Assembly: GCA_014323545.1 (NCBI GenBank)
Contig: CP058647.1
Location: 2,706,001 to 2,770,000 of the forward strand
Reading direction: 5' to 3'
From: Hyphobacterium sp. CCMP332
GTDB taxonomy: Bacteria > Bacteroidota > Bacteroidia > Cytophagales > CCMP332
DNA: 64,000 nucleotides
The translations under genes and the position numbers were made by a program. Every line of letters starts with the position of its first letter. Positions within the stretch are counted from its first letter, which is position 1. The notes below the pieces were generated by a model. The model was not told where the DNA came from. It saw only the letters and a program-made list of their open reading frames with translations, and searched no databases. Positions 1 to 64,000 of this stretch are shown in pieces.

Positions 1-1
1 A

Positions 2-397
2 AAAAAATGCAATACATGTGTTACAAATGATGGACAAACCGTATCAATACCCGAAAGCAATTGGCACGATTGGTTTAACCAGAAACTAAGACATTTAATG
101 GCGGGAAAATACTATCCAAATAATATTCTTAAAGAACTGATCCTCAATTATCTGACCCTTCCGTTTTATATTTTGCTAGCCATAGCAATTCTGATCTTCC
201 CCGAATATTGGACCTATTGTTTGGCATTATTCCTCATAAGAAATTTGTTATATGCTTACCTTTTTAAGCGTTTGGCTGATAAAAGCGGATCGGAAATAAA
301 CATTGTTTTTATTCCTGTACTGGATTTACTTCATATATGTATTAATTTGGCGCTCGGACTAAAAAGCCGACTGAGAAACAATATCGAATGGCGATAG
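2..397 (+). CDS. Glycosyltransferase (GT2-like), C-terminal part only
   Basis: The reading frame is open from the first bases of the window to the TAG at 395-397, so this is the 3' end of a longer gene and the ATG at 98 is internal. The part upstream of that ATG contains WHDWFNQKLRHL, like the W..W..QKLRH segment that precedes the terminal membrane helices of membrane-bound GT2 enzymes. Two or three hydrophobic helices follow (about residues 50-110), then a basic tail. The catalytic domain lies outside the window, so the substrate cannot be read. Its last 10 bases overlap the start of the sigma-factor gene, which suggests co-transcription. Confidence 0.65.
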   Translation, partial: KKCNTCVTNDGQTVSIPESNWHDWFNQKLRHLMAGKYYPNNILKELILNYLTLPFYILLAIAILIFPEYWTYCLALFLIRNLLYAYLFKRLADKSGSEINIVFIPVLDLLHICINLALGLKSRLRNNIEWR

Positions 398-996
398 ACA
401 AAAGAAAATTTTCTGAAAAAGCGCTTGAAGACTTTAAGCTTGTGGATGCCGCAAAAGCCGGTGATCAAAAAGCTTATGCCGATTTGCTTCATCGTTATAG
501 AAAATCGGTCTATCATATGATATTGAAAATGGTCAGGAATGTGGACGATGCTGAAGATCTCACCATCGAGGCATTTGGAAAGGCATTTAAAAATCTCAAA
601 AAATTTAATCCCGATTATACCTTTAGCACCTGGTTATTCAGAATAGCCACCAATAATTGTATCGATTTTATACGAAAAAAGCGACTTCAAACCACCAGCA
701 TCAGCGGTTCGATGAAAGACAAGGATGGGGATTTCATACCCGTAAATATTAAGGACTCCAACCGAAATCCGCAGGAAGAGGCCATAAGAAGTGAGAAAAT
801 TGAGATCATGCAGGAGATCGTAACTCAATTGCCACCAAAATACAGACATTTGGTTCGACTGCGTTATTTCAAGGAATTATCTTATGATGAAATTGCCACA
901 GAATTGGAAGCTCCGCTCGGAACGGTTAAGGCCCAACTTCACAGAGCAAGAGAATTGCTTTACGATTTTGTGAAACACCGCAAAGATTCCATCTGA
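388..996 (+). CDS. RNA polymerase sigma factor, ECF type
   Basis: A 202-residue sigma-70 family protein of the ECF group. Region 2 (about residues 25-100) contains DAEDLTIEAFGKAFKNL and FSTWLFRIATNNCIDF, the core-binding and -10 recognition helices. Region 4 (about 145-195) contains LPPKYRHLVRLRYFKELSY and a helix-turn-helix ending GTVKAQLHRARELL. Regions 1 and 3 are absent, as usual for this group. No anti-sigma gene is adjacent. It starts inside the end of the upstream glycosyltransferase and its stop directly abuts the rsmG start, so all three are probably on one transcript. Its regulon cannot be inferred here. Confidence 0.93.
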   Translation: MAIDKRKFSEKALEDFKLVDAAKAGDQKAYADLLHRYRKSVYHMILKMVRNVDDAEDLTIEAFGKAFKNLKKFNPDYTFSTWLFRIATNNCIDFIRKKRLQTTSISGSMKDKDGDFIPVNIKDSNRNPQEEAIRSEKIEIMQEIVTQLPPKYRHLVRLRYFKELSYDEIATELEAPLGTVKAQLHRARELLYDFVKHRKDSI

Positions 997-1608
997 TTGA
1001 ATTTGCTCAATAAATATTTTCCCGAACTTAAAGAGGATAAACTCAATACCTACAGGGATTTCCGTGAGGTTTTTTCAAAATGGAATGAAAAGATCAATTG
1101 TGTGTCCAGAAAAGACATGGAAAATTTTGAGGAGCGACACATTTTGCATTCTCTGGCCATTTCTAAGGTTATTTCTTTTCCAAAAGGGTCAAGTGTTTTG
1201 GATGTGGGAACGGGAGGAGGATTTCCCGGATTGCCCCTGGCCATAATGTTTCCCGAAGTTCAGTTTCACCTGATCGACAGTATTGGAAAAAAAATAAAAG
1301 TGGTTCAGGGCCTTGTCGATGAACTCGAACTAAAAAATGTTAAAGCAACAAAAATCCGATCTGAGGAAATCAAAGAAAAATACGATTTTATAACAGCAAG
1401 GGCCGTGGCAAGAGCTACTACCTTTTTTCATTGGGTTGGCCATTTAAAAAACAATAAGAGTCCTTATGAAAAACAGGGCATTTATTATCTGAAAGGAGGG
1501 GATATTAAGGAGGAAATGCTCGAGTTAAAACGCCCCTTTAAAATCTGGCCGATCAGCGATTTCTTTGAAGAGGAATTCTTTGAAACCAAAAAAGTGGTTC
1601 ATTTCTGA
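997..1608 (+). CDS. rsmG: 16S rRNA (guanine-527-N7)-methyltransferase RsmG
   Basis: A cytoplasmic SAM-dependent methyltransferase of 203 residues, the normal length for RsmG, which methylates G527 of 16S rRNA. Residues 68-78 read LDVGTGGGFPG, the family-specific SAM-binding motif I, followed by LPLAIMFPEVQFHLIDS (motif II acid). ITARAVA near residue 130 matches the conserved catalytic-face segment. The start is a TTG immediately after the TGA of the sigma-factor gene, with no better ATG before the conserved N-terminus, so translation is probably coupled. Its 3' end overlaps the convergent BNR-lipoprotein gene by 10 bases. Confidence 0.93.
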   Translation: MNLLNKYFPELKEDKLNTYRDFREVFSKWNEKINCVSRKDMENFEERHILHSLAISKVISFPKGSSVLDVGTGGGFPGLPLAIMFPEVQFHLIDSIGKKIKVVQGLVDELELKNVKATKIRSEEIKEKYDFITARAVARATTFFHWVGHLKNNKSPYEKQGIYYLKGGDIKEEMLELKRPFKIWPISDFFEEEFFETKKVVHF

Positions 1609-2894
1609 TCTTCGAGCTCTTCCTTTTTTATAATTCTGGTGTAAACTCCCGTTTGAAGTCCCTGTGCTTCTGTCCAGATGGGGGCAATCACTCCATCATG
1701 TGCTGAAATATTATTGTAATCGCCAAAAAATACGATAGGGTTGGGTACAAAGGATTCTTCATTGATTTTTTTATTGAAAAATGTTTCTCCTCCGTCCTTA
1801 GACCAGGCTAAAAATACCTCCGTTTCAGTACTTGTGAAATTTCGTCTGTCGTAAAAAACAGCATACAAATTCCCGTCGTTTTGATCTATTGCCATCCATG
1901 TGAAAAACTGATGGTTGCCGCTCGAATCCCTGTTGACTTTTATAGGATTGCTCCATGTTTCTCCCTTGTCTTCAGATTTTACTAGCCATACGTCCGTATC
2001 GGTTATACCATTTTTCTGATCGGCGTAATTAATATAAATGCTACCTGAATTTTGGCCATCGGATAAATCACAAAGGGTGATAGGCATGCCATTGCAACGC
2101 ATTATTCCGGGAATGTCCATATCCCAACCGCCTACCTGGTTTACGACAACAATGTCATTCTCCAGCCAGGTCTTACCCCCGTCTGTGGATTTATCAAACC
2201 AAATGGTATCATTATAAGACCAGGACACATATATTTCGCCATTGGGGCCCACTGCGGGTACTGCGCCTTCCGTTGTTTGATCATCGTCAAGACAATTGCC
2301 AGACTTTTGGTTGATTCGGATTGCTTCGGACCATGTGGCGCCTGCATCTGTGGATTTACTAAAAAGAATATTACTCTTGTCATTCGGGTCAATGCTTTTG
2401 TATTCGTCGAATTGGGTCCAGGTGACATAAATATTATTGGTTTTTGGGTCCACCACCGCCCAGTGTTTATCCTGATCCTTGGGACTGTTCAATCCCATAA
2501 ATGTGCCATTGTCAAAAGTGACGCCTCCGTCGGTTGATTTCTGACAAACTATTCGATCCAGCAATTCATCACTTCTCCAGTTTTTTCCGCTGGGATCGGA
2601 TAGGTGTAAATAATAAAAATTGCCTTTGTAGTCCGCAACAATCACAGGATCGCCAAAAACACCATAACTGGATTTCAGTTTACCACTTTTCCATTTTTTG
2701 CCACCGTCCTTGCTGTAATAATAACGGTCGATAATGGCTCCGGCTACAATATTTTTTGGGTTAATAGGATTGATAGAAATACTTGGTTCGCAGGGATTAT
2801 GCCCTTTGAGCGCCGATTGTTTTTCGAGAAGAACAATGTCTGAACTTTTGCAGGCCAGCATCGCAGCCAATGCGATCAATGTTAAATACTTCAT
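1599..2894 (-). CDS. BNR/Asp-box repeat exo-sialidase-like lipoprotein
   Basis: 431 residues with a lipoprotein signal peptide ending at Cys15 (MLAC). At least six Asp-box motifs (SKDGGKKW at 61-68, then STDGGVTF, STDAGATW, STDGGKTW, SEDKGETW, SKDGGETF) indicate a six-bladed beta-propeller of the sialidase/BNR type. I do not see the full arginine triad and Tyr/Glu pair of true sialidases clearly, so sialidase activity is not assured; many such lipoproteins have unknown ligands. It probably sits on the cell surface or the periplasmic face of a membrane. The gene converges on rsmG and follows the metal-transporter gene by only 3 bases. Confidence 0.82.
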   Translation of the reverse strand: MKYLTLIALAAMLACKSSDIVLLEKQSALKGHNPCEPSISINPINPKNIVAGAIIDRYYYSKDGGKKWKSGKLKSSYGVFGDPVIVADYKGNFYYLHLSDPSGKNWRSDELLDRIVCQKSTDGGVTFDNGTFMGLNSPKDQDKHWAVVDPKTNNIYVTWTQFDEYKSIDPNDKSNILFSKSTDAGATWSEAIRINQKSGNCLDDDQTTEGAVPAVGPNGEIYVSWSYNDTIWFDKSTDGGKTWLENDIVVVNQVGGWDMDIPGIMRCNGMPITLCDLSDGQNSGSIYINYADQKNGITDTDVWLVKSEDKGETWSNPIKVNRDSSGNHQFFTWMAIDQNDGNLYAVFYDRRNFTSTETEVFLAWSKDGGETFFNKKINEESFVPNPIVFFGDYNNISAHDGVIAPIWTEAQGLQTGVYTRIIKKEELEDQK

Positions 2895-2897
2895 TTT

Positions 2898-3635
2898 CTA
2901 AGCCTGAAGTATAATTTTTTCAAGAAAATCACCCACAAAATAAGCCAGAACAGCAGCTATGGCACCCAAAAGAAGTGTTTCCATGGAACTTCTGAATTTC
3001 CCTGCTCCCGTGACCATGGATTTTAAAAATCCCACAAGTATAAATGCTATACTGGTCAGCAAACAGGTCAATAAGAAGAGATCAATTTGCAAAGGGCGGA
3101 TGAAATCCCAGAGATAGACAATCAAAGGAATAAGGCCTACAATAATAAAAGAAATGAAGGTAAAGAGACCTACACTAAATGGCGATTTATCGTCTTTGGC
3201 CATTTCCAACTCTTCTTTCATCATGGTGTCCACCCATACATCATCATCTTCAATTATTTTGGCAACCACCTGTTCCAAAAGTTCTCCTTCAAAACCTTTG
3301 GCTTCATAGATTTCTCTTATTTCATCAATTTCTTTTTCTCTTAAATGCTCAATTTCCCAATATTCTATGGCTTTGTGTTTTTCATAATTTTCATGCTCCG
3401 ATTTAGCCGAAAGAAAAGCGCCTACTGACATTGAAAAACCATCCGCAATTAGATTGGCAAAACCCAAAATAATAATAACAGCACTATCAAGGCCGGCACC
3501 AACCGAACCCGCAACCACTGCAAATGTCGTTACGCTTCCGTCGATTCCTCCATAGACAAATTCGCCTAAATAATCCTGTATGCGTTGAAAAAAAGTATTT
3601 TTCTGATGGAGTTTTTGTTCTAGTTTTTGCTTCAT
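2898..3635 (-). CDS. VIT1/CCC1 family iron/manganese transporter
   Basis: 245 residues. The N-terminal region contains GEFVYGGIDGSVTTFAVVAG and FANLIADGFSMSVGAFLSAKSE, the signature of the vacuolar iron transporter (CCC1/VIT1) family, in which the first helix carries metal-binding acidic and Met residues. A glutamate-rich cytosolic segment (about residues 90-150) corresponds to the metal-binding domain between helices 2 and 3. Three further hydrophobic helices follow. It probably exports Fe2+ or Mn2+ from the cytoplasm. It is divergent from hemH across a 102-base intergenic region, an iron-related pairing, and lies 3 bases from the BNR lipoprotein gene. Confidence 0.88.
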   Translation of the reverse strand: MKQKLEQKLHQKNTFFQRIQDYLGEFVYGGIDGSVTTFAVVAGSVGAGLDSAVIIILGFANLIADGFSMSVGAFLSAKSEHENYEKHKAIEYWEIEHLREKEIDEIREIYEAKGFEGELLEQVVAKIIEDDDVWVDTMMKEELEMAKDDKSPFSVGLFTFISFIIVGLIPLIVYLWDFIRPLQIDLFLLTCLLTSIAFILVGFLKSMVTGAGKFRSSMETLLLGAIAAVLAYFVGDFLEKIILQA

Positions 3636-3725
3636 GAGAACGCTTTTGAAAAAATAGTTTCAGGCAAATATCCGATTAAGGAAATTTTATACCAAAAAAC
3701 GGAAACCAGCACCAATGACAATTGT

Positions 3726-3733
3726 TAGTTTTG
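3726..3733 (+). promoter_or_regulatory. Bacteroidota -7 box (TAGTTTTG) of hemH
   Basis: TAGTTTTG matches the Bacteroidota -7 consensus TAnnTTTG and lies 4 bases before the hemH ATG. The expected transcription start would then fall at or very near the start codon, suggesting a leaderless or almost leaderless mRNA. I see no clear -33 TTG at the usual spacing, so the call is moderate. Confidence 0.5.
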
Positions 3734-3737
3734 CATC

Positions 3738-4784
3738 ATGACAAAGAAAGGAATATTACTCGTAAATCTTGGCTCACCCGATTCACCCGAAGTACCCGAT
3801 GTAAAACGCTATCTGGATGAATTTTTAATGGATGAAAGAGTAATTGATGTGCCTTATTGGTTGAGAGCGCTCATCGTAAAAGGCATTATTCTCAATTTCC
3901 GCCCCAAGAAATCTGCCCATGCTTATAAGTCCATTTGGACAAATGAAGGTTCGCCATTGATTGTAATTTCGAAGAAACTAAAAGAAAAAGTTCAAAATGA
4001 AGTTACTATTCCTGTAGCTCTGGGCATGCGATATGGAAATCCGTCGATTGAATCTGCAATTGATGAATTAATGGCCATCCAAGGCATGGAGGAAATCTTA
4101 TTGGTTCCACTTTACCCTCATTATGCTATGTCGAGTTATGAGACGGTAGTAGTAAAAGCAGAAGAAGTTATTGCTGAGAAATATCCTCGCTTGAAAATAC
4201 AGGTAAAAGGGCCTTTCTACGATCAGGAAGACTATATCCTTGCCTTAGCGCAAAGCATGTATCCGAACATTGCGGGAAAGGAATTTGATCATCTTTTATT
4301 TAGCTATCACGGATTGCCGGTAAGACATTTGAGGAAGAGCGACCCAACGGGTTCTCACTGCGCCAAAGCAGAAAATTGTTGTCATGTTGATTCTGAAGCA
4401 CATAAAACATGTTATAAGCATCAGGTGATTCGAACGACGGAATTAATTGCGGAGTATTTCAATATACCATTGGCTAAATATTCTTTTGCCTTCCAATCTC
4501 GATTAGGGAGTGATAAATGGATAGAGCCCTATACCGAACCTACCGTTGAGCATTTAGCAAAAACAGGGGTGAAAAAACTGGCTGTAGTTTGTCCGGCGTT
4601 TGTTTCGGATTGTCTGGAAACTATCGAAGAAATCGGGATGGGCGTAAAGGAAACCTTTTTAGAAAATGGAGGAGAGGAGTTCACCTTGATACCATGTATG
4701 AACGATCACGAAACCTGGGTAAAAGTGTTGGCAGGATGGATCAAGGACTTTGAAAAAGAAAATGCCCTTTCTGTATCTAATTAA
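3738..4784 (+). CDS. hemH: Ferrochelatase
   Basis: 348 residues, the usual length. It inserts Fe2+ into protoporphyrin (or coproporphyrin) in the last steps of haem synthesis. The N-terminus KKGILLVNLGSPDSP is the family opening. SYHGLP near residue 190 carries the catalytic histidine, and FAFQSRLGSDKWIEPYTEPT is the conserved C-terminal motif with the second metal-site region. A Cys-rich insert directly after SYHGLP (HCAKAENCC and a later Cys) resembles the internal cysteines that bind a [2Fe-2S] cluster in some bacterial ferrochelatases; cluster binding here is inference. It is divergent from the VIT1-like transporter and convergent with the thioesterase gene. Confidence 0.96.
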   Translation: MTKKGILLVNLGSPDSPEVPDVKRYLDEFLMDERVIDVPYWLRALIVKGIILNFRPKKSAHAYKSIWTNEGSPLIVISKKLKEKVQNEVTIPVALGMRYGNPSIESAIDELMAIQGMEEILLVPLYPHYAMSSYETVVVKAEEVIAEKYPRLKIQVKGPFYDQEDYILALAQSMYPNIAGKEFDHLLFSYHGLPVRHLRKSDPTGSHCAKAENCCHVDSEAHKTCYKHQVIRTTELIAEYFNIPLAKYSFAFQSRLGSDKWIEPYTEPTVEHLAKTGVKKLAVVCPAFVSDCLETIEEIGMGVKETFLENGGEEFTLIPCMNDHETWVKVLAGWIKDFEKENALSVSN

Positions 4785-4858
4785 ATCTATTAAATTTTGC
4801 AATGAAAGATACGATAGACCCGGGATCGTTTTAGTACCAACCACAAAATGCCAATTGA

Positions 4859-5302
4859 TCAGGCATACCCAATTTCCGGTCCAAGATGGACCTTGCTTCT
4901 TACAAAATTGCCATTGCCAAAAGCGACGGCCTTGCCTTCTTCATTGAGCAATACGGCTTCTGCCATCATTGTTTTTCCCGAAACAAACCTGACTTTTCCA
5001 TGCGCCGTAATTTTTCCGGAGCTCACTGGTCTTAGAAATTGTATGTTAAAAGAGCTGGTAAGTACAAATACATCTGTAATAATTGAATTGACGGCAAAAA
5101 AAGCAGCATCATCGAGCAATTTGAAATAGACCGATCCGTGAATTCCACCGAGGGCATGAAAATATTTGGGCAAAACATCAATGCTTATCCTGGCCGATTT
5201 ATCCGAGATCTCGATTTCAGTAGATTCGAAGAACTCTGAATTAATATTGGCATTGAGATACATTTTTTCCAGCTTCTTAAAATGTGCATTCTTCATGATC
5301 AA
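4859..5302 (-). CDS. PaaI-type hotdog thioesterase
   Basis: 147 residues with a single hotdog fold. HALGGIHGSVYFKLLDDAAF (about residues 50-70) is the HGG...D active-site helix of the PaaI/YigI-type acyl-CoA thioesterases, and the following beta strands (FVLTSSFNIQFLRPVSSGKI, KTMMAEAVLLNEEGKAVAFG) match the family. It probably hydrolyses an acyl- or aryl-CoA in the cytoplasm; the substrate is not evident. The start overlaps the last 4 bases of the upstream tspO, so the two are co-transcribed. Confidence 0.85.
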   Translation of the reverse strand: MIMKNAHFKKLEKMYLNANINSEFFESTEIEISDKSARISIDVLPKYFHALGGIHGSVYFKLLDDAAFFAVNSIITDVFVLTSSFNIQFLRPVSSGKITAHGKVRFVSGKTMMAEAVLLNEEGKAVAFGNGNFVRSKVHLGPEIGYA

Positions 5303-5757
5303 TTATTTAGATAAATATAAGCATTCAGTGATGTAGCAATGAGCATCCATATCAAATAAGGCAGAATTAGAATGGAATAATAATGGAGTACTTTTATATA
5401 GTAAATAAAGTAAAAGCCAATCAACAAAGTCAAGAGGCTGATCACCAAAAGAGCCCATAAAGTTTCACGATAATGAAAGAAAAGCGGATTCCATGCGATG
5501 TTTAGCAGCAGGGCAGATGTAAAAAGGATTACCAATAAAATTCTGTTTTCCGATATCTTCCATAAATAGGCGAGATAAACCGAAAAACATATCATTATGG
5601 TGGTCCAGGCAGCCCCAAAAACCCAGCCGGGAGGGGTCCAGGGAGCCTTATTTAAATCCTGATACCAATCCGATGAAACACCGGAGCCGGTAAATTTTGC
5701 CCCTATGGCCAAGCCCATAAAATTGAGAATAAGAAAGAGTAGTATTTTATAAAGCAT
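5299..5757 (-). CDS. tspO: TspO/MBR family membrane protein
   Basis: About 152 residues from the ATG at 5757. An upstream in-frame ATG at 5820 would add 21 non-conserved residues, and the family normally begins at this hydrophobic helix. Five membrane helices are visible. APWTPPGWVFGAAWTTIM is the tryptophan-rich family signature that binds porphyrins and cholesterol-like ligands. TspO proteins bind and help degrade or traffic tetrapyrroles; the nearby hemH fits. It is divergent from the Rrf2 gene, and the intergenic region carries an inverted repeat that could act on both. Confidence 0.88.
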   Translation of the reverse strand: MLYKILLFLILNFMGLAIGAKFTGSGVSSDWYQDLNKAPWTPPGWVFGAAWTTIMICFSVYLAYLWKISENRILLVILFTSALLLNIAWNPLFFHYRETLWALLVISLLTLLIGFYFIYYIKVLHYYSILILPYLIWMLIATSLNAYIYLNN

Positions 5758-5874
5758 ACATTCAAATTTTAATCCACTAAACATAAACTTCACATCCCAA
5801 TCTACCAATTGTGAGTGCATTTTAGGCCGATTAATTAAATGATTAGTATCATAATTTTTAATGATTAAATAATT

Positions 5875-5890
5875 AAGGATAAATTTGTCC
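5875..5890. promoter_or_regulatory. Candidate Rrf2-family operator upstream of the rrf2 gene
   Basis: AAGGATAAATTTGTCC is an imperfect inverted repeat (GGA...TCC) that matches 12 of 16 positions of a second site, AAGGACTAAAATGTCC, just before ric. It overlaps the promoter box at 5880-5887, so a bound regulator would block transcription. The assignment to the adjacent Rrf2 protein is inference from position and from the shared sequence. Confidence 0.45.
5880..5887 (+). promoter_or_regulatory. Bacteroidota -7 box (TAAATTTG) of the Rrf2 gene
   Basis: TAAATTTG fits TAnnTTTG. Transcription would begin a few bases after 5887, downstream of the in-frame TTG at 5885. This supports the ATG at 5936 as the true start of the Rrf2 gene. 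Confidence 0.55.
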
Positions 5891-5935
5891 GAAATTAAAT
5901 TGATCTATAAATTTGCCGATAGAAAAACAAGAATT

Positions 5936-6361
5936 ATGTTTTCAAAGGCCTGTGAATATGCGCTAAAAATTATGATTTACCTCTGTTCGGTAAAGGAGGA
6001 GCAAAAGCTTTCAGGATTAAAAGATGTGGCTCAGGCTATAGATTCACCAAGTGCCTTTACAGCCAAAATTTTGCAAAAGCTGGTAAGAGCACAGCTATTG
6101 GAATCTCTGAGAGGACCAAGTGGTGGGTTCAAAGTTGTTGCAAGACAAATTTCTCTATTGGAAGTCGTCAAAGCGATTGATGGAGATCGACTTGTGAGCG
6201 CTTGCGTATTGGGATTAAAAGAATGCAGTAGTCAGTACCCCTGCCCCGTACATGATAAATTCGTGGCAGTAAGGGATCATCTTAGTGGTGTACTATCCAC
6301 TACCAATCTCAAAGATGTAAAAGGAGGGGTGATCATGGGCAACCGTTTTTTAAAGATTTAA
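5936..6361 (+). CDS. Rrf2 family transcriptional regulator
   Basis: 141 residues from the ATG at 5936, where the family N-terminus MFSKACEYALKIMIYL begins; a longer frame from a TTG at 5885 starts inside the promoter. The winged helix-turn-helix is at about residues 10-70 (KDVAQAIDSPSAFTAKILQK, then LLESLRGPSGGFKV). Three cysteines (ACVLGLKECSSQYPC, about residues 85-102) match the spacing class that ligates an Fe-S cluster in NsrR- and IscR-like members. Placement next to ric and the nos cluster suggests a nitric-oxide or Fe-S-stress sensor. It probably represses itself and ric through the paired inverted repeats at 5875 and 6379. Confidence 0.9.
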   Translation: MFSKACEYALKIMIYLCSVKEEQKLSGLKDVAQAIDSPSAFTAKILQKLVRAQLLESLRGPSGGFKVVARQISLLEVVKAIDGDRLVSACVLGLKECSSQYPCPVHDKFVAVRDHLSGVLSTTNLKDVKGGVIMGNRFLKI

Positions 6362-6378
6362 AAAAATTTCAAACAAAA

Positions 6379-6394
6379 AAGGACTAAAATGTCC
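6379..6394. promoter_or_regulatory. Candidate Rrf2-family operator upstream of ric
   Basis: AAGGACTAAAATGTCC contains a perfect inverted repeat with 6-base arms if extended by two bases (AAGGAC/GTCCTT, 6-base spacer). It resembles the site at 5875-5890 and lies 14 bases before the ric ATG, between the two genes. Confidence 0.45.
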
Positions 6395-6407
6395 TTAATT
6401 AATAATT

Positions 6408-7133
6408 ATGGAAAATATAGCAAGACAAAAAGTAGGAGACATTGTTGCTTCCAATTTTAGAACTTCAAAAGTTCTGACAGCTCATAACATAGATTTTTGC
6501 TGTGGCGGCGGTATAAGCCTTCAGGATGCCTGCCTGAAAAAAAATCAGAATCTGGCCACGGTTATTGCCGAACTTGAAGAGGTTTTTCAAACCGAAAATG
6601 ATAAAAATTGGAAGGATTTCGAACTGGATAAATTAATCGATAGCATTGTTCAAAAACATCATGCCTATATCCTGGGCACAATACCGGCACTTCGAATTTA
6701 TTTGGATAAGCTATGCAATGTGCATGGAGAACGACACAATGAGTTGTTCGAAATTCGATCATTATTTGAAGAAGGCAGCATTGCATTGCTGCAACATATG
6801 GAGAAGGAAGAAAAAATACTCTTTCCCTATATCAAGGCAATGGTCTCTTCTGAGCGCGATGGATTTCCATTATCAAAACCTCATTTTGAACACATTGAAA
6901 ATCCTATTCAAATTATGGAGGCTGAGCACGCAACAGAAGGATTAAGATTTGCGAAAATTGCTCAACTGACAAACAACTACAGCTGTCCACCGGATGCCTG
7001 TCAAACATACAAGGTAACATACGCTCTTCTTCAGGAATTTGAAGAAGATCTTCATATACATATACATCTGGAAAACAATGTTTTGTTTCCGGCTTCGCGA
7101 AGGATGTTTAACAAACAGGTTGTAGGAAACTGA
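6408..7133 (+). CDS. ric: Iron-sulfur cluster repair di-iron protein (Ric/YtfE/ScdA)
   Basis: 241 residues, typical of the family. The N-terminal DUF542 domain (residues 1-60) has the IDFCCGGG cysteine motif. The C-terminal hemerythrin-like domain (about 75-235) supplies the His/Glu ligands of a di-iron site (KHHAYI, LLQHMEKEEKILFPYI, EAEHATEG, HIHLENNVLFP). Ric restores Fe-S clusters damaged by nitric oxide and oxidants in the cytoplasm. It follows the Rrf2 regulator by 46 bases, with a putative operator between them, and precedes the nitrous-oxide cluster, consistent with defence against NO during denitrification. Confidence 0.93.
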   Translation: MENIARQKVGDIVASNFRTSKVLTAHNIDFCCGGGISLQDACLKKNQNLATVIAELEEVFQTENDKNWKDFELDKLIDSIVQKHHAYILGTIPALRIYLDKLCNVHGERHNELFEIRSLFEEGSIALLQHMEKEEKILFPYIKAMVSSERDGFPLSKPHFEHIENPIQIMEAEHATEGLRFAKIAQLTNNYSCPPDACQTYKVTYALLQEFEEDLHIHIHLENNVLFPASRRMFNKQVVGN

Positions 7134-7214
7134 TTTATCTCATGTTTTGCGCTTCGCTAAATCAAATATCGACACAAAAACTAAAAACAACTTTGAATCC
7201 CAAATAACATCATT

Positions 7215-7706
7215 ATGAAAAAATATATTATTTCAGCTTTATCAATTGCTTCAATCATTTTTCTGGCTTCCTGTGGTGGAGGCAAAAGTGAGATTGAAAA
7301 GATAAGAGAACAAACTATGAAAGAACCCGTCGCTGAAGAAAACAGCGATGTGCCTGCTAGTGAGCGTATCACTCTGGACAATAAGGGTGTAGGAAGAATC
7401 AAGAATGTCACGCTTGCGGAAACCATTGATCAGGAAATGGTTGAACGCGGTATGGCCCTCTTTGAAACCAATTGTAGCGCCTGCCATAAAGTAGATAAGC
7501 GTTTTATCGGCCCTTCACCGAAAGGAATTATGAAAAGAAGAAGTCCGGAATGGATTATGAATATGATACTCGACCCTCAGATGATGGTTGAGCAGGACAG
7601 ATGTGCCAAAGATCTTTTAGTCGAATTTAATGGAGCCGCTATGGCCAACCAAAACATGACTGAAGAACAGGCTCGTGACATTTTGGAATACTTCAGAACC
7701 CTTTAA
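7215..7706 (+). CDS. c-type cytochrome lipoprotein of the nos cluster
   Basis: 163 residues with a lipoprotein signal ending in LASC (Cys20). The single haem motif is CSACH (about residue 92), followed by FIGPSPKGIMKRR and an axial-ligand Met region near PQMMV or AMANQNM, as in monohaem class I cytochromes. It is the first gene of the nos cluster, 16 bases from the fasciclin gene, and most likely donates electrons to NosZ at the membrane. A CAACTTTG sequence about 20 bases before the ATG is a near match to the promoter box. Confidence 0.88.
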   Translation: MKKYIISALSIASIIFLASCGGGKSEIEKIREQTMKEPVAEENSDVPASERITLDNKGVGRIKNVTLAETIDQEMVERGMALFETNCSACHKVDKRFIGPSPKGIMKRRSPEWIMNMILDPQMMVEQDRCAKDLLVEFNGAAMANQNMTEEQARDILEYFRTL

Positions 7707-7722
7707 CTAAAACTTTAATATT

Positions 7723-8295
7723 ATGAAAATGAGATTTTATTATTCTTTTATCATGTTCGTGCTTCTAGCACTGATATGGTCATGCGCTCCGGAAAAAGAG
7801 GCCGAAACTTCTTCGGATTCTTCTTCAATACCAGATAGTCATCCTATGGGGCAGGCCTCCGTTGTAGATGATGTGTCTGATCCGAATATTTTGCAGGTAG
7901 CAATTTCATCAGAACCTCATAGCACTTTAGTTGCTGCAGTTCAGGCTGCTCAAATAGAACACGTATTGGTTAATGCAGGGCCACTTACTGTATTTGCTCC
8001 TGTAAACGGAGCTTTTGATGCATTGCCCGAGGGAACAGTTGAAAATCTGCTCAAGCCTGAAAACAAAGGGGACCTTGCAACAATCCTGACCCGCCATGCA
8101 GCTCCCGGATCCTATGATATCGATGCACTCAAAAGAGAAGCCGATAAAGGCAGAAAATTATACATGGCTACCGGCGATTACCTTGAAGTAATAGTGGATG
8201 GCGAAGATGTAATTGTAGGAGGAGCCAAAATAGTTGGAACAGTTCCGGCATCAAATGGAATAATCCATGTAATAGAAAACGTGATCTTACCTTAA
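7723..8295 (+). CDS. Fasciclin-domain lipoprotein
   Basis: 190 residues with a signal peptide ending in WSC (lipobox Cys21) and a Ser/Asp-rich linker. One fasciclin (FAS1) domain covers about residues 60-190: HSTLVAAVQAAQIEHVL, GPLTVFAPVNGAFDALPEGT, and the closing SNGIIHVIENVILP. FAS1 domains mediate adhesion or protein-protein contacts. Its position between the cytochrome and nosZ suggests an accessory role in the periplasmic nitrous-oxide reductase complex, which is inference. It is 12 bases from nosZ. Confidence 0.88.
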   Translation: MKMRFYYSFIMFVLLALIWSCAPEKEAETSSDSSSIPDSHPMGQASVVDDVSDPNILQVAISSEPHSTLVAAVQAAQIEHVLVNAGPLTVFAPVNGAFDALPEGTVENLLKPENKGDLATILTRHAAPGSYDIDALKREADKGRKLYMATGDYLEVIVDGEDVIVGGAKIVGTVPASNGIIHVIENVILP

Positions 8296-8307
8296 ACTAA
8301 CTTTAAA

Positions 8308-10269
8308 ATGAAAATTAGAATATTATTAATCAATTGTTTTTTCATCGCTGCTCTGGCCTTCATGGTTTCATGTGGACAGGCGGGTGAGAAAAATGGAAAT
8401 GGGGCCTTAGGAACAAGCATTGCCGAGAAGGTATATGTAGCCCCTGGCGAAAGAGACGAACAATATGGCTTTTTATCCGGTGGTTACAGTGGTAATCTTA
8501 CCGTTTATGGATTGCCATCCGGAAGACTATTTAAGGAAATTCCTGTGTTCTCACAGTTTCCTACTTCCGGTTATGGTTATTCCGAAGAAACAAAGCCAAT
8601 GTTAAACACATCGTTTGGATTTATTCCCTGGGATGATTTGCATCACCCGGATATATCGCAAACCAATGGCGAGCTTGATGGCAGATGGATATTTGCCAAT
8701 GGCAATAACACACCAAGGATCGCCAGAATTAGCTTAAGCACCTTTGAAACTGAGGAAATTATCGAAGTTCCAAACAGCGCCGGTAATCACAGTAGTTCAT
8801 TCATAACAGAGAACACGGAGTACGTGGTTGCCGGAACGCGGTTCTCGGTACCCGTTCCTCAGAAAGATATGCCAATAAAGGAGTACAAGTCTAATTTCAA
8901 AGGTGCCTTAACTTTTATTGCCGTTGAGCCCGAACATGGGCATATGGATATTAAATTCCAGTTGTTAATGCCTGGATTTAACTATGACCTTTCCCACCCC
9001 GGAAGAGGTAAGTCGCACGGATGGTTTTTCTTCTCTACCTACAATACAGAGGAAGCGAGTACACTTCTTGAAGTCAATGCATCACAGAATGACAAGGACT
9101 TCATCGCTGCAGTTAATTGGAAAAAGATCGAAGAGTTTGTAAATAATGGTGGCGGTACGAAAATGCCAGCCAATTATGCGCATAACGTATATGATGAATC
9201 CACACATACTGCAAAATCAACTATGAAGACTGAGGTACTCACCGTAAATCCATCGGATGTACCCGGAGCTATTTACTTCCTGCCTACACCAAAATCACCA
9301 CATGGTTGTGATGTGGATCCAAGCGGACAATATATCATTGGTGCAGGTAAACTTTCTGCAAACATTACCGTCCATTCATTTGACAAAATGTTGGCGGCCA
9401 TTGAAGCGGAGAAATTTGACGGCGATGCCTATGGAATTCCTATCATCAACTACGATGATGTATTGGCAGGTAGCGTGCAAAGCGGAGGATTAGGTCCATT
9501 GCATACCGAATTTGACGGAAGAGGCAATGCCTATACCACATTCTTTATCTCATCAGAAGTAGTGAAGTGGAAACTTGGAACCTGGGAGGTAGTGGATAGA
9601 AAACCTACTTATTACTCTGTTGGTCACTTGATGATCCCAGGTGGTAACTCAAGAAAGCCACATGGCAAATATCTTGTGGCTATGAACAAGATCACAAAGG
9701 ACCGATACTTACCTACTGGTCCTGAAATGGAACACTCAGCGCAGATCTATGACATTTCAGGTGAGAAAATGGAATTGCTTTATGATTTCCCGACTCACGG
9801 AGAGCCTCACTATGCGGCAGGATGTAATGCCGAATTATTGGTTGAAAATTCGAAAAAAATCTATCGAATAGATGAGAATAATCACCCATATGGTATTAAA
9901 TCGCCTGCTGATGCCCGTGTAGAAAGAGATGGCAATGAAGTTCATATCTATATGTCAACCATAAGGAGTCATTTTACCCCTGACAATATAGAAGGTATTA
10001 AAGTAGGTGATAAGGTGTATTTCCATATCACCAATCATGAGCAGGACTTCGACGTACCTCACGGCTTCTCAATGATAGGACAGGGAACTTCAGAAATTTT
10101 AATCATGCCCGGCCAAACCAAAACTTCACTTTGGGAACCAAAACGAGTTGGAGTATGGCCATTCTATTGTACAGATTTCTGTTCGGCACTTCACCAGGAA
10201 ATGCAAGGTTACGTCCGTGTTTCTCCGGCAGGCTCAAATATTGAGTTGGCCTGGTCACTGGATGAGTAA
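8308..10269 (+). CDS. nosZ: Nitrous-oxide reductase, clade II type
   Basis: 653 residues. It reduces N2O to N2 in the periplasm with a CuZ (Cu4S) and a CuA centre. The signal peptide is Sec/lipoprotein-like (Cys22 in MVSC) with no twin arginine, which marks clade II. The seven-bladed propeller supplies the CuZ histidines: DDLHHPD near 112, GNHSSSF near 160, LSHPGRGKSHGW near 230, KSPHGCD near 331, GPLHTEFDG near 398, RKPHGKY near 451 and GEPHYAAGC near 501. The C-terminal cupredoxin has VPHGF near 585 and the CuA loop CTDFCSALHQEM near 622. All expected ligands appear present, so the enzyme should be functional. Confidence 0.97.
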   Translation: MKIRILLINCFFIAALAFMVSCGQAGEKNGNGALGTSIAEKVYVAPGERDEQYGFLSGGYSGNLTVYGLPSGRLFKEIPVFSQFPTSGYGYSEETKPMLNTSFGFIPWDDLHHPDISQTNGELDGRWIFANGNNTPRIARISLSTFETEEIIEVPNSAGNHSSSFITENTEYVVAGTRFSVPVPQKDMPIKEYKSNFKGALTFIAVEPEHGHMDIKFQLLMPGFNYDLSHPGRGKSHGWFFFSTYNTEEASTLLEVNASQNDKDFIAAVNWKKIEEFVNNGGGTKMPANYAHNVYDESTHTAKSTMKTEVLTVNPSDVPGAIYFLPTPKSPHGCDVDPSGQYIIGAGKLSANITVHSFDKMLAAIEAEKFDGDAYGIPIINYDDVLAGSVQSGGLGPLHTEFDGRGNAYTTFFISSEVVKWKLGTWEVVDRKPTYYSVGHLMIPGGNSRKPHGKYLVAMNKITKDRYLPTGPEMEHSAQIYDISGEKMELLYDFPTHGEPHYAAGCNAELLVENSKKIYRIDENNHPYGIKSPADARVERDGNEVHIYMSTIRSHFTPDNIEGIKVGDKVYFHITNHEQDFDVPHGFSMIGQGTSEILIMPGQTKTSLWEPKRVGVWPFYCTDFCSALHQEMQGYVRVSPAGSNIELAWSLDE

Positions 10270-10283
10270 ATCACTTAAATCTT

Positions 10284-10321
10284 GGGGTAGGCCAAAAGGT
10301 CTGCCCCTTTCTTTTTTTTTG
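10284..10321 (+). terminator. Intrinsic terminator after nosZ
   Basis: GGGGTAGGCC and GGTCTGCCCC form a 10-bp stem (two G-U pairs) with an AAAA loop, followed by a T-rich tract to 10321. It lies inside the cluster, between nosZ and the maturation genes, so it probably lowers rather than abolishes read-through and sets a higher level of nosZ mRNA. Confidence 0.8.
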
Positions 10322-10345
10322 TAAATACATTTAAAATTATTGTCA

Positions 10346-10957
10346 ATGAAACGCGCAGGGATTATCATGGTCTTAGGAAGTATTTTCCTTTTGGGAATAT
10401 TTGTATTTCCATTATGGAATATTCGATTAGGCGCTCCTCAGTATCCTGAACCTCTTGGAATCAATATTTACATTAATGGGCTTCAAGGTGAAAATGAATT
10501 TGATATACAAAATATTGATGGTTTAAACCACTATATAGGAATGAAAACACTTCCTAAACCTGAAGACATGTGGGAATTTTCTGTATTTCCCAAAGTAGTG
10601 GCTTTAATGGCCGGTATCGGAATAGTCATAGGTTTATTGTCCGTTTTTATAAAAATTTCGCCCACCTGGTTTCTCATATGGTTTGTCAGTATGAGCGTAT
10701 TGGGGGCCTTGGGTATTTATGATTTTAATCTTTGGCTGGTGGACTACGGAAGTGATCTTGATCCGAATGCCATCATGAAACTGGTTAATCCGGATGGTAC
10801 TCCAATGCAGTACAATCCTCCATTGATCGGTCATAAAAAACTTTTAAATTTCGATGCCTTTTCCTATCCAAGGGCAGGAGGTATATTGCTGGGTATAGGC
10901 ATAATTCTGAGTTTAGTGGCCTACTTTGTAGGAAAGAAATCACAATCAAGTACCTAA
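10346..10957 (+). CDS. Membrane protein of the nos cluster (NosB-like position)
   Basis: 203 residues from the ATG at 10346 (a TTG two codons earlier is less likely). Four hydrophobic segments are visible: one at the N-terminus (about 4-25), two near 75-130 and one close to the C-terminus (about 178-198). A periplasmic loop with FPLWNIRLGAPQYPE follows helix 1. Proteins of this type commonly lie just after nosZ in clade II clusters and are sometimes called NosB, but I identify it by position and topology, not by a catalytic motif. It starts 24 bases after the nosZ terminator and leads into nosL after 10 bases. Confidence 0.7.
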   Translation: MKRAGIIMVLGSIFLLGIFVFPLWNIRLGAPQYPEPLGINIYINGLQGENEFDIQNIDGLNHYIGMKTLPKPEDMWEFSVFPKVVALMAGIGIVIGLLSVFIKISPTWFLIWFVSMSVLGALGIYDFNLWLVDYGSDLDPNAIMKLVNPDGTPMQYNPPLIGHKKLLNFDAFSYPRAGGILLGIGIILSLVAYFVGKKSQSST

Positions 10958-10967
10958 AAATACATTA

Positions 10968-11411
10968 ATGATAAATAAAATTGCATTTCATCTTTTCCTG
11001 GCTGTCATCTTACTAATGCCTTTTTCATGTAGCAATGATCCCGAGCCTATCATTTACGGTGAAGATGCCTGTGATTTTTGCAGAATGTCAATAGTTGATC
11101 AACAACATGCCGCCCAATTGGTAACTGAGAAAGGTAAAAACTATAAATACGATGCCATTGAATGTATGATGAATGATTACAAGGATTGGACCAAGGTCCG
11201 GCCCGAACTTTTCCTTGTAAATGATTACCTAAATCCAGGGAAATTAATAGATGCGAAAAAGGCTCAATTTCTGATTTCTGAAAGTATTCCCAGCCCAATG
11301 GGCGAATTTCTTAGTGCATTTGGTTCTAAAGAAGAACTTGAGGAAGTACCTTATGAAAAAGGAAAAGCAATGAATTGGCTCGAACTCCAAAAACATTTTG
11401 AGATAAAATAA
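10968..11411 (+). CDS. nosL: NosL copper chaperone lipoprotein
   Basis: 147 residues with a lipobox ending at Cys21 (PFSC). CDFCRMSIVDQQHAAQLV (about residues 37-54) is the NosL motif; the Cys-x-x-Cys-x-Met cluster binds Cu(I) for delivery to apo-NosZ. NYKYDAIECMMNDY and the SPMGEF segment near the C-terminus are also conserved. It acts at the periplasmic face of the membrane. It lies 7 bases before a second gene encoding a NosL-like domain. Confidence 0.93.
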   Translation: MINKIAFHLFLAVILLMPFSCSNDPEPIIYGEDACDFCRMSIVDQQHAAQLVTEKGKNYKYDAIECMMNDYKDWTKVRPELFLVNDYLNPGKLIDAKKAQFLISESIPSPMGEFLSAFGSKEELEEVPYEKGKAMNWLELQKHFEIK

Positions 11412-11418
11412 AACGATT

Positions 11419-12810
11419 ATGAAATACTTTTATATCTACCTGGCATTTATGATGCTTTGCTTCAATAGCTATGCTCAAAAAGCCATAAAGATTAACAAAG
11501 ATCAATGTGCTGAGTGCAATATGTTTATTAAAGATCTTGATTTTGTAGCTCAGGCAATAGATGAAAATAATAGCATTTACAATTTCGATGCCATAGAATG
11601 CCTTGTGAATTTCCTTAAGGAAATTGATGAATCGGGATTTAGTAAATTGTTGGTATCAGATTATCTGCGGTCGGAAAAAATGATTCCCGCTGCTGAGGCG
11701 TACTTTTTGAAGAGTAAGGAAATCGCCAGTCCCATGGGAGCTTATATTTCAGCCTACTCTAATAAATCAGAAGTCATTAAAATGCAAAAACTTAAAAAAG
11801 GTGAAATATATACCTGGGGAGAGCTGAAACAGTTATTTAAAGATTCCCGTTTCGGTTTGCTTGACCATCCGACACATCATCATCACAAACCCGGCTCTTA
11901 TGCACCAATTGGAATTATGGGTGATCACCTTCATCACAAAGGGGGATGGATGTTCAGTTTTAGGGCCATGAATATGAATATGTGTGGAAATTTAACTGGT
12001 AGCACAGAAATAGCTGATATGAACGTTTTCAGAAATTATATGCTTGCACCACAGCAAATGAATATGCGCATGTATATGATTGGTGCAATGTATGCTCCGA
12101 GCGACAATTTTACGCTGATGATAATGCAGAACTATGTGGAAAATAGTATGGATCTCAACAATATGACGGGCATGTCTTTTTCCACGGAGAGTAAAGGTTT
12201 TGGAGATCTTAATGTAAGTGCGCTCTATGGATTGATGTCAAAGAAAAACAGCTCTTTCCATCTTAATATCGGCGTAAATATCCCTACGGGAGAAATACAA
12301 AATAGATATTCAACTCCAATGACCGAGAATATGAAATTGCCATACCCTATGCAATTGGGAAGTGGCACTTTTGATTACTCATTGGGAGGAACATACAAAG
12401 GTTCCGTGAAGCATTGGACATGGGGCATTCAGCCAATGGCCATAGTGAGAACTTCAAAAAACACTGAAAAATACCGATTGGGTAATCAACTGAATTTGAA
12501 TACTTGGATGAGTTATGATATATTTCAATGGATGAGTTTGTCAAGTAGAGTATTGGGAACTAAAAGTGGAGAAATTCTGGGTTCTGACAAGGAATTAATG
12601 ACTATGATGGCGCCTCCGGCAAATAATGAAAATAGCGGCAAAAGTCAAGTAAAATCCTATTTGGGCTGTAATTTTTCATTTGGTGAAAAGGCCTATTGGA
12701 GAAATTTCAAAATAGGTTTGGAATACGGAATACCTTTATACCAGGAAGTGAATGGAATTCAAATGAATGAAAAGGCCAGTTTTATTGCAGGAATGAGATA
12801 TTCAATTTAA
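11419..12810 (+). CDS. NosL-like domain fused to a Met/His-rich outer-membrane-like domain
   Basis: 463 residues with a cleavable signal peptide (about 1-20, ending YAQ). Residues 25-140 repeat the NosL layout: CAECNMFIKDLDFVAQAI, FDAIECLVNFL and SPMGAY. A His-rich linker (HPTHHHHKPG near 155, HLHHKGGW near 175) leads into a Met-rich region (MNMNMC, MNMRMYMIGAMY) and alternating amphipathic strands to a C-terminal RYSI, consistent with an outer-membrane beta-barrel. I infer a copper-handling role, moving or sequestering copper for NosZ maturation. It lies between nosL and nosD with 7- and 4-base gaps, so it belongs to the same operon. The fusion is unusual. Confidence 0.75.
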   Translation: MKYFYIYLAFMMLCFNSYAQKAIKINKDQCAECNMFIKDLDFVAQAIDENNSIYNFDAIECLVNFLKEIDESGFSKLLVSDYLRSEKMIPAAEAYFLKSKEIASPMGAYISAYSNKSEVIKMQKLKKGEIYTWGELKQLFKDSRFGLLDHPTHHHHKPGSYAPIGIMGDHLHHKGGWMFSFRAMNMNMCGNLTGSTEIADMNVFRNYMLAPQQMNMRMYMIGAMYAPSDNFTLMIMQNYVENSMDLNNMTGMSFSTESKGFGDLNVSALYGLMSKKNSSFHLNIGVNIPTGEIQNRYSTPMTENMKLPYPMQLGSGTFDYSLGGTYKGSVKHWTWGIQPMAIVRTSKNTEKYRLGNQLNLNTWMSYDIFQWMSLSSRVLGTKSGEILGSDKELMTMMAPPANNENSGKSQVKSYLGCNFSFGEKAYWRNFKIGLEYGIPLYQEVNGIQMNEKASFIAGMRYSI

Positions 12811-12814
12811 GGAG

Positions 12815-14056
12815 ATGAGATCAAGGTCAATTCCGTTTACAATTCTTCTTTTTTTATGCATCATAAATTTTAATTATGCTGAAAATTTATTGGTGTGTGG
12901 GGATTGTCAACTGAATGATCTTCAAAAAGCCATAGAAAAATCCCAAAATGGAGATAGTATAACCGTTCGACCGGGAGTTTATACCTGTGTGGACTTAAAC
13001 ATTACAAAAAGAATTTCACTTTTTGGCGAAAAAGGAACAGTACTGGATGGCAAAAAGCAATCTTATGTATTGCGAATTATGGCAGACAGCATAACTGTCT
13101 CAGGTTTCGAAATTGTCAATTCCGGAAGAAGTTATACCAAGGACTACGCCGCCATCTATGTACACAGGTCCAATGGTTTTGTGCTTTCGAATAATGTTAT
13201 TCGAAATTCATTTTTCGCCATGCTGATAGAAAAATCAAAAAATGGCATTATAAATGAAAACAAAGTTTTGGGTACGGCTACAAGGGAAGATCAGTCGGGG
13301 AATGGCATTCATTTATGGGATTGTGAAAATGTGTTAATTGCCAATAATGAAGTTACCGGTATGAGAGATGGGATTTATCTGGAATTCGTAGATAGCAGTA
13401 GAATTTTTAATAATTACAGTCACCACAATGTGCGCTACGGGCTACATTTCATGTTTTCCAATCATGACGAATACAGAGAAAATACCTTTGAAAAAAATGG
13501 CGCTGGCGTGGCAGTCATGTTTTCCAAATGGATCAGAATGTTGGATAATTTATTTATCAATAATTGGGGCAGCGCCTCCTATGGATTACTCCTGAAGGAA
13601 ATCTACGACGGAGAAGTCCTGGGAAATAAATTTGATAAAAATACCATTGCTATTTATGTGGATGGCTCTTCCAGGGTGAACTATTCCAATAATCTTTTCA
13701 GGCAAAATGGTTGGGCTATCAAAGTATCCGGTGGCTGTTATACCAACATTTTCGAATCAAATGACTTCATCGGAAACTCCTTTGGCATATCCTACAATTC
13801 CATGTTAAACGACAATACATTCAATGGCAATTACTGGAGCGATTACTCGGGCTATGATTTGAATAGGGATGGCGTGGGCGATGTACCTTACAGGCCGGTC
13901 AAATTATTTTCTTATATCACCAACAAAACCCCCGAGGCGATTGTACTCATGAGAAGTCTTTTCGTGGATATTATTAATTTTTCTGAAAAGGTATCTCCTG
14001 TTTTTACACCGGATGCCTTGATCGATAATTCACCATCAATGAATCCATTCCAATGA
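12815..14056 (+). CDS. nosD: NosD, periplasmic copper-site maturation protein
   Basis: 413 residues with a Sec signal peptide (about 1-22). The body is a right-handed beta-helix built from parallel-helix repeats (for example GIYLEFVDSSRIFNNYSHHN and GVAVMFSKWIRMLDNLFIN), as in NosD. The closing segment FNGNYWSDYSGYDLNRDGVG is characteristic of the family. NosD works with the NosFY ABC transporter in building the CuZ cluster. The gene overlaps nosF by 4 bases. Confidence 0.93.
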   Translation: MRSRSIPFTILLFLCIINFNYAENLLVCGDCQLNDLQKAIEKSQNGDSITVRPGVYTCVDLNITKRISLFGEKGTVLDGKKQSYVLRIMADSITVSGFEIVNSGRSYTKDYAAIYVHRSNGFVLSNNVIRNSFFAMLIEKSKNGIINENKVLGTATREDQSGNGIHLWDCENVLIANNEVTGMRDGIYLEFVDSSRIFNNYSHHNVRYGLHFMFSNHDEYRENTFEKNGAGVAVMFSKWIRMLDNLFINNWGSASYGLLLKEIYDGEVLGNKFDKNTIAIYVDGSSRVNYSNNLFRQNGWAIKVSGGCYTNIFESNDFIGNSFGISYNSMLNDNTFNGNYWSDYSGYDLNRDGVGDVPYRPVKLFSYITNKTPEAIVLMRSLFVDIINFSEKVSPVFTPDALIDNSPSMNPFQ

Positions 14057-14751
14057 TACAGGTCAAAGAGCTGAGTAAATCATTTGCAAAACTTAAGGTG
14101 CTGGATGAGGTGAGCCTAAATATCGATAAAGGGGGAATCTATGCCATTCTAGGGCCAAATGGCTCGGGTAAAACTACATTTCTCAAGATATTGCTTGGCA
14201 TGGTATTGCCTGATAAAGGCCAGATTTTTTATCAGGATGAAAATGTATTGAAATCACATAAATACCGTAGTAATCTGGGCTATTTGCCTCAGATTGCTCG
14301 TTTCCCTGATAATTTAGCGGTTAATGAAATCATATCCATGATTGCCGATGTGAGAAATGTAGCTTCAAATCCAGAGCCACTGATCGAATTATTCGATCTG
14401 AAGGATTTTATGGATAAGAAATTAGGCAACCTTTCGGGAGGCACAAGACAAAAGGTGAATATTGTTCTCACTTTCATGTTCGACTCTCCCGTCCTTGTAT
14501 TGGATGAACCTACAGCGGGCCTCGATCCGGTTTCATTGATCAAACTTAAAGATTTGATCTATCAGGAAAAATCAAAAGGCAAGGTCATTTTAATAACCTC
14601 GCACATTATGAGTTTGGTTGAAGAACTGGCAGATGAAATATTTTTCTTGCTGGAAGGAAATATTTATTTCAACGGAACGATTGCTGAATTGAGATCAAGG
14701 ACAAATACCGAGGATTTAGAACACGCAATAGCAAGCATATTAAGGAAATGA
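14053..14751 (+). CDS. nosF: NosF, ABC transporter ATPase
   Basis: 232 residues, a single ABC ATPase domain. Walker A GPNGSGKTTFLK is at about 35-46, the signature LSGGTRQK near 130 and Walker B VLVLDEPTAGLDP near 152, followed by a switch histidine in ITSHIM. It powers NosY in the NosDFY complex needed for CuZ assembly on NosZ. The start overlaps nosD and the end overlaps nosY by 4 bases each. Confidence 0.94.
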   Translation: MIQVKELSKSFAKLKVLDEVSLNIDKGGIYAILGPNGSGKTTFLKILLGMVLPDKGQIFYQDENVLKSHKYRSNLGYLPQIARFPDNLAVNEIISMIADVRNVASNPEPLIELFDLKDFMDKKLGNLSGGTRQKVNIVLTFMFDSPVLVLDEPTAGLDPVSLIKLKDLIYQEKSKGKVILITSHIMSLVEELADEIFFLLEGNIYFNGTIAELRSRTNTEDLEHAIASILRK

Positions 14752-15530
14752 TAAAAATTTTAAAATATAGCTTTTCGGATCTGATTCGCAGCAGATGGAG
14801 TTTTATCTATCTGGCATTCTATCTCATCCTGGCTTTTGTTTTATTATTTCTTAACAATGATTTATCCAAGGCTGTGATCACTTTGATGAATGTCATTGTG
14901 GTATTAACGCCAATGATCGGTACTATTTTCGGCATCATGTACTTTTACAATGCGCGGGAGTTTACAGAGCTCCTTTTGGCACAACCCGTGAAGCGATCGA
15001 CCATTTTTTTAGGACAATACCTTGGAATATCTATTTCGCTGTCGCTGAGTTTGGTTATCGGATTGGGAGTTCCATTTTTAGCTTATGGATTATTCCGGTC
15101 AGGTGAAATTATCAATTTCACGCTATTGCTAATCAGCGGTACTTTTCTGACATTCATCTTTGTAGCACTTTCCATCAGCATTGCACTCTTTAATAATAAT
15201 AAAATCAAAGGCTTTAGCTATGCCATTCTGATGTGGTTATTTTTTGCGGTGATCTACGATGGCTTAATTCTGCTGTCGATGATGCTATTTTCAGATTACC
15301 CGCTTGACAATTTTGCTTTGGCCGCATGTTTTCTAAACCCTATTGATATGTCGCGGATACTGATTTTATTAAAACTGGATATTTCAGCATTGCTCGGATA
15401 TACAGGTGCCCTATTTCAACGATTTTTTGGTACGAATATGGGGTTGTTTGTCTCAATGGCTTTAATGTTTGTCTGGACCATATGCCCCGTTTTCCTCTTG
15501 CTTAGTAAATCCTCTAAAAATGACTTCTAG
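14748..15530 (+). CDS. nosY: NosY, ABC transporter permease
   Basis: 260 residues with six hydrophobic helices. The cytoplasmic start ILKYSFSDLIRSRWSFIYL and FYNAREFTELLLAQPVKRST match the NosY/ABC-2 permease family. It forms the membrane part of NosDFY. It is the last recognisable gene of the cluster; a 20-codon hydrophobic open frame follows at 15550. Confidence 0.92.
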   Translation: MIKILKYSFSDLIRSRWSFIYLAFYLILAFVLLFLNNDLSKAVITLMNVIVVLTPMIGTIFGIMYFYNAREFTELLLAQPVKRSTIFLGQYLGISISLSLSLVIGLGVPFLAYGLFRSGEIINFTLLLISGTFLTFIFVALSISIALFNNNKIKGFSYAILMWLFFAVIYDGLILLSMMLFSDYPLDNFALAACFLNPIDMSRILILLKLDISALLGYTGALFQRFFGTNMGLFVSMALMFVWTICPVFLLLSKSSKNDF

Positions 15531-15549
15531 AAGTATTACAAATTGGCCA

Positions 15550-15612
15550 TGAAAAAGGGGATATTCCTATTGATGATATTGGCAATTACAATTGCCATCA
15601 AAGGGGAATGAT
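15550..15612 (+). CDS. Possible 20-residue hydrophobic peptide
   Basis: An ATG at 15550 opens a frame of 20 codons: two lysines, a hydrophobic core (FLLMILAITIAI), then KGE and TGA. It looks like a signal peptide without a mature protein. It may be a membrane microprotein or the remnant of a lost gene at the end of the nos operon. The segment also contains a 7-base inverted repeat, GGCAATT-AC-AATTGCC, so a hairpin role is an alternative. Confidence 0.25.
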
Positions 15613-15644
15613 AATGTTATTGCTTTAAATCCATTTGAATGTTT

Positions 15645-15947
15645 CTATGAATTTGCCCCCAGTTTTTTAGCCAGTTCAGGTGAAATTTCACTGGCATAAG
15701 CCCCATAAGCATCCACCAAGAGGCCTTTCTTGCCATCTTTGGATTCAATGGCATAGAGAACACTCATATCCCCGGGATTGGTCATGCCTTCAAAACGATG
15801 TATTTCCACGATATCAAAGTCTTCCGGTTCGTATTTCAAATCTTTGTCAATGGATATGATATGGCTCTTTTCCGTGCTAAACTCTATTGTAAAACCTCTT
15901 TCTTTCAAAGCATTCATCGCCATCGATAGTGTATCGTAATTTTCCAT
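15645..15947 (-). CDS. Small conserved-looking protein of unknown function
   Basis: 100 residues, acidic and soluble, with no signal or membrane segment. It begins MENYDTLSMAMNALKERGF and has an alpha then beta layout (KSHIISI, DFDIVEIHRFEG, MSVLYAIESKDGKKGLLVDA, then SPELAKKLG). I recall similar short Bacteroidota proteins carrying a doubtful phosphoribosylpyrophosphate-synthetase name, but no synthetase motif is present, so no function is assigned. It is a single gene convergent with the end of the nos cluster. Confidence 0.7.
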   Translation of the reverse strand: MENYDTLSMAMNALKERGFTIEFSTEKSHIISIDKDLKYEPEDFDIVEIHRFEGMTNPGDMSVLYAIESKDGKKGLLVDAYGAYASEISPELAKKLGANS

Positions 15948-16177
15948 AAGGATAAAATATTGATTTTGTGGTAAAATGGAAAATCAAATCCTAAAAATTT
16001 AAATCTCAGTTTATTTTTCTGATATATTCGAAATTTTTCACCAGCCTCATATAATTAACAAAACTGAACTATTATGTTTTAAATAGAAGCAGAAGCATAA
16101 AATAACACATCTATTTTTTTGTATTTACAGATTTACATTTTAGATTTATTATTCCTTCCAAATCATACAAGCATTGA

Positions 16178-16193
16178 CCGCAGGGTTTTGCGG
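16178..16193. repeat. Inverted repeat upstream of the LuxR-type gene
   Basis: CCGCAGGGTTTTGCGG has 5-base arms (CCGCA/TGCGG) and is followed by ATTTTTAATCGCGGTTTTTTT. It could be an operator or a weak hairpin. The rest of the 297-base region from 15948 to 16244 is AT-rich and shows no other clear feature. Confidence 0.3.
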
Positions 16194-16244
16194 ATTTTTA
16201 ATCGCGGTTTTTTTAAGAATACACAACCGCCTATAATGTAAGGT

Positions 16245-16562
16245 ATGACCTTCAATAAAGCCTTTGAGGCTACAACAAACAAATCCCTCTTAGGGGAAAA
16301 TGCAATTTCTCATAAATTGACGAGGTTGCACAGACAGGAAGAATTTCGAAAGAAATACATTAGCCGTTTTAATGCGCTGTCGGTAAGGGAATTGCAGGTT
16401 TTAAATTTGATAATTCGTGATTATAATAATCCACAAATTGCCAAAAAGCTTTTTATTTCGAGAAATACGGTAGAGCAGCATCGAAAAAACATCAAAAAAA
16501 AATTAAGATTCAAAGGCCATTTTGAGTTGTTGCAGTATGCTCTGGCTTTTGATTTGATTTAA
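16245..16562 (+). CDS. LuxR-type helix-turn-helix protein
   Basis: 105 residues. The C-terminal half (about 42-103) is a GerE/LuxR DNA-binding domain: LSVRELQVLNLIIRDYNNPQ, then IAKKLFISRNTVEQHRKNIKKKL. The N-terminal 40 residues are polar and basic and hold no receiver or ligand domain, so the protein is a stand-alone HTH. It has no obvious operon partner; an amidohydrolase gene follows 76 bases later on the same strand. Confidence 0.85.
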   Translation: MTFNKAFEATTNKSLLGENAISHKLTRLHRQEEFRKKYISRFNALSVRELQVLNLIIRDYNNPQIAKKLFISRNTVEQHRKNIKKKLRFKGHFELLQYALAFDLI

Positions 16563-16638
16563 ATTACCTTTTAGAGAAAATTGATAATTACAATGTCAGT
16601 TCAATAAAAAAATGTTTAATGGCTTAATCTGAAATGAT

Positions 16639-17718
16639 ATGTTGAACAAAAAAATCTACAATTGCCATACGCATATTTTTACCATCGATCATGTTCCGGA
16701 CAAATTTCTCCCTCCTGTATTAAAATCCCTGGCCAAAAAAATCGTATCAAGAAAATTCGTTCGCGTATTGAGAAAAGTAGGTTTCAGAGACTGGTCTGAA
16801 CTATTAAAAAGGTATTATTTCTTTATGAAAATCGGGGAGAAGGGAAGCCAGGAAAATATTTTCAAACACCTTCAGGGATTTTACCCTTCCGAAACGGCCT
16901 TTGTGGCTCTTTCCATGGATATGGAGTTTATGGGGGCCGGCAAAGTACCTGAAAATTTTGACGCTCAACTACTGGAACTCGAACTTCTAAAGAAAAAGCA
17001 CAGCAATCATATTTACCCATTTGTTTTCGCCCATCCCGAAAGACAAGGTATTTTTGATATCGTAAGACATAGCATTGAAGAGAGGGGTTTTGCAGGAATA
17101 AAAATCTATCCGGCCCTGGGTTATTTTCCACATGACCCGCGTCTTGAAAAAGTGTATGAATATGCAGAGCAAAATTCCATTCCGATAATGACCCATTGCA
17201 CCCGGGGAGGTGTTTTTTACAAAGGAAAACTGAGTACAGAAAGAAGAACCGAGCCACGCACAGGGGAAGTCTATCCCAAAGCTAAAAACTCGGTTTTTAC
17301 CGATGTCTATTCCAATCCCGAACGCTATTGCCAATTGTTAAAAGACTTTCCAAAACTCAAACTCTGTTTTGCCCATTGGGGCGGTGCCAATGAATGGGAT
17401 AAATTTCTTATGAACTCATGGCACGACGAAGCCAAAGACTCCTGGTTTTACAAGATCATTCAAATCATCAACCAGTACGAGAATGTATATACCGATATCT
17501 CATATACCCTTGCCGATCCCAAATACTATGCGACTTTAAAGTCATTTTTAATCTCCAATGAAAAACTCAAAAAACGTGTCCTTTTCGGCACTGATTATTA
17601 CATGACCGAACAAGAGGTTTCTGAGCGGGCCTTTGGAATGAATCTCAGGGGTTTTATAGGTGAAGATATCTGGAATGCCATCTCAAATGAAAACCCAAAA
17701 AACTATTTGAATTTATAA
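16639..17718 (+). CDS. Amidohydrolase family protein
   Basis: 359 residues with a TIM-barrel metal-dependent hydrolase layout (amidohydrolase_2 type). NCHTHIF at residues 8-14 gives the HxH metal site. IMTHCTRGG near 183 and FAHWGGANEW near 247 give further histidines, and LFGTDYYM near 316 gives the catalytic Asp. KIYPALGYFPHDPRL near 155 is a typical strand-4 region. The substrate is unknown; related enzymes act on cyclic carboxylates or aromatic acids. It appears cytoplasmic. The gene is followed by repeat elements. Confidence 0.8.
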   Translation: MLNKKIYNCHTHIFTIDHVPDKFLPPVLKSLAKKIVSRKFVRVLRKVGFRDWSELLKRYYFFMKIGEKGSQENIFKHLQGFYPSETAFVALSMDMEFMGAGKVPENFDAQLLELELLKKKHSNHIYPFVFAHPERQGIFDIVRHSIEERGFAGIKIYPALGYFPHDPRLEKVYEYAEQNSIPIMTHCTRGGVFYKGKLSTERRTEPRTGEVYPKAKNSVFTDVYSNPERYCQLLKDFPKLKLCFAHWGGANEWDKFLMNSWHDEAKDSWFYKIIQIINQYENVYTDISYTLADPKYYATLKSFLISNEKLKKRVLFGTDYYMTEQEVSERAFGMNLRGFIGEDIWNAISNENPKNYLNL

Positions 17719-17960
17719 CAGTCCGATGAAGGTCCCAATAAAAGACCAGTCCCCGCAGGACCCCTCTCCAATTTGAGTTTACGGAAGGCCCGCCCTGAAG
17801 GCTCAAAGAGTCCTTCAGCGGGCCGTCAATACAATTTGAGGCAATCCATTTCAATAGGCCAGCCACTTAGATTCGAAGAGTCCTTCAGGGGGCCGTCGCC
17901 GCATTATAAGACAATCCGATACATAGTAATTCAACATAAAACCAACTATTCATATGAGGC
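17719..17960. repeat. Cluster of dispersed hairpin repeat elements
   Basis: The 399-base region between the amidohydrolase and the kinase-like gene holds at least two copies of the dispersed family. One hairpin (17780-17817) pairs GGCCCGCCCTGAAGG with CCTTCAGCGGGCC around CTCAAAGAGT. A second half-copy (17873-17898) reads TTCGAAGAGTCCTTCAGGGG then GCCGTC. Each is followed by the core GGCCGTC...CAATCC. A 90-codon open frame here is a by-product of the repeats. Nothing else is visible up to the promoter box at 18086. Confidence 0.75.
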
Positions 17961-18085
17961 CATCGCCGCATTATTAGACAAACCATCACTTAGAATTTCA
18001 ACATTAACCCCACCAAATCCAAAGACCCTTTCTCAAAATTTTTAACAAAGCACAAGCATATATCAGATGGTTTTTGAGGATTGTT

Positions 18086-18093
18086 TAGTTTTG
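18086..18093 (+). promoter_or_regulatory. Bacteroidota -7 box (TAGTTTTG)
   Basis: TAGTTTTG followed by CAT, like the box before hemH. It lies 24 bases before the ATG at 18118 and makes the ATG at 18067 unlikely as the start because that codon would be outside the mRNA. Confidence 0.5.
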
Positions 18094-18117
18094 CATTTTC
18101 CTTCCAATACACAGCAC

Positions 18118-18969
18118 ATGGAATTTAAAAATATTGAGCTCTATTTCCTCAATTCAATATTGAGGATTTCCATCATAGGCGTATCTCTGATACTCATTAG
18201 CAATATCATTTTTTATCCTTCGGACTTAATCTCTATATCAATAGAAATTACAATTCTTACGGCCTGTATCCTTGCTTACTTTTTACGTCATAAATATGCC
18301 ATAGCATCGGTCTTGATTGTTACAAGTATTACCATCGCCGCAGTTTCCTACCAAAAATGGATGTCACCGATCTCTACGGCCGGAATTCCCACAATGCTGA
18401 TCATCGGATTTATTGTCTCCGTTATGCTAAAAGGTAAAACCATGTGGATTATGCATGGCTTAAGCATGTTGCTGCTCATTCTTGTCTTTGCACCTTTCGA
18501 CACCGAACCGATTACTTCGAGCGTTACCTATCTGACCATTTATTTCGTCCTTGTTTTTGGTGCCTATAAAATCAAATCTGCCTACGATGATTTTAAAAGA
18601 AACCTGACCGATTCCAATGAAGTTTTGCAAAAGCAAACCTTGAAAATGGAAAATCAAAACAGGGAGCTTCAGGCCACGCAAAAACAACTGAATGAACTCA
18701 ACAAAGAACTCGAAAAAAGAGTCAATGAAAGAACACACCGAATCAAGGATCAAAACCAGATTCTCATTCGCTATGCCTATACCAATGCCCATCATTTGAG
18801 GGGTCCCGTTGCGCGTTTAATGGGATTGGCTTCGGTTTACCGGCTCGATTCCAAAGAGAATGCCGAAGAAATAATCGATATGATGGCCCAAGAGGCTAAG
18901 GAAATCGATTCGGTGATCAAACAAATCAATGTGGATCTCGCTGAGAAAAACCTTGAAAATCTGGATTAA
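18118..18969 (+). CDS. Membrane histidine-kinase-like protein without an ATPase domain
   Basis: 283 residues. Five or six membrane helices fill about residues 10-155, then a long coiled coil (about 160-210, rich in Gln, Glu, Asn). The end contains YTNAHHLRGPVARLMGL near 220, resembling the phosphorylated H-box of HisKA domains, and a second helix to the C-terminus. No HATPase_c motifs (N, G1, G2 boxes) follow; the gene stops directly after the dimerisation helices. It may be phosphorylated by another kinase, act as a dimer scaffold, or be a truncated kinase. The stop overlaps the convergent GIY-YIG gene by 4 bases. Confidence 0.7.
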   Translation: MEFKNIELYFLNSILRISIIGVSLILISNIIFYPSDLISISIEITILTACILAYFLRHKYAIASVLIVTSITIAAVSYQKWMSPISTAGIPTMLIIGFIVSVMLKGKTMWIMHGLSMLLLILVFAPFDTEPITSSVTYLTIYFVLVFGAYKIKSAYDDFKRNLTDSNEVLQKQTLKMENQNRELQATQKQLNELNKELEKRVNERTHRIKDQNQILIRYAYTNAHHLRGPVARLMGLASVYRLDSKENAEEIIDMMAQEAKEIDSVIKQINVDLAEKNLENLD

Positions 18970-19289
18970 GGGCTATGTGTAAAAATGGAATCCAATTTGA
19001 CATAAAGATCCTCCCATTTCGGATTAATAGAATTTATCAGGTTTATTTTCCATTCTCTTGTATATCTTTTAATTAGCCATTCCCGGTGTTTCGCTTGGTC
19101 GGCATCATCAAATTCTTCAAAATAAACCAATTTGCCAATCTTGTATTTGGCGGTAAAACTGTTTTTGTAAATAAAGTTTTTGTGTTCGTAAATTCTACGT
19201 TTTAGATCATCTGTGAAACCGGTATAAAACATTCGATGGTTTTTTGTAGTGAGGATGTACACATAGAATTTTGCTAAAACGGGCTTCAT
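18966..19289 (-). CDS. Solo GIY-YIG nuclease domain protein, copy 1
   Basis: 107 residues, a single GIY-YIG fold: FYVYILTTKNHR then YTGFTDDLKRRIYEHKN (catalytic Tyr, Arg and His positions), and the later Glu region DDADQAKHREWLIKRY. Small proteins of this type (YhbQ/UPF0213-like) are common in Bacteroidota and lack a separate DNA-binding domain. About 86 percent of residues match a second copy at 47457-47756. Both copies lie among the same hairpin repeats, so I infer that gene and repeats travelled together. Product activity is likely DNA cleavage or nicking but is unproven. Confidence 0.88.
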   Translation of the reverse strand: MKPVLAKFYVYILTTKNHRMFYTGFTDDLKRRIYEHKNFIYKNSFTAKYKIGKLVYFEEFDDADQAKHREWLIKRYTREWKINLINSINPKWEDLYVKLDSIFTHSP

Positions 19290-19339
19290 TTGGCTAAGGA
19301 GGCAAACTTCTAATTAACCTGGTGTCGAAATTATGTCAA

Positions 19340-19600
19340 CGACCCCGTGACAAGCACGGGGATCTTATTATTTTGTGTGAAGCACAACTCTTTAAAAAAT
19401 CAAAAAAAAGACAAGTCCCCGCAGGAACGTAGAGACTTGCGGGGCCGTCGACGCAATTGCGACAATCCGTTCCAACAGAATTCCATTTAAGGGTCGTCTC
19501 CAAAATTTATGACAATCTGTTTAAATAGGCCAGCCTTAATGACTCAAAGAGTCCTTCAGGGGGGCCATCACTCAAATTTGAGACAATCCGCTCCTTAGAA
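19340..19600. repeat. Cluster of dispersed hairpin repeat elements
   Basis: This region between the GIY-YIG gene and the next ORF contains CCCCGTGACAAGCACGGGG (a 6-base-arm hairpin also found near the second GIY-YIG gene), then GTCCCCGCAGG...CTTGCGGGGCC and three copies of the core GGCC..GTC..GACAATCYG (ends near 19468, 19511, 19585). One copy carries TTTAAATAGGCC, the TTTAAA also present in the 72-bp array. Nothing coding is visible in 19290-19700. Confidence 0.75.
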
Positions 19601-19662
19601 TTCGCATCACAAATACGCTAAGATCAAATCCTTCTTCTCAATTCTTAATTTTTAAATCAAAA

Positions 19663-19682
19663 AATACCCAAGCTCGGGGATT
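19663..19682. repeat. Imperfect palindrome, copy of the 23487 element
   Basis: AATACCCAAGCTCGGGGATT differs at two positions from the perfect palindrome AATACCCAAGCTTGGGTATT at 23487-23506. Each lies a short distance before a gene for a membrane protein (44 and 70 bases), so a shared regulator or a transcription hairpin is possible. Confidence 0.45.
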
Positions 19683-19725
19683 GAATTTCATCTGAATTCT
19701 TTGGATTTTGAGATTAAAATTTAAA

Positions 19726-20283
19726 ATGGAAAACGAGAAGCTAAAACTCTGGCTCGATTTCGGGAAATTTTTCCTCGGCACCTTCCTTATTGGTTTTGTA
19801 AGCCTTATCATAAAATGGGGCTTTCAGGATCGCGAAATCGCCATCAAAGAATCACAACAGGTAGGAGAATACGTGGAATACGCCTTACTGGAGGATGTGG
19901 CCGTGCGCAAACGCTTTGCCGAATATTTCAAAACCGTTTTGGTCTCCGACGATCATCGCGAACGCTGGGAGAAGTATTTTACACTAGTAGAAAATGAATT
20001 CAGCGAAAAAGTTGAACGCCGCGACAGTCTAATGCAGATTTATGAAAACCTGCTGGCCCTGGAATTTCAAAATGAGAATGCCATGGATACCTCTATGGTA
20101 GAAATGCCACCTCCGGTTATAACCAATTCCAGAAGCAAACTTGAAATAATACACCAGGAAGTGCAAGCGATTGATTCGGAGTTGAGAATCAAAGCCACAG
20201 ATAAAAGCCTCGTCAAAAAGAAAGCGAACAGGCCTTTACTGCAGGAATTTACAGACACATTACAAGAGCAAAGCTTTAATTAA
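19726..20283 (+). CDS. Single-pass membrane protein of unknown function
   Basis: 185 residues from the ATG at 19726 (an upstream TTG adds six residues of no obvious value). One membrane helix is near residues 10-33 (FFLGTFLIGFVSLIIKWGF), followed by a charged, largely helical soluble domain. The polar C-terminal part has a coiled-coil tendency. I do not recognise a family. It is separated by 1 base from the EEP-family gene, so the two probably act together. Confidence 0.65.
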   Translation: MENEKLKLWLDFGKFFLGTFLIGFVSLIIKWGFQDREIAIKESQQVGEYVEYALLEDVAVRKRFAEYFKTVLVSDDHRERWEKYFTLVENEFSEKVERRDSLMQIYENLLALEFQNENAMDTSMVEMPPPVITNSRSKLEIIHQEVQAIDSELRIKATDKSLVKKKANRPLLQEFTDTLQEQSFN

Positions 20284-20284
20284 A

Positions 20285-21373
20285 ATGTATTACTATAAAC
20301 TCAAATACCTCAAAAAAGAAATTCGCGAAAGAACGGTCAAAGACCTGCTCAGATTGCGAAAGAATCTCGATGCCCAATTGCCAACAAAAGACGCTGATGA
20401 CAATGTGCTGATCGGCAGCTGGAACATCCGCGACCTCGATAAAAATTCAAAACGAGGTTTTGGAAAGAGGACTATTTCCTCGCTCTTTTATATCGCCGAG
20501 ATCATTTCCCGTTTTGATGTAATCGCCCTGCAGGAAGTCAATAATATCGGCAAACTTGAAGAGATCATGGCCTTGCTCGGTGATAACTGGGATTATATTG
20601 CCACCGACATCGTGCCCGGAGAGCTGGGCGGTAATGGGGAGCGCATGACTTTTGTTTTTGACAAACGCAAGGTCTGGTTTAAAAATATCGCAGGAGAGAT
20701 TGTATTGCCTTCAAATCTCCTTATCAGCAAGGTGCAACTGGAAACACGCGGCAAAAAAGTCACCGCCGGAAAGCAATTCAGAAGAACGCCATTTATCGTT
20801 TCATTTCAAAGCAATTGGCTGCGCTTTGACCTCTGCACCGTTCATATATATTACGGTTCGAGTTCCGGTGATAAGCTGCAGGAGCGCATCGATGAGATCA
20901 ATGCTATCGCCAAATATTTGAGCAAGAAATCGGATTACTATCTAAATCACGAAAACAAACACCTGATCATTTTAGGTGATTTCAATATTGTAAGCCGCCA
21001 ACATGAAACCATGGAACAACTGAGCAAAAACGATTTTTTCATGCCCGAAGAAATAGGTTATTCCAACATGCTGCAAAGCAAAGCCTACGATCAGATCGCT
21101 TTTAAAAAACAGGGCCGGAATATCGATTACAATGGGGCGGGAGTGCTGGATATCTTTAAATGGGTGTACCGCACAGCCGATTGGAAAGATTTTTTAATTG
21201 ACATGAAAGAATCCGCTAATTTCAGTAAGAAGGTGGATGATGAGAACAATGAAGCAGCAATAAAAAAGTATTACAAAGAGTGGAAAACCTATCATTTATC
21301 GGATCATTTACCACTTTGGGTGCAATTGACCGGTGATAATGCCAATGCCTATCTCAATAAAATTAAAGATTGA
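20285..21373 (+). CDS. Endonuclease/exonuclease/phosphatase (EEP) family protein
   Basis: 362 residues. The DNase I-like fold is shown by VLIGSWNIRDLDK near 40, VIALQEVNN near 80 (catalytic Glu), LIILGDFNI near 237 (Asp-x-Asn) and LSDHLPLWVQL near 340 (Asp-His). All catalytic positions appear intact. There is no signal peptide, so it is probably cytoplasmic. Substrates in this family range from DNA to phosphoinositides; none can be chosen here. It follows the single-pass membrane protein gene by 1 base. Confidence 0.88.
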   Translation: MYYYKLKYLKKEIRERTVKDLLRLRKNLDAQLPTKDADDNVLIGSWNIRDLDKNSKRGFGKRTISSLFYIAEIISRFDVIALQEVNNIGKLEEIMALLGDNWDYIATDIVPGELGGNGERMTFVFDKRKVWFKNIAGEIVLPSNLLISKVQLETRGKKVTAGKQFRRTPFIVSFQSNWLRFDLCTVHIYYGSSSGDKLQERIDEINAIAKYLSKKSDYYLNHENKHLIILGDFNIVSRQHETMEQLSKNDFFMPEEIGYSNMLQSKAYDQIAFKKQGRNIDYNGAGVLDIFKWVYRTADWKDFLIDMKESANFSKKVDDENNEAAIKKYYKEWKTYHLSDHLPLWVQLTGDNANAYLNKIKD

Positions 21374-21449
21374 TTTCAATGTTAATTTCAAAACAAATGA
21401 TCAAAATTATAGGCCTGATAAAATTCAGGTATAAATAAATTAAAAGGAA

Positions 21450-21761
21450 ATGAAAAAATTACTGATTACTATCCTTATTATCTCAAGCGCATTTTTGTAC
21501 AGCTGCATGACCGTCCGGGTGGTGGCCCAATACGACAGCAATAATCCCGTACCCATAAAGGTGAAAAGAACAGTCCTTTTCTGGGGTTTATTACAACCAA
21601 AAGACGTTTTAACCGGTGAAATTTGCGAAAGCATTTGCAAAGTGGAAGCTAAAAATAATGGCCTGAGAATATTCGTGTCGGCGGCGACGCTTGGCATTGT
21701 GGTACCCATGCGACTGGACTACGAATGCTGCGCTTACGATCCGGGAAATTCAGAGATTTAA
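21450..21761 (+). CDS. Bor-like lipoprotein
   Basis: 103 residues with a lipobox ending at Cys19 (LYSC). The body has KRTVLFWGLLQPKDV, a two-cysteine segment EICESIC and AATLGIVVPMRLDYECC, whose order resembles the Bor protein family (VFITLGIYTP-type segment near the C-terminus). The similarity is by eye only. It precedes the FAD oxidase gene by 11 bases. Confidence 0.55.
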   Translation: MKKLLITILIISSAFLYSCMTVRVVAQYDSNNPVPIKVKRTVLFWGLLQPKDVLTGEICESICKVEAKNNGLRIFVSAATLGIVVPMRLDYECCAYDPGNSEI

Positions 21762-21772
21762 ACCAATAAAAC

Positions 21773-23419
21773 ATGTCACTACCAGCAGGAATCGCCAAAT
21801 GGAACATTAAAAAGTTCAGAAATGCCCATCAGAATTTCACACAGGAACTCGATGAAAATCAATCCTATCAGCTGTACCTGAACGATCCCGAATGGCAGGG
21901 CCTTTCTTCACTCGAACAGTACAATAAATGCACCGAAAACTTTCAATGGATCATAAAAGATGCATTGGACAGAAACATGTCTGTCAGAGCAATGGGAAGC
22001 GGATGGTCATTTACAAAAGTGGCCGTAAGCGATGATATCATCATCAATACCAAAATGCTGAGGCATCGATTTAAATTGACTGAAACCAATTTCAGCAGCC
22101 AGTTTAAAAACAGTCATGACATCTCCAATTATCATTTCCTGCAATGCGGCAATACCATTATAAAAATCAACGAATACCTGGAACAACAGCAAAACCCGGC
22201 CAAATCGCTTTGCAGCAGCGGGGGAAGCAATGGGCAGACCATTGTGGGTGCTTTTTCCACCAATACGCATGGGGCTTCCATTAATTACGGGGCCATTGCT
22301 GAAATGATCAAAGGCATGCATATTGTTACCGGGCCGGATCGCCATGTCTATCTCGAAAGAGCTTCGGAAAAAATTACATCCACTTCTTTTCACAATAAAA
22401 TCAAAGCCGAATACATCGCCGACGATGCCCTTTTCAATGCCGCCCTGGTGAGTTTTGGCAGCTTTGGATGCATTCATGGCGTACTTGTGGAAGTGGAAGA
22501 CAAATTTTTACTCGAACAAAAGCTCAGCCGGGTAAATTTTGACCAGCGCCTGGAAGAGGCCCTTTCCAAAGGGCAATACGAAAAACTACAACCCTATTTG
22601 CTTTACCAATATTCAGATCAGAATTCTCCGCTTTATCATGTGGAAATCGCCATCAATCCGCATGACTTTAAATTTGATGATCCCGAAAAAGGCGTCTATC
22701 TGCGGATAATGCACAAGGTAAAATACCGCGATAATTACCAGAGAATCGACCATGACAGCAATGGCTATACCTATGGCGATGATGCATTGGGATTGATACA
22801 ATCCGTTCTGAATATGGTAGAGCACAACGCCGGATTTCTGAATCGGAAGCTGATTCCTATGATGGTCAATAAACTATTCAAAACCGCCTATGAAAGGCCT
22901 GATAATGCCATAGGCACCATCGGTGAGACTTTTAGAAATACCGTTTTTAGAGGAAAAGTATTCAGCGCTGCCTTTGGATTTGATCCTACGCATCTTAAAA
23001 AAGTGATTGAGCTTTGTCTAAAGGTGAATAAAAAAACCAAACTCGCCGGTATCTTGGCCTGTCGTTTTGTAAAAGGCACAGACGCCACACTTGGATTTAC
23101 AAAATGGCCGACAACCTGCGTATTGGAATTGGACGGGGGCGACGTCAATATCAATTACAGCTTTGTCAAAAAATTGGCCCTTTTAATGGAAAGTGAAGGA
23201 ATTACCTATACCATGCATTGGGGTAAGATCAACCGGCACATGAATGAAAACAGATGCCAAAATTCCTATGGAAAAGCAAAAATTCAGGAATGGAAAAAAC
23301 AAAGATCCAGATTGATGAAGGAAGAAGTCCAGGCCATTTTTAATAATGAATTTCTCGATCAGTTCGGCCTTGACGAATACATTCCCTATGCAAGCAATAC
23401 TTCTCCCATTATTTCATAG
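21773..23419 (+). CDS. FAD-binding (PCMH-type) oxidoreductase, lactone-oxidase-like
   Basis: 548 residues. The N-terminal PCMH-type FAD domain shows VRAMGSGWSFT (about 80) and CSSGGSNGQTIVGAFSTNTHGAS (about 143-165, split here as CSSGGSNGQT and IVGAFSTNTHGAS), the flavin-binding loops of the sugar-lactone/aldonolactone oxidase family. Near the C-terminus TYTMHWGKINRH resembles the HWGK segment of these oxidases. It has no signal peptide. It probably oxidises a sugar or polyol using O2 or another acceptor; the exact substrate is unknown. The long N-terminal extension before the FAD domain (about 75 residues) is notable. Confidence 0.82.
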   Translation: MSLPAGIAKWNIKKFRNAHQNFTQELDENQSYQLYLNDPEWQGLSSLEQYNKCTENFQWIIKDALDRNMSVRAMGSGWSFTKVAVSDDIIINTKMLRHRFKLTETNFSSQFKNSHDISNYHFLQCGNTIIKINEYLEQQQNPAKSLCSSGGSNGQTIVGAFSTNTHGASINYGAIAEMIKGMHIVTGPDRHVYLERASEKITSTSFHNKIKAEYIADDALFNAALVSFGSFGCIHGVLVEVEDKFLLEQKLSRVNFDQRLEEALSKGQYEKLQPYLLYQYSDQNSPLYHVEIAINPHDFKFDDPEKGVYLRIMHKVKYRDNYQRIDHDSNGYTYGDDALGLIQSVLNMVEHNAGFLNRKLIPMMVNKLFKTAYERPDNAIGTIGETFRNTVFRGKVFSAAFGFDPTHLKKVIELCLKVNKKTKLAGILACRFVKGTDATLGFTKWPTTCVLELDGGDVNINYSFVKKLALLMESEGITYTMHWGKINRHMNENRCQNSYGKAKIQEWKKQRSRLMKEEVQAIFNNEFLDQFGLDEYIPYASNTSPIIS

Positions 23420-23486
23420 ACTCCATTTGTACAAACAATCAATTCCTTTTATCCAAAGCAAATGATTCGCCATTATTCCTGGCAAA

Positions 23487-23506
23487 AATACCCAAGCTTG
23501 GGTATT
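23487..23506. repeat. Perfect 20-bp palindrome
   Basis: AATACCCAAGCTTGGGTATT is its own reverse complement. It is followed at once by a second hairpin, AAGCTTAGCATTGCTAGGCTT. It sits between the FAD oxidase and the five-gene envelope operon, 70 bases before the first ATG. A closely related copy is at 19663-19682. Confidence 0.6.
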
Positions 23507-23575
23507 GAAGCTTAGCATTGCTAGGCTTACATTTAATAATCTGAATATTAAATTATTGGATTAAACCAATATGCC

Positions 23576-24187
23576 ATGACCACAGGACGGGTTTTTTATA
23601 TCATCATTGTCACAATTCTAATAATATTGGGTGGACTTAATTTTCAGGCTCACTTTAATCCAGTAAAGGACTTAAACGATAAAATCTACGATATTATAAT
23701 TTCCATAGGTGTGGTTACAATTCTGATGGAAAGAGTTCTTGAAATCCTGATCAAAATCTGGCGGGGTACAGAGAAAATCAAACTAGAGTCTGAACGTGAC
23801 AAATTAAAAGAGCGATTAAATCTTGACAGACAAAAGTTCAAAGAAGGCATTTTGGATAAAGACAATTTTAAATCCACACAGGATGAATTTCAAAAAGCCG
23901 ATGAGAATCTGGAGGAATTTCGCAGCGAGACCACAAAAATTGCCTTAAGATCAAGTTTTCTGATAGGGATTTTTATAGCGCTGGTAGGTTTCCGGGTTTT
24001 AGGTCCGATTTATACCATTCCTACTGGTTTTGAAGATTTTCAAAAGAATTTATTTTATATGTGCGACATATTTCTCTCTGCCGGAGTGATCAGCGGTGGT
24101 AGCGAAGGCCTGCATTTACTGACTTCCGTTTTGGGTAATTTTTTAAAGGAAACCAAGAAAAATTTGAAGGAGCAGAAAGCGGAATAG
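23576..24187 (+). CDS. Membrane protein with central coiled coil, unknown function
   Basis: 203 residues. Two N-terminal helices (about 5-22 and 35-55) are followed by a charged coiled coil (about 62-122), then two more hydrophobic segments (about 128-145 and 158-185) with a glycine-rich stretch, AGVISGGSEGLHLL. The tail is basic. I do not recognise it. It is the first gene of a tight five-gene group (23576-27158). Confidence 0.7.
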   Translation: MTTGRVFYIIIVTILIILGGLNFQAHFNPVKDLNDKIYDIIISIGVVTILMERVLEILIKIWRGTEKIKLESERDKLKERLNLDRQKFKEGILDKDNFKSTQDEFQKADENLEEFRSETTKIALRSSFLIGIFIALVGFRVLGPIYTIPTGFEDFQKNLFYMCDIFLSAGVISGGSEGLHLLTSVLGNFLKETKKNLKEQKAE

Positions 24188-24233
24188 CACTATAGCTCCA
24201 ATGAATAAATATTTAAATTAAACACGATACAAA

Positions 24234-24608
24234 ATGCCAATTAAAAAGCTCAATTATTATACAAATCAAGGCACGATCTTTATTAAAGTAGACATAAAAA
24301 ATGTTCCAAGCTGGAATTATCAATACACCGAAGATCAAGAACATACAAATAGTCGTGCCATAAATAGGAAAAAGGAACATACCATAGGTAAGCCACATGA
24401 ATTAATCCGACCTCATCATAACTGGGTTTTTACATTGGATAATACCACAAATGATGAGATAAACAATGTAGAGATCAAAATAGAATGGTTTCAAATAATC
24501 GATGGACAAGAAGAGAAAATTGAAGAATGGGAAAAAAAGGATATCTCGATTGAAGCGGATGACGGAGATATTATTGAAGATAGAATTTTACTAAAACCAA
24601 GATCATGA
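24234..24608 (+). CDS. Small soluble protein, unknown function
   Basis: 124 residues with no signal or membrane segment. It has a beta-rich pattern (TIFIKVDIKNV, HNWVFTLDNTT, NNVEIKIEWFQII) that could form a small beta-sandwich. The TTNDEINNVEIKIEWFQ part is reminiscent of an Ig-like fold, but this is weak. It ends overlapping the next gene by 4 bases, so translation is coupled. Confidence 0.65.
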   Translation: MPIKKLNYYTNQGTIFIKVDIKNVPSWNYQYTEDQEHTNSRAINRKKEHTIGKPHELIRPHHNWVFTLDNTTNDEINNVEIKIEWFQIIDGQEEKIEEWEKKDISIEADDGDIIEDRILLKPRS

Positions 24609-25942
24609 GAGCTGCAATATTTATATTCATTTTGTTGATATTCCAATATACGATTAATGCTCAGTCGGATTCTACAACGATTGATGATTATTATGTGGAT
24701 TTTAATGTTCCAGACCTTTCGGCATTTAGCATGTTAGGAATTGAAAATGATGAGATAGTCAGACCAGGTAACTTGAAAGAATTTGCTGCAGGTATATCCA
24801 ATTTTGTTGACACTGACGGTTCTTTAAAACCGGCCCTCGGTTTGGAGTGGACTTTTATGAAGTCTTTTACTAAAAACAATCCTGGCCAGTGGAACAAAAG
24901 GTTTCAACCAAGAAATCTCGCACTATCATTCGCTACAACACAGCATGATTCCCTAGGTCTGAGATTGGGAATTGGATTTAAATGGGTGCCCATAGATAAA
25001 GGCGACCCTATGGGTGATACAGACTTTTACAAAAGCATATCCATTTTATCCACCGGTTATTTTGAGACTGATTTTTATAAAAAGAAAAAAGAATTTAATG
25101 AGAAAATGTATAAGAATCTAGGATTCAACCGTCAATCAATGAACTCAGATCAGGATAAGGTTTATGAAGCTATCTTCACAGAATTAAATACTAATGGAGA
25201 AGCACTGAAAGATTATTGTAAAAAAATAAATGCGGGTGAAATTGAAAATCTCGATTCAGTATTGATAAGCAAAATCTCGACCTTGATCGAAAATTCAAGT
25301 TTATTTGAACAATATGAAAGTAAAATAAGTGAATTAGTCAATCTATACACCGGTCTTATTCTTCAGCAATGTTCCGGTTCCAATATTACCTACAGTGAAT
25401 TTATAAGTGAAATTATAAAAGAGCGAAAAGAAAAATACAAGAAGGATAATTGGAATGCCTTTGCTATTGAAATTTCAGGAGGTTGGGTTGGACATTCAAT
25501 GACAGCCAATTATGAAGATCTGCGTCAGGAGAAATTATCATTTTTCACTGGGTTTTCACAACCGACATTTAATAAAGGAAAAAAGTTAAAAGGCCAATTA
25601 ATTGGACAGATTAAATACAATATCAATTTAAGTAATGATTCAATTGATTTTAATGAATTTTCAATCGGATTAAGACACCTACTTGGAAATAGCGATAATC
25701 GAATTTCGGCAGAAGTGTATTATTCAAATGCTGAGCGTGATTTTAATCTTATTCAAATGACTGAAACCGTTTCCTATTTGCAATATTCAATAGGAACCGA
25801 ACTCAAGGTAACTGAGGGCTCATGGCTGGAATTTGCATTTGGTGGACAGGCATTTTTCGAAGGAGGTAATGAGGACAATAGGATTTTGGCCAATTTCGGA
25901 TTCAAACATGCCATTATGAACAAAAGAAGATTCAACAATTGA
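24605..25942 (+). CDS. Secreted, probably outer-membrane protein, unknown function
   Basis: 445 residues with a Sec signal (about 1-19, ending NAQ). The N- and C-terminal thirds show alternating strands (LGLRLGIGFKWVP; LKGQLIGQIKYNINL; DFNEFSIGLRHLLG; WLEFAFGGQAFFEGG; ILANFGFKHAIM), typical of a beta-barrel. The middle (about 150-285) is charged and helical, an unusual insert. It probably sits in the outer membrane with a large extra- or periplasmic domain. It overlaps the preceding gene by 4 bases and is 7 bases from the next. Confidence 0.7.
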   Translation: MRAAIFIFILLIFQYTINAQSDSTTIDDYYVDFNVPDLSAFSMLGIENDEIVRPGNLKEFAAGISNFVDTDGSLKPALGLEWTFMKSFTKNNPGQWNKRFQPRNLALSFATTQHDSLGLRLGIGFKWVPIDKGDPMGDTDFYKSISILSTGYFETDFYKKKKEFNEKMYKNLGFNRQSMNSDQDKVYEAIFTELNTNGEALKDYCKKINAGEIENLDSVLISKISTLIENSSLFEQYESKISELVNLYTGLILQQCSGSNITYSEFISEIIKERKEKYKKDNWNAFAIEISGGWVGHSMTANYEDLRQEKLSFFTGFSQPTFNKGKKLKGQLIGQIKYNINLSNDSIDFNEFSIGLRHLLGNSDNRISAEVYYSNAERDFNLIQMTETVSYLQYSIGTELKVTEGSWLEFAFGGQAFFEGGNEDNRILANFGFKHAIMNKRRFNN

Positions 25943-25949
25943 ATAGAAA

Positions 25950-26663
25950 ATGATGACCCCCGAAGAACAACGAATGGATCAAATCAATAAGAGTAATACA
26001 TTGACGGCGGAAGAAATAATTCTATACGTTTTAACATTGATAATCCTGGTTGGATTGTCATTTTATTTTTGGCATATCCTTAGTTCTACAGCAGAACCGC
26101 ATGCGAGTGCATTTATTAAGGAAGATGTAATTGGCCTTAAAATATCTAATGAAAAAATACCGGCCAATGAACAATTGCGATTGGAATGGATGAAGGCACA
26201 ATTGCAAATAGTCAGCAAACGCTATGAATTGGCGAGCAGACTGAATGTTACCTATGCCTATGTAAAATACATCAGCTTTGTAGTGGGTGCCGTACTCTGT
26301 CTGTTGGGTACTATTGTCATTTTTAAAGGAGTGAGGCCTTCTCCGATAGAAGCAGGTATGAGTACCGATCAGCAAATCCGATTTAAGATTTCCACCAGCA
26401 GTCCGGGTGCATTTATGACCTTTCTTGGCACCGCAATAATTATTACCTCCATTACATTTCGCGGTGAAATCGTCAAAACAAACGATGTTGGAATTTTTAT
26501 GAGTGATCAACGGACTCAACCAATGGTAGTGTCGTCAACTGATATTTCTTTTCTTCCAAAGGATCTACAGCAGAAACTAATATCCTTACCAAAAAAAGAT
26601 CGTGAGGAATTATTCAAAAAGTCACAGCCTGAAATAATCGAATACTTAAAGAATTTAAAATAG
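25950..26663 (+). CDS. Membrane protein, unknown function
   Basis: 237 residues. Helices are near 22-43, 110-128 and 153-172; between the first two is a polar region (ISNEKIPANEQLRLEWMKAQ). The C-terminal region (FLPKDLQQKLISLPKKDREE) is helical and charged. No motif is recognised. It is the fourth gene in the group, with 7- and 6-base spacings to its neighbours. Confidence 0.68.
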   Translation: MMTPEEQRMDQINKSNTLTAEEIILYVLTLIILVGLSFYFWHILSSTAEPHASAFIKEDVIGLKISNEKIPANEQLRLEWMKAQLQIVSKRYELASRLNVTYAYVKYISFVVGAVLCLLGTIVIFKGVRPSPIEAGMSTDQQIRFKISTSSPGAFMTFLGTAIIITSITFRGEIVKTNDVGIFMSDQRTQPMVVSSTDISFLPKDLQQKLISLPKKDREELFKKSQPEIIEYLKNLK

Positions 26664-26669
26664 ATATTG

Positions 26670-27158
26670 ATGCATTTAAAAAAGTTGATCTTCAGTAATT
26701 TATTTGTTTTAGCGACATTGTATTGTCTAGGTCAATGTCCAGCAGGATCATTTGAGCAGACAAGACTTGTTGTAGTTTGTGTTCCATATGGAGGACCTCT
26801 AGCAGGTGGTGGAGGTGGTGTAGAAGGTTTGTTTAAAACCTATGATTATATCTTTGCTAATTTAAGCAATGATCAGTTCAATGCATTATTAAACCAAGCA
26901 CCCGACAATCTAAAATCAAATATGGAATTTTTTAATTCTTTTCGAATTGCAGGCACAAGTCTTACAGAAAATTTTGAAATAAAAGAATACAATGAGCCAA
27001 TTGGTCAATTTCAGGATATTAATTTTAGTCAGTATTCTGATATTCTAAAAAATTTCAATACCAAGATTGGCCAGCTGGAGAATAATGAAAAATTGCTTAA
27101 AAAGAACAATCAATTGATCAAGGCATTGGAAAAAAGCCAATTTCAGGAAATTAGATAA
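26670..27158 (+). CDS. Secreted protein, unknown function
   Basis: 162 residues from the ATG at 26670 (the preceding TTG is less likely). A signal peptide (about 1-20) is followed by CPAGSFEQTR, then a glycine-rich stretch (GGPLAGGGGGVEG near 45) and a helical C-terminal half ending in a coiled coil (LENNEKLLKKNNQLIKALEK). Two or three cysteines lie near the mature N-terminus. It closes the five-gene envelope group. No family is recognised. Confidence 0.65.
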   Translation: MHLKKLIFSNLFVLATLYCLGQCPAGSFEQTRLVVVCVPYGGPLAGGGGGVEGLFKTYDYIFANLSNDQFNALLNQAPDNLKSNMEFFNSFRIAGTSLTENFEIKEYNEPIGQFQDINFSQYSDILKNFNTKIGQLENNEKLLKKNNQLIKALEKSQFQEIR

Positions 27159-27596
27159 ACAAAGACAAGTTTGCTTGTAGATATATTTAAGATTGAATTT
27201 TGTTGGAATAGCACAATAAAAGAACCCCTCCCTGAAGCTTAGTTTGAATCAAAATTAGTTCTCTCCTAATTTCTTCTTAGTATCAAGATAATGGCACCTC
27301 CTTTGGTAACAAAAATAACGGTCGTAACGAAGCGATCGACAGGTGTGACTTTCAAATTCATTGCATTTCTAATGCCGTATTAAACCTGAATTAGAAATTC
27401 AATTTTCGGATGGGGAATTATGATGGGTAATTGGGGGAGCTTATATGACCTGATTGATCTAAGTTAGCCGGATGATCGGGATGCTTTGAGTTTTTCCAAT
27501 GTTTATAAATGCTCATGATTCATAATTAGATATTTAGCTCCCACGAAATCAAAAGCCACGTTAACGAATTTATTTCCAGATTTTTACACAAAATAT
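27159..27596. other. Intergenic region without a recognisable gene
   Basis: An AT-rich stretch between the envelope operon and the defence island. I see no open frame of useful length, no RNA gene and no copy of the dispersed hairpin family apart from a short CCTGAAGCTT. It may hold decayed sequence at the island boundary. Confidence 0.4.
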
Positions 27597-27626
27597 TGCA
27601 AATCTTTTTACCGCTCTTTATGTTTG
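27597..27626 (+). promoter_or_regulatory. Promoter of the NYN gene (TTG, 19 bases, TATGTTTG)
   Basis: TATGTTTG at 27619-27626 fits TAnnTTTG. A TTG at 27597-27599 lies exactly 19 bases upstream, matching the Bacteroidota -33/-7 arrangement. The predicted transcript would begin near 27632, right at the hairpin leader. Confidence 0.6.
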
Positions 27627-27637
27627 TATTATATAGC

Positions 27638-27698
27638 GCCTTTGGCAAAGCATATTCGATTGTAATCTAACTTATAGTGAGTATGCCAAACCAAAGGC
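27638..27698 (+). promoter_or_regulatory. Structured 5' leader (hairpin) of the NYN gene
   Basis: GCCTTTGG (27638-27645) pairs with CCAAAGGC (27691-27698), and GCATA (27650-27654) pairs with TATGC (27682-27686). The unpaired loop is 27655-27681. The structure occupies nearly the whole predicted 5' UTR and ends 19 bases before the ATG, so it may control translation or be the target of the encoded nuclease. Confidence 0.5.
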
Positions 27699-27717
27699 AT
27701 TTTGTTTTTATAGGGGT

Positions 27718-28383
27718 ATGAAAATTGGAAATCATGTAGCTATTCTTATCGATGATGCTTTTTTCCTGGAGCGCTATAATCGCCTTTATGCAAAAGGACA
27801 TAATCCTGCAAAAGTAGCAGATAACTTATTTGAAATATGTAAAAAACATATCGCAAAAGATGAGTATTTATATCGTATATTTTATTACGATTGTATGCCT
27901 CTTCGAAAGAAAGCCCACAACCCGATTAGTTCAAGAGTAATCGATTTTGGGAAATCCGAAGTCGCAATATTTCGCCTCCTATTTTTTGAGGAATTAAAAA
28001 AGAAAAGGAAGATCGCTTTAAGACTTGGTTACCTTAAAAGCAATAATAAATGGATTATTAATCCAAATAAAACCAAGGAACTCTTAAATGGGAAGTTAAA
28101 AATTTCGGATTTAGACGAAAGTGAAGTTGTTTTTCAGATTCAGCAAAAAAGTGTTGACATGAAAATTGGATTGGATATTGCTTCTTTAGCATACAAAAAA
28201 CTTGTAAATAAAGTTATTCTTATTTCCGGAGATGGAGACTTTGTGCCCGCAGCAAAATTGGCCAGGAGGGAAGGCATTGATTTTGTTTTGGACCCTATGT
28301 GGAATAATATTGATGATTCACTTTTCGAACATATAGACGGATTAAAATCAACTTCTCCAAAACCAAAAAAGGCCATTAATTGA
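27718..28383 (+). CDS. NYN-domain (LabA/PIN-like) putative ribonuclease
   Basis: 221 residues. VAILIDDAFFLERY (about 8-21) holds the first acidic motif. KSVDMKIGLDIASLAYKK near 142-160 and LISGDGDFVPAAKLARREG near 166-184 hold the other conserved aspartates of the NYN/LabA family of metal-dependent PIN-like ribonucleases. All three acidic positions are present. It stands alone between the envelope operon and the restriction operon. Proteins of this family are often found with mobile and defence genes; here it probably degrades or processes RNA. Confidence 0.88.
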   Translation: MKIGNHVAILIDDAFFLERYNRLYAKGHNPAKVADNLFEICKKHIAKDEYLYRIFYYDCMPLRKKAHNPISSRVIDFGKSEVAIFRLLFFEELKKKRKIALRLGYLKSNNKWIINPNKTKELLNGKLKISDLDESEVVFQIQQKSVDMKIGLDIASLAYKKLVNKVILISGDGDFVPAAKLARREGIDFVLDPMWNNIDDSLFEHIDGLKSTSPKPKKAIN

Positions 28384-28517
28384 AATTCAATTTAAAAAGG
28401 TCGCAAAAAGATACGGTTTTGACCAAGTATTAGACTTTATTATAAAATGGAGACAGTTTTGTCTGCGCATATACACTGCAGTCTCTTCGCCTAGCTTAGT
28501 GCATAAAAGCACGCTAA

Positions 28518-28694
28518 ATGGAAAAGACTGAAAACACAAAAGCAATTGAAGAGAAAGATTCTCAAATCAATATGCCGATCTAGTCAAAAGCCCAATTGAT
28601 ACTATTTGCTATGCCCGCAAGAACTGAACCAAATGTTTGAGATGAAAAATTCGGAGATTTTGAGTTTTGGGATGATGTGGAATTTTATAAATAA
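28518..28694 (+). pseudogene. Possible decayed short gene
   Basis: One frame reads protein-like from the ATG at 28518 (MEKTENTKAIEEKDSQI) to a TAA at 28692, interrupted by an in-frame TAG and TGA. The last part, KFGDFEFWDDVEFYK, looks coding. It may be the remains of a small acidic protein lost from the island. The rest of the 377-base gap (28384-28760) shows nothing else. Confidence 0.3.
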
Positions 28695-28760
28695 AATTTG
28701 TCCATTTTATCTTCACATACTGTCGATATTTATTTCAATTCTACTTAGGACTTTTTTAGG

Positions 28761-31574
28761 ATGAAAATTACTAATGCTTTCTTTAACTTGGTCTTGCAAA
28801 GTATGCTAATACAAAAATTGAATTCTTTAGTGACCAACCAAAACCCTGAACAAATTGCACGTGACAACATCGACAAGCAATTAAAAGCTTGTGGTTGGAT
28901 CATTCAGGATTTGAAGCAAATCAATTTGAATGCTGGATTAGGTGTAGCAGTCAGGGAATATCGAACAGAAAGAGGACCTGTTGATTACCTACTATTTGTG
29001 AACAAACAACCAGTTGGGGTTGTGGAAGCAAAAAGAGAAGAAGAAGGTCACAGAATAGAGTCCCATGAAAAACAAGCTGAGGACTATGCATCTAGCAAAT
29101 TAAAATGGATCGTAAATGATGAAACTTTACCATATGTATTTCTTTCTACTGGAGAAATAACGGAATTCTGGAATCTTAGAGACCCGAAACCACGGGCGCG
29201 AGAAGTGTTTTCATTTCTAAGACCCGAAACCATATTGGACGAATTAAAAAAGGAGGATACTCTAAGAGCTCGTCTTCACACTTTCCCAACACTTGACAAA
29301 GGGTCACTGCGCGATTGTCAGTTTAAAGCAATTAAAAATCTAGAAGAGTCTTTTGAAGAAAACAAACCCCGTGCGTTAATTCAAATGGCCACTGGTGCAG
29401 GTAAAACCTATACGGCTATTTCATCAATTTTCCGGATTCTTGAATTCGGTGAGGCCAAGCGAATTCTTTTCTTGGTTGACACTAAAAATTTAGGTGAGCA
29501 GGCCGAGCAAGAGTTTATGGCTTTCACTCCTCCTAATGAGAATAGAAAATTCACAGAACTCTATACGGTTCAGCGATTGAGGTCAAGTTATATCAATCCT
29601 GATGCGCACGTGATCATTTGCACAATTCAGCGACTTTACTCCATTTTGAAAGGGGAAGAACTAGACGAGAAAGCAGAAGAAGAGAATCCTAACGAGAAAG
29701 TAATCACAGTTAAGGAGCCGCTTCCAGTGGTTTATAATGAAAAGATACCTGTTGAGTTTTTCGACTTTATTATCATTGACGAATGTCACCGCTCCATTTA
29801 TAATCTGTGGCGACAAGTTCTGGATTATTTTGATGCATTTCTAATAGGACTTACAGCTACTCCTGATAAACGCACGTTTGGTTTCTTTAATGAAAATGTA
29901 GTTAGTGAGTATCCACACGAGGAAGCGGTGGCTGATGGCGTAAACGTGACCTATGATACCTTTCTGATTGAAACAAAAATCACTATGGCGGGAGCAGTGA
30001 TTGAAGCGAACGAGTTTGTGGATAAGCGCGAAAAGCTCTCACGAAAAAAGCGCTGGGAGCAGGTAGATGAAGAAGTGGCTTACACTGGTAAACAACTGGA
30101 TAAAGATATTGTCAATCCTAGCCAGATCCGAAATGTGATCAAAGCATTTCGAAACAAACTCCGTGTGTTATTTCCGGAAAGAAAGGAAGTTCCCAAAACG
30201 CTGATTTTTGCCAAAACGGATAGTCACGCTAATGATATCATAGACATTGTTCGCGAGGAATTTGGCGAGAGCAATAGTTTCTGCAAGAAGATTACCTATC
30301 AAACCAAGGAAGATCCAAAATCAGTCTTATCTTCATTTAGAAATGATTATCATCCTCGTATCGCGGTTACAGTGGATATGATTGCCACGGGCACGGATGT
30401 AAAGCCTTTAGAGTGCCTGCTCTTCATGCGGAATGTGAAATCCAAAGGGTATTTTGAACAGATGAAAGGCCGAGGTACTCGGACCATCAAGTTCGAAGAC
30501 CTGAAAAAGGTGACCCCATCGGCCATCGCCACGAAAGATCATTTTGTGATTGTGGATGCAGTAGGAGTCATGAAGGAAGTGAAAACAGATAGCCGACCGC
30601 TGGAACGCAAGCGGACGGTACCATTGAAAGACCTGATGCACATGGCCATGATGGGAGCGGTGGATGAAGACGTGTTTGTTTCACTTGCTGGCCGTTTGGG
30701 AAGAATTGAAAAACAGATTTCTCCAGAGGAAAAGGAGAAATTCAAGGAATTAACAGGAGGAAAAACCATCAATCAAATGATGAAAGATCTATTAGCGGTT
30801 TTTGATCCTGACCAAGTAAAGACGGAAGCCATCGCCAGACATAGTCACCCAACACCTGCGCAAGAAGAAGAAACCCAGCAAGAAATGGGTCGAGAAGCGG
30901 GAGGCCCTATAACAGGTGAATTGATTGAGTATGTAGATAATGTGCGAAAGAGCCTAGAGCAGATCATTGATGTAGTGAATATTGACGAATTGGAATTTGC
31001 AGGGTGGGATACGGAGCAAAAAGACAAGGCACAAAACATAGTCAATGATTTCAAAGACTACATCGCTGCGCATCAGGATGAGATTTTAGCGCTAAGTTGG
31101 TTTTATGCTGAACCTTATAGCCGAAAAGACCTGACTTATAATCTCGTAAAAGAGCTCTTGGAAAAGCTGAAACAAGACAAGCCAACCTTAGCGCCCATGC
31201 GATTGTGGCAAGCTTATGAACATTTGGATGGCTTACAGCACAGTTCTCCATTGAATGAATTGACGGCATTAGTGGCGTTGGTACGAAGAGTGGTTGGGCT
31301 GGATCAAAAACTGGTGCCATTTAGCAAAGTAGTAGATAAGCGATTTCAGGATTGGGTATTTAAGAAGCAGGCTGGACCAGTGAAATACACCGAAGAACAA
31401 ATGACCTGGTTAAGAATGATCAAAGATCACATTGCTACTTCCTTTCATTTAGACCGAGATGATCTGGATTTTAGTCCTTTTGATTCAAAAGGTGGAATGA
31501 TGAAGATGTGGGATCTATTTGGAGAAGAGATGGACACTATGATTGATGAATTAAATAAGGAGTTGGTGGCATAG
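28761..31574 (+). CDS. hsdR: Type I restriction enzyme, R (motor/nuclease) subunit
   Basis: 937 residues, EcoEI-like. The N-terminal PD-(D/E)XK nuclease shows GPVDYLLF and GVVEAKREEEG (about 72-98). The helicase has MATGAGKTYTA (Walker A, near 208), IIIDECHRS (DEAH-type box, near 338), LTATPDKRTFGFF (motif III) and a second RecA domain with IATGTDV and MKGRGTR (motif VI). A C-terminal domain contacts the methylase. The start at 28761 may be 14 codons too long; an ATG at 28803 is possible. Its stop is directly followed by the hsdS ATG. It cleaves DNA lacking the methylation defined by HsdS. Confidence 0.94.
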   Translation: MKITNAFFNLVLQSMLIQKLNSLVTNQNPEQIARDNIDKQLKACGWIIQDLKQINLNAGLGVAVREYRTERGPVDYLLFVNKQPVGVVEAKREEEGHRIESHEKQAEDYASSKLKWIVNDETLPYVFLSTGEITEFWNLRDPKPRAREVFSFLRPETILDELKKEDTLRARLHTFPTLDKGSLRDCQFKAIKNLEESFEENKPRALIQMATGAGKTYTAISSIFRILEFGEAKRILFLVDTKNLGEQAEQEFMAFTPPNENRKFTELYTVQRLRSSYINPDAHVIICTIQRLYSILKGEELDEKAEEENPNEKVITVKEPLPVVYNEKIPVEFFDFIIIDECHRSIYNLWRQVLDYFDAFLIGLTATPDKRTFGFFNENVVSEYPHEEAVADGVNVTYDTFLIETKITMAGAVIEANEFVDKREKLSRKKRWEQVDEEVAYTGKQLDKDIVNPSQIRNVIKAFRNKLRVLFPERKEVPKTLIFAKTDSHANDIIDIVREEFGESNSFCKKITYQTKEDPKSVLSSFRNDYHPRIAVTVDMIATGTDVKPLECLLFMRNVKSKGYFEQMKGRGTRTIKFEDLKKVTPSAIATKDHFVIVDAVGVMKEVKTDSRPLERKRTVPLKDLMHMAMMGAVDEDVFVSLAGRLGRIEKQISPEEKEKFKELTGGKTINQMMKDLLAVFDPDQVKTEAIARHSHPTPAQEEETQQEMGREAGGPITGELIEYVDNVRKSLEQIIDVVNIDELEFAGWDTEQKDKAQNIVNDFKDYIAAHQDEILALSWFYAEPYSRKDLTYNLVKELLEKLKQDKPTLAPMRLWQAYEHLDGLQHSSPLNELTALVALVRRVVGLDQKLVPFSKVVDKRFQDWVFKKQAGPVKYTEEQMTWLRMIKDHIATSFHLDRDDLDFSPFDSKGGMMKMWDLFGEEMDTMIDELNKELVA

Positions 31575-33383
31575 ATGGAAGAATTTATAGAATACAGTGA
31601 GCATTGGGAATCGCAACCTCTAGAAAGCATTTTGATGTATGTAATAGGGGGTGACTGGGGTAAAGAGGCGAATTTTTCTGATGAGGATTTCACAAAAGTA
31701 TATGTTATTAGAGGTTCGGAATTTCGTGACTGGAGTAGAGACAAAGGAAGCACCGCCTCGTTAAGGTGTATTAAAAATTCTAGTCTTGATTCAAGGAAAC
31801 TCGAACTCGGAGATATTTTACTTGAAATTTCAGGTGGTGGACCAGATCAACCTGTTGGTAGAACAGTATTGATTGACAAACAAGCTTTATCATTTGAACC
31901 AGAAGTCCCAAAAGTATGCACTAACTTTTTAAGACTACTGAGATTCCCAACTTCATTGGATAAGAAGTTTCTAAACTTCTATTTCACTTTTTTTTATAAT
32001 TCTGGAGAGGTAACAAAGTACCAAGGCGGGAGCAATAATTTAAGGAATTTAAAGTTCAAAGAATTCTCTAGAATCCAGTTCCCAATCCCACCCCTCAACG
32101 AACAACACCGGATTGTTGCCAAAATAGAAGAGCTGTTTAGTGAATTAGACAATGGTGTAGAGAACCTCAAACTTGCACAAAATCAATTAAAAGTCTATCG
32201 CCAAGCCTTGCTTAAGCATGCCTTTGAAGGTAAGCTCACCGAAGAGTGGCGAAAAAAGAACAACCCAGAACCAGCCGACAAGCTGCTTGAACGCATCAAA
32301 GCAGAACGTCAAGCCAGATACGAGCAAGAACTGAAAGACTGGAAAGTAACGGTGAAGAATTGGGAGAAAGAGGGGAAGAAAGGGGTCAAACCTAGAAAGC
32401 CTACCAAGCCAAGTGAATTTCCTGAATTGAAGAAAGAAGACCTTGAAAAATTTCCATTGATACCTGATTCTTGGTCATGGGTTAGAAATAATGAATTACT
32501 TTATTATGTGACAAGTGGATCAAGAGATTGGAAAAAGTATTATTCCGATTATGGTTCATATTTTATAAGGACACAAGATATTAAAACCAATAAATTAGAA
32601 TTAGAAGATGCAGCATTTGTGGATCTTCCAGAAAAGGTTGAAGGTAAAAAGAAGCCTAGTTCAAAAGGTGACTTACTTATGACTATTACGGGTGCCAATG
32701 TTGGCAAGGTTGCTATTATTGACCAGGAAATACCTGAAGCATATGTAAGTCAATCTGTGGCTCTGATGAAACCGGTTGACACAGAAATCACACCATACCT
32801 GCATAATTATTTTCAATCCAATTCATTTGGAGCAAAGATGATCAATGAATTGGTCTACGGAGTGGGAAGGCCAGTGCTGAGTTTAGAAAATATGCGCGAA
32901 GCAGCAGTTGCAATTCCTAGCCTTGAAGAGCAAAAAGTAATTGTTTCTGAAATAGAATCACAGGTTTCAATCATTGAAAAATTAGAGGAGGAAGTAAGTG
33001 CAGGCATAACAAAAACTGAAGCTCTCCGTCAAAGCATCTTGAAAAAAGCATTTGAAGGAAAACTAGTTGATCAGGATTCCAATGATGAACCTGCTTATGA
33101 GTTACTAATGCGCATTCAAGAGGAGAAAAAGAAGTATTTGGAAGAGCTGAAAAAACAAAGGAAAAAGACACCTAAAAGAACGAAGAAGATGAGCAAAAAA
33201 CTAAGTGTTGAAGATGTACTCAAAGCTGCCAAAAAGCCCATGTCAGCCAAAGAAGTGTGGCAGCAAAGCAAGCACAAAGGAAATATTGATGAATTCTACT
33301 TTGAGCTTAAGAAAATCCAAGAGAAGATTAAAGAGGTTAAAAGAGGTAACGAATCATTACTGTCTATTATCGATGAGGATTGA
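31575..33383 (+). CDS. hsdS: Type I restriction enzyme, S (specificity) subunit
   Basis: 602 residues with two target-recognition domains (about 1-170 and 290-440). Each is followed by a conserved helical spacer: PPLNEQHRIVAKIEELF to LLKHAFEGKLTEEW, and PSLEEQKVIVSEIE to ILKKAFEGKLV. A basic linker with KGVKPRKPTKPSE lies between the halves. The last 60 residues, beyond the usual end, form a small winged-helix-like tail (KKLSVEDVLKAAKKPMSAKE and onward) after a Lys-rich stretch. It chooses the recognition sequence for the R2M2S complex. It overlaps the ATPase gene by 11 bases. Confidence 0.93.
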   Translation: MEEFIEYSEHWESQPLESILMYVIGGDWGKEANFSDEDFTKVYVIRGSEFRDWSRDKGSTASLRCIKNSSLDSRKLELGDILLEISGGGPDQPVGRTVLIDKQALSFEPEVPKVCTNFLRLLRFPTSLDKKFLNFYFTFFYNSGEVTKYQGGSNNLRNLKFKEFSRIQFPIPPLNEQHRIVAKIEELFSELDNGVENLKLAQNQLKVYRQALLKHAFEGKLTEEWRKKNNPEPADKLLERIKAERQARYEQELKDWKVTVKNWEKEGKKGVKPRKPTKPSEFPELKKEDLEKFPLIPDSWSWVRNNELLYYVTSGSRDWKKYYSDYGSYFIRTQDIKTNKLELEDAAFVDLPEKVEGKKKPSSKGDLLMTITGANVGKVAIIDQEIPEAYVSQSVALMKPVDTEITPYLHNYFQSNSFGAKMINELVYGVGRPVLSLENMREAAVAIPSLEEQKVIVSEIESQVSIIEKLEEEVSAGITKTEALRQSILKKAFEGKLVDQDSNDEPAYELLMRIQEEKKKYLEELKKQRKKTPKRTKKMSKKLSVEDVLKAAKKPMSAKEVWQQSKHKGNIDEFYFELKKIQEKIKEVKRGNESLLSIIDED

Positions 33384-34935
33384 TTACGTTCATATCAAGT
33401 CAGGGTTTAAGAATCTTACTGACTTCAAGATTGATTTGGATCAAGGAGAGCGAGAAACTGTGTTACTTGGGTTGAATGCAACTGGGAAATCAAACTTTCT
33501 AGAAGCACTCGTAATCATATTCCGAGACTTGGACTTGGAGACACACAGTGGTCTTGAGTTTACAATCCGATATGAATGTAGAAGTCATGATATTGAGGTG
33601 GACTTTGAAAAAAAATCTGGTTATACGTTCATCGTAGATAGAGCCAAGCTGAAGTCAAAGTCAGAATTTTTTAAGTTGAAAGAAACTTACCTACCAAAGC
33701 ATGTTTTTGTCTATTACTCTGGTATCAACAATCGGATGTCAGACCTATTTAATCCACACCTGAGGAAGTATTACGAGCGCATCACTTCAGACGATTCTCA
33801 ATATTCAGAATTCAATGAAATTCCAAGAATTTTCTTGGTAGACAATATTCACGGGAGTATGGCCCTGGTGGCCTTCTATTTATTTCAGGAAAGAGAAAAG
33901 GAGACACTTAAGTTCTTAAAAGATGAATTGGGAATTCTTGATTTTGGCTCTGCTTTATTTGCACTAAAGAAACCTAGATGGGCAAAGGAATCAATTGAAG
34001 AAGATCGCTTTTGGGGCTCAAAAGGTTTGGTGCGCAGGTTTTTAGATGATCTATGGCTTTTTTCCCTTGCACCCATCAACAATAGAGAGGGCTACTTTCC
34101 AAATTACAAACATTCCGAGACTCAGGATCGGTGGTACTTGTACATAAAAGACAAACAGACTTTTATGGACCTAAAGGAATTTAAGTATTCAGATAAAACT
34201 AACTTCTTCAATGCACTTAACAGTCTGGATATCTCCGACTTGATTCATGAGCTTAGAATCAATGTAGTAAAGGAGGTTAAATCAGGTGAGATACCAAATA
34301 AAGAGCTTAGTGAAGGAGAAAAGCAACTACTAACTGTATTGGGAATGCTCAAATTTACAAGGGATGATGAAGCATTAATTCTATTAGATGAACCGGACAC
34401 TCACCTCAATCCAATGTGGAAATGGAAGTTCCTGGATTACATAGATGATGTAGTCAAAAGACCTGAAAGCACACAAATCATATTTTGCTCACATGACCCA
34501 TTGGTTATCGGAAATATGGAAAAGAGCCAAGTTCAGATCTTTAAGCGAGATGGTGAAGGTAAAACCCAAACACATCAACCAAGAAGAAGTCCAAAAGGAC
34601 TAGGAGTAGCAGGAATACTTACCAGCGAGATGTTCAACCTTCCAACCACGCTAGATTCAGAAACTCAGGACTTAATCAACGAACGTAATATTCTGCTTTT
34701 CAAGGAATCAGAGGGAAAAATGAATGAACAGGATATGGTTAGATTGAAAGAATTGTATGAAATTCTGAACTCACAAGGGTTTTCTCAGATCTTCAAAGAT
34801 CCGCTTTATACTGAGTTTGTCAAAGCTTATGAGAAAGACCAAAAAGAATCTAAACCAGTTACGATCTCAACTGCTGAATCAAAAGAAAGTAAAGCACTTG
34901 AAATTGTCAGGAAGATGAAAAAGGATGAGAAATGA
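33373..34935 (+). CDS. AAA/ABC-type ATPase embedded in the type I operon (PtuA/RloA-like)
   Basis: 520 residues from the ATG at 33373, where the domain begins (MRIDYVHIKSGFKNL); a longer frame from 33205 lies inside hsdS. Walker A LLGLNATGKSNFLEAL is at about 28-43, the signature LSEGEKQLLTVLGML near 312, Walker B ALILLDEPDTHLNP near 333 and a switch His in FCSHDPLVIG near 372. This is the SMC/OLD-like layout of AAA_15/21 proteins. With the next gene's HNH nuclease it resembles the Septu pair PtuA/PtuB; ATPases called RloA occur in type I loci of Campylobacter. It probably senses phage attack and controls the HNH partner. Ends overlap both neighbours. Confidence 0.85.
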   Translation: MRIDYVHIKSGFKNLTDFKIDLDQGERETVLLGLNATGKSNFLEALVIIFRDLDLETHSGLEFTIRYECRSHDIEVDFEKKSGYTFIVDRAKLKSKSEFFKLKETYLPKHVFVYYSGINNRMSDLFNPHLRKYYERITSDDSQYSEFNEIPRIFLVDNIHGSMALVAFYLFQEREKETLKFLKDELGILDFGSALFALKKPRWAKESIEEDRFWGSKGLVRRFLDDLWLFSLAPINNREGYFPNYKHSETQDRWYLYIKDKQTFMDLKEFKYSDKTNFFNALNSLDISDLIHELRINVVKEVKSGEIPNKELSEGEKQLLTVLGMLKFTRDDEALILLDEPDTHLNPMWKWKFLDYIDDVVKRPESTQIIFCSHDPLVIGNMEKSQVQIFKRDGEGKTQTHQPRRSPKGLGVAGILTSEMFNLPTTLDSETQDLINERNILLFKESEGKMNEQDMVRLKELYEILNSQGFSQIFKDPLYTEFVKAYEKDQKESKPVTISTAESKESKALEIVRKMKKDEK

Positions 34936-35819
34936 TATTTATTGATATAGATAAACTTTCGGTCGAAAAAAAGTGGCTCGATAAGTCAAAAGAACTGTTG
35001 CAGGATCTATCTAAAGCTGTGGATTCGGAAGCTAGGAAAAAAATCATTGATAAGGTATCCAGTCAGAAACACTGGAAGCAACTCAAACCTGCCTTGAAGG
35101 CATTATCCTACGGTAAATGCTGGTACTCGGAAGCTCGTGAAATTTACTCTCATTATCACGTTGATCATTTCCGTCCTAAAAAACAGGCAGTTGATGATGT
35201 CTCTGGTAAAAAGATAATACGTGATGGATACTGGTGGAAGACTTTTGACCATTGCAATTATCGCATAGCAGGAAGTGTGGGAAATACGGCAAAATCTGAC
35301 CATTTCGCTGTAAAAAGGAATTGCGCTACCTGCCCTGATGACGACTGTGATGATGAAATATTTTACTTATTAGACCCAACAAGGCCAAATGACCCTAAAA
35401 AACTTACAGTAAATGAAAATGGATCTATGAGTCCATCAAATCCAAATGTTGATCATTGGGATAACCTTCGTGCCTCATATACTATCGACAAGCTTGATTT
35501 AAATTATGAAGATTTAATGGAAGAGCGGAAGGTCAAATGGAGTATAGTAAATAGGCTAGTCAATGAGGTAGATCAACTAGACCGAGAATACAACGAAAAT
35601 CCTAGTGCAAGTCGCGAAGAGAGATTAGTCGCAAAATTAGAAGAAGTAAGAATATTACTGGCTCCATGCGAAGAACTATCATCAACTGTAAAAAGCTGTC
35701 TTAAAGCATCTAGGAGGGATTGGGCATTAGAACTTCTTACGGAGAATATTGATGTTGATAAATACTGTAAAGATTACGTAATACCTGAAGAAAAGGAGGA
35801 AGAAGATGACAACAAGTAA
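34932..35819 (+). CDS. HNH-type nuclease partner (PtuB-like)
   Basis: 295 residues. YGKCWYSEAREIYSHYHVDH then FRPKK (about 60-84) is the first half of an HNH site as in PtuB-like nucleases, where a His-Phe-x-Pro-Lys motif follows the metal cysteines. Later CATCPDDDC (near 130) gives a further Cys cluster, and PNVDHWDN is a second His/Asn region. The usual CxxC of the first knuckle is CxxS here. A helical C-terminal domain (about 195-280) may bind the ATPase. The start overlaps the ATPase stop by 4 bases and the end overlaps hsdM by 14, so expression is coupled. Confidence 0.8.
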   Translation: MIFIDIDKLSVEKKWLDKSKELLQDLSKAVDSEARKKIIDKVSSQKHWKQLKPALKALSYGKCWYSEAREIYSHYHVDHFRPKKQAVDDVSGKKIIRDGYWWKTFDHCNYRIAGSVGNTAKSDHFAVKRNCATCPDDDCDDEIFYLLDPTRPNDPKKLTVNENGSMSPSNPNVDHWDNLRASYTIDKLDLNYEDLMEERKVKWSIVNRLVNEVDQLDREYNENPSASREERLVAKLEEVRILLAPCEELSSTVKSCLKASRRDWALELLTENIDVDKYCKDYVIPEEKEEEDDNK

Positions 35820-37290
35820 CCTAGTAGCCAAAATATGGTCCTTTTGTGACACCTTGAGAGATGATGGTGTAAGCTATTCAGATTACCTGGAGCAGCTTAC
35901 ATTCTTGCTTTTCCTGAAGATGGCAGATGAGCAAGAAAAAGGACCACAGAAAAGAAAATCAGGTATTCCGGATAAATATAAATGGGAAAGCATTGCCACT
36001 AAGAGTGGACCTAAACTGGAAGCTCATTATATAGAGCTTCTGCGAGAGCTCGGAAAGGAAAAAGGTATGCTGGGCCAAATCTTTACCAAAGCCCAGAATA
36101 AGATTCAAGACCCTGCCAAGTTAGATCGTCTAGTCAAGATGATTGGCAAAGAAACCTGGGTCAGCATGGATGCCGATGTAAAAGGAGACATGTATGAGGG
36201 GCTTTTGGAAAAGAACGCACAGGATACTAAAAGTGGTGCTGGCCAGTATTTCACTCCTAGAGAATTGATTACCGCCATTGTAGAATGTGTAAGACCAGAA
36301 CCAAGAAAAACCATTGCCGATCCAGCTTGTGGAACAGGCGGTTTCTTTCTCTCCGCTTATGACTTCATCAACAACCGAGACAACTATAAGCTGGACAAAG
36401 AAGATGTTCGGTTTCTCAAAGAAGACACCTTTCACGGCTGGGAAATCGTAGCATCAACAGCCCGAATGAGTTTAATGAATCTTTTCCTTCATAACATTGG
36501 AGGACTAGATAAGGAGCCACCGGTGAAAAGAGAAGATGCCTTATTGACCAAACCAAGTGATCTATTTGATTATGTGCTGGCGAATCCACCTTTTGGCAAA
36601 AAGAGCAGCATTACCATCACCAATGAAGAAGGGAAAGAAGAAAAGGAAGACCTTAGCTACAATCGAAATGACTTTTGGGTAACTACTACCAACAAGCAGC
36701 TAAACTTTCTTCAGCACATTGTTTCCATGCTCAAAACCACCGGAAAAGCAGCTGTAGTGCTTCCTGATAATGTATTGTTCGAAGGAGGAGTAGGAGAGAC
36801 TGTTCGAAAAAAGCTGATGGAGAAGGTAGACCTACATACCATTCTACGCTTACCAACAGGAATTTTCTATGCCCAAGGGGTCAAGGCCAATGTGCTCTTC
36901 TTTGACGCCAAACCAGCCGCTAAAGATCCATGGACCAAAGAGGTATGGATATATGACTATCGAACAAACATCAGTCACACGCTGAAGAAAAGTCCGTTGA
37001 GGTATGAGCATTTGAAGGAATTTGTAGAACTCTACAATCCCAAGAATCGTCACGAGCGCAAGGAAACCTGGTCGGAAGAAAACAAAGAGGGCAGATGGCG
37101 TAAATATTCGTATGACGAAATACTAGCTAGAGATAAAACGAGTTTAGACATCTCCTGGCTTAGAGATGACAGCATGATTGACCTGGATAACCTTCCAGAA
37201 CCGGATATTTTAGCCGCAGAAATCATTGAAAACATTGAAGCGGCTTTGGAGAGTTTTAGGGATGTGGCTTTGAAATTAGAGAAACAATGA
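35806..37290 (+). CDS. hsdM: Type I DNA methyltransferase, M subunit
   Basis: 494 residues. The N-terminal HsdM helical domain (about 1-130, with SYSDYLEQLTFLLFLKMADE) precedes the catalytic domain: ADPACGTGGFFLSAYD near 169 (SAM-binding motif I) and VLANPPFGKKSS near 257 (NPPF motif IV, N6-adenine type). It methylates adenine in the sequence chosen by HsdS. It lies after the ATPase/HNH pair instead of next to hsdS, which is unusual for a type I locus, and its end overlaps the membrane-protein gene by 4 bases. Confidence 0.95.
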   Translation: MTTSNLVAKIWSFCDTLRDDGVSYSDYLEQLTFLLFLKMADEQEKGPQKRKSGIPDKYKWESIATKSGPKLEAHYIELLRELGKEKGMLGQIFTKAQNKIQDPAKLDRLVKMIGKETWVSMDADVKGDMYEGLLEKNAQDTKSGAGQYFTPRELITAIVECVRPEPRKTIADPACGTGGFFLSAYDFINNRDNYKLDKEDVRFLKEDTFHGWEIVASTARMSLMNLFLHNIGGLDKEPPVKREDALLTKPSDLFDYVLANPPFGKKSSITITNEEGKEEKEDLSYNRNDFWVTTTNKQLNFLQHIVSMLKTTGKAAVVLPDNVLFEGGVGETVRKKLMEKVDLHTILRLPTGIFYAQGVKANVLFFDAKPAAKDPWTKEVWIYDYRTNISHTLKKSPLRYEHLKEFVELYNPKNRHERKETWSEENKEGRWRKYSYDEILARDKTSLDISWLRDDSMIDLDNLPEPDILAAEIIENIEAALESFRDVALKLEKQ

Positions 37291-38093
37291 ATTTCTGGGA
37301 TTATATCTGGTATTTATTTCGCCCGATAATAGACAGGCTTTCTCGAATGTCGAGAAATATATTTTTTGTTCAGTGGTTAATCCAGATTAGACAAAGGTTA
37401 AATATAATTGTGGATTTAAATTACGATTTAGAGCAACAGGAAAATGGCATTGAAGATCATTCTAAAGAATATTATCCTAAATTCCATGATTGGAAAGATC
37501 AAGATAATGAAAAGTTAAAACTAGCTCTTGATCGTGCATGGCAAAATAGGGATTTTGAGATTAATAAATATTGGCAAAGAGCAGCGTATTTTTGGGGGTT
37601 TATTGTTTTGTTAATTGGTGGCTATTTGACATTAAAGAATTCAAATAAGGGGGAGGGTATTCTTGAGAAAAACTCTGAATTTGAATTATATATTATTCTT
37701 TTGGGCATCATTTTCAGTCTTGCTTGGTACTTAGTTAACCTCGGAAGTAAGCGCTGGCAAGAGAATTGGGAAGGGCATATCGATGCATTAGAGAATGAAA
37801 TTACGGGTCCAATCTACAAGACCCTTTATAAAACTGGAACATTTTATTCAGTATCAAAAATTAATAGCATTCTGAGCTTCTCAATACTAATTGCCTGGTT
37901 TGGATTGTTTATAAGGTTTTTCACTGATCCAAAACAAAATAAATATGAATTTATTGATTTTGAATTAGATTTTTCATTTACTATAGCCCTACCAATATTT
38001 ATTTCAATTTGGATTTGTATTCAGCTTATCAAAACGGGAAAAAACTCCTTTAAAGAAAAAAAGGGTTATTTTTTACAAAGACCAAGTAAATAA
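37287..38093 (+). CDS. Four-helix membrane protein coupled to hsdM (RipA-like)
   Basis: 268 residues. Helices lie near 97-117, 132-151, 193-212 and 228-250. The soluble start contains a Lys/Asp-rich segment. NRDFEINKYWQRAAYFWGFI and SKRWQENWEGHIDALENEI match, by recollection, the pattern of the RipA family of octameric membrane proteins; this is the weakest family call in the operon. The ATG overlaps the hsdM stop (ATGA), so it is made with the restriction system. A membrane effector or an anchor at the site of DNA entry is possible. Confidence 0.65.
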   Translation: MNFWDYIWYLFRPIIDRLSRMSRNIFFVQWLIQIRQRLNIIVDLNYDLEQQENGIEDHSKEYYPKFHDWKDQDNEKLKLALDRAWQNRDFEINKYWQRAAYFWGFIVLLIGGYLTLKNSNKGEGILEKNSEFELYIILLGIIFSLAWYLVNLGSKRWQENWEGHIDALENEITGPIYKTLYKTGTFYSVSKINSILSFSILIAWFGLFIRFFTDPKQNKYEFIDFELDFSFTIALPIFISIWICIQLIKTGKNSFKEKKGYFLQRPSK

Positions 38094-38167
38094 TCAAATG
38101 GATTTTTATGGACTTAATAAAAGTAAATTTGTAGAAATCACCAACGCCCCATTCATACTAAATAGGC

Positions 38168-39463
38168 TTATTCAATCAATGGTGAACACATTTCATAGTT
38201 GACCAGTCTATCTCTCATTTTTGCTTTGGAATTAAAATTTCTTGAAATATTTCTTACTATGTCGCTGTAGTTGTTATATACTTTTTGATCATTTTGATTT
38301 TTCCATTGATAATAGTAGGGCTTGATAAATGCGCAGTTGTCATGCTCAAATATTGTATTCAACAATGTTCTATCGGATATTCCACAGGAATGCCCCATAA
38401 TCAATACATGGAAGAAATCACTTTCGATAAATTCTAAAAGTCTTTTATAGTTGTTTCGGTTTGAGTACTGAATTGATTTAATAAATTCCAAATACTTGTT
38501 ATCATTTAAATATTCAATTCTTTTATACTGCTCATCCAACTCATCTCCGAATCCAAAAATGATCGGATTGTCATCATTTGGATAAATTGAACCATGAATT
38601 TGAATAGGCATGACACTTGGACTTCTTACTTCAACCAATCTATTGAGATTAGGTTTAATATAATTTAGATGAGTTGAGGTGTAATTAAAATTTAATAACA
38701 AGGTTGTATTCGGATTAAAGTCAAAATGTGCTTTACCTTGCTCTGAAAACATATAAGTTTTCAAACGATTTTTAGGATCATGAGAATGGTGAATTTGATC
38801 AATGATTTCCCTTTTTTTTCCTGGAATTTTGATTCTGTTTTCATAATTATCTCTAACCGAAGACAGGCTGTCTTTTAAAAGTTCAAATTCTTGATTTGAA
38901 AGCTTCTCGATTGAATCTAAGGATAAATTTTTTAATTCAGTCGGATGAAACATATGATCATTTAACTGAGATTTGATTCTTGGATTATCGAGTTTGTATT
39001 CTGACTCAACTTTGGTCAAATATTCATTTAAAAGAAGAATCGTATTATGGAAGTCAGAGTTCAGATCACCAATTGTGTACTTTTGGACATTGGAACCAAT
39101 AGGAGCTTCTTTTTTGCGTGTATCAATTACTCTATTTAGCTCATTATAAAATTCTTGTTCAATGTCCACCCATAATTCAATGTGAGATTTTTTTAGGATA
39201 TTCCAGAAAAATCGATTCTTAATGATCAAACCAGAATTAAAATCTTCTAGAATTTTTGATAACTGAGTAATTGAAGCATTCTGTAAATGTCGATAAGGTA
39301 TTTGTCTAATTGCTAATTCATCATTTTCAAACGGATGTCCAATTGGTGTTTCTTTTAGCCTTAGAATAAGCTGTTCCCAATAGTGGTTTATAAAGTCTCT
39401 ATATCTGGTTTTAAGACCATGGGCTAAATCGAAACCATTACCTATGAGAATTATTCTATTCAT
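38168..39463 (-). CDS. abiH: AbiH family abortive-infection protein
   Basis: 431 residues. IILIGNGFDLAHGLKTRYRD at the N-terminus is the AbiH signature, a nucleotide-binding-like glycine loop, and HVLIMGHSCGISDRTLLN near 350 is the conserved C-terminal motif. AbiH proteins block phage growth by an unknown mechanism. The gene is convergent with the restriction operon (74-base gap) and lies after the TIR-like group on the same strand. Confidence 0.87.
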   Translation of the reverse strand: MNRIILIGNGFDLAHGLKTRYRDFINHYWEQLILRLKETPIGHPFENDELAIRQIPYRHLQNASITQLSKILEDFNSGLIIKNRFFWNILKKSHIELWVDIEQEFYNELNRVIDTRKKEAPIGSNVQKYTIGDLNSDFHNTILLLNEYLTKVESEYKLDNPRIKSQLNDHMFHPTELKNLSLDSIEKLSNQEFELLKDSLSSVRDNYENRIKIPGKKREIIDQIHHSHDPKNRLKTYMFSEQGKAHFDFNPNTTLLLNFNYTSTHLNYIKPNLNRLVEVRSPSVMPIQIHGSIYPNDDNPIIFGFGDELDEQYKRIEYLNDNKYLEFIKSIQYSNRNNYKRLLEFIESDFFHVLIMGHSCGISDRTLLNTIFEHDNCAFIKPYYYQWKNQNDQKVYNNYSDIVRNISRNFNSKAKMRDRLVNYEMCSPLIE

Positions 39464-39542
39464 ATCATTTAAACATTCATAACTTAATTACCTTCAACTT
39501 GTCCTCGCCCGCCTGCTCAACATGTAGACTTGCAAAAAGAGT

Positions 39543-39737
39543 TTAAATATCACCATAGTATTTTTTAGTCCAATATTTATAAAATACACTTGAGTCCAAT
39601 TCAATCGCCTGAGTATTTGATAGCAACGGCTTTAATTCCATAATTTGAAGAGGTGGCATATACCTTATTTCCAACCAAAACCCCATCTTTGAACTACCCA
39701 ATGCAGAAGTGAGAAAATATCTTTTAATGAATATCAA
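39543..39737 (-). CDS. Possible small protein, unknown function
   Basis: 64 residues from a TTG at 39737, 4 bases after the stop of the TIR-like gene. The composition is protein-like (for example LTSALGSSKMGFWLEIRYMP) but has no motif. No ATG start is available near the N-terminus. It may be a third member of the DUF2188/TIR-like operon, or a chance frame. Confidence 0.35.
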   Translation of the reverse strand: MIFIKRYFLTSALGSSKMGFWLEIRYMPPLQIMELKPLLSNTQAIELDSSVFYKYWTKKYYGDI

Positions 39738-39741
39738 TTTG

Positions 39742-40392
39742 TTATTTTAACCAGGTTTTAACTTCATCAATAAAATCAGGAATCGTCAGTTCATTGATTT
39801 CAGACGAGGCAAATTTTTCGGCCTCAGTGGAATTATGGGTGCCTGCGTATTTATTCATTTTAGTTCTAAATAAATCCGTGTTGAAATCGATAAAATCTGA
39901 ATATACTTTTTCTGAACCATTTAAATCTCTTAAACCAACTGTTTCTGAAAACCAAGACCTTATGCATTCAATCAACTGGCCTGGATTGTCTTTGTGATTC
40001 TTAATATCCATGCCATTTATGTCTGAAATGGCTTTCATATAATCGTATTTCTCTGACTCAAGAATTAAAGACCTTTTGTCATTATAATTCGGATGAAATC
40101 GTCGAAGTCCGTAATCTATACCTAATTCGAATGGCATATTTAACCTGAAGTATTCATTGGCTGATTTGGCCTGGAGCCTGGATATATCATGAATGGCATA
40201 TCTTGATTCTTGAATTAATCGAGTTATTTTCTCCAATCTGGATAATCCAGAATCTGAAGATTCTAAGGCTAATCTTGGATTGAATTTAAAATAGAGAATT
40301 GTAAAAAGAAGTGTTTTTAAAAGTTCAAAATACTTATCATCAAATGGGCAATTGATGAAAACATTTTGGTTGTAATCTTTAGGTTTTGGCAC
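39742..40392 (-). CDS. TIR/deoxyribosyltransferase-like protein
   Basis: 216 residues. QNVFINCPFDDKYFELL near 9-25 is a first strand and loop; GLSRLEKITRLIQESRYAIH then DISR (near 50-72) and MPFELGIDYGLRRF near 85-98 carry an Arg/Glu set like the strand-helix plan of TIR and nucleoside deoxyribosyltransferase folds, where the Glu attacks the N-glycosidic bond. I infer a possible NAD- or nucleotide-cleaving effector; this is structural pattern matching, not a firm family call. Its start shares one base with the stop of the DUF2188 gene, and it lies beside abiH. Confidence 0.6.
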   Translation of the reverse strand: MPKPKDYNQNVFINCPFDDKYFELLKTLLFTILYFKFNPRLALESSDSGLSRLEKITRLIQESRYAIHDISRLQAKSANEYFRLNMPFELGIDYGLRRFHPNYNDKRSLILESEKYDYMKAISDINGMDIKNHKDNPGQLIECIRSWFSETVGLRDLNGSEKVYSDFIDFNTDLFRTKMNKYAGTHNSTEAEKFASSEINELTIPDFIDEVKTWLK

Positions 40393-40631
40393 TAATGTTT
40401 TTTATCACGTGGTGGAAAAGGATCATTTCCATATGAATTTCTATTTTGAATTGTTCCGTCTTTTTTGTGAATAAAAAGTTCCGTTTTTTCGTTTTTGCTT
40501 ATCGCTCGACCATATTTGATAGCTTTCTCTTTAGTTTCAAATATTCGTGATGATCTTGTGGATCCAGATTTTTTCACTGACCATCCTCCACTTTTTTGAG
40601 ACGGGATTACATGATTAGATTTCTTTGCCAT
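40392..40631 (-). CDS. DUF2188 domain protein
   Basis: 79 residues. NHVIPSQKSGGWSVKKSGS, then a region with RIFETKEKAIKYGRAISK and ELFIHKKDGTIQNRNSYGND, matches the DUF2188 pattern (short beta hairpin, helix, beta hairpin). Its role is unknown; such proteins are often beside defence or mobile genes. It is the first gene of the pair with the TIR-like protein, which starts at its last base, so it could be the antidote or a regulator. Confidence 0.75.
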   Translation of the reverse strand: MAKKSNHVIPSQKSGGWSVKKSGSTRSSRIFETKEKAIKYGRAISKNEKTELFIHKKDGTIQNRNSYGNDPFPPRDKKH

Positions 40632-40642
40632 ATTTATTTTTA

Positions 40643-40659
40643 GTTATTATAAAAATAAC
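40643..40659. promoter_or_regulatory. Inverted repeat before the DUF2188 gene
   Basis: GTTATT and AATAAC arms flank ATAAA, 12 bases before the DUF2188 ATG. It could be a small operator for self-regulation. AT-rich context makes the site weak. Confidence 0.3.
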
Positions 40660-41004
40660 CAATTTTAAAAATCTCAAGTTTCATTTTAATATTTTTTTAT
40701 CAAAATAAACTTTATTTTGCGTTAGCGATTCTTAATCAGACAACTCCTAATTCGGGATAGGTTTTTTTATCAGGCAATCGTACTTTTTATTCCATATTGT
40801 TTATTGACTTAACTTTCTTCCAAATACAGAATCCTTCACCATCGCTCTGCGCCAGGCGGCCAAAGGGCTAAGCTGCATGGTTTAATGTGAAAACAATTTG
40901 GAGCATTAATAAATTGATTAGGAGTAGGAAATGCAGTTTTGATATTTTACAATAGCTTCACATACAACACTTCAACGGTTAAACAGTTAAACGTCTTTTG
41001 ATAA
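40660..41004. other. Intergenic region at the end of the defence island
   Basis: AT-rich sequence with no open frame worth calling. A short GC-rich part (CTCTGCGCCAGGCGGCC, near 40845) could belong to a decayed repeat. The repeat modules start near 41005. Confidence 0.4.
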
Positions 41005-41161
41005 TCTAAAATTTCTGGATACCCTTGCCTGCCGAAGCTTATTTATCTACCATAGCTTTAGCGAAGGTAGAAGCGTAGGCAGGCGGGGATTTCTCCTATT
41101 GGGGCGGATTTCTTTGTTTGTTATTAAAAGAGGCTGAATGTCACACATTGCATTGACGGCC
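41005..41161. repeat. Modular repeat element next to the tandem array
   Basis: Modules in order: CTAAAATTTCTGGATACCC; a long hairpin CTTGCCTGCCGAAGC...GCGTAGGCAGGCGGGG (41022-41082); then GGATTTCTTTGTTTGTTATT and GAGGCTGAATGTCACACATT GCATTGACGGCC. The first and last modules recur at 47.1 and 48.8 kb with a different hairpin between them. Confidence 0.75.
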
Positions 41162-41776
41162 CCCCTGAAGGACTCTTCGAGCCTTCATGACTTAAATTAT
41201 TTAAACGGAATATCTCAAATTGTGACTATGGCCGCCCTGAAGGACTCTTCGAGCCTTCATGACTTAAATCATTTAAACGGAATATCTCAAATTGTGACTA
41301 TGGCCGCCCTGAAGGACTCTTCGAGCCTTCATGACTTAAATTATTTAAACGGAATACCTCAAATTGTGACTATGGCCGCCCTGAAGGACTCTTCGAGCCT
41401 TCATGACTTAAATCATTTAAACGGAATATCTCAAATTGTGACTATGGCCGCCCTGAAGGACTCTTCGAGCCTTCATGACTTAAATTATTTAAACGGAATA
41501 CCTCAAATTGTGACTATGGCCGCCCTGAAGGACTCTTCGAGCCTTCATGACTTAAATCATTTAAACGGAATATCTCAAATTGTGACAATGGCCGCCCTGA
41601 AGGACTCTTCGAGCCTTCATGACTTAAATTATTTAAACGGAATATCTCAAATTGTGACTATGGCCGCCCTGAAGGACTCTTCGAGCCTTCATGACTTAAA
41701 TCATTTAAACGGAATATCTCAAATTGTGACAATGGCCGCCTGAAGAGCTCTTCGAGCTTTCAGGGCGGGCCTATGA
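41162..41776. repeat. 72-bp tandem repeat array, 8 copies plus a terminal variant
   Basis: Eight units of exactly 72 bases begin with TGAAGGACTCTTCGAGCCTT at 41166, 41238, 41310, 41382, 41454, 41526, 41598 and 41670; a variant ninth (41741) closes with AGCTTTCAGGGCGGGCC. Each unit holds a hairpin (TGAAGG-A-CTC / GAG-CCTTCA) and the core TTTAAACGGAATATCTCAAA. Copies alternate TTATTTAAAC and TCATTTAAAC, so the true unit is a 144-bp dimer. The 72-base period keeps a frame open, giving a false 201-residue ORF. The same core occurs singly in reverse orientation at 17.7 and 19.4 kb. Confidence 0.9.
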
Positions 41777-41811
41777 ACAATACTTTTGGGTGGGCGCTTG
41801 GGACTAGGATA

Positions 41812-43494
41812 TTATTTTGGCTTTGCGAATTTTTTTACAGCAGGGATTTGTTTTTGCTTTTGGTGCAATACCACAGATTCCTTTTTAAGTTCAATGCTTA
41901 GCGATGCTTCACCATATGGAAATCCATCGAGATAATACATGCCATTGCCAATCGGATAGGCTCTCATTTCATTAATGCTTGTTTTTGGGTAAAATCCATG
42001 ATCAAAAACACCCTTTACCTTTTGCTCTTCATCAAAGTAAATGATGAGATCAAGATCGCCCTTATCTCCATGCATTCGCATCAGGCCATGCCTTTCCTTC
42101 ACATAATACGGAATAATTGAAATCATTTTGCCCACTTGTTTTTTCATCATATTCATTCCAATCCTCATCAATCCGAAATAAGACACGAATTTCATTTCCG
42201 AATCACAATATTTGGCGAACTTCCAGTATTTTTTTCGCTCAAGACAGTCTGCGATTCCAATCATTCTTAATTCTGATTCCGATACTCCGGGAAGACTGGT
42301 TTTTGGAATTATACGGCTCACAATGCCATCGGAGTAACTAACATTTATAAAAGTATCAGTTGGAGTAAATGTCAATTTGGACTGATCTTCAAAATAATAG
42401 TCCCCTGAAAAAAGTGAATCAGAAAGCGCTAAGCTCAAAGGCTCAATTGTCTCGCCCTGCGAATATTTCCATATCCTTGAGGACCATTCTCTCAGCATAT
42501 TCACGCTTTTGCCAAGGGCATGAATGTCTTCAAAACTGCGGTTCGTCAGAATGACATGATGCTCATTGCTCTCTGCTTTAAAACTTAGAAAACTCACAAA
42601 ACCATTGTTTGCACCATCGTGCTCTATGATACCATTTTCAGCAAATTGCCATCCATAGCCGTATCTGCCATTGGCAATTTGTGGTTTTAAAAATGCAGGT
42701 CTCAGCTTTTCATTGAGAAAATCTTCATTTTGAATGATAAGGATCCATTTTGAAAGATCGGCCGCTGTCGAATAGATTCCCCCGGCTCCCGGGTACCAGG
42801 AAGGGTCAAATACCGGGGCGGGTTTTAAAAGATCATTTCTGTATCCGTAAAAAGGCCTGGCCGCATGAAGTGGCTCTCCAAAACAGGTGTTTTGAAGATC
42901 ATGAGCCGCAAATACCTTGGATTCCATATATATCTTATAGGTTTGACCGGAAATATTTTCGATGATTGCCGCCAGAAGGATATAGCCCGAATTGCTATAA
43001 CTGAATTCCTCTCCGGGTGAAAACAATAGTTTGGCATCGCTGAATCTATTGATCAAATCCTTTAAAGCAATTGGCCTTTCTTCGGGCATAAAAATTTCCA
43101 GTCCCTGCTCGGTCTGGTATAAACTTGGTATTCCGCTTGTATGCGTTAAAAGCTGATGAATGGTAACTTTTTTCCATCTATCGCTAGCGTATTCACCCAA
43201 ATAAGTATTGATAAATCCATGCAGATCTAATTTGCCTTCGGATGCAAGTTGAAGTATGGCAGCAGCGGTAAATTGTTTGCTCAACGAACCGATATCAAAA
43301 GCTGTATTTATTGAAATTTCGGATTGATCTACGTCCCGGCCGCTTGTGTATTCCAATACAGCATTGCTGTCTTTTTTGACCAGCACAACACCGTTAAAAT
43401 GCCCGTAAATTTTTTCTGCTTTGAAATACTCATAGAGTTGCGCCCGGGTAATAAACGAAACTAACAGAAAGAAAAGACCTACAAACTTTTTCAA
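41812..43494 (-). CDS. Serine hydrolase (beta-lactamase class C/DD-peptidase family)
   Basis: 560 residues with a signal peptide (about 1-19). FDIGSLSKQFTAAAI places the catalytic SxxK at Ser70-Lys73; FSYSNSGYILLAA near 165 gives the Tyr-x-Asn motif; the later EHDGANNGFVSF gives the HxG-type third motif. The C-terminal third (about 350-560) is a beta-rich domain seen in many Bacteroidota homologues. Acting in the periplasm, it may cleave D-amino-acid peptides or esters; beta-lactam resistance is not implied. It is divergent from the LytTR gene. Confidence 0.87.
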   Translation of the reverse strand: MKKFVGLFFLLVSFITRAQLYEYFKAEKIYGHFNGVVLVKKDSNAVLEYTSGRDVDQSEISINTAFDIGSLSKQFTAAAILQLASEGKLDLHGFINTYLGEYASDRWKKVTIHQLLTHTSGIPSLYQTEQGLEIFMPEERPIALKDLINRFSDAKLLFSPGEEFSYSNSGYILLAAIIENISGQTYKIYMESKVFAAHDLQNTCFGEPLHAARPFYGYRNDLLKPAPVFDPSWYPGAGGIYSTAADLSKWILIIQNEDFLNEKLRPAFLKPQIANGRYGYGWQFAENGIIEHDGANNGFVSFLSFKAESNEHHVILTNRSFEDIHALGKSVNMLREWSSRIWKYSQGETIEPLSLALSDSLFSGDYYFEDQSKLTFTPTDTFINVSYSDGIVSRIIPKTSLPGVSESELRMIGIADCLERKKYWKFAKYCDSEMKFVSYFGLMRIGMNMMKKQVGKMISIIPYYVKERHGLMRMHGDKGDLDLIIYFDEEQKVKGVFDHGFYPKTSINEMRAYPIGNGMYYLDGFPYGEASLSIELKKESVVLHQKQKQIPAVKKFAKPK

Positions 43495-43581
43495 TATTCT
43501 TTGCTTATTTGACGCCGCAAATTATTGCTAAAAAACAAAGAGGGAAATGTTTTTAATCTAATTGTGACCAACAACCATTTT

Positions 43582-44358
43582 ATGATTATGAACAACAATA
43601 CACTTTTGGATAAGCTAAAGCAATGCTATCATTTACTTTCAGCTAAGGAGCGTATTGCACATATTTTTATCTGGATTTCCGGGCTCGTTCTTATCAATAT
43701 TCCTTCCTGGGACATTACCGTTGGAGAATTTCACAGCCAGGATTATTCGCTGATAGTTCCAGGTATTTATGGACTGCTCATCAACATCACTTTGTTTTAT
43801 GGAAATACCTGCCTGGTCTATTTTTATATAAGAAAAAACAGAGCTGAATATTTTAAACAAAGCAGTCTGCTTTTTTTAATACTATGTTTTGTGGAAATAC
43901 TCCTGGATACAATCTTTTGGTCGGCTTGGAATCAAAGATTTGAGGTTCCTATTGTTCAAAGTATAGTATTGGGCACGTTTTTAATGAACGCCATATTTTT
44001 TCTGCTGCCCTCATTTGTCTATGCTGTCGTTCTAATATTAAGAAACGAAAAGCCGGTAAAAGAAAAAATTAGCATTAAAGACGGCATGCGAAATGTTCTG
44101 GTAAAGCCCAAAGATATTTTGTTTATTGAAGCCGATGGTAATTATGTGAAATTTCAGCTAAAGCATCAAAAATATTTGGAGCGCAATACTTTGGTTCAGG
44201 TTTTGGGCAAACTCCCTTCTGAATTTATTCAATGCCATCGTTCTTATATTGTTAATACCGAACAGATCCGGGAAATTCAGTACAGCACTATTCAGATTGG
44301 TGATTTCACCGTACCCATAGGCAGGAGTTATAGAAAAACACTGCGCATACTCAATTAA
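43582..44358 (+). CDS. Membrane-bound LytTR family transcriptional regulator
   Basis: 258 residues from the ATG at 43582 (an in-frame TTG at 43525 adds a non-conserved extension). Four membrane helices fill about residues 22-145. The C-terminal LytTR domain (about 160-257) shows KPKDILFIEADGNYVKFQL, LVQVLGKLPSEFIQCHRSYI and the VNTEQIREIQ ending. No receiver domain is present, so the membrane part is probably the sensor. It is divergent from the serine hydrolase gene, 87 bases apart, and may regulate it. Confidence 0.88.
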   Translation: MIMNNNTLLDKLKQCYHLLSAKERIAHIFIWISGLVLINIPSWDITVGEFHSQDYSLIVPGIYGLLINITLFYGNTCLVYFYIRKNRAEYFKQSSLLFLILCFVEILLDTIFWSAWNQRFEVPIVQSIVLGTFLMNAIFFLLPSFVYAVVLILRNEKPVKEKISIKDGMRNVLVKPKDILFIEADGNYVKFQLKHQKYLERNTLVQVLGKLPSEFIQCHRSYIVNTEQIREIQYSTIQIGDFTVPIGRSYRKTLRILN

Positions 44359-44403
44359 TTGAAGAATTCAGTTAAGCATGTTCACACAGCACGAGAACAG
44401 TTT

Positions 44404-44463
44404 GAGCTTTCAGGGCAGGACTTTTACTATTTAAACGCATTTTAACGAGCTCATCGAGCTCGT
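44404..44463. repeat. Repeat fragment with a perfect hairpin
   Basis: GAGCTTTCAGGGCAGGAC resembles the closing end of the tandem array. Then ACGAGCTC-ATC-GAGCTCGT (44445-44463) forms an 8-bp hairpin. It lies between the LytTR gene and a convergent gene and could terminate transcription on both strands. Confidence 0.55.
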
Positions 44464-44487
44464 GAAAGGTTCCTCATTTTCAACTCT

Positions 44488-45396
44488 TTATAAAGAGGCC
44501 ATATGATCCATCATTAAGTCAATATAAGTATTGATTAATTCAATCGAATATTGCTTGTATTTGGCTTCATCCGCTTTAAGTACGTAAAACCCATCTTTTA
44601 TTTCTCCTGTAGCTTCGAATCCATCTTTATTTGGGTGACTAAATTTTAAAATCGTACTTAATTCTCCATATTTTAATGAGGGAGTTAATATTTGCAGCGA
44701 TGCTCCTCCGTGTATACTGGATTCCAGTAGCATTTGTCCGGTTGTTTTTCCTTCATCGAATAATTTTGAACTCTCAATCTTTTGTCCAAAAGAAAGAAAA
44801 TTGATGTCAAATCTAGAAATTACCGCATTGGTCTTCATGCTCGGTACTGCTTTAAAATACATCGTATTGCCAACAACTTCGGGATACACAGGCCGATTGT
44901 TTTGTGTAAATGTTCTTGCTTTGACTTTTTTGGTAAAATTTGGATTTTGCACCGATTTTTCGACTTTTGGCTCTTCCGACTTTTCCTTTAACTTATCGAT
45001 GTTCTTTGCACTGAGAAATTTATTATAATCATCAATGCTATAGCCGAATTCTGTTAATTTCTTCTCTAAATATTTACCGGTTTCATCTGCAATTTCCTGA
45101 AATGTATCATCGCTTACACCTTCCAGAAGAAATCCATATTGCTGACCAACTTTTCCTCCTGCTCCGGTACCAACATATTTATAAAAAGCTGAGGTATAAA
45201 ACGTAATAGCATGAGAAGTCAGTATTCCCGATTTTTCCTTTAAGGTTTTTTTCATTTTTGTATCTACAAAAACCTTTTTATCTGTTTCACTTAAAATGGG
45301 TACTTCGGCAGATTTATTTTGTGATGCCAAAGCCTGCGCAAAAAGATAGTTCATTCCCAAGACAAGGAAGGCTAAAAAAAATAGTCCCTTTTTCAT
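44488..45396 (-). CDS. Secreted protein of unknown function
   Basis: 302 residues with a signal peptide (about 1-22). The mature part is Lys-rich, with a helical region (about 85-145, ending in EEPKVEKSVQNPN) and a C-terminal beta-rich half (VVGNTMYFKAVPSM, SLQILTPSLKYGELSTILKF). It has no lipobox. I do not recognise a family. It appears to be a single-gene unit. Confidence 0.75.
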   Translation of the reverse strand: MKKGLFFLAFLVLGMNYLFAQALASQNKSAEVPILSETDKKVFVDTKMKKTLKEKSGILTSHAITFYTSAFYKYVGTGAGGKVGQQYGFLLEGVSDDTFQEIADETGKYLEKKLTEFGYSIDDYNKFLSAKNIDKLKEKSEEPKVEKSVQNPNFTKKVKARTFTQNNRPVYPEVVGNTMYFKAVPSMKTNAVISRFDINFLSFGQKIESSKLFDEGKTTGQMLLESSIHGGASLQILTPSLKYGELSTILKFSHPNKDGFEATGEIKDGFYVLKADEAKYKQYSIELINTYIDLMMDHMASL

Positions 45397-45880
45397 GATT
45401 ATATATTTATGTGATTGGATGTTATTTTCGAAAATGTACGCTGATTAGGTTGATTGAAGCCTTTTATGTTATTTATTCTAAATAAATCTAATAATAAATT
45501 TAATATATCATATATATAATAATATATATTATGAAATTCACACAGCTTTTATTTGTCTTCAATGACCCGGCATATCTGTTAAAACAGGCATAAGTAATTA
45601 TTGCTTTCACTATATTTTGATTAAAATTCTTTAATGCCACAGTTTGGATTTCAAAAATGAAAAGCATTTTTGTATAGGTTAGTTTGTAAGTCATTTATAC
45701 TTTTCCTTGTTTGCAAAAAGGATGTTAAAAATCATTACATTTTTTTGTCACAGCGATATTCAATACTAAATAATTTATACACCTGAAATCAAATACATTA
45801 GTAAATAATGTCCTCAATAGTGAAGTTTCCATCTACCAAAAATTTATTCTATTCAGAAAAATCCTCAGCCCAGAACAGGC
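45397..45880. other. AT-rich intergenic region
   Basis: This region includes a run of alternating A and T (about 45505-45535) capable of cruciform formation, and a 64-codon minus-strand frame that lacks protein character. I see no RNA gene and no hairpin repeat of the dispersed family. Confidence 0.4.
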
Positions 45881-45916
45881 AAAAAAAAAGCACGAATCCA
45901 ATCCGTGCTTTTTTTT
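45881..45916. terminator. Bidirectional intrinsic terminator
   Basis: AGCACG (45889-45894) pairs with CGTGCT (45904-45909), extended by A-tract and T-tract on either side to a stem of about 13 pairs. It ends the minus-strand lipocalin gene, whose stop is at 45932, and could also act on the plus strand. Confidence 0.85.
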
Positions 45917-45931
45917 ATTCAAGATGAAGGA

Positions 45932-46420
45932 TTACTGCTTTATAAGCGTAGCGGTAATGGTATGTTCAGTCGTGTCGAATTCTTCTATTACGGTTGCTAC
46001 AATCTGACTTGTAGTAATTGAAACAATCGTAAATGTACTGGTGTCGTCATCGTTGCTAATTTCAGTTAAGAGGGTTTCACTTGAGTTGAAAGACCAGGTG
46101 CCTTCATCATAAACTTCACCTCCCGTACCTGCAGAATCACAAGATATTGCACCTTCTTCGTGGGCATAAGTTCCATCGGCATTCCAGTTAAGAAGATCAT
46201 CCCTGTCGCATTCTTCGAGGAAATTATTGTAAAAATCTGTTACAAGCGTTCCATCTCCCCGATCTACGGCCGGCGCGATAGTCATAGCTGTAATTTTCCA
46301 TTTTCCCTCTGTAAGTAATTCGGTTTTTGATTTAGAAGTTCCTGGTGTATTGCTACTGTCATCATCGCCACAAGCGATAAATAAAGACGTAATAATTGTT
46401 AATAAAAGTAAATTTCTCAT
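45932..46420 (-). CDS. Lipocalin-like lipoprotein
   Basis: 162 residues from the ATG at 46420 (or 168 from 46438). The lipobox ends at Cys17 (FIAC), followed by an Asp/Ser-rich linker. The domain has GKWKITAMTIAP near 40, an acidic loop with NWNADGTYAHEE, then GTWSFNSSETLLTEI and VSITTSQIVATV, the pattern of small Bacteroidota lipocalin-like (Lipocalin_4 type) lipoproteins. The ligand is unknown. It is a monocistronic gene with its own terminator. Confidence 0.78.
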   Translation of the reverse strand: MRNLLLLTIITSLFIACGDDDSSNTPGTSKSKTELLTEGKWKITAMTIAPAVDRGDGTLVTDFYNNFLEECDRDDLLNWNADGTYAHEEGAISCDSAGTGGEVYDEGTWSFNSSETLLTEISNDDDTSTFTIVSITTSQIVATVIEEFDTTEHTITATLIKQ

Positions 46421-46571
46421 AGTTATAAATTTATTCATTTGGCAAATCTATGCATCAATAATTACAAATTTATTAATGGCAATTTATTTATTTATATCCA
46501 GCTTGTTTCAATTTTTAAGAAACTTAGTAACGCTGCCAATTCAAAATCATATAATTAATTCAATCACAAAA

Positions 46572-46601
46572 AAAGGAAGCTTCATTTAAGCTGCTTCCTT
46601 T
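46572..46601 (-). terminator. Intrinsic terminator of the 138-residue membrane protein gene
   Basis: On the minus strand, AAAGGAAGC and GCTTCCTTT form a 9-bp stem around a 12-base loop, followed by a run of T residues. It lies 23 bases past the stop of the gene ending at 46625. Confidence 0.85.
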
Positions 46602-46624
46602 GAAATTAGGATTTACAAAATGTT

Positions 46625-47041
46625 TTATTCCCTTCCCAGCATCCAGCCTATAGCGCCGCCAGTGATACCCAGCATAATGGCCGTTACAAATGGATCCACA
46701 AGGGTAGCAGTAAGGTTCATGGCATTGCTGGTGCCGTACCAGCTGAGGTTGAGCCCAAAACCCAGTATAAGCCCGATAATGGCGCCGCCTTGTAAGCCGC
46801 CCATAAAGGTTTTGATCTGCGCCCAGGTACCGAAAATATAAACCAGCAAATAGGCCTGAAATACATTTCCGAGTATTAATGCCCACCAGACCATTTCATC
46901 TTCCGCCCTGTTGAGGCCTGTTGCCGATCCCGAATTGCTAACATAAAAATCCATGAGCAATGCGCCGTAAAATAGCCAGCCCAGTAGAAACAATACCACA
47001 AAGCCAACAAGTGTCGCTAAAATTCTGCTTTTAATTGTCAT
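46625..47041 (-). CDS. Small four-helix membrane protein, unknown function
   Basis: 138 residues with four hydrophobic segments (about 8-30, 50-72, 80-100 and 112-134). A polar periplasmic segment (GSATGLNRAEDEMVWWALIL) follows helix 1. The last helix is glycine-rich (ITGGAIGWMLGRE). The layout is like small Bacteroidota DUF1761-type proteins, but I cannot confirm the family. It has its own terminator; the 5' side abuts repeats. Confidence 0.75.
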   Translation of the reverse strand: MTIKSRILATLVGFVVLFLLGWLFYGALLMDFYVSNSGSATGLNRAEDEMVWWALILGNVFQAYLLVYIFGTWAQIKTFMGGLQGGAIIGLILGFGLNLSWYGTSNAMNLTATLVDPFVTAIMLGITGGAIGWMLGRE

Positions 47042-47119
47042 AATGTATTGGGGTTTAGTTTTTTACATATACAATTTAAGCAATATTTATAATATTTGAT
47101 TCTATTTTGGGAATTATGA

Positions 47120-47450
47120 GATTCTTGCCTGCCGAAGATTATGCTAATAAGCGTAGGGGAGGCGGGATTTCTTTTTTTGTTATTTAATGAGGCTGATTGT
47201 CACTCATTGCATTGACGGCCTCATAATAAAAATTCATTTGGAACAGATTGTCAAAAATTTCATCGACGGCCCCGCAAGTCCCCCGTGACAAGCACGGGAT
47301 CCTGCGGGGACCGGTCTTTTGTTTTGGGCTGTGTGAATTAAAGTTTTTCAAATTAGAATTATGTCTCCCACATTAAAATAAGGTCCCCGCAGGAATTGCG
47401 GGGCCGTCGAATCAATTGCGACACTAACTTCCTTAGAAGTTCCTTTCCTT
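47120..47450. repeat. Modular repeat cluster upstream of GIY-YIG copy 2
   Basis: Modules: CTTGCCTGCCGAAGATTATG...GGCGGGA hairpin; TTTTTGTTATTTAATGAGGC and TGATTGTCACTCATTGCATTGACGGCC; GGAACAGATTGTC...CGACGGCCCCGCAAG; the GTGACAAGCACGGG hairpin inside a larger CCCCGCAAGTCC...CCTGCGGGGACC stem; then GGTCCCCGCAGGAATTGCGG and GGCCGTCG...CAATTGCGACA. The order and the GTGACAAGCAC hairpin match the cluster at 19.3-19.6 kb next to GIY-YIG copy 1. This fills the whole gap 47042-47456; only the first 80 bases lack repeats. Confidence 0.75.
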
Positions 47451-47456
47451 GGCTTG

Positions 47457-47756
47457 ATGATGCCTCTATTAAACAAATTTTATGTCTATATACTAACCAC
47501 AAAAAACCATAGAGTGCTTTACACCGGTTTTACAAATGATTTGCACAGAAGAATATATGAACACAAAAATTTTATATACGAGAACAGCTTTACTGCAAAA
47601 TATAAAATATCTAAGCTTGTTTATTTTGAAGAATTTGATGATGCTGATCAGGCAAAACATCGAGAATGGTTGATAAAGAGATATAAAAGGGAATGGAAAT
47701 TAAATCTAATTAATTCTATAAATCCGAATTGGGAAGATCTCTACAATACTTTGTAA
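47457..47756 (+). CDS. Solo GIY-YIG nuclease domain protein, copy 2
   Basis: 99 residues from the ATG at 47457, the start that aligns with copy 1 (other start codons lie one codon to either side). It has FYVYILTTKNHR, LYTGFTNDLHRRIYEHKN and DDADQAKHREWLIKRY, so the catalytic Tyr, Arg, His and Glu are kept. It differs from copy 1 (18966-19289) at about 14 residues, giving about 86 percent identity. Repeat modules flank it on both sides. Recent duplication together with the repeats is inferred. Confidence 0.88.
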   Translation: MMPLLNKFYVYILTTKNHRVLYTGFTNDLHRRIYEHKNFIYENSFTAKYKISKLVYFEEFDDADQAKHREWLIKRYKREWKLNLINSINPNWEDLYNTL

Positions 47757-47764
47757 TGACGATC

Positions 47765-47941
47765 CGCTAGTAGGACTCTTCGAGCTATGATAAAGTTCTC
47801 GATCTAATATTTCGGGAAACCCTTGTCTGCCGAAGATTATGCTAATAAGCGAAGCCAGGCGGGGACTGGTCTTTTATTGGGAGTTTCAATTGATTGATTG
47901 TCCTTTTTTAACAGACGAAGTTTTAACGAAGTCTGTCATAT
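47765..47941. repeat. Modular repeat cluster downstream of GIY-YIG copy 2
   Basis: AGGACTCTTCGAGC (the hairpin sequence of the tandem array); TAATATTTCGGGAAACCC; the CTGCCGAAGATTATGCTAAT hairpin with GCCAGGCGGGGAC; then GGAGTTTCAATTGATTGATT and ACAGACGAAG...GAAGTCTGTCAT (47911-47941). The last module is repeated at 48918-48979 with only a few changes over about 60 bases. Confidence 0.75.
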
Positions 47942-47948
47942 TGTTATA

Positions 47949-48581
47949 TCAACGAAGTTGATCATTCTTCAGCACTTCCGACTTAATGAGATTTTTGAAA
48001 AGCAGCTTTGAAAATTCAGGAAGAAATTCATCAAATTCTGAATAGTCGAAATCCCTCGATCGGCCGGTCCATACCAATTGCCCTTTTTTGAGTTCATAGA
48101 AATTGACTTCCAGAAAATATTTTGAATTGACAGAAAAATACCCCGGTCTGTACACCATCTGATAGGTGTTTCTATAATAATTGCCGAAGCGTTCATAAAA
48201 CAGAAAAGGCTCATATACCACCTCGGGTTCGATGTACCTTGTCTCATTGATATTCACAAGAGTTACAGTCAATACGCCATCATAGCCTTTGCCTCGCATT
48301 CTGGTTTTGGCATTTTCTACATCTTCGAAGGGTTTTCCGAGCTCGGGCGGGAAAAGCGACATGCCGTTTCCGGTCGAAATTCTTTCGAGTCGGGCGGCAT
48401 AGACAAATTCATTTTCAATTGAAGATCTCAGATTCACATTGTTAATCAGCCCCATGATCAGAATATTGTCAAATGACTTTTCGTAGTCATAGGAGGTCAT
48501 CCATGTGCGCAGAATATCTTCACTGGCACAGGAGAATAGGAAGGCTAATATTAACACTGAGACTTTACTCGTCCTGAACAT
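47949..48581 (-). CDS. Lipoprotein of unknown function
   Basis: 210 residues from the ATG at 48581; the open frame reaches a TTG at 48617, but the signal peptide begins at MFRTSKVSVLILAFLFSC. The lipobox Cys18 is followed by ASEDILRTW. The body has beta strands (NILIMGLINNVNLRSSIENE, then VLTVTLVNINE, then KYFLEVNFYEL) and a C-terminal helix, the layout of DUF4136-like envelope lipoproteins; this resemblance is weak. Its 3' end abuts the repeat cluster at 47.8-47.9 kb. Confidence 0.7.
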   Translation of the reverse strand: MFRTSKVSVLILAFLFSCASEDILRTWMTSYDYEKSFDNILIMGLINNVNLRSSIENEFVYAARLERISTGNGMSLFPPELGKPFEDVENAKTRMRGKGYDGVLTVTLVNINETRYIEPEVVYEPFLFYERFGNYYRNTYQMVYRPGYFSVNSKYFLEVNFYELKKGQLVWTGRSRDFDYSEFDEFLPEFSKLLFKNLIKSEVLKNDQLR

Positions 48582-48754
48582 GGCTTTAAAGATGTGGAAT
48601 TTGACAGGAAATGCCAATTGACTAAGAGGAGAATATCGTTTATTAATATTTAATTAATGAAACTGATAGCTTTTACAAAGCATCGGAAGCTTGGCTGCAT
48701 GAGTTGTTTAATTAAAATCAGTTATTGAAGAACCATTCATCATTTGATCGCTCT

Positions 48755-49080
48755 AAAATTTCGGGAGACCCCGGATTTCCCGATAGCTATCGGGATCCGG
48801 GGATAGTTTTTTATTGGAACAGATTTCTTAGTTTGTTATTTAAAGTGGCTGATTGTCATACATTGCAATGACGGCCCCGTAATGAGCTTCGCTTCTACGG
48901 GGACTTATCTTTTATTTGGAGTTTCAATTGATTGATTTTCATTTTTAAACAGACGAAGTTTTAACGAAGTCTGTCATCATGTGCTTTACACTGACAGCCA
49001 TAGGCTCGTCATGTGTAATCACCGAAGCTTAAGCGTAGGTGATCGTCATGTACTTTATACTGACAACCCGAGGCTCGTCA
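48755..49080. repeat. Modular repeat cluster with a long palindrome and 34-bp direct repeats
   Basis: Modules: CTAAAATTTCGGGAGACC; the palindrome CCCCGGAT-TT-CCCGATAGCTATCGGG-ATCCGGGG (48769-48802, pieces joined); GATTTCTTAGTTTGTTATTT and GGCTGATTGTCATACATTGC; CCCCGT...ACGGGG; then GGAGTTTCAATTGATTGATT and the ACAGACGAAG hairpin (48949-48976). Two 34-bp direct repeats (48978-49011, 49047-49080) beginning CATGTGCTTTACACTGACAG and CATGTACTTTATACTGACAA flank ATCACCGAAGCTTAAGCGTA, whose ends can pair. The second copy supplies the stop codon of the hydrolase gene. The gap 48582-48754 holds no feature. Confidence 0.8.
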
Positions 49081-50175
49081 GGGATCATATTTATTATACC
49101 TCACCTTCAAAAAAGAACCCAGGTCTTTGCCAAAACTCCCTTTTTGATTTAATTCCTGATTAAAGAAATCGACCAGCAATTTTCTGGAAATCTCCAAAGC
49201 CCGAAAGGGATCAACGGCATATTTATAGGCACGTGGAAATAATATCGGCCCGTCGGTAAGCGAATTATGACCGAAATCAACCAGTTCAATCATGTGTACT
49301 GTTGCTTTTCGATTGTCGATGAAATCGCGATAATTTTTTTCTGCATAATACCAGGTACCTGAACTGCAAAGCATCAGTGAGGGAATACTTATTTTGCCTT
49401 CAAACCGCACATCTCTTGGAGGGATTCCTTCCATGGCAGTATAAGCTTTAACTTTTTTATTACTGGCAGCCAGCTGACCTGCAATTCTGCCTCCCAGTGA
49501 ATGGCCGAATACACCAATGCTTTGCAGATTTATTTTTGAAGTAAATCGGCCCGCCGGGTCATTTGCATTTAGCTTCTCTATTTTATTGAGTACAAATTCT
49601 ATATCGGCCATACCCAGCTTTACGGCATTCTCATAGAATTCATCCACTTTTTCGTAGGGGCCGGCCATAAGGCCTTCGGGTGGGGCAAAGCGTTCGGATG
49701 TTTTTATCTCTTTTCCATCGGGAAGCAGCATATAACCCAATTCGGGCATATCAATGGAAGCCACTACAAAGCCGTGACTGGCTAATTCTTCAATAAGGCC
49801 GGTATAAGCAAATCGTTCCATGCCTCTTCCGGGAATGATTAAGATAAGCGGTGCGGAAGTTATTGATTTGTTAAAAGGGGCGTACAATTTCGAATGGGTA
49901 TTCACCATTTCGTATTGGCTATTATTGCCTGCATACAAGGCTTTTTGGGCAAGTGAATCCTTTTCCGCCGGATACCATAATTGCACGGTGATGGTTCTAT
50001 TATCTCCTTTATGTGAAGAATATGACATTTCTCGATTGCCGTCGGTCCAGAAAAAACTCATGGTGCCAATCGGAAATTCACCTCCAGGAGCAGGGAGTGG
50101 AATCGAATCATTTTTGGCTAGTACGGAAAATGAAAATAAAACGAAAAGTATTTGAAGACCGGACGTTTTCAACAT
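49078..50175 (-). CDS. Alpha/beta hydrolase (PAF-acetylhydrolase/dienelactone-hydrolase-like)
   Basis: 365 residues with a signal peptide (about 1-21). APLILIIPGRGMERFAYTGL near 108-127 supplies the oxyanion-loop region, SIGVFGHSLGGRIAGQLAAS near 220 the nucleophile elbow (GHSLGG), and FGHNSLTD near 300 the catalytic His region. The layout matches platelet-activating-factor acetylhydrolase-like enzymes, usually exported esterases with short acyl substrates. Its stop codon lies in a repeat unit. It begins 80 bases from the stop of the polysaccharide operon on the same strand. Confidence 0.83.
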   Translation of the reverse strand: MLKTSGLQILFVLFSFSVLAKNDSIPLPAPGGEFPIGTMSFFWTDGNREMSYSSHKGDNRTITVQLWYPAEKDSLAQKALYAGNNSQYEMVNTHSKLYAPFNKSITSAPLILIIPGRGMERFAYTGLIEELASHGFVVASIDMPELGYMLLPDGKEIKTSERFAPPEGLMAGPYEKVDEFYENAVKLGMADIEFVLNKIEKLNANDPAGRFTSKINLQSIGVFGHSLGGRIAGQLAASNKKVKAYTAMEGIPPRDVRFEGKISIPSLMLCSSGTWYYAEKNYRDFIDNRKATVHMIELVDFGHNSLTDGPILFPRAYKYAVDPFRALEISRKLLVDFFNQELNQKGSFGKDLGSFLKVRYNKYDP

Positions 50176-50255
50176 TTTAATTCAAGTTAGAACGATTTAA
50201 GTTAATTAAGAGACCTGTAACCTCAAAATTAGGCTTAATTCTTATTACTCGATCA

Positions 50256-51443
50256 TTAATTATTTGATTCAGTGGCAAAAACAAATTTCGATGTCATGAT
50301 TCTCTCGGATTTTTCCCATGTGACATTTTGAGAATTTTTAAAAAAACGAATCCAGCCTTTTATTACGCAAGTATTCATAAACAAAAAATAATATGGGATA
50401 TGAATGACTTTATATTTTATTGATTTGTTTCTGAGCAAATAACCAAAGAACGCTAAAAGATAAAACAAGATTTGAGCAGTAAATACTAAAATAAAAATCA
50501 GTCCCTGAGATAGTAGTAAGGCATTGATAGGAACAATTAAGAATAGTGCCAGCGGTGTGAGCGTCCATCGGAAAACACGATGAGATAAATATTGAAATGT
50601 TAATAGTGGGTGTTTCCAAAATTTAAGTAGTGAAATGAGCCGGGTTATCGCCTGTATTCCACCAGCAGAAATCCGAACCTTTCTTTTCTCCTCTTCTTTC
50701 ATATTTAATGAACCTGTTTCAGTTGCAATGGCTTTTGGTTCATATTCTACTTTGAAACCCCTGGATGCCAGACTCATAGTCATAAAAAAATCTTCGATAA
50801 TTGTGTCTTCTTTTACTTCGGAATACAATTGCGTCCGGATGGCAAATAATTCACCTGCGGAACCAACAAGGGTATTTAGTTTTGCATCCATCTTTTTTAG
50901 AAATGATTCGTATTTCCAGTAAAAACCTTCACCTGAAGAACTGGCAGTAGCATTCTTGTCTTTAAGTATCACTTTCTCTCCGGAAACAACTGCTGTATTT
51001 TCATTTGAAAAATGCTTAATCAATTCGAAAATGGCGTTTTTATTGAGCATTACATTAGCATCTGAAAAGACAGTAATTTGACTTTTGATTTTAGGCATAA
51101 TTCTATTTATTGCATTTATTTTACCTCTCCGCTCGTCTTTATGGTAATGAATTATATAAGGGTACTGTTCAATAATTTTCCTGCTGGAATCGGTAGAACC
51201 GTCGGTGACAATGGCAATTTTTAATTTACTTTTCGGATAGTCCAGCGAAAGCGAATTCTTAATTTTTTGAGTAAGAATCCTTGATTCATTATACGCTGCA
51301 ATTAATAGTGTTACCTCTAATGGATTATTTTCCGGCTTTGGAGATTTGTTCTTTTTAAAGCTATTCAGCAGTATTAGCACAAGTCCGTATCCGATATAAG
51401 TATAAGCTATGATGGCTAATAGAATATAGAATGTTATTTGCAT
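50256..51443 (-). CDS. Membrane glycosyltransferase family 2
   Basis: 395 residues. An N-terminal helix (about 3-25) precedes the GT-A domain: EVTLLIAAYNES near 44, KIAIVTDGSTDSSRKII near 76 and TVFSDANVML near 123 (DxD-like). EDFFMTMSLASRGFKVEYEP near 217 supplies the catalytic acid (ED), and RKVRISAGGIQAI the acceptor helix in place of QxxRW. Three helices follow near 290-370. It probably adds a sugar during exopolysaccharide synthesis at the cytoplasmic membrane. It is the last gene of the minus-strand operon. Confidence 0.9.
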   Translation of the reverse strand: MQITFYILLAIIAYTYIGYGLVLILLNSFKKNKSPKPENNPLEVTLLIAAYNESRILTQKIKNSLSLDYPKSKLKIAIVTDGSTDSSRKIIEQYPYIIHYHKDERRGKINAINRIMPKIKSQITVFSDANVMLNKNAIFELIKHFSNENTAVVSGEKVILKDKNATASSSGEGFYWKYESFLKKMDAKLNTLVGSAGELFAIRTQLYSEVKEDTIIEDFFMTMSLASRGFKVEYEPKAIATETGSLNMKEEEKRKVRISAGGIQAITRLISLLKFWKHPLLTFQYLSHRVFRWTLTPLALFLIVPINALLLSQGLIFILVFTAQILFYLLAFFGYLLRNKSIKYKVIHIPYYFLFMNTCVIKGWIRFFKNSQNVTWEKSERIMTSKFVFATESNN

Positions 51444-51565
51444 TTTTTATTTCAAAACTATGGTCAATCCCCTCTTAAAAATGCATTATTCGATAATCGA
51501 CAGGTTGAACGGGTTGAGATACACTTAATTATCGACGAAAATATTTTCAGGGATCGCATGTGTTG

Positions 51566-52435
51566 TTATGTATTTACCTTGAATGAAAAAGTGCCCATAA
51601 AGAAGTCTTTGACTGCCCATAAAATCGCTTTTTTATGCGAAATATTTTGACTTAAAAATTGCCTTGGAAAGGAAATCAAAATGTAAAACATCATGAAAAA
51701 AGAAAATTTCAGAATACTGCTGTGTTTCATTAAGAATTTCAATCGGTTTCTGTTCTGATAGTATCTTTTCAAAGGACTGCCTTTCCCCGTGCTCATAGAT
51801 TCTTTGTGTAGAATGTAAACATCATGAGCGACCTTAATTTTGAAACCTCTTTTTTTGAACTTCTCTGACCAGGCCAGTTCTTCATAGTATAAAAAATACT
51901 CTTCAGGCATCAAACCCGCTTTTTGAATGGCCGCTTTGCTTAACATCACAGCAGCTCCATGAAAATAATTTGTTTCACTTGAGCTCAAATTGGTATTGAA
52001 TGTAACCTCCATTCGATTTCTACCTGTGATGGAATTGATTTTGGAAAATCCGGCATATTGGATTGATACAGGATTTTTATAATATCGAATAATAGGGCTG
52101 ATTGCGGCAATTTTTTCATCAAAGTGTTTTAAAAGCTTTTCGATGAGATTTGAGGGCACTTCAGTATCATTATTCAAGAGCAAAATATAGTCACCCTCAG
52201 ATGCTTTTATCGCAAGATTGTTAGCGCCGGCAAAGCCAAGATTTTTTTCAGAATGAAAAATTTTAAGGTCTGGAATAATGTTTAAAAATTTCTGATCGGA
52301 ATTAAGTATTCTCCCATTATCTACAAGAATAGTTTCTACATTTTTATAACTCAAAGCCTTTATGCTTCGAAGCAATTCACAGCTGACTTCTGTCTGTCGG
52401 TAATTAACAGTGATAATACTGACCTTAGCATTCAT
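51566..52435 (-). CDS. Glycosyltransferase family 2 (rhamnosyltransferase-like)
   Basis: 289 residues. KVSIITVNYRQTEVSCELL opens the GT-A domain. LLLNNDTEVP near 92 is the DxD-like metal site with the NND pattern of rhamnosyltransferase-type GT2 proteins. NYFHGAAVMLSKAAI near 155 and YEELAWSEKFKKRGFKIK near 183 are conserved. The sugar is not certain. A hydrophobic segment lies near the C-terminus. Spacing to the methyltransferase gene is 2 bases. Confidence 0.9.
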   Translation of the reverse strand: MNAKVSIITVNYRQTEVSCELLRSIKALSYKNVETILVDNGRILNSDQKFLNIIPDLKIFHSEKNLGFAGANNLAIKASEGDYILLLNNDTEVPSNLIEKLLKHFDEKIAAISPIIRYYKNPVSIQYAGFSKINSITGRNRMEVTFNTNLSSSETNYFHGAAVMLSKAAIQKAGLMPEEYFLYYEELAWSEKFKKRGFKIKVAHDVYILHKESMSTGKGSPLKRYYQNRNRLKFLMKHSSILKFSFFMMFYILISFPRQFLSQNISHKKAILWAVKDFFMGTFSFKVNT

Positions 52436-52437
52436 AT

Positions 52438-53241
52438 TTATAGGGGTTTTTGAGCAATAATGTGAATGGCATTCCCCGATTTGGTATTATCCAGAATCCT
52501 ATCAAAATGAATTAATAATTTGCTCAGTGGCAAAATGAATAAATGACAGATCGAACCGATTTTTTTGGCTATATATGTGATTTCCCAGGCCAATCGTGAA
52601 CACAAGCCATCCGTGGATTTAGCACTGACAATTTCAAAACCCTCGGCAGAAACTCTATTTTTTAGTGATTCCAGATCGTACACCTGGCCTATATGTTCAT
52701 CTCTTAACCATTCCTGATGTTCTTCAAAATATTTTTGAGGTAGAATGGTTCTTTGTTTCAAATTGGGAATTTTTACAAGAAATAAACCTCCGGGCTTTAG
52801 TTTTCTTTTAACTTCTTCAAAGGGCATCTCCTCAGGCAGAATATGTTCAAATACGTCGATTGAGAAAATAAAATCATAATTGCTCTGATATAATTTTTCG
52901 ATGCGATTGGCGTATGGCTTTATGTTTTTATTACCTGCTTTTTCCAAAGCCTGGTTCAAACAACTTATTCTGTTATTATCAATATCCAAAGCATGTATCT
53001 CAGCATTTGGTAACTTTCTGGACAAGGCAAAACTGTATTCGCCGTAACCACAGCCAAGATCCAGAATTTTTGAATTATTATTCAATTTGAAACTTGGATA
53101 AATGTCTTTAAATACCTTAAATCGAGCATAATTACCAATATTTGTATACCCAAAAAACCTGGAGATGATTTTTGCAATAAAAGGATATTTGCTCATTCTA
53201 TTGCTGGTGAAAATTTGTTCTTTCCCGAATTGAAACTTCAT
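52438..53241 (-). CDS. Class I SAM-dependent methyltransferase
   Basis: 267 residues. SKILDLGCGYGEYSFALSRK near 57-76 is SAM-binding motif I, EIHALDIDNNRISCLNQ near 81 motif II and FIFSIDVFEHILPEEMPFEE near 126-145 motif IV. It likely methylates a sugar or a lipid-linked intermediate of the polysaccharide pathway. Its start shares one base with the stop of the flippase gene. Confidence 0.9.
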   Translation of the reverse strand: MKFQFGKEQIFTSNRMSKYPFIAKIISRFFGYTNIGNYARFKVFKDIYPSFKLNNNSKILDLGCGYGEYSFALSRKLPNAEIHALDIDNNRISCLNQALEKAGNKNIKPYANRIEKLYQSNYDFIFSIDVFEHILPEEMPFEEVKRKLKPGGLFLVKIPNLKQRTILPQKYFEEHQEWLRDEHIGQVYDLESLKNRVSAEGFEIVSAKSTDGLCSRLAWEITYIAKKIGSICHLFILPLSKLLIHFDRILDNTKSGNAIHIIAQKPL

Positions 53242-54497
53242 TATGATTTTTTTAAAAAATTTGAAAAATTAATTGAAAAACTATGTGACATGTATTTTTT
53301 ATATACGATGAAATGACCACTTAATATTGTGAAAAGGATAGCTGTAAGTGTAGCTATAGCCGCTCCTTCAATGCCTAATTGTGGAATTAATAAAAAATTG
53401 AGCACCAGGTTAGAAACAAGGCTAAACGCTAAAATTTGAGTATTTAATTGCGGTTGATTGATAGCGTCAATTGACAGCCCAAGCACTCTTCCAAATGGCT
53501 TGATTACTGTTGCAATCATCAAAATGTATATAAGTGAGAATGCATTTTTCAGGTCTTCAGAAGAAAATATCTTTAATATAATTTCAGGTGATATCACAAT
53601 TATTAGCAGTCCGGGTATAAGACTGATTATCATTATGGCTATTGACTTAAAATAAATAGGATCAAACAGCAATTGCCTGAATTGCAGATAGTATTTTGAG
53701 AGTTTTGGGAATAAAAACTGCGATAATCCATTCAAGGGGATTTCAATGTAATTGATCACCTTAGATGCAAAGTGATAGAGTGCAATGGCTTCCTTGTTTA
53801 CAAATAAACTTAGAATTAGGATATCAGATTTATGAAATAAAAGGGAAAGCAAATTGCCTGATCCGGCATATTTACCAAACTTAAAAAGTTTTAAAATCAG
53901 GTAATAATGAGGTCTGCAATAAGAAATTTTGGTACTCAGCAAGTAATATAACAAAACTGTTAGGGAGGAGCATAACTGGACCCAAAGTAAAATTTGGATA
54001 TCGAGCATGTCATAATAGAAAAGGAGGAAAGTTGCTGTTCCACTCAAAAGAGTAAATAATAAATTGATTTTAAATTGCATTCTGAGATTTTCATGCGCGA
54101 TTAAAATGGAATTGATAAACTGAATAAGTCCTGAGGAAAGACTTGAAAGAATTATGAAATAGAAAAGCTCAGGAATGATATTCATTAAACTCAAAAACAT
54201 CAAAGGGATAGACAGGAAAACGATAATGCCTAAATTGAAAATAAATGCTGAGCTAATCAGTTTAGCTTCCTGCAATGGGTATTTATGAATGAGATTTATC
54301 AGATCATGATGTATAAAACCTTGACGAAACTGGTCAATAATACTTGCCCAGGTAATGAATAGCGCCCATTCTCCCAAAGCATTGAGATCGAGCGTACGGA
54401 CAAGCATGAGATATATAAGGAAATTTGAAGTGAATAGCAGTAAATGATTTGCTACAGCCAGGCTTCCTGAAGAAATATGGTGAATAATTGCTTTCAT
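53241..54497 (-). CDS. wzx: Oligosaccharide flippase (Wzx/polysaccharide transporter family)
   Basis: 418 residues, about 12 hydrophobic helices. LDLNALGEWALFITWASIID near the N-terminus is the usual first-loop pattern of Wzx-type MOP exporters, and a late glycine-rich region with GIEGAAIATLTAILFTILSG is also typical. It probably moves lipid-linked repeat units across the inner membrane. It begins 1 base after the stop of the GT4 gene. Confidence 0.88.
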   Translation of the reverse strand: MKAIIHHISSGSLAVANHLLLFTSNFLIYLMLVRTLDLNALGEWALFITWASIIDQFRQGFIHHDLINLIHKYPLQEAKLISSAFIFNLGIIVFLSIPLMFLSLMNIIPELFYFIILSSLSSGLIQFINSILIAHENLRMQFKINLLFTLLSGTATFLLFYYDMLDIQILLWVQLCSSLTVLLYYLLSTKISYCRPHYYLILKLFKFGKYAGSGNLLSLLFHKSDILILSLFVNKEAIALYHFASKVINYIEIPLNGLSQFLFPKLSKYYLQFRQLLFDPIYFKSIAIMIISLIPGLLIIVISPEIILKIFSSEDLKNAFSLIYILMIATVIKPFGRVLGLSIDAINQPQLNTQILAFSLVSNLVLNFLLIPQLGIEGAAIATLTAILFTILSGHFIVYKKYMSHSFSINFSNFLKKS

Positions 54498-54498
54498 A

Positions 54499-55650
54499 TT
54501 ATTTTTTTAATGTTTCTGCGTAAACCTTAGCCGTTTCTTCACTTAGCTGAGACCAATCGTACTTTTGCATTACATGTTTTCTTGCCATGCGGCCCATACT
54601 TTTAATTTTAGAAGGCTCATTGTATAATTTGAGAATGGCCCTGCGGAAGGCTGATCTGTCATTCACATTGCATAAAAAGCCTGTTTCGCCATCAATTACA
54701 CATTCTCTTGTTGCGGGCAAATTACTTGCGATGGAAGGAATAGAATTAGAAGCAGCTTCCATAAGAACTATTCCCTGAGTTTCATGAAATGATGGCAATA
54801 TAAGAGCCATGGAATTATTTAACTCCTTGTCGATTTCCCTCCGGGAAAGGGCACCACGAAAGCTCACTCTCAACTTTAAACACCTGCGTTGAACTTCTTG
54901 CTCGAGCTTTTTTTTAAGGGGACCTTCTCCAATAATAGATAAGGTTATATCCCATGGCAGGCTTGTCATCAAACTTATAAGAAATTCTATATTTTTAATT
55001 TTTGTTAATCGACCTACGAATACCAGTTTTTTAGTCTTTGATGCCACCTTATTAGGGCTTCCGATTTTTATTCCGTTTGGTATAACCTTTATGTGTTTTG
55101 GGGGTTTAATTTTTTCCTGAGATATGAAATTTTTGAGCTGCTCATTTACCGTCAGTACTTTGTTAGCCAAAGCGATTTGTCTACGTTCCAAAGGAAGACT
55201 TACGAGTTTATATAATTTTGAGCCCCATTTACCATTATCAGAATGTTGTAGTTCATCTTTCAATAAGCCGTGGATGGTTTGAACATATCTGGTTTTGCCG
55301 CTAGCCTGATTCAATAAATATCCACTTCGACCCTGCATATGAACTATGTCATATTTCTGCGCATTTTTATTTACCCAAAATTTTAGTGATAAGTTAAAGA
55401 GCAATTCTTCGGCTAATTTTGAAAAGGGGAAAATATATCTCCCCGGCAAATACGGAAGCTCAATGATTTCAATTCCTTCTTTTACGAACCTTTGGCTCTT
55501 GAAAAGTGAACCTGCGCAAAGGATACTTATATTGTGACCTCTTTCCTGAAGTTCGCGACTCAGATCCCAGGTATGTGTTTGAATTCCACCTTTAAAATTC
55601 CAGGGAAGACTTTTGCAGAGCATGAGTACATTTAATTTTTTTTGATTCAT
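54499..55650 (-). CDS. Glycosyltransferase family 4
   Basis: 383 residues with the GT-B fold. The start MNQKKLNVLMLCKSLPWNFK and GGIQTHTWDLSRELQERGH form the N-domain acceptor region. KLVFVGRLTKIKNIEFLI near 208-225 and SIIGEGPLKKKLEQEV near 240 form the donor domain, with LPSFHETQGIVLMEAASNSI (the EX7E-type motif) near 285-305. It transfers a nucleotide sugar. The ATG overlaps the stop of the microprotein gene by 4 bases. Confidence 0.92.
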   Translation of the reverse strand: MNQKKLNVLMLCKSLPWNFKGGIQTHTWDLSRELQERGHNISILCAGSLFKSQRFVKEGIEIIELPYLPGRYIFPFSKLAEELLFNLSLKFWVNKNAQKYDIVHMQGRSGYLLNQASGKTRYVQTIHGLLKDELQHSDNGKWGSKLYKLVSLPLERRQIALANKVLTVNEQLKNFISQEKIKPPKHIKVIPNGIKIGSPNKVASKTKKLVFVGRLTKIKNIEFLISLMTSLPWDITLSIIGEGPLKKKLEQEVQRRCLKLRVSFRGALSRREIDKELNNSMALILPSFHETQGIVLMEAASNSIPSIASNLPATRECVIDGETGFLCNVNDRSAFRRAILKLYNEPSKIKSMGRMARKHVMQKYDWSQLSEETAKVYAETLKK

Positions 55651-55748
55651 TTCTTCTTATACAGTTTGTTTCCGCGAATAAGGCCGAGAATTAAAAACAG
55701 TAATCCTACTGTCAGAATAAAAAGCCATGGCATTCCTTCAGACATCAT
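55647..55748 (-). CDS. Membrane microprotein of 32-33 residues between two glycosyltransferase genes
   Basis: The frame begins at ATG-ATG (55748/55745), overlapping the stop of the upstream GT2 gene (55738-55740), and its TGA overlaps the GT4 ATG by 4 bases (ATGA). The product is a short polar start (MSEGMPW), a single hydrophobic helix (LFILTVGLLFLILGLI) and a basic end (RGNKLYKKK). Double overlap and the clean membrane-peptide design support a real gene missed by length cut-offs. It may be a partner or regulator of the glycosyltransferases or just a coupling device. Confidence 0.6.
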   Translation of the reverse strand: MMSEGMPWLFILTVGLLFLILGLIRGNKLYKKK

Positions 55749-56907
55749 TTTGAAAATGTTGAGTGTGAATAAATTCTTTTTTTGATTGAGGCATTAGACT
55801 CAAACTTTTGATTGTACTATGGATTAATTTAGGAAGCGCCAGAATCAGGTTGGCCCCATGTTTCAAAATCCAGTTGAATGGCGTCAGAATTATATAAGTA
55901 AAGAGATTTAATAAGAATGCCGTGAGATTAATAATGGCAAGTGTATCCAAACCACATATTAGTGAGATCAATCCAAGAATGAGAGAAGCAATGGGAATTA
56001 GGGTTCTTGGAGGAAGTGCCAGTTGAATAACTTTATGGAAATAATCAAAATTCCCTTCGTTTAAGGCTTTGCAGGCATAAACAAAGTTTTTTCTGAAAAA
56101 GCTATATTGAGATTCCAACCACCTTGCTCGCTGTCGACTCATTTGATTAAAATCCTGACATTTCTCATCCTTGACATGTATATTGCCATCGTAATAGATT
56201 TTGATTTTCATCTTTGTCATTAATAATTCCATCTCCTTATCAAATCCTCCTATGGCCGATAGTTTTGGAATAATTTCAAGAAATTTCACTTTACTCAGTA
56301 GCATTCCTGAGCCTGATAATTTAGATGATAGTCCAATGACATTTGCACCCTGGCATAACATTTTATGATTGGCTATTTCGGCCAAAGCATCGAAAACTGA
56401 AGCCGGAGAATTTAATTTTTTAGCTTGTCTCAGAGCCTGAACTGCTTCATAACCAGCGCAAAGTAATTTTGAGGATCGTTTCAAAAAATTCTTCGACATT
56501 ATGTTATCGGCATCCAGAATTATTTGACCTTCATAATCTGAACTTTTAACAAATTCATTCACTGCATTCAAGGCTTTGGCCTTTGTGCTGTTTTTAAAAC
56601 TTACTTTAAATACAATAACCCCCATTTCCCTTAGTGCGAGATTTGTTTCTTTTTTCATTTGATCAGCAATAACCAGGATATCGTAAAGGTGGTTGGGGTA
56701 ATTAACTTTAAAGTTTTCGCGACAAGAATTGAGGATCACAGAATCTTCCCGATAGGCAGGAACTACAATCAAAATTTTTTTGAAAGCATGTCTGCCATTA
56801 AGACTATTGATCTTTCTGAAGTCAAAAAGAGAAGCAATTCCAAGTATAAACTGGTATAGGATGCTAACAGTGATGTAAAGACTTGGTATAAAAATTAGAT
56901 AATTCAT
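55738..56907 (-). CDS. Processive membrane glycosyltransferase family 2
   Basis: 389 residues. An N-terminal helix (about 3-25) precedes KILIVVPAYREDSVILNSC near 43. YEGQIILDADNIMSK near 130 gives the DxD motif, and FNQMSRQRARWLESQYSFF near 257 is the Q/RxxRW motif of processive enzymes. Four C-terminal helices follow. It probably polymerises or extends a glycan at the inner membrane. The stop overlaps the start of the microprotein gene, and the start overlaps the polymerase stop by 4 bases. Confidence 0.9.
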   Translation of the reverse strand: MNYLIFIPSLYITVSILYQFILGIASLFDFRKINSLNGRHAFKKILIVVPAYREDSVILNSCRENFKVNYPNHLYDILVIADQMKKETNLALREMGVIVFKVSFKNSTKAKALNAVNEFVKSSDYEGQIILDADNIMSKNFLKRSSKLLCAGYEAVQALRQAKKLNSPASVFDALAEIANHKMLCQGANVIGLSSKLSGSGMLLSKVKFLEIIPKLSAIGGFDKEMELLMTKMKIKIYYDGNIHVKDEKCQDFNQMSRQRARWLESQYSFFRKNFVYACKALNEGNFDYFHKVIQLALPPRTLIPIASLILGLISLICGLDTLAIINLTAFLLNLFTYIILTPFNWILKHGANLILALPKLIHSTIKSLSLMPQSKKEFIHTQHFQNDV

Positions 56908-58331
56908 GAATTTTCTTTTTGATCAATTTTGTGAATAATAAAGAGGAATGGAATGGCTAAATTCATGATCATACCGGTGGGCATTTGACCAAAGACCTGA
57001 TTTCCGTATGAACTAAAAAGGACGCCTCCAATGGCCGCATAAAGTGCCAGCGCATAAGATCTCAGATTCTGACTTTTTATGTTACCGGTAACTTTGAATC
57101 CCATGGCCATGATATACATTAGAGTAGCGATGTGAAATGTAATTCCGACTATTCCTGTTTCTGCCCAAATTTTAACGTACCAGCTGTCTGTAGCTGTATT
57201 GGCCATCAAGGAGCCAGGATTAAATCTAAAACCCCAATAACCTGCCGTTCCAATGCCTCCACCAAATGGTTTGTCAGCAAGATATTCTCCAAATACTTTC
57301 TGATTTTGTAACCGTACCATTAAGGAAGGGTTATTTGGATCAAGCGCCGATCGCATTCTTCGAACCTGTTCAATCCCCTGGAACATAAACGTGTATTTAA
57401 GAATCAGGAATATTAAGAGAAAGAATATGATGCCGCTAAACAGTACTTTGAAATTTCGACTTGCAATAAGATAAAAGAGTCCTCCAAAAGCGGGAATAGC
57501 CAATGCACCTCTTGTGCCTGATATTGCAAAACCCAGGAAACAGACTAAGGCCGCGATAAGAAAAATTGATTTTTTGAAAAAGCTGTGTGGACCGAGAAAT
57601 AGCACTGAACAAAGCAGAGATACCATGGCCTGATTCGCACCGAATTGACCAGCATCGCTGTAAAAAGAGAATACTCTTAAAACTCCGTGAAGAATATGTT
57701 CATCCTGATGGTTTTCTGCAAAAAGCCAATGATTTTCAGCAAAATCTAAAAATCCAAGCTGTTGCTTGAATCCCCAGATAGTTCCGAGGATAGATAAAGC
57801 GATGAGAAGATAAATGAACTTCTCAAGATCTCTTTTCTCGTCGAAAAAAAGGAATACAATACCAAATGAGAGAATCTGATAAAAACCAATACCTCTCATG
57901 GCATAAAACCAGGCCAGGGCACCATTGCCATTGGGATTTATAAACTCAATGCATATGTAACCAAACCAAATTAATGATAAAATAAATATGTCATTGTTCA
58001 GTCTTTTCCATTTTACATTCTTATGAAAGGCAAGCCCTATCCATGCAAGAAAAAGTATTATATCAATACTCAGGCCCCAGGGAATGCTTATGTACCTTGA
58101 AAAACCTGAAATGAAAAATGCCATAACAAAGGAGAACCAAATGGCTTGCTTTGGTTTTTTAATAAGGGTTGCCGGTATAAATATTAACAGTGGAAGCGAA
58201 ATCAGAAATATAATTCCTTGCAATTCAAGGAAAGAAACAAGTAATACAGATAAACACAGAAATACAATGATCCACAAACGCAATTTGCCTTTACCCGTGT
58301 TTAATGATTCACTTATTCTAATGTTTATCAT
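56904..58331 (-). CDS. O-antigen ligase/polymerase (Wzy-like)
   Basis: 475 residues with about 10-12 hydrophobic helices and the large periplasmic loop near 290-370 (FQGIEQVRRMRSALDPNNPS, LADKPFGGGIGTAGYWGFR) typical of the Wzy/WaaL family. It joins repeat units or ligates a polymer on the periplasmic side. It lies downstream of a 143-base gap after the GT at 58475 and starts a block of tightly spaced genes. Confidence 0.87.
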   Translation of the reverse strand: MINIRISESLNTGKGKLRLWIIVFLCLSVLLVSFLELQGIIFLISLPLLIFIPATLIKKPKQAIWFSFVMAFFISGFSRYISIPWGLSIDIILFLAWIGLAFHKNVKWKRLNNDIFILSLIWFGYICIEFINPNGNGALAWFYAMRGIGFYQILSFGIVFLFFDEKRDLEKFIYLLIALSILGTIWGFKQQLGFLDFAENHWLFAENHQDEHILHGVLRVFSFYSDAGQFGANQAMVSLLCSVLFLGPHSFFKKSIFLIAALVCFLGFAISGTRGALAIPAFGGLFYLIASRNFKVLFSGIIFFLLIFLILKYTFMFQGIEQVRRMRSALDPNNPSLMVRLQNQKVFGEYLADKPFGGGIGTAGYWGFRFNPGSLMANTATDSWYVKIWAETGIVGITFHIATLMYIMAMGFKVTGNIKSQNLRSYALALYAAIGGVLFSSYGNQVFGQMPTGMIMNLAIPFLFIIHKIDQKENS

Positions 58332-58474
58332 ATTGCAAAACTAGATTCGCAATAGGGCTTATTTGAGATTATTAGATGAACGATGGAATCAAATCGACGA
58401 ATGAATTCATACTGTCGATAAATGGTAAAATACTTTTTAGAGATAATTATTAGCCTTGAGAATTGAAATTACTG

Positions 58475-59614
58475 TTATTCTGCAATTGCCCTTGCAAACT
58501 CAGCTGATCTGTTTTGCCAGGTATTGGCCGCGCTGAATTCAATTCTGGCATTGATGTCCTGTTTCTTATTTGACTGTAATGAGGCTTTTATTGCCTCGTT
58601 ATACTCTGATGAAGTCTGAGCAATGGCAATTACTTTTTTAAATGAGAGTATATCTTCGGAGAAAGCCGTACTGACAACCGGTTTTGCCATGGCCAGATAT
58701 TCATTAATTTTTAAGGGATATATATACCTGGTGAATTCTGTATTTTTAAAAGGAATGATACAAACAGCTGATTTTTGAATTAGTGCAGCGGCATCTTTTT
58801 GATTTTTTGGACCCAAAAGAATAAAATTACTATACATCTCCGATAGCAGATGAGCCTTTTCTGATTTAACGGGCCCTATAAATTGAAATTTTAATTTTTT
58901 GTTCGACTTTAGCAGCTCTCTCAACAACTCAAAATCTATTCGATCATCTACACTCCCCAGATAACTGACAAGTCGGCTATCTGAGTATGTAGGAACATAA
59001 TTGAATAATGTGTTATCAAAACCGTTGAAAACAGTTAACACTCTTTTTGAACGTGTTGAAAACTTATTTTTTAGGGCAGTAGAGGAAGTGATAACCAAAT
59101 CAGCCTTAGAGGCAAAAACGCTTTCATGTTCAGCATTTTTTTCTTTTGCCCATTTCATGGCTTCAATATTATCATAACTATAATAGATCGATTTTTTTGG
59201 AGACAAGTACTTTCTTAAATCAGCCCATTTCGGATTCATGGCGTTGATATAAATACAATCTTCTAATTTGAGCCTGGCATTTAGTTTTTTAATGCTTTTG
59301 CTCAATACATTTTGATTATATCTCTCGATTGTTTTCTTAATGGGTTTAAAAATTGGAAAAATGGGAGGGGCATTGAATACCAATATCTCGGATTCGTTTT
59401 TGGATTGTACTTTACGAAATCTCGATTTTAAACCTAGAATTCGCAGCCTGGGAATGTTTGGTTTGCTTAATAGGTCTTTCCAGGTATAGTGATAGTCAAG
59501 AAAGACAATGTTGAAATCAATCGCCAATGATTTCATTAATTCAACTGTAGATTTTTTATAGGACGAATCCCAAGATGGAAAACTATGACAGACAAGGGTT
59601 TGACTTTTATTCAT
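58475..59614 (-). CDS. Glycosyltransferase (GT4-like, GT-B fold)
   Basis: 379 residues. The C-domain contains YLGSVDDRIDFELLRELLKS near 222, LKFQFIGPVKSEKAHLL near 246 and a late region IYPLKINEYLAMAKPVVSTA near 307, the Glu-bearing donor motif of GT4-type enzymes. The N-domain is divergent, with CHSFPSWDSSYKKSTVE at the start. The sugar is unknown. Its start overlaps the Wzc-like gene stop by 1 base. Confidence 0.85.
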   Translation of the reverse strand: MNKSQTLVCHSFPSWDSSYKKSTVELMKSLAIDFNIVFLDYHYTWKDLLSKPNIPRLRILGLKSRFRKVQSKNESEILVFNAPPIFPIFKPIKKTIERYNQNVLSKSIKKLNARLKLEDCIYINAMNPKWADLRKYLSPKKSIYYSYDNIEAMKWAKEKNAEHESVFASKADLVITSSTALKNKFSTRSKRVLTVFNGFDNTLFNYVPTYSDSRLVSYLGSVDDRIDFELLRELLKSNKKLKFQFIGPVKSEKAHLLSEMYSNFILLGPKNQKDAAALIQKSAVCIIPFKNTEFTRYIYPLKINEYLAMAKPVVSTAFSEDILSFKKVIAIAQTSSEYNEAIKASLQSNKKQDINARIEFSAANTWQNRSAEFARAIAE

Positions 59615-61809
59615 TATGAGATTTGTATTGAAGTTTGTGACTGATTGATTAAAATTGATTTTACCATTTTGCGAAATTGGCTTCTATTTCTTGGGATTTC
59701 ACCAATGACAGTTTCCATTTGGTCAGGTTTCAGGCCATTTAGCATGATATGCGGTCTTTGCCGGCTATTTCTTTTTATCAATTTCAAAGCCTGCTTATCA
59801 GCTTCGGTCCACTTTCTGGCAGCATTGCAGACCAAAATGTTCAAGTCGGTTTCCCTGAGTATTGAAATTGGAAAAGAATGATGGAGTACAGCGGGAATTT
59901 CATATATAATGATATCATTAGCTTCAAGAGCTTTTAAATTATAGTATTTATCCAGGTCATGTAATCCCTGAAGGTTGGAGTAGGCCTTTTCTTCCTTATG
60001 GATCTGTGAAGAATCCCCCTGCCTTCTGCTATTTGTAGTCTGTATTACATGGTATTTTAAATTATTCGTACTGGCGTATTCGCTTATTTTTTTCAAAAGA
60101 AAAGATTTTCCTTCTGATTCGTAATTGCTCAGGAAGGCTATTCTTACAGGTTGATGATTTGCTTTTTTAAGCGAATGAACATTTTGAAAAAACAGATTCA
60201 ATGCCATATGGACTATTCTTGAATATGGAATATTTTTATTTTTTCGTTTTGCAATTAAAGGCAAGGCGCCAATAACATTCAATCCCGTGGTTTCTTTAGT
60301 AATTTTTGGGTTTTTTAATGAAGAATCGGTCAATTCCAAAGCAGTAATTATGAATAATGGAATAAATGCACCGGCAACCAAAGAAAGCACAAGCATTAAA
60401 ACCCTTTTTGATTTTTCAGGAACAGCAGGAAAAAAAGGAGGGTCTATGACCTTGAGATTACTTGACATCAGCATATTGTATTTATGTAATCTAGCCTGAT
60501 TATAACTGTGTAGATTTTCCAGGTATTCTCTTTCAGCGACGTCAATTTCTCTTTCCAGTCGCTTTAATGTGGACCCGAGAGGAGCAAACCTTTTATAAAT
60601 CTGACCATATTCTTTGCGCATCTCTTTCATGGCTTGAATTTTAGCCCTTGACTCCACCTTAGTAATATTTTGATTCAACCATTTTGTAAGAATGTCCTTT
60701 GTATGCAATCCTTCTTTAGATGTGTTGATGTCTAAAATATTAGTAGCAGTAGAGTTGATCTCAGACTCAATTCCAATTTTTTTTCTCTCCAACTCAGACT
60801 TTCTCCAAATCGCATCCTGACTGTTGTTGGTTTCGGATAGTTCAATGAATGCGAGCTCGGAACTAATTGAACTAAGCTCTCTTCTTTTTTGAAATAATTC
60901 TTCCTGAATTAGGGCGAGTAAACTTTGATTATCAAGGTTTTTTTCGAGAATGGCTACTGCTGAATCTGCAGCATTTAAAATCTTTATTTCTTCCTGATAT
61001 TTTTTATCCAATTCCTGTTTGTTGCCGGATATAAAGCGCGTTTGTTCATAATAATTGATGATTTGATTTTTAACACTGAAATTGAGAAGTTCATTTTCAG
61101 CATCCTTAAGTTTTGCTGCAGTTTGCTTTGTAGCCCGATCAAAGAAAGCCAATACTGATTCAGTTTGCCCCTCTTTTATGGCCTTATGCTTTCTTAGAAA
61201 TATTCTTGTAAGGAAGCTGAGTGTTTGTTCACAAAAGTAGGGATCAATGGTTTTGTATTCCATTTTTATCATATCAGAATTGCCCTCCCTGCTTATTGAA
61301 ATTTCTTCCAGCGATTCCAGGCCAAATAAGCGATGTTTTGAATGTAGTACTTCATATACTATGCTTTCTTTATTTTTTTCAAATTGCCTTTTTAATTCAT
61401 GGTATAATTCAATTGAATCCTTTTTTAGCTCTTGCCGAATGGAAAAACTTTCGATTAATTCTGTCAATTCGTCACGGTTTGCATCCAGCACTAACAGACG
61501 GCCCATCTCCTGATCAATAATTGATTTTCCAATTAATCTTAGGGAGAGTTCGATAAGTGTTTCCGTGGAACTGGCAAGATTAATCAGATTTTCAATCTCA
61601 TTATTTGTATAGGCATGGTCCACTCTACTTCCCTGTTCACTTTCAATATTATATCCTGAAACCAATCCTGTGTTGAGCAATGTATGGGAAACGTACTCCT
61701 TTTTCTGACCATTTGTAAACCAGAATGTAAAAGTACTCAGGAGCATGGCGCTTAACACTATGGTTTTGACATGCTTTAATACCATTTTTATAAATTCTTG
61801 TAAATTCAT
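59614..61809 (-). CDS. Wzc-like polysaccharide co-polymerase with a degenerate kinase domain
   Basis: 731 residues. The Wzz-type membrane domain has a first helix near 14-32 and a second near 475-497, with a long coiled-coil periplasmic region between. The C-terminal domain (about 545-731) keeps YESEGKSFLLKK, a Walker A-like loop, but lacks a clear Walker A' aspartate (YHVIQTTNSRR) and has no tyrosine cluster at the C-terminus. It may bind nucleotide weakly without tyrosine autophosphorylation. It controls chain length and export of the polymer at the inner membrane and shares 4 bases with the TolC-like gene. Confidence 0.85.
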   Translation of the reverse strand: MNLQEFIKMVLKHVKTIVLSAMLLSTFTFWFTNGQKKEYVSHTLLNTGLVSGYNIESEQGSRVDHAYTNNEIENLINLASSTETLIELSLRLIGKSIIDQEMGRLLVLDANRDELTELIESFSIRQELKKDSIELYHELKRQFEKNKESIVYEVLHSKHRLFGLESLEEISISREGNSDMIKMEYKTIDPYFCEQTLSFLTRIFLRKHKAIKEGQTESVLAFFDRATKQTAAKLKDAENELLNFSVKNQIINYYEQTRFISGNKQELDKKYQEEIKILNAADSAVAILEKNLDNQSLLALIQEELFQKRRELSSISSELAFIELSETNNSQDAIWRKSELERKKIGIESEINSTATNILDINTSKEGLHTKDILTKWLNQNITKVESRAKIQAMKEMRKEYGQIYKRFAPLGSTLKRLEREIDVAEREYLENLHSYNQARLHKYNMLMSSNLKVIDPPFFPAVPEKSKRVLMLVLSLVAGAFIPLFIITALELTDSSLKNPKITKETTGLNVIGALPLIAKRKNKNIPYSRIVHMALNLFFQNVHSLKKANHQPVRIAFLSNYESEGKSFLLKKISEYASTNNLKYHVIQTTNSRRQGDSSQIHKEEKAYSNLQGLHDLDKYYNLKALEANDIIIYEIPAVLHHSFPISILRETDLNILVCNAARKWTEADKQALKLIKRNSRQRPHIMLNGLKPDQMETVIGEIPRNRSQFRKMVKSILINQSQTSIQIS

Positions 61810-62519
61810 ATTTCAAAGATTGGTTGGCCAACTAATTCAGTTAATAACCTCGCACATAATTGTGCCTGGCTTTTTGCTTTTTCAAAATTCACTTTGCTTG
61901 AATAATAAGTGTCGATGCTGCTTTTGTATACTTCAATAGAGATATTTCCCTGGCGAAAAGCATTTTCAGCAAAAGACTTATCGGTTTCATAGGTGTGGAC
62001 TATCTCCGATAATAACTTCAGTTCTTTTAAGTGATATTCCAGATTATTGTATTGTTTTATAATCTCTGAATTTAAAAAGCTGAGGCTTTCTTGTTTCAAA
62101 TGTTCGAGCTCCTCAATTCGAAATTCTTTGGCTTTTATCTGATGCTTACGGTTAGCAATTTTACTGACAGGGAGATATAGATTTATACCCAAATTATAAA
62201 ATGTGTTTTTTCTATTGGTATAGTTTAATCCCTGGATTCCACTGTTATTGACCTCGTCAAGGACATTCCCTGTACCGTAATTTATATTTCCGGTTAAGAA
62301 TATATGTTCCATCCAGTTTTTTTTGAGCCCGGATATTTCCTGGTTTATATTTAATTGCTGTGCTTCCATGGCTTTAAAAGCATTGGAATTATCTTGAGCA
62401 ATTTGAAGGAGAAGTTCAAGGGGTTTCAATTTGTTTCCTGCACTTATTTCGGATTGTCCTTTAACCATTGAAACATGGATCAATAGATATAAAAACATTA
62501 TTATTTTAATTGCATTCAT
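61806..62519 (-). CDS. Half-length TolC family-like protein
   Basis: 237 residues with a signal peptide (about 1-22). The coiled-coil helices (about 30-75 and 120-225, for example KQESLSFLNSEIIKQYNNLE) and the strand-like FYNLGINLYLPVSK resemble one repeat of the TolC/OprM fold, which normally has two repeats in about 450 residues. It may be an outer-membrane or periplasmic partner of the Wzc-like protein that oligomerises from single repeats. No trace of the missing half is seen in the 4-base gap to the next gene. Confidence 0.7.
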   Translation of the reverse strand: MNAIKIIMFLYLLIHVSMVKGQSEISAGNKLKPLELLLQIAQDNSNAFKAMEAQQLNINQEISGLKKNWMEHIFLTGNINYGTGNVLDEVNNSGIQGLNYTNRKNTFYNLGINLYLPVSKIANRKHQIKAKEFRIEELEHLKQESLSFLNSEIIKQYNNLEYHLKELKLLSEIVHTYETDKSFAENAFRQGNISIEVYKSSIDTYYSSKVNFEKAKSQAQLCARLLTELVGQPIFEI

Positions 62520-62523
62520 GATT

Positions 62524-63678
62524 TTATAATTGAGATTTTTGAATAGTTCTTGACATCCACCATTGATTTTTCATAAATGGTTTTTCTAAATAATAGTAGG
62601 CAGGGATACTGATTAAAAGTAAAATGAGGAGAACCGGAATTCCGCTAAGTATAAGGTTTAAAAAATAGTTTTCAGATTTATGGATGCTGAAGATGAACGT
62701 ATAAAACCCTTCAAATAAGGGCAGGTGAATGAGGTATATGGTATAGCACATTCCCCCTATAATCGTGGTGATTTTGTTTGAAAATAATAATCTGAACCAT
62801 TTCCCTTTAAAAACTGAAATAAATAAGAAGATTAGGGCCGTTTCCATTATAAGACTGCGGATCAATTCCTCGGACCAGGTATATTGGATAAGGAGGAGAG
62901 AGGGAATAAAAACAATGTCCCAGAAATATGATTTTCGTTCAAAGAAATTGCCCCTGCTGTATAGGTCTGCGATAAAAATACCGGTTAAAAAATGTTGTAA
63001 ATGGCCAAGGAGGCTCAACTTAAAAGGTATTAGCTGCCAGGCACAAATATTTTGTACACAAATGAATATACCTATCAAAATCAATATCAGAAATCTTCGA
63101 CGCTTAATTCCTCTTACGTACAGATAACCAAAAACTAAAAACGGGGCAATGAGGTAATACTGAATTTCAACTTCCAGTGACCAGGACACAGGATTGATTA
63201 TTGAAAGGTCCGTATATACGATGTTATGAATGTAAAAGATACTACTGAAAAAATGACCGAAAATGCCCTGCCCCCATCCCGACTTAATTGAAAAGACGAT
63301 CATAAAAAAACTCATCCACAAAATATAAGTTGGTTCAAGTCTTGTGATGCGTCTTACAATGTATTTCCTATAGTTAAAATTTTCCTGCCTGGAGTTTTTA
63401 AAAAATGGAAGGGATATTATAAAACCGCTCAGGGTAAAGAAAATAAACACCCCCACAGAACCTCTGCTTAAAAGAAATGAAAACTGCTCTTCAAATCCGC
63501 TATTTAAACTCAGATCCGAATTGTATTTTATAATTCGCTCATTAAGATGCTGCATTAAAACCAGCATTATGGCCAGAAATCTGATACCATCAATCAATGG
63601 GATATATTTCCCTGTTGAAGTTTCTCTTTTAAGTAGTCCTGTTAATTTCTTAGCTACATTCATATTAGACACCTTCAT
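62524..63678 (-). CDS. Acyltransferase family 3 membrane protein
   Basis: 384 residues; an ATG at 63663 would remove five residues. About ten helices. PLIDGIRFLAIMLVLMQHLN near 27-46 is the first-helix motif with the catalytic His, and FFTLSGFIISLPFFKNSR near 80 and YRKYIVRRITRLEPTYI near 103 are standard for acyltransferase-3 proteins. It probably O-acetylates or succinylates the polysaccharide. Its start overlaps the end of the sugar-transferase gene by 14 bases (or follows it by 1 base from the second ATG). Confidence 0.9.
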   Translation of the reverse strand: MKVSNMNVAKKLTGLLKRETSTGKYIPLIDGIRFLAIMLVLMQHLNERIIKYNSDLSLNSGFEEQFSFLLSRGSVGVFIFFTLSGFIISLPFFKNSRQENFNYRKYIVRRITRLEPTYILWMSFFMIVFSIKSGWGQGIFGHFFSSIFYIHNIVYTDLSIINPVSWSLEVEIQYYLIAPFLVFGYLYVRGIKRRRFLILILIGIFICVQNICAWQLIPFKLSLLGHLQHFLTGIFIADLYSRGNFFERKSYFWDIVFIPSLLLIQYTWSEELIRSLIMETALIFLFISVFKGKWFRLLFSNKITTIIGGMCYTIYLIHLPLFEGFYTFIFSIHKSENYFLNLILSGIPVLLILLLISIPAYYYLEKPFMKNQWWMSRTIQKSQL

Positions 63679-64000
63679 TTTGGATCATGGCAGAAAATGT
63701 TTTCAAGAGGATTCCCAAATCCTTGAACAATGAATTATTCAGGGCGTAATTATTATCCAATTGTATTCGTCTGCATTTATTCATTTTATCTTTTCCTTTT
63801 TCTGTGACCTGCCATAGTCCTGTTATACCTGCTGGTGCCATAAAGCGTGCAACGGCTTCATCTGAAGTCAACTTTTCTGCCTCATACAATGGAAGAGGAC
63901 GGTTTCCAACTAAGGACATATCACCTTTAATTACATTGATTAGCTGTGGTAATTCATCAATACTGGTTTTCCTGATGAATTTTCCGATCCTGGTTATTCG
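63665..64000 (-). CDS. Bacterial sugar transferase, C-terminal part (cut by the window end)
   Basis: The frame is open to the window edge, so the gene continues outside. The visible 111 residues include KFIRKTSIDELPQLINVIKG and DMSLVGNRPLPLYEAEK, then APAGITGLWQVTEKGK, the hallmark motifs of undecaprenyl-phosphate sugar-1-phosphate transferases (WbaP/ExoY type). This enzyme starts the lipid-linked repeat unit at the inner membrane. It leads the operon in the visible direction of transcription. Confidence 0.94.
   Translation of the reverse strand, partial: RITRIGKFIRKTSIDELPQLINVIKGDMSLVGNRPLPLYEAEKLTSDEAVARFMAPAGITGLWQVTEKGKDKMNKCRRIQLDNNYALNNSLFKDLGILLKTFSAMIQNEGV

Follow-up and report, generated by a model that had tools for sequence, protein, structure and literature searches.

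REPs rank with the most frequent repeats in bacterial genomes, and the GTAG class of REPs has an enzyme, RAYT. In this system, the REPtron, the gene for RAYT (TnpAREP, a Y1 HUH transposase) is accompanied by GTAG REPs. Another group, the CGTC-tagged REPs, is characterized by a C/TGTC tag, a stem, a short loop and a CCA tail (Di Nocera et al. 2013, PMC3733652). These elements "apparently lack a dedicated transposase", for which the main text of that paper offers enzyme extinction or the use of unrelated transposases as explanations; the same text names no partner enzyme and does not contain the word GIY-YIG. Our own search of the literature, in which subscription journals and preprints were mostly lacking, found no paper linking GIY-YIG genes to REPs. 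The system described here resembles the REPtron in that one small enzyme gene is flanked by short palindromes that are also found elsewhere, singly or in inverted pairs. It differs in that the enzyme is of the GIY-YIG and not of the HUH kind, and in that the tags found are CGTC/TGTC and GTCATT.

The repeats studied first lie in a 64-kb stretch, here called the window, of a 3.33-Mb contig. The candidate enzyme gene, taken from the list of open reading frames, occupies positions 47454..47756 on the + strand, with the first ATG at 47457. PF01541 (E 3e-13) is its sole Pfam match, and no Y1 HUH tyrosine transposase domain was found in it. Residues Y10, Y12, Y23, G25, R33, H37, E71, K75 and K82, which we take to be catalytic, are among the columns invariant in eight aligned relatives; by the Pfam match and this alignment, the gene encodes a GIY-YIG domain that retains the conserved Tyr, Arg and Glu. 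A paralogous small GIY-YIG gene (18966..19289, −), 87% identical over query residues 2-98, stands on the opposite strand at a distance of about 28 kb. The best two matches among solved chains, 1zg2 and 1ywl (E 0.001 and 0.04), are relatives from UPF0213 (YazA), alike in domain and size. Identification as a defence gene was rejected: the sole signal from PADLOC was a weak one (E 0.004), linking one of the two window proteins with a helicase model. A phage origin was likewise rejected, as the 47-kb protein had no match among phage records at E 1e-8.

The initial annotation described modular repeats at 41.0, 47.1, 47.8 and 48.8 kb, with different hairpins between constant modules. The modules do match, all on the + strand, and the hairpins between them differ, but no single module is present at all four places. 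Module 1 (TAAAATTTCnGGA) is exact at 41007 and 48754 and has a one-base variant at 47805; GTTATTnAAnGnGGCTGA matches at 41120, 47179 and 48835, TGTCA..CATTGCAnTGACGGCC at 41139, 47198 and 48854, the GGAGTTTCAATTGATTGATT module at 47880 and 48918, and ACAGACGAAG..GTCTGT at 47911 and 48949. The 47.8-kb copy is without the middle module, and the GGAG and ACAGACG modules are absent from the 41.0- and 47.1-kb copies. Composite copy A (41007..41161, +) comprises module 1, a CTTGCCTGCCGAAG-type hairpin (41022-41088) and the unit head GAATGTCACACATTGCATTGACGGCC (41136-41161), and is continued by a 72-bp tandem array of the CTGAAGGACTCTTCGAGCCTTCA hairpin unit, 8.4 copies long (41158..41762, +). The first part of copy B (47124..47220, +) combines a CTTGCCTGCCGAAG hairpin (47124-47166) with a unit head (47195-47220); a further head follows at 47246-47271 (unit 47246..47309, +), with a CCCCGCAAGTC / CCCGTG hairpin at 47270-47309 in which CCCGTGACAAGCACGGG appears to be nested inside CCCCGCA...TGCGGGG. 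The paralogous unit at 19417-19444 has no inner palindrome. Directly 5′ of the GIY-YIG reading frame lies an inverted unit (47385..47426, −), with its head at 47402-47426 and a CCCCGC...GCGGGG hairpin at 47385-47403. Copy C (47805..47936, +) consists of module 1, a CTTGTCTGCCGAAG hairpin, the GGAGTTTC module and the ACAGACG hairpin, and is without the middle head and second hairpin; the CTTGCCTGCCGAAG type occurs here as CTTGTCTGCC (47820-47864). Copy D (48754..48974, +) has module 1, a hairpin that reads CCCCGGAT[TCCCGATAGCTATCGGGA]TCCGGGG (48769-48802), the palindrome TCCCGATAGCTATCGGGA lying, apparently nested, in the loop of CCCCGGAT...TCCGGGG, then a unit head (48851-48876), a CCCCGTAATG hairpin (48875-48902), the GGAGTTTC module and the ACAGACG hairpin. 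It is trailed by a family of short repeats (48975..49080, +) that look hairpin-like by eye.

A second set of units surrounds the paralogous gene. About 1 kb downstream of it lie three unit heads (17821-17846, 17891-17916 and 17958-17983; 17733..17983, −) and a GGGGACTGGTCTTTTATTGGGA tail; after two of the heads comes a CTGAAGGACTC hairpin. Upstream are three more heads (19443-19467, 19492-19517 and 19563-19588; 19343..19588, −), with a CCCCGCAAGTC hairpin at 19417-19444, and, just upstream of the gene, an inverted unit (about 19.32-19.36 kb) with a CCCCGTG hairpin at 19343-19361. This set, the inverted units beside both genes and the GIY-YIG gene between the copies had all escaped the initial annotation, which named no enzyme. 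With up to one mismatch, the unit-head pattern GATTGTC N8-13 GACGGCC was found nine times in the window; among 20 randomised windows it was found once in one and never in the other 19. At three mismatches the pattern became unspecific (26 matches, versus 10-16 in five randomised windows), so matches with 0-2 mismatches alone were used. No known RNA element accounts for the units, as an Rfam search of the window gave no match at gathering score. They were also rejected as strict CGTC REPs, since a pattern made of a C/TGTC tag, a perfect stem of at least 7, a loop of 3-8 and a CCA tail had no match in the 64 kb; the window units are longer and begin with TGTC. They are best read as a derived, local version of REP-like hairpins.

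The whole contig was searched with the copy at 48.74-48.99 kb, with the unit head in two versions and with CCTGCCN4GGCAGG. TTGTCN{7,14}GACGGCC was found at five places, all in the window (reversed-pattern control, 2); none of the five is more than about 1.2 kb from one or other of the two paralogous GIY-YIG genes, and all are co-oriented with these genes. The core motif at three mismatches gave four places, all at 41.1-48.9 kb. By these searches the family is not dispersed through the genome, contrary to the initial annotation, and does not show the many copies throughout the genome that characterize CGTC REPs. Since the matches sit only around two genes and are co-oriented, local duplication has a share in their history, as has the 72-bp tandem array. 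The proposed hairpin exchange between otherwise alignable modules is borne out by the different hairpin types, some of them apparently nested, and insertion or exchange would fit these changes better than plain duplication.

Repeats around related GIY-YIG genes were then scored in the window's order. Both sides carried repeats at 33 of 40 genes, which were the best-scoring listed matches and not a random draw, compared with 22 of 267 neighbouring reading frames (P = 6e-23) and 15 of 480 windows of the same spacing (P = 9e-34). The enriched words in these flanks were REP words such as GTCATTG and TTGCGAG. GTCATT[GCT] stood at 5.6 per kb within 0-250 bp of the genes and at about 0.5 beyond 1.5 kb. 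The flanking palindrome of Maribacter litopenaei (G394) has 15 copies, 11 of them no more than 7.5 kb from the GIY-YIG gene of this genome. Set against this, flanks of unrelated GIY-YIG loci also matched one another at 4-5% (11 and 10 of 236). The 400-bp test found no flanking repeat at 7 of 40 and 13 of 30 genes. Across 391 genomes, none of them another member of the window's genus, the repeat was present in 61 of 190 with the gene versus 14 of 201 without a detected gene (OR 6.3); this co-occurrence was strong as a whole but weak within each of the two largest families (f11, P = 0.056; f18, P = 0.47), with P = 0.005 in the rest. In the window's own genome, three of eight GIY-YIG genes, UvrC included, passed the 400-bp test. 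The 19-kb gene failed it (score 20) because its downstream units begin about 1 kb off; both window genes are assigned to the flanked kind by the positions of their units. A third gene of the clade in this genome, L051, lies between TCCCGGATAATATCCGGGA repeats of its own, which are without a CGTC tag. Other GIY-YIG genes of the genome adjoin tRNA genes, and tRNA targeting was considered for this reason; it was rejected as a general rule for this clade, as ARAGORN reported a gene in only two of the 40 stretches from the order, in both cases at a distance from the GIY-YIG gene.

Some of these loci bear on whether local duplication could suffice, with slippage or breaks at hairpins giving tandem and segmental duplications, no transposition, and the nuclease at most a source of breaks. 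Besides the array of 8.4 copies, this account draws on the long direct repeats either side of the gene in Aquimarina (L027), on two identical 264-nt GIY-YIG copies 765 bp apart (L131), and on copies A-D, all of whose modules lie on one strand, as expected from segmental duplication and contrary to our preferred explanation. It leaves unexplained why flanks are inverted at 12 of 40 and at 12 of 30 loci, why hairpins differ between constant heads and why, at the unrelated sites described below, entire blocks occur in some relatives and are missing from others; we consider it distinctly unlikely.

The pairing was also found in Alphaproteobacteria. Both sides carried repeats at 13 of 20 GIY-YIG genes versus 2 of 501 control windows (P = 3e-19). 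Because the flanks showed a weak enrichment of 6- and 7-mers (best P = 1e-5), REPs were sought with a structural detector; no GTAG word was among the 14 best 6-mers and 7-mers listed per sample. Strict CGTC REPs lay within 400 bp of 15 of the 20 genes (both sides at seven, one side at eight), with the detector thresholds set after the flanks had been inspected and 19 of the 20 loci overlapping those inspected beforehand or stemming from the same search. Their density was 43-fold higher near the genes (35 in 15.8 kb) than more than 2 kb away (15 in 292.6 kb). Among named records, 7 of 12 genes had REPs no more than 500 bp away, with a count of 21 in 12 kb versus 9 in 108 kb. At these seven loci, as near the alphaproteobacterial genes, the palindromes fit the tag, stem, short loop and tail of CGTC REPs. 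The seven include Azospirillum lipoferum and Sinorhizobium meliloti, both given as CGTC species in PMC3733652. Cyanobacteria were set aside as a further test clade because only 5 of 116 genomes matched, too few for the purpose. Chance, or generic repeat-rich islands that happen to contain small nuclease genes, could be invoked for the control windows that score in both samples and for the repeat pairs seen in 4 of 10 control stretches of the window's own genome. The size of the effects against controls in both samples and the REP identity of the enriched words render this explanation hardly credible.

In a tree of 121 proteins, 63 of the 91 genes in one clade (support 100/95) were flanked by repeats, among them the three flanked genes from the class Clostridia; in the UPF0213/YazA group, whose fork is weakly supported (40/84), repeats flanked 0 of 21 genes. 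The flank label changed 27 times on the tree against a shuffled mean of 40. L209 and L224, with flanks too short to score, were omitted, as were 9 of the 34 loci of one set (L022 and L039, which recur as L137 and L206, and L043, L044, L045, L046, L048, L049 and L050); stops, if any, were set to X. The lack of repeats in the UPF0213/YazA group is hard to reconcile with a regulatory or structural role, in which the hairpins would terminate transcription of the nuclease gene or act on the stability of its mRNA, or in which the nuclease would be a host factor that trims cruciforms. Some window hairpins are indeed GC-rich and followed by T runs, as at 47270-47325, in keeping with such a role. The repeats, however, stand on both sides and in both orientations, copy A lies more than 6 kb from the gene, and windows of the same spacing are rarely flanked; we hold this role to be very improbable.

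Related genomes offer sites with and without the gene. In A. lipoferum, the sufB-sufC spacer measures 617 nt and contains a REP-gene-REP block, in which the GIY-YIG gene lies between two REP pairs and outward CGTC REPs form the bounds; in four congeners the spacer is without the block and measures 91, 87, 129 and 55 nt. A block in Shinella is present in two and absent in three. The absence of the whole block from congeners at these two loci points to insertion; the borders were too diverged for an exact insertion border or a target duplication to be read, and presence or absence between species does not tell which enzyme acted. GIY-YIG proteins are classic homing endonucleases, and free-standing genes of this type likewise are small and occupy sites empty in relatives. 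One could imagine REPs as a landing pad, spread by other means and targeted by a homing endonuclease gene that comes to lie between them without moving them. The two REP pairs of A. lipoferum, a weak resemblance, short of the cutoff, to TIGR01453 (group I intron endonuclease) and the 14 genomes with the repeat and no detected gene speak for this. Homing endonuclease genes differ, however, from the present ones, which have palindromic flanks and number several divergent copies per genome, the repeats differing from copy to copy; in G519, the genes L171, L174 and L175 each adjoin a different REP sequence. Furthermore, tag density drops steeply away from the gene, and searches of the window's genome gave no dispersed population of units, the matches adjoining nuclease genes. 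Altogether, we regard the landing pad as unlikely.

What is observed directly is that gene and repeats are associated, that only some members of the protein family show this, that tags thin out away from the gene, and that whole REP-gene-REP blocks are present or absent between congeners. From the association we infer mobilisation: the small GIY-YIG nuclease probably serves REP-like hairpins as RAYT serves GTAG REPs. In the best reading, a clade of short GIY-YIG nucleases is widely paired with short tagged palindromes, which are CGTC-type REPs among the Alphaproteobacteria sampled and of the GTCATT type in the window's order. The window would be a derived case of this pairing, its repeats being REP-like hairpin units that belong to two paralogous GIY-YIG genes and have spread locally around them. 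The nuclease would recognise its own unit, extruded or single-stranded, and nick or cut at or beside the unit or at a target. GIY-YIG enzymes hydrolyse DNA, and strand joining is not known for them, so host repair has to be called upon; it might fill the break with a copy of the unit or of the entire REP-gene-REP block. Where such repair runs between direct units, tandem arrays and duplicated genes could result. Hairpins could be exchanged between constant heads by copying between units with unlike loops and by insertion of one palindrome in the loop of another.

We see an even chance that this clade is the missing dedicated enzyme of a CGTC/GTCATT REP superfamily, giving REPs a non-HUH mobility, mainly near their own gene, through nicking of extruded hairpins and repair-coupled copying. 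If so, this would likewise account for palindromes that lie within the loops of other palindromes and of tRNA-gene copies. The findings suggest that an enzyme of the GIY-YIG kind spreads a large class of bacterial DNA hairpins with no known moving enzyme. A candidate gene between CGTC REPs opens the question of the missing enzyme to experiment: there is one small nuclease, the hairpins beside it can serve as substrate, and sites with and without the block are available in soil bacteria that can be cultured. Short GIY-YIG proteins that now bear no more than the labels "GIY-YIG nuclease family protein", "excinuclease ABC subunit C" or "hypothetical protein" would then be given a function.

The window covers bases 2,706,001-2,770,000 of one contig, 3,325,829 bases long. 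Four composite repeats, at 41.0, 47.1, 47.8 and 48.8 kb of the window (copies A to D), had been described in the initial annotation; they are present, with corrections to their module content. As read, the elementary unit is made up of a head (GATTGTC, 8-13 bases, GACGGCC), then a hairpin whose sequence varies, then a short tail. When no more than one mismatch is allowed, the head occurs nine times in the window, while 19 of 20 randomised windows had no match and one had a single match. Allowing two mismatches raised the count to 12 versus 0-4 per randomised window; one of these 12, at 4906, is probably a chance match. The 72-bp tandem array continuing copy A has a period divisible by three, which keeps open a frame of 201 aa (41138-41743) with a 24-residue repeat. 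This frame is probably not a gene.

An ORF for a 100-aa GIY-YIG endonuclease (47454-47756, forward strand; PF01541, E 3e-13) lies between copies B and C. On the opposite strand, at 18966-19289, a paralogue that is 87% identical likewise has units on both sides. A search of the whole contig with the pattern TTGTCN{7,14}GACGGCC returned five matches, two adjoining the 19-kb gene and three the 47-kb gene, each on the strand of the respective gene and all within about 1.2 kb of a GIY-YIG gene. The reversed pattern gave two matches, taken as chance. A stricter core motif, with three mismatches, was found at four places in the contig, all between 41.1 and 48.9 kb of the window; the furthest copy, A, is more than 6 kb from the 47-kb gene. 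Since the whole-contig matches of both patterns stay near the GIY-YIG genes or within 41.1-48.9 kb, the family is local, and its original description as dispersed does not hold. In the main rival to the mechanism proposed below, the REPs would be generated by something else and the nuclease would home into them; against this, the unit is restricted in this genome to the nuclease genes.

The genome contains eight PF01541 places, one being UvrC (open frame of 598 aa). Repeats near these genes were sought by self-comparison of 20-kb stretches, with ten control stretches alongside. Five of the seven non-UvrC genes (those of stretches L051, L052 and L053 and the two window genes) have repeats within 1.5 kb; none were detected near the gene of stretch L054, or anywhere in the 20 kb of L055 and of the UvrC stretch, L056. 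Some repeat pair was present in 4/10 controls, one being a large gene family. The repeats of L051 and the window are not strict CGTC REPs (the tagged palindrome class of PMC3733652), and those of L052 and L053 are of a different kind, tied to tRNA genes.

Four GIY-YIG genes of the genome other than the window pair (loci L010, L011, L012 and L015, at 449370, 2472566, 2367594 and 1490833 of the contig) form one group in the tree (97/86), each no more than about 300 bases from a tRNA gene. At L010 and L011, a partial tRNA gene copy lies on one side of the GIY-YIG gene and the intact copy on the other. The palindrome CCTGCCN4GGCAGG has four distinct sites in the whole contig (none for the reversed pattern): 442047 and 449603 (L052, 2543-2562 and 10103-10122), 2380009 (stretch L257) and 2472863 (L053, 10163-10178). 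By reading, all four fall within partial tRNA gene copies (Leu, Arg, Ala, Ser) adjoining an intact tRNA gene, three in the D arm and one in the T arm. The partial tRNA-Ser copy contains two additional small palindromes, one within the anticodon loop. Near its GIY-YIG gene and tRNA-Ser, L053 also carries a segment of about 280 bases in two direct copies (9057-9339 and 9420-9699; 98% identical).

A GIY-YIG match at E 1e-6 was obtained in 190/391 genomes of the order to which the window belongs. Forty of the best matches listed were taken as 12-kb stretches, chosen without regard to repeats, and the 400 bases upstream of the gene were locally aligned to the 400 downstream, a score of at least 40 counting as a pass. 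A flanking repeat was found for 33/40 genes (direct in 25, inverted in 12). The same test was passed by 22/267 neighbouring ORFs and, with gene-length effects removed by equal-spacing control windows more than 2 kb away, by 15/480 windows; flanks of unrelated loci matched to one another gave 11/236 and 10/236. Enrichment in the flanks was strongest for the words TTGCGAG, CATTGCG, GTCATTG and CGTCATT. GTCATT[GCT] had a density of 5.6 per kb within 250 bp of the gene, falling to about 0.5 beyond 1.5 kb. At the genome level, the GTCATT REP (at least three copies) was present in 61/190 genomes with the gene versus 14/201 without a match; the co-occurrence was weak inside the two largest families (p 0.056 and 0.47). 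The 14 genomes with the REP and no match at E 1e-6 (G034, G052, G072, G073, G096, G194, G206, G228, G282, G290, G291, G303, G359 and G362) may have lost the gene, harbour a more distant one or use another enzyme. At locus L131 (genome G168, contig C12), two GIY-YIG copies (6001-6264 and 6766-7029), 765 bp apart and identical over 264 nt, represent a recent tandem duplication.

Among relatives drawn from named genome contigs, a repeat pair spans the GIY-YIG gene in 15/34, several pairs being inverted hairpins of 25-30 bases close against the gene. In four Flavobacteriia-type loci (L033, L035, L041, L049), the same two neighbour genes enclose the GIY-YIG gene, which is flanked on each side by inverted hairpins led by TGTC; we read this as a position kept for long, with the repeats retained.

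In a class sample built around L022, an alphaproteobacterial MAG by title, a GIY-YIG match was obtained in 45/142 genomes and flanking repeats in 17/30 loci. Within 20 longer stretches, 13/20 genes passed the flank test versus 2/501 control windows. REPs were also sought by structure, with a detector that requires GTC, 0-3 bases, a perfect stem of at least 7, a loop of 3-8 and CCA. It scored 35 tagged REPs, which appear as CGTCATCCCCGCGAAGGCGGGGATCCA, in the 15.8 kb adjoining the genes, 15 across the 292.6 kb lying beyond 2 kb from them, and none in shuffled flanks. The tagged REPs lay on both sides of seven genes, on one side of eight and on neither side of five (n = 20). A transposase associated with the CGTC class is not reported in the 2013 survey (PMC3733652). 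In 12 named plasmid-collection records, CGTC-type REPs were found within 500 bp of seven GIY-YIG genes, including those of Azospirillum lipoferum, Sinorhizobium meliloti (one of two genes), Rhizobium, Shinella, Aeromonas, Photobacterium and a chromosome-sized Neisseria gonorrhoeae record. In Planktothrix agardhii p1 (L243, 451-810 and 5989-6273), the GIY-YIG gene is surrounded by GTCATTCTGAG repeats; DISARM and restriction-modification genes are among its neighbours, and a gene for a 'four helix bundle protein' lies close by.

A Clostridia-class sample, collected with a UPF0213-type query as a negative control, had flanking repeats at 3/19 scored genes. These three are not UPF0213-type; a tree of 121 proteins places them in a 91-row clade (support 100/95) that includes 63 flanked genes. 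None of the 21 genes of the UPF0213/YazA group in this tree, whose fork is weakly supported (40/84), was flanked. The flank label requires 27 changes overall, versus a shuffled mean of 40, so losses and misses are frequent.

The sufB-sufC spacer of A. lipoferum 4B (617 nt) contains a CGTC-REP pair, a GIY-YIG gene and a second REP pair. Among the matches listed, the site is about 490-600 nt shorter in 11 other Azospirillum records; in four congeners read, the spacer measures 91, 87, 129 and 55 nt and lacks such a block. For Shinella, two records with the block were aligned to three without. The exact borders are not readable in either genus, the congeners being too diverged. Since the empty state is commoner in Azospirillum, gain of the block is the simpler reading. 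In both A. lipoferum and Shinella sp. PSBB067 this spacer is occupied by a GIY-YIG gene with REPs, and in Sphingomonas parapaucimobilis by a DUF559 gene (L248 1078-1488, L247 about 1050-1500 and L234 5986-6279); it may be a site where small nuclease genes recur. In Maribacter litopenaei (complete genome by title), the flanking palindrome has 15 copies, 11 of them no further than 7.5 kb from the GIY-YIG gene; of the four located elsewhere, two form an inverted pair. We read this as local spread with some escape.

Most likely, the GIY-YIG nuclease recognises its own hairpin and makes a cut at that hairpin or at a target, after which units or the entire REP-gene-REP block are copied by repair. 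What was observed is the association, its restriction to one clade, its decay with distance from the gene and the presence or absence of blocks between congeners; the further steps are inferred. On this reading, spread near the gene, flanks in either orientation, tandem arrays and the exchange of hairpins would all arise from one process.
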